Translations under genes and position numbers: made by a program
Shown here: in pieces, positions 1 through 64,000 of the stretch
Layout of the letters: every line of letters begins with the position of its first letter
Numbering within the stretch: the first letter of the stretch is position 1
Assembly (NCBI GenBank): GCA_016490735.1
Contig: JAEMWC010000037.1
Location: 1,170,001-1,234,000 of the forward strand
From: Pachyseris speciosa
Lineage: Eukaryota; Cnidaria; Anthozoa; Scleractinia; Pachyseridae
Direction: 5' to 3'
Length of the DNA stretch: 64,000 bases
The notes under the pieces: generated by a model
What the model saw: the letters and a program-made list of their open reading frames with translations, nothing else
Told to the model about the DNA's origin: nothing
Database searches by the model: none

Positions 1-354
1 GGCACCAGTTGTTCTTCCGGCGAAGAAGTTGATCCAAGACCTTTGCAAACAAGGGCATTGCTTGGATGAGCAAATTGGAGATGAAGAAACTGCACGCTGC
101 ACGCTGCTTGTCAGGTCTACCTAAACTGTTTCAAATGCAGATGCTTTTGAATATGGTTGTTGTATAAAAACATTTTAAGTTGCGAATATTTTAATTTGCT
201 GCGATCATTGTCGAGGAAGACCTGCTTCCTGTCGATCATCAGATATTAGCATTTTCAACATTCTCTATGGCAGCTAATATTTGAAGGTTTTTCTAGTGAG
301 TAAAGCTAAACGGCCGGCCATTAAATGACTTAAAACATCTATTATCAGTAATTC
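1..354. other. Unannotated flank
   Basis: No coding frame, RNA gene or repeat boundary is recognisable here before the tandem tRNA-like array begins. Confidence 0.4.
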
Positions 355-511
355 TTTTCGCAATTGCATAAATTGCGTTCACAACTACGAGGATCATTCT
401 TCATTTGATTTCATTTCCGCAGTTCATGTATGATTTATTTCATATATCATTCATATTCATTTCTTTCACGGGAACATATGAACCCATAATTGACCTACTT
501 CCAACGTCAGT

Positions 512-584
512 GGTTTCATAGCTCAGTTGGTTAAAGCATCGCACCGGTATCGCGAGGTCATGGGTTCAAACCCCGTTGAAGTCC
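512..584 (+). tRNA. tRNA-Thr-like gene (anticodon GGT), copy 1
   Basis: A cloverleaf can be drawn by eye: 7-bp acceptor stem (two G-U wobbles), D arm with gctcagttggtta, T arm with ttcaaac loop closed by tggg/cccg, and a 7-nt anticodon loop ccggtat placing GGT at the anticodon. The loop has C rather than the near-universal U at position 33 and the anticodon stem has one A-C mismatch. It could be a functional threonine tRNA or a tRNA-derived repeat. A T-run inside a small hairpin just downstream could serve as a Pol III terminator. Confidence 0.6.
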
Positions 585-760
585 TGAATTTTTTTCAGGC
601 TTCTTCTCGCAATTGCATAAATTGCGTTCACAACTGCGAGGATCATTCTTCATTTGATTTCATTTCCGCAGTTCATGTAAGATTTATTTCATATATCATT
701 CATATTCATTTCTTTCACGGGAACATATGAACCCATAATTGACCTGCTCCCAACGTCAGT

Positions 761-787
761 AACTTCATAGCTCAGTTGGTTAGAGCA

Positions 788-819
<32 letters not shown>

Positions 820-833
820 TCCCGTTGAAGTCC
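761..833 (+). tRNA. tRNA-Thr-like gene (anticodon GGT), copy 2
   Basis: Same fold as the copy 249 bp upstream, with a perfect 5-bp T stem (acggg/cccgt). The acceptor stem loses its first pair (A-C). The A box (tagctcagttgg) and B box (gggttcaaatccc) are intact, so Pol III transcription is plausible. The C33 in the anticodon loop is retained. Confidence 0.6.
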
Positions 834-994
834 TGAATTTTTTTCAGGCTTCTTCTCGCAATTGCATAAATTGCGTTCACAACTGCGAGGATCATTCTTC
901 ATTTGATTTCATTTCCGCAGTTCATGTATGATTTATTTCATATATCATTCATATTCATTTCTTTTACGGGAACATATGAACCCACAATTGACGT

Positions 995-1009
<15 letters not shown>

Positions 1010-1035
<26 letters not shown>

Positions 1036-1083
1036 ATCGCACCGGTAATCGCGAGGTCACGGGTTCAAGTCCCTTTGAAGTCC
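1010..1083 (+). tRNA. tRNA-Thr-like gene, copy 3, probably degenerate
   Basis: This copy has an extra A in the anticodon loop (ccggtaat, 8 nt) and a mismatch in the T stem (acggg against ccctt). The acceptor stem (ggcttca/tgaagtc) is the best of the three. It is probably a pseudogene. Confidence 0.5.
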
Positions 1084-1125
1084 TGAATTTTTTTCAGGCT
1101 TCTTTTCGCAATTGCATAAATTGGG

Positions 1126-1776
1126 TAGCGGTAATTTAAACTCGTCGCAAGACAGACATGCTTACCTAGCCGGAATGGATTGACTGAGTGTCTGTTCAAA
1201 TCGATATTTAAAAGTGCCGGAAGTACATTTGTCCGGCCGATCGTACTTCACTTAGTTATGATTTTAAAACTTCTCTCAAAAACACTGAAGAAAACGCGAA
1301 GTTTGGGATATTGTTTAATTACTGTACTTTTTAAGCACACCTTCCAGAAGCCTTCGGTTCATCATCAGTGGGCAAGAAAAGAGCTGGCTTGTCATCACAG
1401 TAAAAGAAAAAAAAAACTGAAGAAAAATTAATGCTGGTACAATGACTCCCAGTGACATTTCTACACTTCGCCTAAGTTTAATTTAGTCATATCCCTACAC
1501 TTCCTCACGGTAAGCCGCTTACCAAAAGAAACTTGATTAGATAGCAAGTTTAGTTAGTTTAGTGGGAAAATGAAAAGTTTCTCACAACTTTTTTTTTTGA
1601 AAGTTCTAACAATGTTATTTAAGCTTTAAGGAGCCACAAAAGATGGAAGACATTTCAAGATGGAAGACATTTCTTATTCATTCTATGCTGTTTTGCAAAA
1701 AATATTATGTATATAATAAAATGGTGGTCAAAGTGTATTATGGGAGATGTGGAAGTGACGAATACAAGAAGACTAG
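1126..1776. other. Unassigned AT-rich sequence
   Basis: Nothing supportable is seen. An 83-codon open frame here has no recognisable domain and ends in a lysine run from an A-rich tract. Confidence 0.4.
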
Positions 1777-1973
1777 TGTAAGAACACGCGAGTAGACTTG
1801 TGCTTAAGCAAGTGACGTTTATTGTTCAGCAGGCAGCGAGCGAATGAATACATGTGCCGATGTGGCTAGCAAAATCCAGAAACTATTTCCTGTAACTCAA
1901 ACTACAAACACGTACTACACGTTCGGTAAGTTCTTGTGGTTTTTTCGGGGTAAACCACTCTAGTTTCGTCACA
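1777..1973 (-). repeat. 3' LTR of the Ty3/gypsy element
   Basis: Read on the minus strand it begins tgtgacgaaac directly after a purine tract and ends ttcttaca, giving TG...CA termini. The terminal 31 bp is repeated at 6647-6677. Confidence 0.8.
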
Positions 1974-2081
1974 TCCTCCCTCTCATAAAAAAAGCTACTT
2001 GCTTTACAGAATCAATAAATAAATCAAAACCAAATCGAATGTTCGCAAAATATAAAACACAAAGTGCTAAAGCTAGTCAGT

Positions 2082-2411
2082 TCATTGAGTAACGAAGTCA
2101 CTCAGGCGGGAAGGCGGCTTGCGGATGCGTTGCGATCTGCGGAGGCTTTGTGAGGCTGGCTGCTCTTCAGACATAGGGTTGTTGGGCGCTTCGATCAGCG
2201 GTTCAGCCTGTGGCGATTGACGTGTGGTCTCTGGTGTTAGGGACTCCGGTTCGGTGACGTCTGGGATAGGAGGTTCATGGGAAAGAACCAGTTGACGACG
2301 GTTTCGCCGGTAGCCTGACTCGCCGACTTTAACCTCGTAGCTGCGAGGACCAACTTGACCCTTGCAGGTGCCTGCACCCCAGGTTTTCTGTCCTGGTAAC
2401 TTCATGCGCAC
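2082..2411 (-). pseudogene. Ty3/gypsy integrase C-terminal tail
   Basis: About 109 codons resembling the variable C-terminus of gypsy integrases: a short beta-rich segment (gqktwgagtckgqvgprsye) followed by an acidic/proline stretch and a basic end (rrsqrirkppsrl). It is separated from the integrase core by stops and frame changes between 2412 and 2716. Confidence 0.7.
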
Positions 2412-2685
2412 GGTTTCTCCTTGGTGAATGGGCGGAAGTGGCTTTGAGTTTTGGTTATAGTAGAAGCGTTGTCACTCTTTCTTGCCCATGAGTGCGCGCG
2501 TCTCTTCATCGGTGGAATATCGAGGCTGTAAAAGGCTACCAGCGACAGGAAGGAGAGTCTTACAGCGACGGCCCATGAGGCATTAAGCAGGGCTCGTGCC
2601 GATTCCTTCTGTTGGAATGTTTCGCCAATCTAGCATCGCTAGGAATTCTGACTGGCCAGACACCCGGCCAGGCGTTTCACCGTTT

Positions 2686-2917
2686 TCAAAGCATTCTCTG
2701 CCTTGCCATTGGACTATGGATGGTAAGGCGAGGAGGTGACGTGCTGGAACATCCAGGATTTCGTAAACACTGCGAATTCTGCAGCTGCGAACTGAGGACC
2801 GTTGTCAGTGACGAGTACGTCAGGGACGCCATATCTGGCAAACACAGCTTTTCTTTGATTATGCTGCGTGACGTCACTGAGTTGAGGCGGGCAACTTCGA
2901 TGAAATTGCCATAGTAG
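2686..2917 (-). pseudogene. Ty3/gypsy integrase core, fragment after the inserted element
   Basis: The minus strand reads FIEVARLNSVTSRSII in one frame and then, after a frameshift, ARYGVPDVLVTDNGPQF in another. The second part includes the catalytic Asp of the DDE triad in TDNGPQF. An in-frame TAG at 2714-2716 falls just before the segment carrying the catalytic Glu (SNGKAENA). The catalytic core is therefore split by at least three lesions. Confidence 0.8.
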
Positions 2918-3357
2918 CAGGGGCACCCAACGAGCCAAATCAACCAAAAGCTGTAGAAAGGCTTTTTTAAGTACCCTATGGTGTTTGAAGTCTGTTTAAA
3001 GTGATGTTTTCGTTAGAAGTTCATCTGTTCGGATTCCCTAGCTGAAGTTTTAATTGCCCGAAAATGTTAGGGAACAAAATCTTCATTTGAGAAAATGCAA
3101 GCTGAAATGAACTTTTCACGGCCTTTCTAGGGAACAATTTTCTTTCCGAAAATGCTAGCTGACGTTTTTGACTGCCAAAAACAGCAATTACGACCTTTAC
3201 GAAAACCTCAGGGGCTACGATTTCCCCATTGCGAATTTTCTAGGCCACGTTTTAGTTACGAAAATCCGAGTGCACTCTTGAATCGACGCCGAAAGCCCAA
3301 GGCGAACTATCCTCTACCGAACAGATATCTACCGAAACTTGTCGTTGGGTGCCCCTG
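2918..3357. mobile_element. 440-bp non-autonomous TIR element (MITE) inside the integrase
   Basis: The ends are perfect inverted repeats, caggggcacccaacga at left and its complement at right, with a 6-bp direct repeat tagtag on both sides (2912-2917 and 3358-3363). The flanking integrase frame rejoins if one copy of the 6 bp is removed, so this is a clean insertion. There is no coding capacity. Termini starting CAGGGGC resemble hAT elements, but those usually make 8-bp duplications, so the superfamily is left open. Confidence 0.85.
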
Positions 3358-5042
3358 TAGTAGTCGCAGATGACTAACAAGGTACGGTTGTCCAGCTCGC
3401 AGAGGTCGGCAGCAACTTTAGACCAGGGTCGGGCTATTATTTCGTGCTGTCGAAGGGGCTCTTTGGTTTGTTCTGAGCGGTGTGACAAGCAGACGTCACA
3501 CTTGGAAATGTACTCTCTCAGCTCGGTTGCCATGCGAGGCCAGTAGAGAGTGTCACGTGCTCTGCGGATACACCCTTCAATGCCGATGTGTGAACTGTGA
3601 ACAACTGCCATGAGTTCCTTTCGTAGACTGGCTGGTACTACGAGGAGTTGTCCTTTGAACACAAGTACGTCTTGGACCGTCAGGAGGTCTCTCATGTCGA
3701 AGTATGGGTAGAGGGGTTCCGGGAGGTCTGACCTATTCTCTGACCATCCTTCACGTATTGTGGCACGTAATTGCTGCAGCACTAGATCATCTGCAGAGGC
3801 ATGCTTGATCTGCTGCCACCGGTCGCCACTGAGAGGTAAGAAGGCTTTGTGATCCACTTCTTGAAGTTCTTTGGTGAACTCGCAGGCGTTAATCTCAGGC
3901 AGGAAGGCTCTGCTCAGGGTATCGGCTAGGAACATTTGTGTTCCTTTCTTGTAGACCACTTGTAGACTGTATTTCTGCAGTCTCAACAACATTCGCTGCA
4001 GTCGTTTAGGCGCTGAATTGAGCGGCTTGGTGAAGATTGCTTCCAAAGGCTTGTGGTAAGTTTCCACTCGAATCACATCGCGGCCGTACACGTAAGACTC
4101 GAAACGTTCGTACGCGAAAACGATCGCGAGCAGTTCCTTTTCGATCTGTGCATAACGTGTTTCTGCGTCGGTCAGAGCTCGGGACGCATAAGCCACTGGC
4201 TGTCCGTTCTGCAACAAGGCAGCACCTAAACCGGATTGAGAGGCATCACACTGAAGCGTTACTTCCTCCTCTAGGTTGTAGTAACGCAAGACTGGCGTGG
4301 TGATAACTGCTTTCTTCAAAGCTTCCAATGAGGCTTGTTGGGCTGTTTCCCAGACCCACTGCACGTTGCTCTGCGTCAATTCTCTCAACGGCTTAGTGAT
4401 ATCGGACAAATTTGGCAGGAATTTACTCAGGTACTGTGCAAGTCCCAGCAGTCTTTGTACTCCGGCCTTGTCTGTTGGTGCTGGCATCTCACTAATTGCT
4501 CGCACTTTGGCTGGGTCGACACGCAAACCCTTATCTGTGGCGATATGTCCGATGAATGGGACTTCCTTCTGACGGAGATTAAGCTTGTCAGAGTTGGGCT
4601 TGACGTCTTGCTCTTTACAACGTTCGAGGAAATTTATGAGCACTCGATCGTGGTCATCAGTGGGTTCTTCTACCGTGGTTCCGCAGCCAACCACGATGAA
4701 ATCATCCGCCACTACTTCGATTCCTGACATTCCCTCGACCAGCTCATGCATTTTGCGCTGGAAAACCTCGGGAGCGGAGCTGATACCGAAAGGCAGGCGT
4801 CGCCATCGGTAACGTCCAAACGGAGTGTTGAACGTTGTCAGGTAAGACGAGCTCTCGTCCAGCGCCACGTGCCAGCATCCGTTCCGAACGTCCAATTTTG
4901 TGAATACTTTGGCTCCATGTAGCCGCGTTGCGATGTCTTCAATTGTCGGTAGAGGATAGTGCTCACGTTGGATGGCACGATTTAAATCTCTTGGATCAAG
5001 ACATATGCGTGATTTGCCGTTTTTCTTTGGTACGGTTACCAT
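3358..5042 (-). pseudogene. Ty3/gypsy reverse transcriptase, RNase H and integrase N-terminus
   Basis: Open for about 560 codons within the element. It shows RT motifs (CLDPRDLNRA, FTKLDVRNGCWH, FGISSAPEVFQ) with the catalytic box read as VADDF rather than the usual YxDD, an RNase H region (LQCDASQSGLGAALLQ), the HHCC-type zinc region of integrase (HIGIEGCIRRARD...CDVCLSHRSE) and the first integrase strand with its Asp (VICDYY). The frame runs into the inserted TIR element at 3357. Upstream it joins the preceding block in the same frame but for one TGA at 5052-5054. Confidence 0.9.
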
Positions 5043-5051
5043 GGAGCTTAT

Positions 5052-5411
5052 TCAGGCTGTGGGAGAGGTGACGGGTGTGACAATTTCCTGTTTCTCGAGA
5101 TCTTCTAAAGCTTCTTTGACTTTCGTCCTTAGTGCCACTGGTACACGGCGAGGGGTATGTTGTACAGAGTCTACATTACTGTCAATTTTAATGTGATATT
5201 GACCGGCTAGTTTTTCGACTCCGTCACTGAAAACTTCTGGATATTTCTCGATCAGTCCTTCTTTGGTATTTGGCGCACGTGTTTCTTTCCTAGTGTTCTT
5301 GCTTTCGAGTGCGTAAATTGGGGCATTTCCTGTTTGTGGCTTGTTCAGCTCATCATTGTCGATGTACTTAATTATCTTCATGCCCACACAGGCTTTTCTT
5401 CCAAGGAGGGG
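5052..5411 (-). pseudogene. Ty3/gypsy protease-RT linker and start of RT
   Basis: This block lies between two in-frame TGA codons (5412-5414 and 5052-5054) and shares the frame of the blocks on either side. It contains the typical N-terminal RT stretch (EKYPEVFSDGVEKLAGQYHI, ALEDLEKQEIVTPV). It is part of one long gag-pol frame interrupted by nonsense changes. Confidence 0.85.
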
Positions 5412-6575
5412 TCAGATGGCATTGCTGTCAACAAGTTTACAATCAAGTTGACATTTAAAATTGTCACTCCACACGCGGATACGAACTTCACCCACAACTG
5501 TCAGTTTTGAGCCTCCGTAGGCTGTGAGTTGAGTGTTCAACGGTGCCACTCGTTCGAGTTTATAATCCTTTGTGGCTTTCCTGTACAGTTCAACCGGAAT
5601 CACGTTGCACTGCGCTCCCGTGTCTGGCTGAAAACGCAGAAAATTTCCAGACGCCAGTTTAAGCGTTACCAGCAGTGAATCATCAAGGTCAACCGCTGAG
5701 ATATGTTCGGTGTGGAACACTTCCGAATCGCTGTCGGGGTTGTCAACAGTTCGGACAAATCTGCGGGTGTCGCTATCTTTACTATCTCTTTTCTTGCTGC
5801 GACATTTAGCCGCAAAATGTGAAAGCTTTCCGCATTTCAGGCACGTCTTGAGATAGGCTGGGCATGATTCTTTCTTTGTGCGGTCATGTTCTGTGCCGCA
5901 GTTTCCGCATTCTTTTGTTCTTGCGTGTTTACCGTCATGAACTCTCCTTTTGGGTTTTCGTCCTTCGGGAACTTTTGTTTTGTTGCCTCTGTCCACGGCA
6001 TTGACTGGAGCTCCATCGCTGTGTCCGACGATTTTCATTTGAGCGAGCATGCTCTCTGATGCTCTGCAGATCTCGTCAGTTTTTTGTAGTGTCAACTTAG
6101 TCTCTCTTAGCAATCTCTCTCTTACTTTGCTATCACGAATTCCAAATACCAGGCGATCACGAAGAATCTCTTCTGGGGTGATTGCCTCAAAATCACATCC
6201 ATCGGCCAGCTTTCGCAGCGCCGTGCGGTACTGGTCATATGTTTCCCCAGGCTCCTGGACTCTACGATTGAATTTAAACCTCTCGAATGGGATATTCTTG
6301 CGCGGGATGCAATATTCCCCGAATCCGAACACCGGTTCGATCTTTTTTTGGTCGCCCTCAGCGTCCCAGTCGTTGAAGGTTGAGTACACCTCTCGTGCCT
6401 CTTCGCCGATCACTGTAAGTAGAGTGGCAACCTGCACTCCTTCGGCCTTCTTAGGGAGCTCTGTGGCGAGTGCATAATTCTCCCATGCTAGCAGGAACTT
6501 CTTCCATTTCTCTGCTGCGTTTGGGCTGTAAATCTCGAGGGTTGGTGGCGGTGGTAAGGTGTATCTCGTTGCCAT
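5412..6575 (-). pseudogene. Ty3/gypsy gag and aspartic protease
   Basis: 387 codons. The N-terminal two-thirds is a gag/capsid-like region (FERFKFNRRVQEPGETYDQY). It is followed by a C-x2-C cluster and a CCHC zinc knuckle (CLKCGKLSHFAAKC), then a retropepsin-type protease with the active-site motif DTGAQCNV near residue 320. The ATG lies 72 bp inside the 5' LTR remnant. The ORF ends at TGA 5412-5414, which is in frame with the downstream pol block. Confidence 0.9.
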
Positions 6576-6630
6576 AATTAATGTCTTCTGTTCCGATAAG
6601 CTATGCGTAATATTGTACCACTATAGCTCT

Positions 6631-6646
6631 CCACTCGCTGCCACCA
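6631..6646 (-). promoter_or_regulatory. Candidate primer-binding site
   Basis: Immediately inside the 5' LTR remnant the minus strand reads tggtggcagcgagtgg. It starts with TGG as expected for pairing to a tRNA CCA end. Which tRNA cannot be assigned by eye. Confidence 0.5.
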
Positions 6647-6677
6647 TGTAAGAACACGCGAGTAGACTTGTGCTTAA

Positions 6678-7335
6678 CTCTTTTCCGTACGCTCCACTAA
6701 ATATGATTCCTCAGGGAATCATTGCCTTGAAAACTTGCAACTTTCCCAAATGGTTGAAATGAATCATTGCTATGCCAAATACTCAGGTTTTAGACTTCAT
6801 CATCCCGTAAACTTATTAAAACTCCCAATTTTTATTTAATATGACCGTTTATTCGGTTGTGAACCAAAAATGTTGGCTTAGAATGCCCTCGGGCAACACC
6901 AAAAAATACGCAACTTTGTCTTGAAGTTTTTATGACAAAAATTCCTCTTGAAGCTAAAAGTCTACATTGTCAGCAAACTTCAACTCTACTTCTTGTGATC
7001 TGCACCACATTTTCTTGCTCACTTGTTTAGCGCGACGTGGATAACGCTTTTGATTTCACTTGCTCTCACTGGTCTGTAATTTTCGACTTTGTGGCCCAAT
7101 GGAATTCTGGGTACTTCTCGTATAACGTCGACATGGAAGACCGCCAATTTCCATTTCAGATATTTTTTAGAACCGTGTCGAGCCACCCGGTCCTTCTGAC
7201 AAAACATTGCACCAATTGCATTATTTACAAGTGAAAATTGACATGCCAGGTCCCGGAATCCACTCACAAAAGGGCTAAAGACACAACTTCACTCCGTGAA
7301 TTGCCACCACTCGCTCGAATACTTTGAGTGGCCCA
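6678..7335. other. Unassigned sequence
   Basis: No recognisable coding or repeat structure. Open frames of 65-82 codons on both strands overlap one another and match no known family. Confidence 0.35.
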
Positions 7336-7640
7336 CTTCGGGTGGCTGTTCTCCAGTATATCAAGAATTAAGAAAACGGTTCCACATCTATGTTGCAAAT
7401 CGGTTGGCAGTGATTCGTAACGGCTCGAAACCTTCTCAATGGCATTTCGTGAAGTCCTCAGAAACCTTACAGATGGCGTAAGCAGAGGCTTGCAGTGGAA
7501 TAATTGTTACATCAAGATCGATGGTTCAGAGGTCCTGTTTTCCTGTGGAGTAAAAAAGAGTCAGTTCCCCCAGATCCTTTACAACCGTCTCAAGCAGTTT
7601 AAGGCCTGGGTTTAGAAATATGTTCATAAATATGGTTGAT
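7336..7640 (+). pseudogene. BEL/Pao retrotransposon, RT/RNase H fragment
   Basis: The plus strand reads VAVLQYIKN and, after a frameshift, KRFHIYVANRLAVIRNGS then PSQWHFVKSS. This is the conserved BEL/Pao segment following the RT where the primer-template strand region leads into the H2C2 integrase. Stops and frame changes follow within 100 bp. Confidence 0.75.
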
Positions 7641-8334
7641 CGCCAATATCTTCTTCCAGATTGCCTAGAACTGGATGAAACTTTCCCTGAAGATAAATCT
7701 TGTTGTCCTTGTTTGCCTTAACGTATAAATTTGATCACGTGATCAGTCACGTGATCAAAATTCGAAAAAGTCTTAAATCGGCGATGCGGTGGCGGATTTT
7801 AAGTTTACAGATAAATAAATCAGCGTTTTTAATATAAATCCAACATATCTAACTTTCTACGCTTGGAGTGATTGCTCACGAGTTTTAGTTTTTAAATTAT
7901 CAACAGCTAAAGGTTGAATTCTGGGAAGAAAAATGACCTTTGCCCTCACAACTTTTTTGTTGAGAACGATGTACGGTCGCTCCAAACGTGAGACGCTGGA
8001 AATAATTAAAACGCATAAGAAGAGCGTTTTTATTCGATATTATATCCCACAAAAGTCACCTACTCCTCAAATAAGTGATGATTTCAAAGAAATGGTCACG
8101 TGACACGCCACGTGATCTAAGATAACGTTTATTGCACGTCAAAATGTTAAGGATGATGAGAACTACCCATGTGCCGAATTTCGTTTCAGTGTCATTCCCC
8201 TGGGCTGTTATATCACAAAAAACCGTTTTCTCTAATAAACGCCCCCTGACCCAGCCCTTAAACTGCTTGAGGTTTTCCGAAGAGGATCCTGAAATTAAAA
8301 GGCAAGGCCAAGCAAATCACGTATCCAAAGTGGA
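7641..8334. other. Interruption inside the BEL/Pao relic
   Basis: Non-coding sequence separating two BEL pieces. It contains a nested palindrome gatcacgtgatc repeated twice within about 25 bp near 7735 and related cacgtga motifs near 8097-8115. It is probably an inserted short element, but I could not define its ends. Confidence 0.35.
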
Positions 8335-9303
8335 AGATGAATGAATTAGATTTGATGATTCAGCGGTATGGTATGCACTTAAGAAAGGGGTGGCCTGGAT
8401 GTTGCGTTTCAAAGAATATATCCAGAAAAAGTGCTACTTGCAAAGGAACCAGACAAATGTTCTCGATGGCTTGCCTCTTCGCCGAGAGCTTTCACTTGAT
8501 GACTTGCGATCTGCCGAAATTCGTAACGTGAAATACGTACAGAAGTTGTCATTCCCTGAAGTAATTGATGCTCTCCCAAACTCAAGGTCTAGAAATAAAG
8601 ATAAACGTACTCTGAGGGCCACCGGTTCGTTTGGTTCCACTTAGGAGTTGAAGCCATTTCTTGATCAAGATGGGGTGTTAAGAGTTGGTGGTAGACTTAG
8701 AAACGCGCCACTGGATTATGAATCAAAGTATCAGCTCCTTTTTCCATACAACCATCATATAACCAAGTTGCTAATTATGACGCACCATGAATCAGTTGGT
8801 CGCCTTGGTCAAGAATACGTCCTCTCGAGTCTTCGACGAAGATCTTGGATTGTCAAGGGACGGGCAGTTCGTAAGGTGCTTGGAAGTTGTCTAACATGCC
8901 GAAAGTAGAACGTAGTTCGTGGGCAGCAATTAATGGCAGATTTACCCCAAGACAGATTAGTTTCTGGTGATCCACCTTTTTCCTATGTGGGCATCGACTT
9001 CTTTGGTCCTATCTACGTGAGGCAAGGAAGGAGTACTGTGAAGCACTACTGATGTATTTTCTCCTGTCCTACTATAACAACCACTCAAATTGAAGTAGCG
9101 GAGTCCCTCCAAACAGATTCGTCCATAAATGCGCTACGAAGATCTATCAGCCGAAGAGGAAACCCCAAGGTTATTAGAAGCGATAATGGGACTAACCTCT
9201 GTGGTGGAGAAAGAGAATTGAAGGAAGCAGTAAACAACTGGCATCAGCAGAAAATAAAATCCTTCCTTTACCAGAAGAATATCGACTGTAAGTTCGACTA
9301 TAT
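8335..9303 (+). pseudogene. BEL/Pao integrase region, decayed
   Basis: Consecutive pieces on the plus strand read WYALKKGVAWMLRFKEYI, then VLRVGGRLRNAPLDYESKY, the H2C2 zinc region (HHITKLLIMTHHESVGRLGQ ... CLTCRK) and the catalytic core ([25 protein letters not shown] with the second Asp). Stops fall at 8642, 8906 and about 9050. The core is cut off near 9300 by the next repeat before the catalytic Glu. Confidence 0.85.
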
Positions 9304-9617
9304 AGGTATGTGCGGCCCCAAAGGGTATGGATTTTTAGCCTTTTTTGTCTGAAATAGGGTATCCATTTTGACCAGTTTGGTCTGAAATAGGGTATGGTTT
9401 GTGCACTCTAGTTTCGAATTGGGTATGGTTTTTAGAAGAAGCTACTTTTTCATCTTTAGGCGATAAGACTATCAACAAAAGCCCTTCTTTTTTGTCTTTG
9501 TGTTATGCTTACGCCAACCGTGTACGTGAACTAGGTCTGAAATAGGGTATTGAATTTTTGGTCAGGTCTGAAATAGGGTAGGGTAGGGGAAATAGCAGAT
9601 TTTGGTCTGAAATAGGG

Positions 9618-9632
9618 TAAGGGTTTCAGGAA
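9618..9632. repeat. 15-bp target duplication of the Penelope insertion (left)
   Basis: taagggtttcaggaa here is repeated exactly at 11287-11301, bracketing the inverted Penelope structure. Confidence 0.8.
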
Positions 9633-9670
9633 AATTTGGTTTATCAACGGAGTTGATAGGTTTATCAACG

Positions 9671-9701
<31 letters not shown>

Positions 9702-9705
9702 GGAT

Positions 9706-9753
9706 TCGATTAGCTGACGTTTCGAGCGTTAGCCCTTCGTCGGAGCGAATCGA
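9706..9753 (-). ncRNA. Hammerhead-like motif in the left Penelope arm
   Basis: Inverted copy of the motif at 11123-11168, on the minus strand: ccgacga, a small stem, then gaaac and gtc. The same single change in the ctgacga box is present in both arms. Confidence 0.45.
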
Positions 9754-10144
9754 GGAATTGTGGGTTGTGTATGGTTTATATACAGAAAATGGAGCTACGC
9801 TACGCTACGGTAACATGGTAACGTAAAAAACATGAATAAATTAATTGAATGAAAAGCGCTCGTTGATACCGTGGGGATTAAGAGTGCCAATTTGAAAGAT
9901 CAGTTTTTGCTCGAGATTTTTACGGCTTTCCGTGGTACCTTGATGTAGGGAAAGGCCGGAGATCGACATGTGTTGTTTGGAATGGTTAGGGAGATTAAAA
10001 TGCCGAGCGACAGGTTTGGATGCGTCTTTGTCATCTTTCTCAACATCACGAAGATGTTCTCGGAATCGGTCACCTAGTCGTCTTCCTGTTTCGCCGATGT
10101 ATAACTTTTTGCATCATGTGCAGGTTATGCAAACATATACACAT

Positions 10145-11035
10145 AGTGTGCACTACAAACCCACCGATTCTCACAGTTATTTGTTGTATTCATCTTCACA
10201 TCCATCTCATGTCAAAAACGCCATTCCCTATTCTCAATTTCTTAGACTTCGACGTCTATGTAGTGATGACTCTGATTTTTCCAACAAATCAGAGGAAGTG
10301 TGCCATTTTTTCGAGAAACGTGGCTATCCTGATTCTGTAGTTCAATCGGGCCGTCACCGCGCTCAGCAGATTGATCAACAGTCAGCACTACAGACGTCAC
10401 AAAAGGAAAAGAATGACAGAATTCCATTCACCCTCACATTTCACCCGCATAATAACCCAGTTAAAGCCATCATTCTTAATAACTTTAAGATACTGCAAAA
10501 TGATCCAGAAACTGCTAGAATCTTTTCGGAACCACCGCTGATTTCTTTCAAACGCGACAAAAATGTAGGTAACTTTCTAGTTAAAAGCGCATTCAAAACA
10601 ACTGAACAACCTGGCACTTTTAAATGCGCGCGCTCGCGATGCAAAACTTGTCCTTTCATTCAAAACACTGACAAAATATCGGGCCCTAAGCGATCTGTTA
10701 AGATCACTGATCGTTTCACGTGTACCTCCGCAAATGTTATCTATTGCATAACCTGCACATTATGCAAAAAGTTATACATCGGCGAAACAGGAAGACGACT
10801 AGGTGACCGATTCCGAGAACATCTTCGTGATGTTGAGAAAGATGACAAAGACGCATCCAAACCTGTCGCTCGGCATTTTAATCTCCCTAACCATTCCAAA
10901 AAACACATGTCGATCTCCGGCCTTTCCCTACATCAAGGTACCACGGAAAGCCGTAAAAATCTCGAGCAAAAACTGATCTTTCAAATTGGCACTCTTAATC
11001 CCCACGGTATCAACGAGCGCTTTTCATTCAATTAA
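10145..11035 (+). CDS. Penelope-like element: RT C-terminus and GIY-YIG endonuclease (5'-truncated)
   Basis: About 297 uninterrupted codons of genuine element sequence. The same frame extends back to 9968 through the inverted arm, and that part is artefactual. It includes the RT-end segment (NAIPYSQFLRLRRLC), the linker (NPVKAIILNNFKILQNDP), a cysteine pair region (CARSRCKTCPF) and the endonuclease with Y-C-x2-C (VIYCITCTLCKKLYIGETGR) followed by conserved R and H residues (DRFREHLRD, RHFNLPNH). In autonomous Penelope elements this nuclease nicks the target. The RT palm is missing, so this copy cannot move itself. The open frame suggests a fairly recent insertion. Confidence 0.85.
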   Translation, partial: SVHYKPTDSHSYLLYSSSHPSHVKNAIPYSQFLRLRRLCSDDSDFSNKSEEVCHFFEKRGYPDSVVQSGRHRAQQIDQQSALQTSQKEKNDRIPFTLTFHPHNNPVKAIILNNFKILQNDPETARIFSEPPLISFKRDKNVGNFLVKSAFKTTEQPGTFKCARSRCKTCPFIQNTDKISGPKRSVKITDRFTCTSANVIYCITCTLCKKLYIGETGRRLGDRFREHLRDVEKDDKDASKPVARHFNLPNHSKKHMSISGLSLHQGTTESRKNLEQKLIFQIGTLNPHGINERFSFN

Positions 11036-11122
11036 TTTATTCATGTTTTTCACGTTACCATGTTACCACCAATAGCGTAGCTCCATTTTCTGTATATAAA
11101 CCATACACAACCCACAATTCCT

Positions 11123-11168
11123 CGATTCGCTCCGACGAAGGGCTAACGCTCGAAACGTCAGCTAATCG
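11123..11168 (+). ncRNA. Degenerate hammerhead ribozyme-like motif in Penelope terminus
   Basis: Penelope pLTRs are known to carry small type I hammerheads. Here helix I can form between cgattcgct and agctaatcg (one mismatch). The core reads ccgacga, then a 4-bp stem gggc/gctc with taac loop, then gaaac and gtc. The C in place of the U of CUGA and an unpaired A before helix II suggest weakened or lost activity. Confidence 0.5.
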
Positions 11169-11173
11169 AATCC

Positions 11174-11204
<31 letters not shown>

Positions 11205-11229
11205 CGTTGATAAACCAAATTTTCGTGTT

Positions 11230-11282
<53 letters not shown>

Positions 11283-11286
11283 TTCA

Positions 11287-11301
11287 TAAGGGTTTCAGGA
11301 A
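11287..11301. repeat. 15-bp target duplication of the Penelope insertion (right)
   Basis: Exact repeat of 9618-9632. Confidence 0.8.
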
Positions 11302-11452
11302 GCAGGCCGCACAACCCCCATCCAATTTTTCTGGGATGCACCGAAATTCCTGATTCGATTGTCGTTACGACCAACAAATTCATTTGCCACGTCCGCAATC
11401 TGTGTGTTCTGTCTTTGTGAGTGTTTAGTGTTGTAAAACTACTGAACCTTTC

Positions 11453-11960
11453 TTGATTCTTTTCCTGGAGCCTTTCTTGAGTAACTCTTCAAGAGATACT
11501 TTCACAGACAACATAGAAACTTTAAAACGCGCCTTATATCTAGGACCGTCTAGAAATTACCCTGAGAAAATGGTGGAGCAGTTACTCTCAGAAGTTAAGT
11601 ATACGTACAGAAAAACAGCTGTAACACAGAAACAGAGAACGCACAAAAAGCTTCAACCCTTCGTGACGTAATTTCAATCATCGTTACCGTGTTTGAAAAA
11701 CATACTAATGGACAAATGGCTGCTAATACAAGAACAACCATTACTCAGAGAGATATTCAAGGAACCTCCCTTGATTACTTATAAAAAAGGAAAATCGATT
11801 AAAGATATGTTTATTTTACACAATGGGCACACAGCAGGAGTCGCGTTGGTCTGGCAACCCCATTTTAATTACCAACAGAAGACTGCAACTAAGTGTATGG
11901 ATTGTAAAGATGGCGGTTTTAAAATTTATTCCATGAGACAGGATCGAAAGGAACCAATCA
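11453..11960 (+). pseudogene. Second, unrelated Penelope-like remnant
   Basis: Two frames read LKRALYLGPSRNYPEKMVEQ then ILMDKWLLIQEQPLLREIFK and EPPLITYKKGKSIKDM. This is the post-RT linker of Penelope-like elements (compare the same region of the neighbouring copy, which reads EPPLISFKRDKNVGNF). A stop at 11669 and loss of the endonuclease show it is a fragment of a different family from the inverted pair at 9633-11286. Confidence 0.7.
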
Positions 11961-12114
11961 TAAATTTGGATGATTTCATACGAGGTCCTTATATCTAGGA
12001 CTCATATCTTTAGCCAAGCACTATCATCCGGTGAAAGTACTTTCTTTGGATATGTCTTTTACTTAATTATTTTTCCACAAAAAGTGGGGGGCCTTGGCCC
12101 CCGGCCCCTCCCCC

Positions 12115-12419
12115 TGCGTGGTCCCTGTGACGTATTTTGGAAGAGATGGTTGTCAGAGTATTTGTCTTCTCTGAAAGAACGCCAGAAATGGGTAAAGCCG
12201 CGTCGAAATTTTGCTGTTGGTGACCTGGTGCTTATCGCAGATGAAAGAATTCACCGCGGTCAGCGGCCGTTGGGGCGCATTGTTGAAGTTCACTCAGGGA
12301 AAGATGGATTTACAAGATCGGTCAAAGTTACAACGACGTCCACCGTTTTGACTAGATCAGTCACAAAATTGTGCCTTCTTGAACAACAGAATTTATCTGA
12401 GATGAAAAAAACTGTTTAG
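12115..12419 (+). pseudogene. BEL/Pao C-terminal domain (DUF5641-like)
   Basis: About 100 open codons reading [19 protein letters not shown], then [19 protein letters not shown] and [13 protein letters not shown]. This is the domain that follows integrase in BEL/Pao polyproteins. It lies in the same orientation as the integrase fragment ending near 9303, so about 2.8 kb of nested insertions and a deletion separate the two parts. Confidence 0.8.
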
Positions 12420-13015
12420 CTTCGAGACATTCTTTTTTTTTTTAACTAAATGAAACAATGGATTCTGAAGAATGAAACTAATGAGCGTTCAGTTTTTTCT
12501 AGTTGTTAATTAAATTATTTAGTCGGAAGTTTGTTAAATTCAGGGGCCGGGAAATGTAGCAACGTTTTGAATTTATTAAGGCCTATGTACGTGCATGAAT
12601 ATATTACCACTGCTATTTATACCGCACACGTGTTTCAGATTTTTTTGGTCAGGTCGATTGCTTCCCCTGAAGCTAGAGTTTAAAGCTTCCTAAGAAGACG
12701 GAGTTTATAAGCACTATTGGATACTCGGTTTTTTAGCCGTATTTGTCACCACAGTTTGCAAGTGTCTTTGCTGTTTTTCGTTTCCATTTCCTTACTTTGT
12801 ATTTATTTCATTTTGTTTCGGTTCCAACATTTATGTAACACACACGTATTTTGTTTCTTTCAGTTGAATCGCATACTCGCTACTATCTCTTGTACTAAGG
12901 ATTTCGTCATTCAATTAAATTGTGAATTCGGAAATGTGGAGACTGTAACGAAGAGTTTTTTTTATGGCCGTTACACGCGTCATAAGGAATTTAGGAGTTT
13001 AACAGCACACTGTGT
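12420..13015. other. Unassigned AT-rich sequence
   Basis: Nothing supportable is seen. An apparent 135-codon frame starting at 12717 is low-complexity and AT-biased until it reaches the decayed coding block at about 13020. Confidence 0.35.
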
Positions 13016-13967
13016 TCCTCCCTTTGCAGGAAAACCATCAGCCCAAAGCAGCAGGAGCTTTATACAACAACTTCAAAGAATTTCTAATCTTTCAATCTGG
13101 AAAGAAGGAAAGGTACACTTGTAAAGAGGCTGTCAAGAAATTAATTGATGCAGAACGGTGTCACCAAAAAGGTGTACCAAGACGCCATTAGAAGTAAGGA
13201 GGAACTTGTCGTTTCTTGTTGATGCCAGTTCTTTTAAGAACTGGGAGGATTTAAAGTCGGACATGAATGGCACTGAAGTATCCACATATTTTGACACTCC
13301 CAACGTTTTGTTTTGACACTCAATGTGAGTGCCAATGAAAATCATAGTGGAAATCCTCTGTAAAAAGAAACTCCCACTCAAAGATGACGTTGAAGTTCAC
13401 ATCCTTATCAACTCAAAGGAGGACAACTTCGGACTATGCCGCTCTATATTTTGTTGAATGGGAGCGAGTGGAAAGATACAGGGACAAACGTGCTTGCTGC
13501 ACTATCACATATGCAAGGAAGATATTGAAGAAGTTCAGTTTGAGATCGCTCGCCATGGAAACAGAAAGCATGGACGAAAGCCCTTTTACCCATTACAGAA
13601 GAGTAAGATGGAAGTCACGAAAACGGAACAAGCCTCAGCAGTCGCGCGGGTAGCCCACAGAAAGGTTTGTGCAAATGCCGGAGAAATGGTTGCCGCTGAA
13701 CAACCTGGACAACTTCCACGGTCTCGTCAGCAAGTTCATGACCTCAAGCGTAAGACGAGCAAAGGGGACCATGTCGATGATTTATTGTTGTATGTAAAAC
13801 ACAGAGAAGAGCCCGTATTTCTAGAACATCATGACATACCCGTTGATCTATGGGTGTTAGGCAAACCACACACGTGCCATGAAGCTTGAGTTTGTAAGAG
13901 ATGTGTGGGAGGAGGCGGATAAACAGCTACAGAATGAACTTTCCCCAGTTTCCCAGTGGGTACTTGA

Positions 13968-14046
13968 GCCTGAGCATTAGCTATGCCATGCTGATGAGGC
14001 CTAACAAGGCCGAAACAGCTGTCCATGGCTGCTAATGCTTGGGCTC
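13968..14046 (+). ncRNA. Type I hammerhead ribozyme, copy 1
   Basis: Helix I: gccatg (13985-13990) with catggc (14024-14029), extended beyond an internal loop by agcattagc/gctaatgct. Core ctgatga at 13991-13997. Helix II: ggcc/ggcc closed by loop taacaa. Then gaa, helix III acagctgt (an 8-nt palindrome, able to form a 2-bp hairpin or an 8-bp dimer), and cleavage after GTC at 14023. All invariant core bases are present. Confidence 0.9.
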
Positions 14047-14221
14047 AATCTTTGCTTTGTTAGATTTAAGGGGTAATGCCCGCTACCTTGTGGCCTTAGT
14101 GCCTTTTGAGTGGCTTCAGCTTACTTGATCACATTAATTTGTGAAGTATCCTTGTCACTCCAGCCACATCCCACAAGCTTTACGTTTTCATTGCTTGTTT
14201 TATTGATATGTGGGTACTTGA

Positions 14222-14300
14222 GCCTGAGCATTAGCTATGCCATGCTGATGAGGCCTAACAAGGCCGAAACAACTGTCCATGGCTGCTAATGCTTGGGCTC
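14222..14300 (+). ncRNA. Type I hammerhead ribozyme, copy 2
   Basis: Identical core (ctgatga 14245-14251, gaaac 14266-14270, GTC ending 14277) and helices I and II. One change in helix III makes it acaactgt, which keeps the short hairpin but breaks the palindrome that would allow symmetric dimers. Confidence 0.9.
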
Positions 14301-14980
14301 AATCTTTGCTTTGGTAGATTTAAGGGGTAATGCCCGCTACCATGTGGTCTTAGTGCCTTTTGAGTGGCTTCAGCTTACTTGATCACATTAATTTGTGAAG
14401 TATCCTTGTCACTCCAGCCACATCCCACAAGCTTTACGTTATTCTTTAATATCACATCGAGTTCTTGCTGAGATCTCCGCGTCGTTCTCAACCTTTCAAG
14501 AGTGGTCTTGTAGAACCGGAGAAGAACACCGCAGGGAAGAAAAGGGGATCACACAAGAATCCTTGGCGCCCAAGCCGTAGCAGCCCCAGCAACAGCGCAA
14601 TGACTGCACCTATTCAAGGAAGACCTTTTACAGAGGTTTACCACAACAACAACCCATTTGTTGTGTGCTTTCTTGCTGATGAGTCCAGAGCCACCGAATG
14701 CAAGCAGTGCGGTACAGCTTTCCCAAGATGAGTGTTAGTTACGCCATACGATATCGTATTATCGCATGCCGAGAAATGGTTATATCTGATCCCGATCCAA
14801 CATGCGCAAGCAAGAAGTTACCCTCTCCACAGCAGACTACCAAATACTACTGTGTCCGAAAAGACTGTATTCGAAAAGATTCCTGTACGTTACGATGGGA
14901 GAACCTTTGCAAGTTATTGTTTGCCTTTTTTGGGACTTTCAAGACATTGATGGTTGTCAAATTCACTCGTTTTTCTTGAC

Positions 14981-16904
14981 ATAGTATGGGAATGTTTATT
15001 GTTATTTCAAAGTTCTCCTAGTCCTAAAGAGGCTAATGGACCATTAAGGTGACACCCTTGAAAGTTGTTGTTCACACAAGGTACATTTTAATGTTTTTGA
15101 ACTTCTGATCAGATAATTTGATCACAGTGAGAGTGCATATTTCAACTGCAGCTTGCTGACTTAAATCCTGGGTAAACAGTCTAGCATGTGTGGTATACTA
15201 CTTTAATTTTAGTACACTTGTTTGCGTATACGAGTTTAGTCGGTGTGAATTGGGCATTAGAAACGTGCGGAGTTCAGAATACTATGCTAAACACCTGCTT
15301 CCTTAAGATGTTAAGGAACAGGATTGAGAAACCAATTCTTAAACTTTTTCTTATTAAGTTGCAGTTACTTACAGAAGTTACAGTACATATTACAATTCTT
15401 ACAATCAATTATATCCTAAAAAAGAAGAAAGAAGTAGTATAGAGTACAGGTCCTTTTTACAAAAATGATTATTTAATTGGATCGTAACCGTCCACAAGTG
15501 GGTTGTTCGCTTTTGCATGCCGTTAGCTTTCCATTAGGATTCCTCCTCGTATTCCTCGCTCTATAAATATGTGTTTACCAATATCTGTCAGTAGTTCCAA
15601 CTTCATCTTTGTAATTTTCAGCAATGCATCCCATGATAAACCTGGTAGTGTGTAATAATTCACAGGATCCAAAAAAGATTTGGGCAAAACTTTTCGGATC
15701 GTAGGATTAGATGGAAGGAAGTGCAGGTGGGTAGTGGAACAAGATTTTCACTCAAATTTTCGGGTCAACGTTACTTTTTTTGTGTGTTTTCTCCGGCCTG
15801 TTTGACGGAATCGTGCTCATTTGGGTAACAATTCAAATTCAACGGCAAATTAGCCAATCAGATTGCGAGATGACTAGCAATTGTGGTAAAAGAGCTGTTG
15901 GATGGAGGGACAAGAACAAAATAAAACTAAAAGGCACAATGGAGGAATACAAAAAAGCTTGGAAGATTTATCTTGAAAGTTCGTCCGAAATAAGCTTATT
16001 TAGAAGTTTCCGTCTCACCAAAAAGGTGAAGGAATTCAATGAGAATATTAATCATTGCACTTGGGGGTTTGTTTCCTGTGTTTTTCTTTAGTTTTGGAGC
16101 TTTCAAAGACACGTTTCGAAGTCATTTTAGCGGAAGAAAATCTCATTTTCAAAATATCGCGCTAAAATTTGTTTTACGAAAATGTTTGCTGGCCTTCTTT
16201 GTCCCATCGAAAACAAAAGGGTTTATTTTTCCACTTTTACGAAAGTTACAGCTCACATTTTTTTCGAGAAAAAAAGTTTCTCATCACAATTAAAGTCGAC
16301 TGAGTTTTTGAGGTGAAGGCCTCCCGAAGAGATCAGGAATAACTTTTCCTAATCATTATTTCTCCATTTATGATGACAAACCAAGTTCAATCACTAACCT
16401 GATGAACCACCCGAGGCCATTGTACAATTCCTCACTTAACTTTGCCTCGCCAAAGTAACAAAATAACTCCTCTCGTTTTATGAGGGTCTCTTATCCAAAT
16501 TTTTTTTTTCTGGAAATGAAATCTCCCTTTTTGACGTCAGTGTAAAGCGTCATTTACAATGAAGGCGCACGTGCTAAGAACATGATTGCGTATTTTTTGC
16601 CTGTTTACTTTACAAGAAGTGAAGAGGCCAAACACCCCGGAAATACCATTCATTTAAAGAGTCTGTACAGCAAATACCGCAACAAATATTCTACAGTTTC
16701 TACGATCTTTGAAAATACATGTATAATATTGATACGGGCTTATTTAGAAGGCGATGCAATCATACATGAAAATGTTTTGTCTGAGATACGCTTTCCCAGT
16801 GCAAAGCATTTGCTAAATAGAGTAAAAAAGGTGTACAAAGTCGATATACTTTGCTGCATAAGGGAAAAAGTTTTAAGAATGTTAATAGTAAGTTCTATCA
16901 AGAT
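14981..16904. other. Unassigned sequence
   Basis: No gene or defined repeat. Several open frames of 60-108 codons (for example 16582-16908) have no recognisable domains and AT-driven composition. Confidence 0.35.
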
Positions 16905-16907
16905 TTA

Positions 16908-17210
16908 AGCCGCGGCTACACGAGCGATTTTTTGCTTGCGATGGTGATGCGATTTTTTCAATTTTGTCGCGTCACCAGCGTGCGATGAAAATCGCAAGTG
17001 TAGCCACCCTTGAACGTCGCAAGAAAAAAATCGCGAGAAATTGAATGAGTTTAATTTTTCGCGATTCTTTTTCTGCGATTTTTTGAGCTGTCGCATCACC
17101 TGTGCGAGGGTGGCTACACGGGTGATTTTCACTGCGCGCTGGTGACGCGACAATTTAAAAAAAAATCGCATCACCATCGCAAGCAAAAAATCGCTCGTGT
17201 AGCCGCGGCT
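16908..17210. mobile_element. 303-bp palindromic MITE (TTA target duplication)
   Basis: Long terminal inverted repeats (agccgcggctacacgagcga at left, complement at right) continue inward for about 90 bp. The motif aaaatcgc/gcgatttt recurs throughout. A TTA is repeated on each side (16905-16907, 17211-17213), as made by PIF/Harbinger-type transposases. It lies about 260 bp upstream of the GIPC start codon. Confidence 0.8.
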
Positions 17211-17330
17211 TTACGTAAGACTGCGGTAAAACGGAATATAAGCGCAGGTTAAGAAGTGGAAAAAGATCAAAGAATACTGATCTTGCCTTGTTTCCCGAAC
17301 TCATTTCCGGCTACAGCCAGTGAAAATCAC

Positions 17331-17344
17331 GTTTCCATGGAAAC
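17331..17344. promoter_or_regulatory. RFX-type X-box palindrome upstream of GIPC
   Basis: gtttccatggaaac is a perfect 14-bp palindrome fitting the X-box consensus bound by RFX factors (GTTNCC AT GGNAAC). It lies 127 bp upstream of the GIPC ATG, where a proximal promoter element would be expected. Confidence 0.55.
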
Positions 17345-17470
17345 CCTACCCTACCCCAGTTGGGACAAAGGAGTACGAACACGGAAAAAGCCTGGAAGCT
17401 AATTCAACAAGGTTGTGGTTTCGTTAATTACAGACGTTTTTATGGTAAACTATTTTTTTCCATCGAAATA

Positions 17471-17836
17471 ATGCCTCTTTTTAAGAAAGGGGGAGCTAAT
17501 TTTTCCGATTCCCGTAAGGGTAATGGAGACAAAAAAGCGTCAAATTATCGATCATCAAGCGTTGAAGCACCAAACAATCCACAAGTGCATGTGAGTGCAG
17601 CTTCGACACCGTCCGTTCATCCACGACCACAACAGCAGGCTTCGAATTCAACTCCTTCTAGAACACCTCATCATACGCCACAACCTGTGGTACAGGAACA
17701 ACCACCACCTCCTCCGAAGTTCGTATTTTACTGCCAGCTTGCTCATGGAAGCCCTACAGGGAAAGTCGAAGGCTTTACTAACGTAAAAGAACTCTATCAG
17801 AAAATCGCCGAAGCGTTCAAACTTCACACGAGCGAG
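17471..17836 (+). CDS. GIPC: GIPC exon 1
   Basis: Starts MPLFKKGG and ends HTSE in phase 0, followed by donor gttagt. Codes the Ser/Pro-rich N-terminus and most of GH1. The ATG is the first in frame after stops upstream. Confidence 0.9.
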
Positions 17837-20800
17837 GTTAGTCAATTTAAAATAAAACTATCTTAGTTACAGCTTAGCTGAAATCATTAGATTGCTATGG
17901 CTGGTTTGGATAAAACTGAGCGTATACCAGTCTATCGATTTCATTATCTTTTTTTCTGAATTGTTCTTTGTTATTAAAGACTGCATTAAATCTACTCGTA
18001 GCACGATCGCGAGCATTTGAGCATTTGCGCAGTCATACTTCTCTAATTTTGTTAAATCCAAATTTTAGCGTGCTAAGGTGAAAACCGATAACATATTGAT
18101 TAAATGAACGGCTTTAAACGTATATTTTAATACGAAAAACGTCAATGATTCTTTCTAACCCCCGGCTGTGCTCCTCTGTTTACCTCTTAAATTTTGCACA
18201 TTCATGTCCAGTAGTTATTTGGTTATTTTCCAATATAAATAAACAGCAATATAATAAATGAAAATAAGTGCCGTTTTAAGATATTGTTCAGAGAGAGTTG
18301 ACAAAACAAGGCCCATCTTGATGACCTTTTTACTCTTTTTTTTTTATTATTGACCCTGTATTAATATTTAAAAATAATGTAAGCTTATATATAGAACATG
18401 ATAGAACATACAGTGTAAGCTTACAAAATTGCTGATAATTATTTGATTATTATTTCTGAAATGTAATAAAATCAATTAACTAAAATGGATCACAAGAATT
18501 CTCTTACATTTTATTCTGAGGCAAAGCTAGGGATTGCTCTTGTGCTGACTTTAACATCTGCCATTTTAGTGCCCCAATGAGGGATGCCAACACAGTGTGC
18601 TGATACTAAATTCTGCAATTTTCTAAAAATTATTTTCACAATAATTATAGAACCTGCAATTATTGTTAAATTAGTTGTTTCATAATTTTTGGCTAGTGAT
18701 CAATTTGTTTGTTTCCGAGTGTTCTTCATACATAAAACTTCCTGTATCATGTTGATGAAAACTAAGAATAGCTTAACCCATTGGCACCTGTGCCGGCCAA
18801 AACCGGCCGTAAAAAACTCCCATGCTTCAAAACATTGCAACTTTCTCAATCGCACGAATATTGCCTTAACTGTTAGTTGTGAGCACGAAATGGAATGCCC
18901 TTTAAATTTGGATATCCAATAAATGCAAGAAACGTAGCGATTCTTACCAAATATGGCCTTTTGAGTTTGGACAAGAACGAAACTGGCCGTTTTTAACGTC
19001 AAAGAGAAACAACAAAAATGCCCCTTTTTGCCTTCATGTTTTTTAGGGAAATCATCGTCCAAAAACCAAAATTCAACCATCATAACAAAATTCAGTCCTT
19101 TTTCTAGCTTAGAAATGACTTTTTTTGATCATATTCTTCTCCCGAGCGTAGATACAGCCTTTTGTTCCAGTGCATTCGGGCCTTCCCGACATTTTCAACA
19201 TCTTGAGCGCATTGCATGCTAGGAACTAACGAGAACTTTTGACAGCGCCCGTTCCTTCCCCCAATTCTTTCACATATAAACTAAGTCTACAGCCACTCCG
19301 ACCTACCGCCAAAATTTCCTGCTCGTGGTCATCTTCAGTACACAGAAATTCCAAAATATGTGGCGGTAGGTCGAGAAATTCATCAATAGTCGAGTCCCAA
19401 AGGTACTAAGTGTTCGACCGGCCAAATTCCCAGTTCGTCGAGGAACAATCCAAATTCAACAACAAAGTACATCACCTTGCTCGATTCTTTGAGAAAGTGG
19501 ACTCTTAGCTACCGTCACGCTTAATGATGCTCATCAGGCAGCCGCTAAAGATGAAAAATGGCTGTAAATTTAGCAGAAATCGCAAGCAAACCGAACTTGG
19601 GCCATTGTTGTCGCTTCACGGATAAAAAATAGCTACGTCAAAATGACCTTTTCAGAAACCTTGAGCCTCCAGTGTCTTAGGACAGCACCACTTTTCCCTG
19701 GTAGTTCAAATAAAGAGTCACGAATTGCTATTCATCGTTTATAGGTGGAAAATCACTCCGAAAATGTAAAAACCTGCGGTAGTCAATGGGTTAACAAAGA
19801 AAAATAGAGGTCACGTGACCGGTCCTTTTAACACTATCCAGTGAAAGTCATGGTTGGTGGTAGTTTAAATCCAGGGTCAGAGTTAAGATTCTACAGTTAA
19901 AACAGTTTCTAGGGGGGTGGGTAACTTAGCAGGGCCAGGCTTCATTTCACGTTACCTCCTGGGTTTGTAGTTGGCTAGGTCACGTGACAAGCCACAGTAT
20001 CAAACTCAATTACCCTAGATGAGATGATCATCGACTTCTGACTGTCACTAGTGGCTCCAACTCGACCTCCATTGGCTAGTTTTTAAAATCACCACCCCCT
20101 CAAGTTGGCTTTCATGCAACTTTAACCTTGAAGCTAAATGCTGGCCAGAAAGTGGTACCCTCCCCCCAGATCTTGCAGCATATGGTTGTTTTCAAATAAA
20201 ATAGCGTTGATATGTTACTAGCCTCAAAGGCTTTTGTTTAAGTGGGTGAGCAAAACAAAATATCAACATCAAAAAAAAATTATGTTTTATTTAACCCATT
20301 GGCACCCGTGCCGGCCAAAACCGGCCGTAAAAAACTCCCATGCTTCAAAACATTGCAACTTTCTCAATCGCACGAATATTGCCTTAACTGTTAGTTGTGA
20401 GCACGAAATGGAATGCCCTTTAAATTTGGATATCCAATAAATGCAAGAAACGTAGCGATTCTTACCAAATATGGCCTTTTGAGTTTGGACAAGAACGAAA
20501 CTGGCCGTTTTTAACGTCAAAGAGAAACAACAAAAATGCCCCTTCATGTTCTTCATGTTTTTTAGGGAAATCATCGTCCAAAAACCAAAATTCAACCATC
20601 ATAACAAAATTCAGTCCTTTTTCTAGCTTAGAAATGACTTTTTTTGTTCATATTCTTCTCCCGAGCGTAGATACAGCCTTTTGTTCCAGTGCATTCGGGC
20701 CTTCCCGACATTTTCAACATCTTGAGCGCATTGCATGCTGGGAACTAACGAGAATTTTTGACAGCACCCGTTCCTTCCCCAATTCTTTCACATATAAACT

Positions 20801-23800
20801 AAGTCTACAGCCACTCCGACCTACCGCCAAAATTTCCTGCTCGTGGTCATCTTCAGTACACAGAAATTCCAAAATATGTGGCGGTAGGTCGAGAAATTCA
20901 TCAATAGTCGAGTCCCAAAGGTACTAAGTGTTCGACCGGCCAAATTCCCAGTTCGTCGAGTAACAAGCCAAATTCAACAACAAAGTACATCACCTTGCTT
21001 GATTCTTTGAGAAAGTGGACTCTTAGCTACTGTCACGCTTAATGATGCTCATCAGGCAGCCGCTAAAGATGAAAAATGGCTGTAAATTTAGCAGAAATCG
21101 CAAGCAAACCGAACTTGGGCCATTGTTGTCGCTTCATGGATAAAAAATAGCTACGTCAAAATGACCTTTTCAGAAACCTTGAGCCTCCAGTGCCTTAGGA
21201 CAGCACCACTTTTCCCTGGTAGTTCAAATAAAGAGTCACGAATTGCTATTCATCGTTTATAGGTGGAAAATCACTCCGAAAATGTAAAAACCTGCGGTAG
21301 TCAATGGGTTAAATTAATAGGAATGACTGATCTTATGAGGATTAAATTTCAACAGGCAACCAATATGTTTTACCAGAGAAAATGTTGCCATTCTGCCCAC
21401 AGTTAATCGTTTTTGTAATAGCCTGTCTGTGACATCCAATAAGGGTAACTTTTCTTTTTTGCCAAGACCAACTTCTCCAAAGGAAGTTTTTCACTTATTT
21501 ACAAGCTTTTTTAACTTGGAAAAATCAAAATGGGCATGCCATTATTACTCAGGATACTGTAAGTATACCGAGTTATAAAATGTGTCAGATTTCAGTCTTT
21601 TTTTTTTTTTTTTTGTGCAGCAAAATGCACAATACAATTACGTTCCGGTGTTTGAATTGGCCAATGCACAATAGCAGGCACGTGGCGGTGTGTTCATTGG
21701 TTAAAGCAAACCACATAGTCCAAAGGTCGAAAGGCTAACATCACGCGACGGTTGTTTACAAGTTATGCAAATTCATCGTGTTTGAGTTGTGAAGCTAGAT
21801 ATTTTAAGACAGCACAGTCTGTCCCCGTGAAAAGGTTTGCCGAGTGTTAAGAAAAAGTTGGAAGCCTCGCACGTGTAGTGCTTATAGGCTAATCGATATC
21901 ACAAGTCGAATTCGACTGTGACAGAAAAATTACAGATTTGCGCAAAGTTTTCGTAATATGATACCTTCCATTTAATACGTGACCGCAAGTGAACACTCAA
22001 GGTTAAATAATCCACTTCGACCGCCGGACCAAATTTTCCTGCACATATCTTTGTAAAGTTGTTAACCTAGATTTTAATACAGTACAGACTGTCTGTGTGA
22101 AAAGGTTTGCCGAATTTAAGACAAGGTTGGAAGCCTCGCACGTGCTGTGAGAGAACGTTGTGACAGTTCTATATTTAGAAAATCGCAAAGTTGTTTTGAT
22201 GTAATTTGATCCAGTTTATACCACAACTCAATCGCTGTGACAGTTCTATATTTAGAGACAAGTTTGCGAATTTTTGGTTTTCACGTGATGTCAGAAAAAA
22301 AACTAAAATTAAACATTTATATTTTTTACCTTCATCAGGTAAATGACATTTTAAGCCAAGTAACAGCTTTGTTTTGAAAATAGAGTGGTTTGAATTTCGA
22401 GTTCTTTTTACAATGCGTGACATCTGGATTGCTTCTGAGAAACACGTACACGGAAACGATTCGCCTTGTGTTTTCGAGTTTTGAATATCCAATATGTTAA
22501 GAGAGAAGTGTCTATGCGATTGTTTTCAAGCTTCGCAGAGAGAAAAAACTCCAGATGTTGCCACTTAATTTAGAAGTAAACAACAACAGCTGCCAACGAA
22601 TATGGATGACAACTCTCAAAACAGTTTAACGAGCTTTGCTCGTACGTGAACAAAAATGCCTTATGTGAACCCAAAAGCAAATCACTAGCCGGATAGTTTC
22701 GAGAATCAGAAAGCGTGCGTCCGGCTTCTGCAGCACAAAAGTATCCCGAGTTAACGCTCATAGAGCGTCTTGTTAATAATTGAGTTGTAGGTGTGAATCA
22801 GATTTCACTCCTTTGCTCAATCCTTCTCTTCATCTCTCCTTTGATTTGTGTTGAATTGTACATCCACTAACCATGCATAATGCTTGGCATTTATTTTGCA
22901 GATAGTTGTAAATTATAAGCTAAAATTCCTGTACATTAACCAAAATTACGATCATGAAAATGGGTAAATGAAAAAACAAACCTCGTCAAGATACTACAAA
23001 AGACTAATGAAAGATATAGAGAAGAGGAGTTGCAGTTGTACTTGCTTTTCATATTTTGTCTGAAACAAAGGAAACAGAAGAGAAGATGGCTGTCACACTT
23101 ACAATGTACATTTGACTCTACAAAGACTTAATCATGCGTAAAATGTAATGCAAGTGTCTTGCTTCTGTTATGGAGCTTCCAGTGACGTTTCCTAACAAAG
23201 GAATCAAAACCACATATTGTAACCGCAAGTGGTTTATAATTCATTTTCTGCGTTCAGTACATGGCTCATAACCACTTTGATTTATTTCATAAATATAGAT
23301 GAACTATATAGTTGCAGCTGTACATATTTAACATGTAAAAATAACACAACTATTGATTCTACAAATCTTTTTAAAAAGGTTGTTATTGTTCATTGCAGTT
23401 ATACATGTAGGTACAGTACCTTAATAAAGTAATTGTGTTAATTAATGTTGGCATCAAAATCAAAATGCAGCCACCAATCACAATGAAACATGACTCCATA
23501 ACAGTGTCCACTACCAGACAACTTGGTTGACCAGCCATGTATCACTATCTTTCAAAGAGTTTTTCCTTGGTTGGATTTTTAGTAGGAAAATTTTGTGAAG
23601 AGATTTTTTGATTGTAACCAATGTAAGTTGTTTTCATTCATTTTAATCACATCTGTTTGCCAAAATTCCAGCACAAGATTGTTGATTGTTGATTTTTTTA
23701 TTGACTTGCTATTAAATAAATACAAAATTACCTGACCCGTAGGTAGCATAGCTAATCTAGGCAGGCCAGGAGATAAGGAAAGATGGGAGTACATGTATAT

Positions 23801-26544
23801 GTATGATATACTTTATTTTCTTCATTTGATCACTTTGTTTACTTGTAGATCTTGTTCTGCACCCTGAACACATACAGAATTGACATGGAAAGGTTACTTG
23901 GAGGGCAAATTGGACTTGATGACTTTATCTTTGCGCATGTAAAAGGACAACATAAAACTGTATCAGTGGTGAAAACCAGCCCAGCGCTGGGTCTGACCAT
24001 AACTGATAACGGAGCAGGACGTGCGTTTATCAAGAGAATTAAGGAAGGAAGTATCATAGATGGAGTGTCTCAGATTTGTGTTGGAGATCACCTTGAAGCT
24101 ATAAATAACAAAACTGTCATCGGTATTAGGCATTATGATGTAGCACGGATGTTACGAGACTTTCCTGTTGGAGAGGAAATCTCTTTTCAACTAGTTGAGC
24201 CAGTCAGGGGCTTTGGTAAGTTTATTTGAATGTGATTTTTTTTTGTAAAGAATAATTATTACATATTGCCCTGTGATTTAAAGGTGGTGACTTTCAGAAT
24301 GTTTTTTTACCTGGCATTGTATGTTTGCTTGCTTAATACTGAAGTGCTTAATGGTGCAGTCACAGTATGGATCACGTGAGGGTTTGTGTCAAGGGATTGG
24401 TGACCATTTCAGACTACAGGATATGAGCAATAAAATTTCAAAATGCTGACATGAACAGCTGCTGTAGTTCAAAAAACAGTGAATTGCTTGGTATTTTGCA
24501 CTTTTTAAATTACAGCAGTTGCATGGAACAGGAGGTGACTTCTAAGGAATGAATTTGATTCTGCTTTTAATTTGCTACAAGGCAAAATGTGCAATTAACT
24601 GCTACTTGAAATCTGGTCAAATAGATCTGTAGCTTTTAGTAAAAAGACACGTGCGAAGTTAACATCTCTCGCCAAATCTGGGATCATAGCTTTTAACCAT
24701 TTTTCATGTTGTACCCAGATCCTTTCTTCCTTTTCTTCTTTTGTTGCAGAGAAAAACTTTTTCTACCATTCATGGAAGCATAACACCTCTTTTCTTATTC
24801 TACAGAGGGTATTGGCCCAAGAACATCAAGCCGTGGAACAACTTCTATTGACTCTCCAGCAGCTTCTAATGCAGTTGGTTCTGGAAAAGCAACTCTGAGA
24901 CTGCGATCCAAAGGTCCACCCACTGTTGAAACACAAGAGGTAACCTCTTCCTGATTAGACAAAGAGAAGTGTGCTATAATTATTATTGTCAAGTATTTTT
25001 AGTCTTTTATGAGTTTTGACATCTTTTGACCACTTTCTGGTGGTTTCTGTATCAGTAAAATAAATAATATGTTGTGCTAAAGTAGCAAGCTAAAGAATTG
25101 GTTCATGGGATACACAATCATCTCTACCTCACACATTTCTGTATTTTGATTGGCCAGTCAGGCTATTAAGGAAACCGCCAGAAAGTTGTTAAAAACTATA
25201 AATCAATCCATGCATGTATGGCCATGCCACTGTAATGTAACTAATTCTTAACATTGTGTAGCCTGTACTTGTAAGATTCATCATCTTAGTCTAAAACTAG
25301 CATGTCGAAACTGTCAGTTCAAAGAGGTGTAAATCAAACGACAAAGTACAGTGCATACTACAATCAGTTTCTTCTTCCACGGTCCCTACTCCTACATGTT
25401 CTCTTCCCACAGTTTACAACTTTTCCAGTTGCTGAATCCAATGTGCAGCTGTGTAAATTAATTAAGATCACAGGGAATCTGCATATGGTCTATGAAAATA
25501 ATCATTCAATGTACAAGTGTTAGTTTGAGTCTTACTTTCCATCTTCATATTTTGGAAGCATCACTTTGTGGTTGATAGGCTGAAATGTTGCTTGCTGGTA
25601 TCAATCAATGTTATAAAATAATTTTATTGTACTGTAATAATTATAGTATCATCAGACAAAATACTGTAGGTCATCTGTATTATATAATTTTAGAATAATA
25701 TGTACATGCAGTTTATATGAACATCAGTCAGATTATTTCCATACAAATTATTTTAGAGAAAAAAAAAGACATTTTTGAGCTTGATGGTAACATGCAGATA
25801 GCTCTGTTTGGAACACTGTATACTCAGGGTAAAAAAATAATGTCAATCAATGTATCTTTAATCGCATTCAGTGAATAACAAATGATAAGATTGGATTATG
25901 ATTATGCAAGTTTAATTGCTTGACTTGCACTATTTGTGTTGTGGTTCAAATTTTTCTTTGGTTTAAACATTTTCAAACCCATTTAGTTTTTGTTTTCAGA
26001 TTTTTGTTTTTAGATTATGGCAATGACTCTGAAACAACGACAAACAAAGTTAAACTGGTTTGAAAATTTTTAAACCAAAGAAAAATTTGAACCACAACAT
26101 ATGACAAAACAGCAAAACTAATGCACAACTAGTGTACCACAGAACTGGCTACTATCTTGCTGTTTCCTTTCATGTAGGCTCCAGCATGGGAAATCAAAGC
26201 TGCTCAGAAAATAGATGACTTGTTGGAAAGCTTCCTTGGCATCAGAGATCCAGATTTAGGTGTGTAATGATTGCTCTTTGAACAGCCAATTATTTGATGA
26301 TGCAATTATACAATTATTATCGTGCATGCAGGCCAACATAGCAGGAGTTTCCAGCCTTACCTACATGTATTTCTATTTATTTTCATCTGTAGCTGAGAAT
26401 CTGGTCATGAAGGGCAAGGCACTGACCAATCCAAGTGATTTTGTTGTGGCTGTGGATGAGGAATTTGGAGACTTCCAGTTCCCTGATGATTTTATCTTTG
26501 ACATTTGGGGTGCAGTTTCAGATGGCAAAAGTGGGCGTCTATAA
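17471..26544 (+). CDS. GIPC: GIPC family PDZ adaptor protein, five exons
   Basis: Exons 17471-17836, 23849-24215, 24806-24939, 26178-26259 and 26393-26544 join with GT/AG junctions and matching phases (0, 1, 0, 1) into 366 codons plus stop, near the vertebrate length of about 330. The order is a low-complexity Ser/Pro N-terminus ending in a proline run, a GH1 dimerisation domain ([20 protein letters not shown]), a PDZ domain with carboxylate loop [10 protein letters not shown] near residue 168, a basic linker ([13 protein letters not shown]) and a GH2 domain ([13 protein letters not shown] ... [12 protein letters not shown]), which in the family binds myosin VI. GIPC proteins couple receptors ending in PDZ ligands to endocytic trafficking in the cytoplasm. 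The paralogue number cannot be assigned; cnidarians are expected to have one gene. Confidence 0.95.
18773..19794. mobile_element. piggyBac-type non-autonomous element, copy 1
   Basis: Element 18777-19790 (1,014 bp) runs cccattg...caatggg and is flanked by TTAA on both sides, the hallmark of piggyBac insertion. The interior is non-coding and carries its own inverted repeat (cctaccgccaaaatt and aatatgtggcggtagg) and a gccggccaaaaccggc palindrome near the left end. It lies in GIPC intron 1. Confidence 0.85.
19795..20290. other. Intron sequence between the twin elements
   Basis: No coding. Two ggtcacgtgac motifs occur (about 19809 and 19978), possibly the ends of another short element that I could not delimit. 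Confidence 0.35.
20291..21312. mobile_element. piggyBac-type non-autonomous element, copy 2
   Basis: Element 20295-21308 is also 1,014 bp, in the same orientation and about 98% identical to the copy 1.5 kb upstream, with its own TTAA on each side. Small compensating length differences exist (for example near 20540), so the copies inserted separately rather than by one segmental duplication. Confidence 0.85.
21797..22250. repeat. Diverged direct repeats in GIPC intron 1
   Basis: A ~80-bp block (gtgaaaaggtttgccga ... ttggaagcctcgcacgtg) at about 21797-21877 recurs at 22070-22150 with about 80% identity. A second motif, tgacagttctatatttaga, occurs at about 22161 and 22239. Class unknown. Confidence 0.6.
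22251..23848. other. Remainder of GIPC intron 1
   Basis: AT-rich with no defined element. It ends in the acceptor tttacttgtag. Confidence 0.5.
23849..24215 (+). CDS. GIPC: GIPC exon 2 (end of GH1 and PDZ domain)
   Basis: [13 protein letters not shown] through EPVRGF, with donor gtaagt, phase 1. Contains the full PDZ core including [20 protein letters not shown]. Confidence 0.95.
24806..24939 (+). CDS. GIPC: GIPC exon 3 (linker)
   Basis: Acceptor ttctacag, donor gtaacc. Codes a Ser/Thr-rich linker and [19 protein letters not shown]. Confidence 0.9.
25937..26099. mobile_element. 163-bp foldback element in GIPC intron 3
   Basis: Near-perfect inverted arms of about 40 bp (left starts tgttgtggttcaaattt, right ends aaatttgaaccacaaca) around a short centre. 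No clear target duplication. Confidence 0.65.
26178..26259 (+). CDS. GIPC: GIPC exon 4 (start of GH2)
   Basis: [19 protein letters not shown] through RDPDL, acceptor tcatgtag, donor gtgtgt, phase 1. Confidence 0.9.
26393..26544 (+). CDS. GIPC: GIPC exon 5 (end of GH2)
   Basis: [17 protein letters not shown] through [14 protein letters not shown] and TAA. Acceptor ttcatctgtag. Confidence 0.95.
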
Positions 26545-28620
26545 TATTCACGATGATATTGTATGATATTTTCCAGCTAGTACCAGTGCGAAAATAATGT
26601 ACAAATAATGTAGTGTACATGTAGGATTTTTTTCAGAGAGTATTCTTCCTTTATTCTGTAATGTATAGAAAAATTCTGGTTATAACCAGCCAACCCGATT
26701 CATTAACTAAGGTATTATTACTGAATTGTGCATAACCAGGTGGGGTTGGGGGAGGAGCTTATACATGTAGCTGAAATTAAAAGTGTTCAGCAACTTGCAT
26801 GTAGAAAAGGCTTTGAGATATACATGTGTATTTATATGAAAGCTTGACTTCGCAAATTGCTGCACAGTTATATCTTTTTAGTGTTACAGGCAAAGTTCTT
26901 TTTCTAAACCAATCAGTTATTACAGTGTAAACTACATCAATTGAGTGGACGTGTGCATGTACTAAGCTCTAAGATCGGAGCTTCATGAACTATCATGAAC
27001 TGCAACATATGCACATTGCATGCCTACTGAGACTACATGTAGCTAATCCTTATGTGGCCTGATTTTACTCTTAGGTTCGGGCTTTGGGTAGGATGAAAAA
27101 TGTTGAAACGGGGGAGGAGTGGGTGGCAGTTTACAATGGATTAGCAAAATTTAACTTTTCCATGCTCCTATAGCTAATTTAGTTGTATGTAGAAGTAAGC
27201 AGTTCCAATTACAAGCCAAAAGGAACACAGCTTCTGGTAAAATGATTGTATTCGGTAAGGGTAGATATATGACAGAGTAATTGGGTCAGTTTGATGAAAA
27301 TAGACTTTTTTTTGACTAATACAAATTTTTTAGAAAACGTTTTTGACTTTACTTTTTGATTTAACATGATTTAAGTGTAAGAAAAAGGAATTGTTTTGTT
27401 TTTGTTTAATTGTTTGTGTTTTATATAAGACAATTATTTTTGGCTATCATACCTACTTTGAGTAGCCAGATTGATGTGTTTTGTAGTTCAGACAATTTGT
27501 GGTGTTGACAAGTTTATAAATGTGTGTTCTCAGGAGAACTAAATTCATCATCGTTGCTTATATCTAGCGTGCCTAGCATGCAATTCTGAATATTGCCAGT
27601 CGCTTGCAGGCCATTATGTAATGTCCTGCTAATAAATTAATTGTACACGGTCTCAATTTTCCAATTTGCAATGGTCGCAATGTACATACAGTCCATTATT
27701 GTTTACAGCAACAAAATAACTTGCACTGCATTTTTTAGACTTTTCTAATGAATTATACTGTCAACTTACAGCCAGCTGCTAAGCGTGAGTGGCAACCTCT
27801 AATGTAAAACCTGTTGCTGCTGTGGGTATAGGGCAATTTTGTCTCTGTAAAACCTACAGTGTAAAGGATAAGATTCCATAATTATGGCTTGTCTGGTACA
27901 TCTTACTTTGCTAAGCAAGTCATCGAATTGTGACATCTGTTAAATTACAAAAAGCTAAATGTGCCGTTTTATAGAACATGTTACGAAGGTTGGGAAATTA
28001 TTTTGATAGATTTCAATTTATAGGAGATTGGAGTTAAATGTATTGATTTACTTAGCTGTCGTAAGCTTTATTTATTCCTCGTAAAGGGGATAATTAGTGA
28101 AACGTGGTAGTTTATTTATAATTTGGATTTTTTAGGCGACGAATTACAACTGATAGTGAAATTACCACCAGTTTTAAAGTTTAATAGAGTAGGTATCTTG
28201 TAATTTGCACCACTTTCAGGGAAGAATGGCTCGTGAAGGCCCCTTAATAAAGTGATAGGAAAAGCTAGTCATGACCTTACACTATTGCGAATCAGGTGAC
28301 CTAGGCAGGGTAATGCGTATTTTCTAGTTATGTCAATGTATGAATGAATAGCTAGTCTCGAGAGAGCAGATGTAGGTTCTATTTACTCGTTGCTTGTAGC
28401 TCTGTGTTCTATTAAATGATTTAATTGAGAGGTTTTGATAGGTATTGTACGAAATTCCTTATATGCAATAAAAATCAATCTATTTGCAACTAAGAGAGGC
28501 TGTTATTTGCTGACACTTATTTGCTGCAACCTTGTACCGACCTAACTGGGGTGAAAATGGGTTTTATCTGGGAACGTATCACCCCCTCCCCCCCACTTTT
28601 ACACTGAACATCCATCTTTT
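26545..28620. other. GIPC 3' UTR and intergenic sequence
   Basis: AT-rich with no coding seen. Candidate polyadenylation signals are aataaa near 27630 and near 28468; which is used cannot be told. Confidence 0.4.
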
Positions 28621-28628
28621 AGCCTGCT

Positions 28629-29385
28629 CCTAAGATAAGATAAGATAAGATAACTTTATTTATACACTGTATTTCCATCAGCTTAATTAATTATTATCAA
28701 CTAACTCTCTATCTACTTAATTACAATCACAAGAGAATAAAAAACAAAAGGCTGCTTTTCTTGGAGGCCGTGTTTAAAATCTTACTTAAAACTTACTTAA
28801 AGCTGTGACGACTCAATTTATTTTTAAAATCTCTCAAGGAAGTCGCTTGTCTTAATTCCGGGGGTAAACTGTTCCACAACTGAGCTCCACTGTGCGAAAG
28901 ACTTCTCTTTAGGTAATCAGTGCGGGGTTTTGGAAGAGCTAGTGCGTTTTCAGTATTCCTCAAATGATAAGAATTCACACTATCGCGAAAAACAAAACTA
29001 GATCTTAAATATTCAGGCGTCATGTCATGTAATATTTTGTACAACATAATAGATTTCTTTTCTAATCTTTGATGTCAGAGTTCTCGCCACCGTAGTGCCC
29101 GGAACAATTCATTCAAATTACTGTCATAAGAAGCTTTCATCAAAAAATGCGAGCTGCCCGATTTTGAAGCTTTTGAAGTCTATTAAAGGCGGTCCCATTT
29201 AGCCGGTGAGTTAAGGAGAAATTAACGCTTCTTTTCAGAAAAACGCTGTTATTTCCGCTATCATTTGCTTCATTCTGTTGATTTGAATTCGAAAAAGAAA
29301 TAGATGCACCAGCAATTGAAAGCAAGCAAATGTTTCTGAAGGCTGCACATTCAGAAATTGCGATGTGTGAAAATGTACTCACTTT
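28629..29385 (-). pseudogene. LINE 3' end (RT C-terminal region), 5'-truncated
   Basis: On the minus strand RLQKLQNRAARIF, ALRWREL and IMLYKILHDMTPEYL are followed by an open 84-codon block ending LWNSLPPELRQATSLRDFKN, the typical C-terminus of CR1/L2/Jockey-group LINEs. The 3' end is marked by a (ttatc)n microsatellite at 28629-28652, the tail type left by such elements. Stops and frame changes separate the pieces. Confidence 0.85.
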
Positions 29386-30000
29386 GCTGTTTTTTTTTTA
29401 ACGTAGCAAGAGATCCAAATAAACTGAAACAACCAAAAGTAGAAGCTGTCCTTGAATGTGGTTAAGGAAATTCTCCAGAAAGATTCGTTTTGACCACGTC
29501 TAGTTTTCCTCTGTTTGTTTGAAGTTTTAATGAACACGTTTCGGAGAAACTGTTCGTGTGGTTCTTCAAAAAAGGTCAGTTCAATTTAAAAATAGACAAA
29601 TTTAACTGCAAAGACAATCAGTGAACTTAAAGACCATCAATACATGCAATAGGGTTTGTGCGAAAATGAGTCGAATCCCACTATTACTTCGCTCGGTGAC
29701 TCCACGGATTTAAAACGCTGTAAGTGATTATTATTGTTTATTTTTCCAAAGGAAAGGAACATTTGAGTGAAACTGAACCTCGTTTTAAGTGTGGTATTAT
29801 GCCTAGTAATTTTTAATCCTAATTAGCGTCTCTCAAAAATCATGTTATCACGAGGTCTTAGCCAGTATTCAAACTTCAGGTTGGGTAAAATTAGTAAGTT
29901 GCATGATAAGGTAATGATGAAAGAAAATGCACTCTCTTTTCTTCCTTCAGATGATTTTGGAGTACTAAGCATATTTGGCTTCCTTTTCCGAAACAAACGG
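29386..30000. other. Unassigned AT-rich sequence
   Basis: Nothing recognised. Confidence 0.35.
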
Positions 30001-30004
30001 TAGG

Positions 30005-30210
30005 ATTCTAGGATAAGGACGATAAACCGTAGGTCCGTCTCACAGTCCTTGCACTTAATCTGACTCTGCGGGACGTAAAAGAACCACTACTGAGGGACGT
30101 AACAAAGCCCTGGCAGTGACCACCCCTAGTGGCTACCAGGATGTAGTCGGCCGGCTGGATACTTAGCTTGAAGGGCTTCTGAGCGAATGAGATCGCAATA
30201 AATGCACAGC
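30005..30210 (+). repeat. SINE fragment (body, no tRNA head)
   Basis: Shares ggataaggacgataaaccgt and the following gggac..taaagaaccac block with the full SINE at 53461-53860. The tRNA-related head is missing and the tail differs. Confidence 0.65.
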
Positions 30211-30916
30211 GAGAAGTCAGGCTATCTGCCGAGTGCTGGAACTCCTCTCAAACTCAAACTCTCAAACATAAACACGCATGCGTGCAGAAGTTGTGAACTT
30301 TCAGTCAAGCTGTCACGTGACAATTGTTGTAAAACGATATCAATGAAGTTGATTCTGAATATCGATATTTCTCAAGCAAAAATATCGGGTAATTGAAGTG
30401 TCGAAATCGGTTAAAACTCTTGTTTCTAGGGTCTCTCGGATGTAACTAACCTTCGCATGCCTGCGAGTAATAATTTTGCAGGATCAAGGTGAAGCAAGCA
30501 GCCGACATTGAGTTACACTTTATTGAGACTTTTTTTCCCTTGTTTGCTCTTGTGATATTGTTGCTTTGTATGGCATCCCAAAAAACCATCTATAAGCCAC
30601 CATGTGTGTATAGCAGCACCTGTTTAGTTAACCATCACAGAAATGAAGAAATACAGTTGCTAAGAAAAGATTAAAAAATGCTTCAGTGCATTTTCGATGA
30701 GGTTACTGCCCTGGAGCTGGCATAAGACACAGAAATAGTTAAAACGGCACTGAAAAGAAAAAGTGAGCGACTCTGGTGGGAAGATAGGCTTGTGTTGATT
30801 CCACCAGAACCTTTCCAAACACCAGGGCTTTTGTCCCAGTCCTTCAAAGACAAAAGAACGATAGATAATTAAAATTCAACTTCGGGTGTAGGCGTGAATA
30901 ATTAACAAAGATGGAA

Positions 30917-30924
30917 TATAAAAG
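30917..30924 (+). promoter_or_regulatory. TATA-like box upstream of the collagen signal-peptide exon
   Basis: tataaaag lies 138 bp before the ATG at 31062, a reasonable place for a TATA box given a short 5' UTR. No experimental support. Confidence 0.4.
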
Positions 30925-31061
30925 TAATAGTGGATAGTCTTTGTCTTCAGGGTTTTTTCAAGCGGTGTGCAAGAGCCTGGTAGGTAAGCCACGATAAAAT
31001 TTCCAACACTGTTAGCAGTTTAATTTGTCAGCCTTTTCTCCATTGTTCGTTGACAGGAAAC

Positions 31062-31161
31062 ATGGACACCAGATTAGCTCTGAGTTTTATTCTCTCTTCG
31101 CTGTTTGTAATCGCTGGACCATCGCCTATAGCACCCTCAGTTAAAGACGAACATCAACTAG
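31062..31161 (+). CDS. Collagen exon 1 (signal peptide)
   Basis: [13 protein letters not shown] onward to HQL plus one base, then donor gtaaag. The phase fits both candidate terminal exons downstream. Confidence 0.7.
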
Positions 31162-43372: not shown

Positions 43373-44285
43373 CGAATTAAAGATACGCTTTGTAGCGTAA
43401 AATAATATTCTCCTTCATTAAATGTGTTGTAAAAGGTGAAAATAAATCCATATACTGTTCATATTTTCAATGTTTCAATTTTACCTGAATAACATGTCTC
43501 TTACGTTAATTTATCCCTTTAGTAGCAAAGTACCTAGGCAACCGAGAGAAGTAAAAAGCCTTCCGACAACCAGTGACGTAACATCTCAACTGACCAATCG
43601 ACACAAACCACAGACTTGGACTGAGGAGTTTTAAACTAGCAAGATTTGAGAACTTTGTGACAATAGCTTGATTGCGTTTTATTTGTATTGGATTTGAAGA
43701 CTGAAGATGCCAAGTTTGTACCAATACCAAGACTAGAAGATTGGCAATGAAAAGATTGGAATTTCAAGGCTTGCAAATTCAAGCCAATGTTTTAGTTCAA
43801 GAATTTTTCTTCATGCGTGAGGATCTTTCTGGATTGTTATTACTGCAGAAATGAATATCGCTTCTCAAGAAAAGAAAGCAAGTTGTGCTAAACAATGCAT
43901 CACAATGAAACAAAGCTATATGGAAAAGAAGAGAAATCCACACAAACCTCGTAATCATTGCGGGTGACAAAAATGTCTCGTTTTTTTTATTGTTGATTCA
44001 TTTATTTCTTACTTTTTGGTTCTTGTGCGAATTAAATATTCAATTTCTTATTAATGTTTTATTGTATTTTTGTATGTAGATAATCCTTTCCTCCTTATTT
44101 TGTCTGTTTTTACGTTATTTCTTGCGTTTCTTCTTCACAATATTTTTTTGTTGACCCTGCACTCCGCATCTTAGGAACAAACCAAGATGGTTTTCTATCT
44201 TCTTTTTTGCGAATGCTTGTATTCTGGTTCTGTGGTTTGATCACAACTGTTCACATGTTTCATCGGCGTCGTGCATTTCTCATTA
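43373..44285. other. Unassigned AT-rich sequence
   Basis: Nothing recognised beyond a second aataaa near 43441. Confidence 0.35.
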
Positions 44286-44397
44286 AGTGGTCATTTATGG
44301 TCTAAAGTGGTCATTAAGACCACATGGGTGGTCATTTAAGTGGTCATTAAGTGGTCATTTATGGTCTTAAGTGGTCATTAAGTGGTCATTTATGTCT
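44286..44397. repeat. Minisatellite, gtggtcatt(ta/aa) units
   Basis: About eight copies of gtggtcatt followed by taagtg, tatg or aagtg in alternation within 112 bp. Confidence 0.8.
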
Positions 44398-45105
44398 GTT
44401 TTGCAGAGAACTCGGCATGCATATTTTACACATTTTTCAAACTTAAACATCTCCGGAACCAATGCAGATATTTACAAACGGAAAACGGCGTTTTTTATCT
44501 TTCCTGGAATTACTTAAAGTGAAAATTTGATCATAGTTGCACTTTAAAACGCATGCACAGTTCCATCGTTTTCCAATGAAACGTCTTATTCGTTGACCTC
44601 CTCGCTGCCATTAGAAACAAAAGTGGAGAACGATAGCCTCAAACTGATATATTTCCAGTAAGCGTGTAGCTGTCGATCTCGGGTTTTTTTTTTAAGCTAA
44701 GTGCTACGTATTCAGGGCTTGAAGGGCATCACTACCCGGCAATCCAATCGAGACGCCTTATTCTGCTCCAGTAGTTTTCAGAGCAACACCGTGCGACAAC
44801 GTTGCAAGTTGAAATTTAACGTCTGTATTATCGGGAATTTACACACTCAGTTATACGTATTGTTCAAGTTGCGACTTTTCCTTCACGCATGGACTATGAT
44901 CCCTTATCATGTGGAAATACGTTTTATTGGGCTTTCCTTTCTACTTCCAACACATTTCTTTGAAAGAGTGTTTACACTCTGTGGTTTCGGCTAAGACAGA
45001 GTCAGTTTTATTCAGACGCACAAAATAACAAGTTGGTTGTAACGTGCCTTCTAAGACTTGTGTCGCTATTCCACCGTCACCCTCTCTGTATTAAGTGTTG
45101 TCTGG
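44398..45105. other. Unassigned sequence
   Basis: No gene or element recognised. Confidence 0.35.
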
Positions 45106-45109
45106 AAGT

Positions 45110-45196
45110 AGACTACGAGCAGTCCCTGGGTCCGCGGCCATCTTTTTCGCAACGGTATGATGAACTAAGCGTCGAAAGAGGGACTGCTCATAGTCT
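45110..45196. mobile_element. Short foldback element
   Basis: gactacgagcagtccc at left and gggactgctcatagtc at right form inverted arms with two mismatches around a 55-bp centre. Confidence 0.55.
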
Positions 45197-45723
45197 TGTC
45201 TGGTGGTGAATCTGACCGTTTTGCCTCGCTAACTGCCTTGGTCTCAGTAACAACAAAGTTCACATTTTAAAAGAAATCCAAAAAACCGTTTTGGGAAATA
45301 GTTAAAAAAAAAAAAAAAAAAAACAGCACCAAGTGAAAGCACTGATCAGTAGCTCAGTCAGAGGACATATATTTAGGATTTCATCCAACAACTCATAAGT
45401 TAAAACCAGTTAAATAAACACTTTGATCATACATATGCTTGAATTTGCGCGATACTGATAATTCATGATAAACGTGAAGTCCGGTGATGGTGAATGTCGT
45501 TGACTTCAAATGCTTTCATTTTTAAAAGCCTCATTCACTTATTCACTTGTAGATGAGATGCACCTCAGACGTTGAAACGTGGATGGACAACCGGTCAGCC
45601 ACTCCATTCCTCCTCCATCTGTGACTTCATTTGACGTTTGCTTCTATTTTGTGTTGTCACGCAACCCTAATCCGGCCTAATGCACTGTACAACTACACAA
45701 CTACCCTATTACACGCACAGTTT

Positions 45724-46456
45724 CTAGTCACGTTTTACTGTAACATTTACTCGATGCCAAGCATTGGAAAGTACTCCACGCAAGTTCCAGATTGGCGCCA
45801 CACTGTCAGGCTGCGTGTTGTAAGATGAATCTACCGCCTTGACACAAATCTGCAGAGAGTCCGCCCCTTCAGGCAGGGGCACAGTAGCTTCCCATAGTTT
45901 CCAGGCCCATGCGCGGCGTAGCTTATCCTCCCCCTGCAGTTCAGCAACTTGCCAAGTTTTGCCGCCATCAAGAGACACGTCAACTCGGACGATACCTCTC
46001 CCGCCTCCACTCCATGCGTACCCCTTGAGCGTGATTTCATTATCATCTGCAGAAATGACCGCTCCCTCGGCTGGATCACAGATGGCGGATGTAACTGGAA
46101 GATCTTGGATTGCAGGCGCCGATTTAAAGTCGACTGTATCCCAGTCCACCGACGGTGAGAAACCTTTGTAGTCATTTTGCTGCCAGTGACTAGAGCTCTC
46201 CTCTTTGCTGGATACAATTTTCGTCAGCCATTTAACATTGCGTGCACCCACCACCCCTGGGGCTACAAGTCTAACAGGGAACCCGTGGTCCCGCGGGATC
46301 GGGACACCATTCATTTCGTAAGCGACAAGAACGTCTCTGTCAGCGGAAAGCGCGGTGCAGACTGGGATTGAGGCCCCGTATGTCGAGCCTGTGATGTCGT
46401 GATCAGCGCCTTCAAACTGAATGTGTTCCACTCCAGTCTCGTCAAACCCAGCATAA
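45724..46456 (-). CDS. SUOX: SUOX exon 6
   Basis: [20 protein letters not shown] to the C-terminus and stop. Acceptor cttcaacag. Holds the rest of the molybdopterin domain ([25 protein letters not shown]) and the dimerisation domain. Confidence 0.95.
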
Positions 46457-49400
46457 CTGTTGAAGAAACGGCCGCAATTAACAAAAAACAAAACCCGAGA
46501 TTTTCGGTAACGGCGCCTTCTTACAGTTAACGCTTCTGATGAAGCCACAAAAAAAAGCTGACAAACAAGTTGGCAGTCTGTTGCAAGGAGTAGCAAACTG
46601 CTATTCACCCTACACATTTTCTACATGCTTGTGTTAGTAGACTTCATTTGATGTCAGAACGGAGCTTACAAATATACGCAACACACGGAGATCATGCGTC
46701 AGCTACGTTCAGTTTGCTCGTTTGGCCAAAGTGTTGAGAGTTAAGGTGGCTCAAAACAGTTTTCAGCACTTCCCAAGACGTAGATTTTGATGGGTCATTA
46801 TTACCACTCTTAATCCGTTCATGCTACAATCATGGTATGAAAAAACTTTCCAATCATTGGTGAGCACGTTGTTATCATTTTCGTGACGCTATAGGTTACC
46901 ATAGCAACAGTATGACCTACTAAAAACACCCTTAATTTTAGCTTTAAGTACTTATATTTCAAAAACGGCGCGGTGAAATTTATTATTGTTATCGAAATTT
47001 GATAAGCAGGATAAGACGCAACTTTTAGCAAAGTTTAAAAAAAATTCTCTACATGGGGTTCAGAGCCACCTTAAATTTTCGAGAATTTTAGGAAAATTTT
47101 AGGAATTTTCGAATTTTTTGACGATAGTGGTGAGCAAAAGGTGCAGCGTCTAAACTGGCATTTAGAATGACATCGCGGATAAGTTGGAAGCGGGAAGCCT
47201 GGATCAGAGGCTGCTACAGACAAAAGAGCGATACAAGCCATGCTCGGCGATTGTCTTAATTTCGTTTGGCTAAATTTAGTTTGTACTTTGCTGTGTTCTC
47301 ATTTTATTGATTGAAATTATCGATTCATCGCGTGTTTTCAAAATGGCATAAGTGTCTTGATAATGATGAATGACAAAATAGTATCACCTTGTACTGGGTC
47401 GACAGAAACGTGAACTTTTTGTAAACCGCAAACCCCTTATCAAGTGGTATCAATTAAGTTGGAATTAATGTTAGCTGTAGCCTCCGATGCAGAATTGCAA
47501 GCACTTACAACTATTTCTTTGCCGTGACCCGCGCTCTTTTTGGGGCCTACGTTACAGTCACTAAACAGTTCGACTCCAACGAACCTGAACACCTTTCCTT
47601 TCATTTTTCCGGGGGAAAATATTTCAAAATTAGTGTTGCTTTTTGTTGATTATGAATATTACCTTATAGACCCTTTTCATAATGGCGCCCGACAAATTAT
47701 TCTTTTCTTCTTATGATAATAAGCCCTACTAGCCTCGTCAGCATGAGCAAAATTCAATAGAATTTTTTCATTAAAGTGAGGTTAGTAGGGCTAATTAACA
47801 CATATACAAAAGAATAATTAAAATCGTCCGCCATTATGAAAAAGGTCTATTGTACATCTTACCTGAGTACATCCTTTAAATAAGCCCCTGACCACTCTGC
47901 AGTGCTGATGGCGGCCGCGCCCCAATTCAGACCTTTCACCAACTTGATTTTATTCATTTCACTTCTTCTGTTGCCTGCGCATTGCATTGTGGCAGTTACT
48001 GTGTGCTTTGGAAACTTTGTCTTGAGGTCCTAATAACACAAACATAAATCTGACTGATTTGCATAGGAAAGGCAACTTACACTCAAGCCACAGGTGTATA
48101 CCCAGAGAAAACCTAGGGTGATTTAACTTTCAAAACAAAAACTCTGGATGCGATGTCAATGGAACTTCCAGGATAAAATTTCCGACACCTAAAAAACTTC
48201 TGAAAAGGTAGTCGTGTATTCCGAGCTTGAGACACTCCCAACAGAACATTGTGGTCCAGTTATGTTTTCTACCTTTTATCCCACTCCTAGGTAATTTATG
48301 TTCATTTCCACCAGCTCTACTATAGGGGAATCGTTGTTTACAATATTTGCCTCATTAGCATGAAAAATTCAGTTTCTGGTGGAGCTACAAATAAGTCAGT
48401 TCTGAATATTGAAAGGTCATAGTATGAATACCTCTGCCAATGAATATGAGCCTCATGCATTGAATACTTTTTGTGCAACGCGGGTTTAAAAACTCAAAAT
48501 TTTGCAAAGAATGTATGAGCTCATTAGTGCTTTTGCCACCCAGAAATTTTGCAGTTTTTCGAAGACAATATCTCCTTGAATACTACACCTAAAGAGCTGA
48601 ATATTTCACATTGTATTAAATTTCACTAGCTCTTCAGCTGCTTGGAGTCAAACCACATCTAACGTGTTTCCTTCTGTGAGAAAAGCTGTTTGCAAATGAG
48701 CGAAAATGTAAACAATGATGTATGCATGAATCCCCCTATAGACAAGGAGCATTGTGTGGGGTATTGGCAGCAGGGTTTGGCGCATGTTCTTCCTTGCTAT
48801 AGAAATCTCTTGAACTTTATGAGAAACGGTAAGCAATTTACGTTGACCCACAAAAACTTTGCTAGCTTTCCAAATGGTTCAATATTAAAAGCACTAATAG
48901 TCAGGTCTGAAACGTTGTACTGAGTATATTAATTTGTACTACAAAACTGAAGAACTGGTAATATACCGTACCAAACTAAATTGCAAATGATAGGTCACTT
49001 CAGACAGAACCGCAGAGTGTTCAGTAATTTAACAACGGTGTTGTAAACGTCTGTATGTGACATGATTGAAACTGTCAGTTTCATCCTGGCTACAGCTGCA
49101 TATGATGACGACCCAATATTTTCTTCAAGAGTAAGCCTAATATGTGACGGTGTCAGTTTACCTCAAGAGAAAGTTTAACACCTTTTATTCCTTCACCAGT
49201 GATCTCCAACTCATACTTGTTTTCATCAATATCAGGAACAGGAAGGTGGTTGCGAACAAAGAAGATGTCACTAGGAGTAACAAGACTGTCTGTCAACAGC
49301 TGCATAGGTGGCTCAGCATTGAATGGCTTCTTAGTGTTGATCTTCAGTGCTGGGTGACGAGATGGATCATTCACATAGGGATCCTGAAAAACCAAATAAT

Positions 49401-52389
49401 ACATCAAACCTTATCAGCCACAGTACAACCTCACATATCTCAAAGCTGTTAATTTATATTTTGCCAAGCAGACGACACCATCTTCTTGTTGTTAATTTTC
49501 ATACAAACATAAAAAACTGACAAAATCTACATTGTGTTAAGATTACCAAGACTAGTGAACCACCTATCTGCCACTCAGCTCATCTCCGAAAAATTCATTG
49601 AAACCTCACTAAATCCTTCAAAACATGTAAACATGTGCCTTGGGTGCTCAAGCTTGCACTTTTGTCTGCTTCTGCATCGATTGCTAGTACAGTAAAACAT
49701 ACAGAAAGATGTCTAACTGACACAAAATGAACTGGCACATAAGAACCTTGATCCACTCTCAGTGGTGACTTCACCCAAAAAATCCAGGCCGTTATATGAA
49801 GGTTTTTCCTACACTGCATCATACATGTACCTTGATATCACTGGCTTGATGAGTGCTTTCACCTTTGGCCAAAGAACCAATCCGATATTCCTCCAACATA
49901 TCTAAGACATGCTGATTATTGTGCACAGCATACAAAGCCCAGAAAGGTTCTAATGCTCCACCTGCTGCCAAAATAATCTTGCTTGGTCCCCCAGGATGGT
50001 TTGCAACAAACTCAGTTATGTCATATACTTGACCTTTGTAAGTGACCCAGATGCCTTTTTCATGTGTGTTGTGTTGAGATACCTCTTCCACAGTGTAAAC
50101 AGAACCTTCACTTTGTTTTTCTTTGCTATTAGTAACATTTGCCTCCTTGGCCTGTGACAGCATCTGAAAAGTAAAACACTTATTTAGCATATTGTTTCAG
50201 GAAAAAACAAATTTCCAACATCTACAAGCTCTAACAATTAAAATGATAATGTAGAGTACGTTTCAGGCACAATCTGGGAAGAATGTTAAAGGGGCATTGT
50301 CATGCTATTGTACCATCACTTAAAAAGCTTAAAACTGCCAATGCATTGGTGGAAACCTTAAAATAATGGTCTAGTTTTGCTGCCAAAGACCATAGTACTG
50401 CAGTGACACTACAAACTCTTGTATTCCATCAAAGATGATGAGGATGGAAATGGATCGAAAATTGAAAAAACTCAAGCTATGCATTGAAAAATCACAAAAA
50501 TTAGTGTGGTTAGCTCTCCCTGCTAAAATTTCATTGGAATTCATCTTGCTGATTCTGTAAGAGCATTTTTTGCACAATAACAGGTAAAAGACAGTAATTT
50601 TGTCAGAACTGAACCAAAAATATCAGCAAACATCCCAGTGACAGTGCTCCTTTAAATGATTTATATTATTTTAATTGCAGACTTTTGTTTTCAGCCAGCC
50701 AAACAATACAGTGTAGTTGGCTCAACAGCTATTTCAAAATAAAGAGATTGATTTTCTCAAAACACTGACAACTCTGGATTAACACATACTGAATCCCAAA
50801 ATCAGCTGTAAGTTATAACTACGATTAACTGTAGGCTAGTAATAATGAAATCAGCTAAGAGTTCAAAGCAGGATGCCATGCCTTAAAATCCCAGCATACC
50901 AATTAACACTAAAGGTCTTTGAACTGAAGACAACAGTCACTGCTGCCTTTGTTAATAACAACCATTTGACCGCAACTGTTTGAGCTTCACATGGCAAAAA
51001 TAGCCATTATTTTAGAAATGACAGTTTCTTCTTCAGAAATTCCAAATGATGGTAAGCAGTTTTGTTCAGACACTAGTGCAGGCTTGTCAATAAGACTTTA
51101 AGCAGACAGAGATAATTTAAAAGTAGACAGCACTGGGGGCCAGAGGCGGAAAGGCCCCCCTACAGGTGAGGGGTCTTGGGGCTGCCAAGACCCTCAGCGG
51201 GGTACAGGGGCAGAGCCCTGTTGGGGGTCCAGTGCGGGGAAGCCCCTGGAAGCAAAATGAATTTGACATTTTGACATACGAAAAATTGTCTTCCCTCAGA
51301 GAAATTCTGACTAGTCTCACTTCCTGAATAATACTATTAGTACTATGACTAGTCAGTTGTTTTATATATTTATTCTCAGAAAACTTTGACTTTAACCTTA
51401 AGTCTATAAGATAAAGATGACAATACTTAAAATTTTATTTTTAATTTAATTTAAACTAATCTGTCATTGACTCTCTTGCTCCTAGGGACAGGAAGAGGAG
51501 AGACCCTGGGAACATAGTTGGTTCTTGTTAATTTAAGCGATGAAATCCAATAAGTACAATAGCAAATTGATTGGTATATTCTGGAATAAGATAAAGTGAG
51601 TCCAAACAAAGACAGACCTGTGCAAATTTGCAGCCGGTGATATCACTGGTCACCAGCGCTTTTTGACAGCCCTGCTAGTGTGCACAGAACACGTAAAGAA
51701 CAGTATAGTTCAATCTATAATAAATCAGATAGTTGTTAATGGTTGAACAGGTGTACCTTCTGTTTGTTGACAACAAGCCCCAGTCCTGCCAGAGTTCCCA
51801 CTAAAGCTCCAATGACTGAATATTGCGATGGTCTTGGTGATGCTGTGCGGGTGCTACTCAGATATCTTAAGGGCTGCACCAAATTCATTCTCACTGAATA
51901 TCTGAAAATTAATTTTGTATTTTTGAGAGACCTTAACAGTTTGGGTTTTAGGCACTCTTAAAGCATACAGGGGTATAAAGTATTTGGCAAGAACAACCAT
52001 GTATGTCTCCATGCTTTTGTGGTTGAATAAACAAGTGATCACTGCTGCCAAATTTTCACACTAAGGCATGTGACAGGATTTAAGCTGAGATGTTACCAAG
52101 GGCACACATATTTCATTGAGTTGAGATACCTACAGTCTTGGTGGAAGCTGGAGCTATGTAGGGTGGGGCTATATACACTGTAGCTGTGTTATCCACATAT
52201 GATAGGTTTTGTTTCAGCTATTGTTAAGGTAAGATAAAGAACACCGAGTAGTTACACCACAAAAAAGAAAGAAAAACCCAAAAGGTAGTCTAGGAATATA
52301 AAGTTGAAAAAACTTTACCTGGAGCCCCTGGGCAGTAAACCTTGAGCAGCACAATTTCGCAACATTGATCTGTATATGAATGATGCCAT
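45724..52389 (-). CDS. SUOX: Sulfite oxidase, mitochondrial, six exons
   Basis: Minus-strand exons 52389-52319, 51901-51757, 50163-49831, 49383-49162, 48029-47863 and 46456-45724 join with GT/AG junctions and matching phases (2, 0, 0, 0, 2) into 556 codons plus stop (vertebrate enzyme about 545). Order: an arginine-rich amphipathic targeting N-terminus, a hydrophobic stretch ([16 protein letters not shown]), a cytochrome b5 domain with heme ligands in HPGG (His 128) and YAVH (His 153), the molybdopterin domain with the Mo-ligating Cys 274 in [11 protein letters not shown], and the Mo-co dimerisation domain ([36 protein letters not shown]). It oxidises sulfite to sulfate in the mitochondrial intermembrane space, passing electrons to cytochrome c. 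Confidence 0.97.
46830..47660. other. SUOX intron 5, upstream part
   Basis: AT-rich, no element defined. Confidence 0.35.
47669..47848. mobile_element. 180-bp foldback MITE in SUOX intron 5 (TA target)
   Basis: gacccttttcataatggcg and cgccattatgaaaaaggtc form the inverted ends, flanked by ta on both sides as in Tc1/mariner-type elements. A second inner pair (agccctactagcctc / gaggttagtagggct) extends the fold. Confidence 0.7.
47863..48029 (-). CDS. SUOX: SUOX exon 5
   Basis: [20 protein letters not shown] to KDVL plus two bases. Carries the molybdenum-coordinating cysteine. Confidence 0.95.
48321..48740. mobile_element. Possible 420-bp TIR element in SUOX intron 4
   Basis: tataggggaatcgttgtttac at left and an interrupted complement (gtaaacaatgat ... 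gaatccccctata) at right suggest a TA-flanked element with imperfect ends. Confidence 0.45.
49162..49383 (-). CDS. SUOX: SUOX exon 4
   Basis: [20 protein letters not shown] to GVKLSLE. Start of the molybdopterin domain, including [13 protein letters not shown]. Confidence 0.95.
49831..50163 (-). CDS. SUOX: SUOX exon 3 (cytochrome b5 domain)
   Basis: Starts after acceptor acttttcag with [10 protein letters not shown] and ends [33 protein letters not shown] and [13 protein letters not shown] define the heme-binding fold. Confidence 0.95.
50170..51750. other. SUOX intron 2
   Basis: AT-rich, except a GC-rich block at about 51133-51260 (gggggccagaggcgg ... gggtccagtgcgggg) that looks like a repeat fragment. 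No coding. Confidence 0.45.
51757..51901 (-). CDS. SUOX: SUOX exon 2 (targeting region and hydrophobic stretch)
   Basis: [20 protein letters not shown] then [20 protein letters not shown]. Acceptor aattttcag, donor gtacac. Confidence 0.85.
52319..52389 (-). CDS. SUOX: SUOX exon 1 (N-terminus)
   Basis: [20 protein letters not shown] then donor gtaaag. A second in-frame Met (residue 9) could be the start instead. The arginines without acidic residues fit a mitochondrial presequence. Confidence 0.75.
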
Positions 52390-52959
52390 GACCACTGATA
52401 ATCTCAAGGATTTAAACTGTGCACAACAAAAGAAAAAAAAATAACTAGACATGTTAATATGCATTTTGAAGATTTGAAAACAAATATAATAATTTGTATA
52501 TGCATGCTTTTCTTAATTTCTCTCATGAAGCCAACAACAAAATTGAATGACCCTTGATACAACTGTTTTCAATAAAATAAAGACTTCCTAGTTCTTAACT
52601 TAAACTGTCTATCTAACATTTCTAGGAACTATATTATGTTTCAGTTACCATTAATTCACATTAACAAACCATGGTTATTAATTCAGGGCTCAACCTTAAC
52701 TTTTGTTACCAGGAGGCTTATGGCTCGTAAAATGGTAGTTCTCACTAGCCAAAGAGCTTTTTCTTCTAGCCATAAAATATTCAGTTCAAGTTAGTTATTA
52801 CCCTAGTTTTGAAAAAAAAAAAACCTCTGATATCCATTGGAGATCATTGAAGCGTGAATAATATGGCGAGCACTTTCATTTATGATTGAAGTGTGTGATG
52901 GGAACACTCAGATTCAGTCTCCGTTTAGCTGAATGTGGCTTGGTCATGAAGCTGTTCAC

Positions 52960-53120
52960 TGTTGTAATCTGATATTAGTGATTGACATGTAGATTATGCA
53001 AATTATGCAATGTAACTTGAGCATTGTGACTGTGAAAGTATTCTTGTGATCGGTTTATTAAATACACACTGTAAATCTGAAATGGCACTCATGTGAGTCT
53101 CTACACTGTGAATCTCTACA
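52960..53120 (+). repeat. 5' LTR
   Basis: Starts tgttgtaatctgat, ends tctctaca. Confidence 0.85.
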
Positions 53121-53179
53121 TTGGTGATGAGGATCAAACTAATAGGTGACGGATGACTGAAAGTCACCACCACCTCATT

Positions 53180-53440
53180 TGAATCAACAAGAAAGAAATT
53201 AAAGAAAATCTTCTCAACTCATGGAGTCCCGGAAACCCTACAGACTGACAATGGCCCGCCATTTAATCCACATGCATTTTCAGAGTTTGCAAAAGAATCT
53301 GGATTTCAGCACAAGCGCATCACACCCGTCCACCCTAAGGCACAAGGACAGGTAGAGGGATTTAACAAGATGATAAACAAGACAATCACCTTTGCCAGAC
53401 AAGATCACATAGATCCCCAAGAAGCCATCTACGATACGGC
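53180..53440 (+). pseudogene. Integrase core of the deleted LTR element
   Basis: Open reading THGVPETLQTDNGPPFNP with the catalytic Asp, then VHPKAQGQVEGFNKMINKTI with the catalytic Glu (QGQVEGF). It runs to AIYD where the SINE interrupts. Confidence 0.85.
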
Positions 53441-53870
53441 TGACCGGTTAGCTCAACCACTAACCGGTTAGCTCAGTGGTAGAGCACTGGACTACCATGC
53501 GGGAGGTCGTGGGTTCAAACCCGGCCGGACCAACACTCAGGGTCTTTGAATAATTGAGGAGAATGTGTTGCCTTTGTAATGATATCTGCAAATGGTTAGA
53601 CTTTCTAGTCTTCTCGGATAAGGACGATAAACCGTAGGCCCCTGATCTCACAACTCTTCATAATTGATTCTGTGGGACATTAAAGAACCCACGCACTGTT
53701 CGAAAAGAGTAGGGGACGTAGTCCCCGGTGTGGTGGTCTATCTCTACTAGAATGTGGTTACGGGGGAGGGATTTGCAGTTACGGGCCTACAGTAATTGGC
53801 GCACGCTGTTGTAGTGTCCCTGCCAGGTCTCTGGTGAAGCTAATAAAATAAAATAAATATGCTACAGGCA
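53441..53870 (+). mobile_element. tRNA-derived SINE inserted in the LTR element
   Basis: A tRNA-like head with A box (ttagctcagtgg, about 53468) and B box (gggttcaaaccc, 53511-53522), a body containing ggataaggacgataaaccgt, and an A-rich taaaataaaataaat tail. A short partial duplicate of the head (accggttagctcaacc) precedes it. Related pieces occur at 30005-30210 and 56135-56490. Confidence 0.85.
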
Positions 53871-54570
53871 TACCGTAGCACACCACACCCTGCTACGAAG
53901 ATGACACCATATCAATTACTGATGAGCCGCAATGTGAGGACAAGATTAGATCATCTTCCAACTGAAACCCACTGTAAGGATGCACAAGTTTGAGAACAGG
54001 ATTGCAACTACTAGTAGAAATGCAAGGATTACCATGATAAACGAAACAACACAAAAAACCATACTCTCAGAGAAGGTGATGCAGTCGTGGTCAAACGCAA
54101 AAAACAAACGCAAAGCCCAAACACCTCATGAAACATATATCTACATCATCACACAAGTCAAAGGATCCCAGATTAGCGCAACGAGAATCAAAGGTGAAAG
54201 AATCATCTGCAGAGACGCCTCAAAGTTCAAACTTTTGCGAACGGGGCAGGCAAGCATGGAGGATAAGGATAGTCCACAGATTCGACATGCACACCCCTCA
54301 GTTCCTGAAAGAGTTACAAGTCTGCAGATTCAACATGCGCAACCCTCAGTTCCTGAATGAGTCACAGACCAACTGGAAACAGCACAGACGAACACTGCAG
54401 AACTACTTCAAGGCTCTGCCAAAAAAACAGTACAGCCAGACACTGTAGAAACACCTCAAGAGCCAACTGAGGAAGATCTTGAACCACCAGGAGTAACGGC
54501 CTTACCAAGAGGATTGGAGAGACTCAAAAGATCAACATTTGAGACGCAATTTAAGGATTTCAGACAGTGA
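53871..54570 (+). pseudogene. Integrase C-terminal part of the deleted LTR element
   Basis: Resumes as MLQAYRSTPHPATKMTPYQL with LMSRNVRTRLDHLP, then an open 126-codon block with PHETYIYIITQVKGSQIS and an acidic tail. Frames shift several times and a TGA falls at 54358. Confidence 0.8.
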
Positions 54571-54786
54571 CTCAATTTAAGGATTTCAGACAATGACATC
54601 CTGAGTCATTACTGGTCAAATTGACTGTAGCCCATAAACACCATAACTATCATCTATTTGTAATCATTTCGGTTATACTACCAATGATTTGCTTTAATCA
54701 TAGATTAATTTTAAACAGATTTGTGGTAACGGATAATATTTATAGAATCACCATCATTTTAAGGAACTCGACTGAAAGGGGAGGGA

Positions 54787-54939
54787 TATCGTAATCTGAT
54801 ATTAGTGATTGACATGTAGATTATGCAAATTAAGCAATATAACTTGAGCATCGTGATTGTGAAAGTATTCTTGCGATCAGTTTAATACACTGTGAATCTG
54901 AAATGGCGATCGTGAGTCTCTACACTGTGAATCTCTACA
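54787..54939 (+). repeat. 3' LTR
   Basis: Starts tatcgtaatctgat after the purine tract, ends tctctaca. Confidence 0.85.
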
Positions 54940-54944
54940 TTCAC

Positions 54945-56130
54945 TTTCATTCACACGAAAGATTACTTTGTTTTTTTTTCTTTCTGCACACTAAACATTG
55001 TGTCAAAATTTTCATAACACTTAATTTATGTTTTGCAGTTGACAAAGAAATTTGCCTCCATAATTTTAGTAGTCAATATGACTAGTAACTGAGGAAATTT
55101 CACTGGCCAAAACTGACAATCCAGTGCTATTTGGCTAGTTGACCACCGCCAAGGTCGAGCCCTGTTAATATTGTATAATGGCTAATTAAGTTCTTTTCTT
55201 TGTTGATTTGTGGATTGAGAAAAAAGCAGGATGGACAGTTGTTTCAGTCACAGTTGAACCTCTATTTGAGGACACCACCACTAAGCTGACACTTTGCATG
55301 AACAAATCTTTAATTTTTCATCATTATTAGCCATGGTAAAAAATTCATCAGGTACAATAAATTCCAATAAAATGTCTAAGATCCTAAAACCTAAAATCCT
55401 TATTATATTAACTTACAACCATATGCTACCTGTTAACATGATTTCCATGAATGTCATGTATTTAAAAATTATGATATACACTGTAGAAGGCATTTTAACA
55501 CCAGCCTGTGGAAACTCTACATTACAACTTCCTGTATTTAGTGAACACCTAGTGTAAGCAGATGTGGACAATTTTTTTTGCAGTCCCATAAGCTACATGT
55601 AAAATGACCTCCCAAACACCTTTAGGAAGTTGAGCTCACATTCCACAATGTATATAATACATATGAAACTTCTGTTGATTTACCAGATTCTAAAACCCTG
55701 ACAACTTTAAAAAATAATATAATAAAATATATATATTTAGCCGAGGCTAAAAGCAGAGCTCAACAATATTATTATTTCTTTTTAAACTGGCATTAACGTA
55801 AGTTAGATTAAGGATTTAGGTATGCATTAAAGGATAAAGAGTAGTGAAAGAAGTCTCATGCCACATTTCGATGTTGCCATAACATCATTTTAAATTTTAC
55901 TTCATAATAATAATAATTTTCTTAATTTCTATTGCACAATTATCAATATAAATTTTCAATTGCGCAATTTTCAATCTTAATACAAATATATAAAAATACA
56001 AATGTAAATGTAAAATAATTTAAATATATAAAATAATACTGAAAATGATATCATGGGGACATTGTAATGTGGGTAAGACTTCTTTCGCTAATTTTTATCC
56101 TAAAATATTTATGTAAGTCTGCACATAATT
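54945..56130. other. Unassigned AT-rich intergenic sequence
   Basis: Nothing recognised. Confidence 0.4.
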
Positions 56131-56134
56131 ATAT

Positions 56135-56341
56135 GGTTTTTGTTTTTTCAGCTTTTACTGGGTATGGGTCTACCCAGTAGGGGTAGGCACGAACAGGACT
56201 TCTAAGTCCTATGCAAGGTGCCCTCCCTACCCATTCCCACAACCTATATGTATGAAGGTTGACCACACCACCAGGGTCTACGTGCCGTTCTCTTTTCGAA
56301 CAGTGGTGTGGGTTCTTCAACGTCCCACAAGAACAGAACAG

Positions 56342-56392
<51 letters not shown>

Positions 56393-56490
56393 GGAGAGAG
56401 GGAGAGAGGGAGAGAGAGAGCTGTGAGACGGGACCTATGGTTTTTCGTCCTTATCCGAGAAGACTAGAAAGTCTAACTGTTTGCAGATGT
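56135..56490 (-). repeat. SINE copy with expanded (GA)n tract
   Basis: The minus strand contains agactttctagtcttctcgg then ataaggacg, shared with the SINE at 53461-53860, and a gttcgaaaagagaacggcac block. A (ga)n run with ggga interruptions (56346-56420) lies inside. The tRNA head is absent. Confidence 0.65.
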
Positions 56491-56627
56491 AAATTAAATA
56501 GCATATACAAACAACAATTCCCCAGTTAACTGGCAAATTGCAATAAATTCCATAAGGAATAAGCTGTAACAAAACAAGAGGCTAATATTAGCCTAAACTC
56601 GGGACAGCATTTATTTCTTCAATATTC

Positions 56628-56639
56628 AACATGGCGGCA
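56628..56639 (+). promoter_or_regulatory. YY1-like site upstream of SLC30A7
   Basis: aacatggcggca fits the YY1 consensus (AANATGGCGGC) commonly found near transcription starts, 475 bp before the coding start. Its ATG also opens a 12-codon upstream frame. Confidence 0.4.
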
Positions 56640-57112
56640 AAACTTTCAATGGCTACTGTTGGGGTATAAAGCGCCGTTATCTCAAACAAACGGGATTGTT
56701 TTAGTACTTCCTGGTAATCTCCTCTAATTTGTGGATTATGAGATCAGCATAGCAAAAAACACACAACAACTGAAACAAATGTCGTACGGAATTGCCGGGT
56801 GGGCAAGAAACTCGTTTATAATTAATCAGCTTAAATCTTTGGCTCTTTTGAAGATATTAAATATTATTTAAAATATAATTATAACTCATCTGCTTCAATG
56901 GAACCTTTTTGAGACGAACAATCCTCTGGATCGAACCGCCTGCTGCGAGATATTCGGACTGTTCCTTGCGCTCACTAAATGTAACGCAACGGGCGTCACG
57001 CAAAAGCTCCATGATACATTTCGGGTGGACAGGAAGTGCCCTGAATGCCACGTAAGTTTGGAAGGCCGGCCGGCTGTTCTGTCTGATCTGTTGTCGCCTA
57101 GAACATGTCGGC

Positions 57113-63443
<6,331 letters not shown>

Positions 63444-63647
63444 GTAAATCATTGCTTGTCTCAGACAGCATTTTTTGTTACAGCAAATATTTTACATTTT
63501 ATGTTTATAATAACTGTAAGTTGGAGAGACTTGTGTGTTAAAATAGACTTCTGTGTACTTTAATGTTATTTATTCATGTATTTACTAAGTACTCACTGTT
63601 GATTTCCATTACCTCTAAACATTATGGTATTTTTCAAAATGGGTTGT

Positions 63648-63960
63648 TCCAGAAAAAATCCACACCCTCCCGACGGATGGGATTCTGGAAATTCTCGTGG
63701 GAGGGGGGGGGGGGGGGTCAAAGACCCTGGAAATCCAGGCGGGAGGGGGGGTTCAACTCAAAAAAGTCTTCTGCAGGGGTCATTTCAACTGATAGTTCAC
63801 GTGATTCAAACGTTTAGTTCGGTGACACTTTAGCACTGTCAGACGCTGAAAATAGTAGAAATATTTTGTTCACATATTTCTCACCTGACATAAATGATAA
63901 ACTAAGTTCCTTCGCAGGTCCTTTTATAGCAGAAAACGCGAACAAGATACTAAAGAAAGA
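63648..63960. repeat. G-rich unclassified repeat in SLC30A7 intron 4
   Basis: Contains a run of about 14 G within gtgggagg... (63701-63718), a second G tract at 63742-63749, and a ccgacggatgggattctgg block. It has the look of a dispersed element; boundaries are not defined. Confidence 0.45.
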
Positions 63961-64000
63961 GCCGTCGCAACATTATTGCAACAAAGAGTTTGAAACGCCT

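Follow-up and report, generated by a model that had tools for sequence, protein, structure and literature searches.

Sequence features support reading positions 13956-14440 of the Pachyseris speciosa window (the whole 64-kb stretch of DNA analysed here, G000:C37:1170001-1234000, from an assembly of 983.7 Mb in 2368 contigs) as an inserted copy of a metazoan non-LTR retrozyme, a kind of element already known from corals. The retrozyme identity proposed in the original prediction is upheld by features that could be tested on the sequence: type I hammerheads in tandem, a unit of 254 nt, a GC content of 0.46, the lack of any ORF of 120 aa or more and the presence of dispersed tandem copies. What is new with respect to the published coral retrozymes is the mode of insertion of the copies. 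We lean towards a reading in which copies of the family are inserted by target priming from one or the other of two internal sites of the retrozyme RNA, the second target strand seemingly being extended too in part of them, with a Penelope-like element as the source of the enzyme.

The array and its hammerhead ribozymes

The features of the array are the following.

13956..14440, forward strand: retrozyme array, 1.91 copies of a 254-nt unit (Tandem Repeats Finder, period 254, 1.9 copies)
13985..14029, forward strand: hammerhead 1, type I, predicted cleavage after 14023 (Rfam RF00163 and descriptor)
14239..14283, forward strand: hammerhead 2, type I, predicted cleavage after 14277 (RF02275 match at 14224-14302 and descriptor)
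13964..13981, forward strand: outer helix I, 5' arm (TTGAGCC, GCATTAGC), by reading and folded, partner 14031-14048
14031..14048, forward strand: outer helix I, 3' arm (GCTAATGC, GGCTCAA), by reading and folded, partner 13964-13981
14024..14277, forward strand: 254-nt RNA expected from double cleavage (hammerhead positions; fold z -5.0)

The locus had been described as a two-unit repeat at 13957..14441. The two ribozymes and the period of 254 nt stand, the array comprises 1.91 units only, and its coordinates were shifted by one. Positions within the unit are numbered here from u1 = 13956. The two copies have 231 nt in common, with four differences (14018/14272, in the helix III loop, 14060/14314, 14088/14342 and 14094/14348). 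A special linker role for the 23 nt that separate the copies was considered and rejected, because any array of 1.91 units has a part present once that mimics a linker. No ORF of 120 aa or more was found over 13956-14440, so no reverse transcriptase or GIY-YIG endonuclease is encoded there.

Both hammerheads carry the complete set of invariant core letters and lie 254 nt apart, as had been claimed, in agreement with Rfam, the strict descriptor and the sequence itself; the claimed 6-bp helix I is likewise present in both, and their assignment to type I follows from Rfam as well as from strand order. The Rfam scores are 33.9 bits for 13985-14029 (Hammerhead_1, E 0.00012), just under the curated cut-off of 34, and 32.8 bits for 14224-14302 (Hammerhead_HH9, E 0.00022), well under the cut-off of 52. 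The strict descriptor matched at these two places only in the 64-kb window, and 3 of 200 shuffled windows gave one hit each. A relaxed descriptor, which overlooks a degenerate motif in a Penelope-like fragment (spotted by eye and then by pattern, see below), again returned just the two of the array. The exact 26-base core was found in 0 contigs of IMG/VR. Helix II, given as 4 bp in the original prediction, can indeed form 4 bp, and an alternative of 5 bp with a smaller loop is also available. Helix I is longer than had been noted, since beyond a UAU/U internal loop 8 and then 7 further base pairs could be read. Conservation of this structure in the family at large was apparent in 55 distinct cores, picked on the catalytic letters alone, in which the helix I and II cells were paired in 92.9% of cases vs 84.7% after shuffling (maximum 86.9%), with changes on both sides in 6 of the 10 helix I/II pairs.

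A transcript of the array could release the RNA 14024-14277, whose proposed coordinates match the two predicted cleavage positions; the sequence leads us to expect self-cleavage and a circular RNA. The fold of the 254-nt monomer has a z of -5.0 against 200 shuffles and its reverse complement scores alike (-5.2), so fold energy gives no strand call and the strand is indicated by the hammerheads instead. As for helix III, it had been remarked that copy 1 is palindromic and copy 2 is not. This is correct for the sequences (ACAGCUGU in copy 1, ACAACUGU in copy 2), with self-duplex energies of -11.1 and -1.0 kcal/mol, respectively. The palindrome, however, is the norm of the family (93 of 103 cores of the retrieved genome stretches, a set that had been filtered for pairing) and the copy 2 form, ACAACTGT, is the exception, appearing in 1 of the 103, namely window copy 2. 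The palindromic helix III can pair across two ribozymes or form a 2-bp hairpin. The palindrome alone is no proof of dimeric cleavage, because a 2-bp stem capped by a tetraloop is likewise available to each of the two forms. Cleavage of monomers is described as efficient in most of the invertebrate hammerheads assayed (PMC7229834).

Copies in the genome

The repeat is not single-copy. A search of the same genome with the unit as query gave at least 92 matches (40 of 79 candidates scored), and a query rotated by half a unit gave at least 118 (40 of 187 scored). A genome-wide Rfam hammerhead search, in which 74 of 127828 candidates were scored, yielded at least 66 matches, 63 of them over the cut-off, and sampled mainly another hammerhead family. 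L-numbers (L001 etc.) designate the genome stretches retrieved around matches.

The sister arrays measure from less than one to 6 units in the retrieved stretches, some being cut by the stretch edge. One of them (L032) comprises 4.2 units, which measure 265-271 nt and show T runs at the positions of the TTTT in the window. Another, L055 303-1826, is a three-unit higher-order repeat in which units 2 and 5 are identical and units 1 and 4 are 99.2% alike, and at C59:528117-529892 of the same assembly (G000) the matches return every 762 nt. Such a three-unit order could derive from a circular trimer template or from crossing over.

Ends of the copies

The places at which the sister copies end define three further features of the unit.

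14108..14160 (second copy 14362-14414), forward strand: stem-loop u153-205 carrying start site 1 (fold; sister-copy ends)
14149..14159 (second copy 14403-14413), forward strand: site 1, u194-204, frequent 3' end of sister copies
14180..14208, forward strand: site 2, u225-253, U-rich, 3' end of other sister copies

Ends were read in the sense orientation. In the first sample, made of 29 independent copies, every 3' end fell either in u194-204 (10) or in u225-253 (19), with a mean resultant length of 0.87; the windows were set after viewing this sample, whose u1-u254 query favours ends near u254. The 5' ends were scattered (mean resultant length 0.13). Left out of the 29 were L068 and L074, which by their flanks are the same insertions as L064 and L069, the copies cut by the stretch edge (L066, L072, L073 and L084), and the L031 piece, which stops near u70 at a junction with the other hammerhead family. 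L063 was scored at u249, its flanks pointing to about u241, and for L055 the position of the end is uncertain. Of five copies met by chance in stretches retrieved for other hammerheads, four ended within the windows, at u198, u245, u236 and u239, the fifth being L031 near u70.

The sample obtained with the rotated query, for which the windows were preset, had 13 of 16 ends within them (P about 1e-8 under uniformity). It derives from 20 short 3' flanks, 4 of them with no visible end, and the ends are u199, 195, 207, 203, 200, 199, 234, 195, 196, 195, 195, 194, 158, 234, 196 and 126, so that the three misses are u126, u158 and u207. Site 1 accounts for 11 of the 16 ends here and for 10 of the 29 in the first sample; the choice of query pulls the proportions of the sites, since site 1 prevails in the rotated sample and site 2 in the first. 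The 3' end of the window copy, u231 (14440), lies inside site 2.

In the predicted fold, site 1 runs from the first unpaired base after the stem-loop onward and site 2 corresponds to a U-rich loop and bulge. The 3' ends are richer in unpaired probability than random positions (P 0.004). Within the stem-loop, 72 of 87 distinct rows have U-A at u170-u190 and 8 have C-G. The fold as a whole shows modest covariation, with 20 both-side cells against a shuffle mean of 5 (maximum 11), and the number of pairs with both-side changes, 8, is inside the shuffle range (mean 4, maximum 9).

Target-site duplications and inverted pieces

Exact target-site duplications of 11-16 bp were found near both ends in 9 of 25 loci, a few with filler bases, and in a control with swapped flanks 0 of 600 pairs reached 9 bp. 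The exact-match test detected none in the other 16 loci. Thirteen of the 29 copies with a visible 5' side have an inverted piece there; that of L065 is 48 nt away and that of L059 folds back at u238. The outer ends of the inversions (u176, 245, 163, 197, 43, 243, 241, 176, 238 and 197) fall within the two start-site windows in 6 of 10 cases (P 0.002), or in 6 of 11 (P 0.003) if L032 is counted, which was omitted from the ten and whose outer piece stops at u144, a miss. In 6 of the 9 loci with duplications (L059, L065, L071, L078, L079 and L080) the duplication encloses the inverted and the direct piece together. The 3' junctions of L059 and L062 have five bases in common with the target. At the ends of the window copy neither a target-site duplication nor an inverted piece was found. 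In the open-licence literature searched, as far as its text could be consulted, we came across no earlier account of fixed start sites or of inversions for retrozymes.

A second hammerhead family and other features of the window

The other family (L001-L030, L037-L054) has a unit near 508 nt and is represented in the retrieved stretches mostly by partial copies, some with inverted pieces. Its 3' ends cluster as well, 28 of 37 being at r424-447, 7 at r510-528 and 2 elsewhere, in windows set after looking and with duplicates and the internally deleted L014 and L024 left out. Its duplications are weak (10 bp or more in 5 of 34 vs 3 of 1122 swapped pairs). Outside the ribozyme, the best match between the families falls at a start site of each (58 of 1000 shuffles are as high). 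At L010 1199-1817, and also in L008 and L011, a copy of this second family is joined to u224-70 of the window family. The window-family piece in L010 stops about at the hammerhead cleavage site, and a junction of this type perhaps reflects a template switch from linear cleaved RNA.

Several further features were seen in the window. Positions 352-1123 hold 3.1 tandem copies of a 249-bp unit with one tRNA gene each, two being tRNA-Thr (GGT) and the third having an extra anticodon-loop base; Rfam found no hammerhead in this repeat. There is a direct repeat of about 1 kb (18773-19794 and 20291-21312, 98.4% identical and about 1.5 kb apart), and the perfect 52-bp inverted repeats at 16907-17211, with 201 nt between them, resemble a small inverted-repeat transposon. 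Two collagen ORFs with proline runs (35133-35513 and 42649-43044), 78% alike in DNA, are presumably akin to cnidarian minicollagens. A sulfite oxidase ORF has its closest named match in Porites lobata (85%), unnamed proteins reaching up to 92%, and probably points to a stony coral as host.

A proposed route of insertion and its helper

The fixed 3' ends, the ragged 5' ends, the duplications and the inversions enclosed within one duplication point to target-primed reverse transcription of retrozyme RNA. The inserted template was probably circular, which is plausible because several units occur within one insertion. In the route that we propose, transcripts of the array or of its sister arrays would cut themselves at the hammerheads into a 254-nt RNA, which a ligase would close into a circle, going by published work on other animals. 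A target-primed reverse transcriptase would start at u194-204, the foot of the stem-loop, or at the U-rich u225-253, a step that the footprints support, and might circle the RNA more than once, leaving tandem copies whose 3' end is fixed and whose 5' end is ragged, in some cases with a duplication. The second target strand was seemingly extended on the RNA as well, often from the same sites, which would give the 5' inverted piece (13/29). Going by likeness, the reverse transcriptase would come from a Penelope-like element.

A fragment of such an element lies upstream of the array. It is outside the retrozyme and is given as context for the choice of helper.

9627..11227, forward strand: Penelope-like fragment, with a GIY-YIG ORF (9944-11035) between nearly perfect inverted arms that have a common outer end
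11132-11159 (forward strand) and 9716-9743 (reverse strand): hammerhead-like motif in both arms (by eye, then pattern)

The motif, which Rfam does not list, may in our reading be a degenerate minimal hammerhead. It recurs in L007 and L045.

On our analysis the enzyme that inserts the retrozyme RNA is most likely Penelope-like, because a pair of sites separated by about 40 nt, apparently often used for the second strand too, matches the behaviour measured for a Penelope-like enzyme. In the assays described in PMC11167929, a purified Penelope-like (Poseidon) enzyme initiates at two neighbouring internal positions and carries out extension on both strands of the target, and these two positions account for the 30-40 bp "tail". 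The Penelope-like start is described there as taking place without homology to the target, unlike some retrozyme 3' junctions, which have up to 5 bases in common with it. The stretch common to the retrozyme and the 3' end of the window's Penelope-like fragment is not significant (141 of 1000 shuffles as high). The enzyme that spreads animal retrozymes had been left open, and Penelope-like elements had been put forward, by circumstantial evidence, as a strong candidate for moving them (PMC7229834).

LINE enzymes are a serious rival for the role of helper. Duplications and inversions occur with LINEs too. A LINE enzyme would let accessible sites of the RNA anneal to the cut target, the inversions being twin priming, and the 11-16 bp duplications are indeed LINE-sized, the 3' ends are enriched in unpaired bases, some junctions have up to 5 bases in common with the target, and LINE-type reverse transcriptases are present in the window (40466-41467 and 59363-61195). 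Hammerhead repeats of Nematostella with 15-bp duplications have also been likened to LINEs, in the passage available to us (PMC4918200). A spacing of about 40 nt between the start sites, and inverted pieces whose outer ends often lie at these sites and which repeat the RNA region of the direct piece, nevertheless fit the Penelope-like assay better, and we regard a LINE helper as the less likely of the two.

Two further explanations appear very improbable. Linear RNA polymerase III transcripts that end at TTTT and, in the manner of SINEs, serve as templates from their 3' ends, with no role for a circle, would suit the two TTTT runs within site 2 (u230-233 and u243-246), yet site 1 has no TTTT and receives 10/29 and 11/16 of the ends, and the multi-unit arrays would require read-through. 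A tandem satellite multiplied through crossing over and DNA duplication, its hammerheads being inert relics, would account for a window copy with no duplication and for the three-unit order of L055, a possible product of crossing over, and is hard to reconcile with short dispersed arrays, duplications, fixed 3' ends and the preserved helix I and II pairing.

The Penelope-like reading can be extended, with about even chances in our estimation, to coral retrozymes as passengers of Penelope-like elements: a ribozyme-made circle with two fixed loading sites (stem-loop foot and U-rich loop), on which the enzyme starts from both ends of the cut target, would give rise to arrays and flipped pieces in one step, and in the family of about 508 nt a U-rich site of the same sort would be used. 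The fixed start sites and the common outer ends of the inversions are a footprint for this proposal whose frequency can be assessed in any coral genome and, if it is true, two poorly understood users of hammerheads would be united in a single life cycle.

Comparison with known systems

Among the marks of metazoan non-LTR retrozymes, the array displays a GC content under 50% and a unit within about 170-400 nt, the published size range of animal retrozyme RNAs, as well as a full type I hammerhead with an extended helix I, with Rfam scores below the curated cut-offs; long target-site duplications are found in the sister loci and are absent at the window copy. The unit of the second family, near 508 nt, exceeds that range.

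Coral retrozymes, their circles and their self-cleavage are already published (PMC7229834). Like those described there for Acropora millepora, the window retrozyme has type I hammerheads, short tandem repeats, low GC and no LTR seen, and its unit of 254 nt (265-271 in array L032) is close to their 220-245 bp; the difference is that circle and cleavage were demonstrated there, whereas for the present element they are predicted from its sequence. With plant LTR retrozymes, as characterised in PMC4918200, it has in common a non-autonomous nature and an RNA-releasing hammerhead dimer. The plant elements, in contrast, have type III hammerheads, 600-800 nt, LTRs and 4-bp duplications (PMC4918200), while the window array is of type I and a tandem repeat was all that was seen there. 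Finally, the two adjacent internal start sites, the seeming second-strand extension, the tandem or partial-tandem copies and the hammerhead itself recall Penelope-like elements as portrayed in PMC11167929, which differ in encoding a reverse transcriptase and a GIY-YIG endonuclease and in having minimal hammerheads, whereas the retrozyme encodes nothing and carries full ones (PMC11167929).
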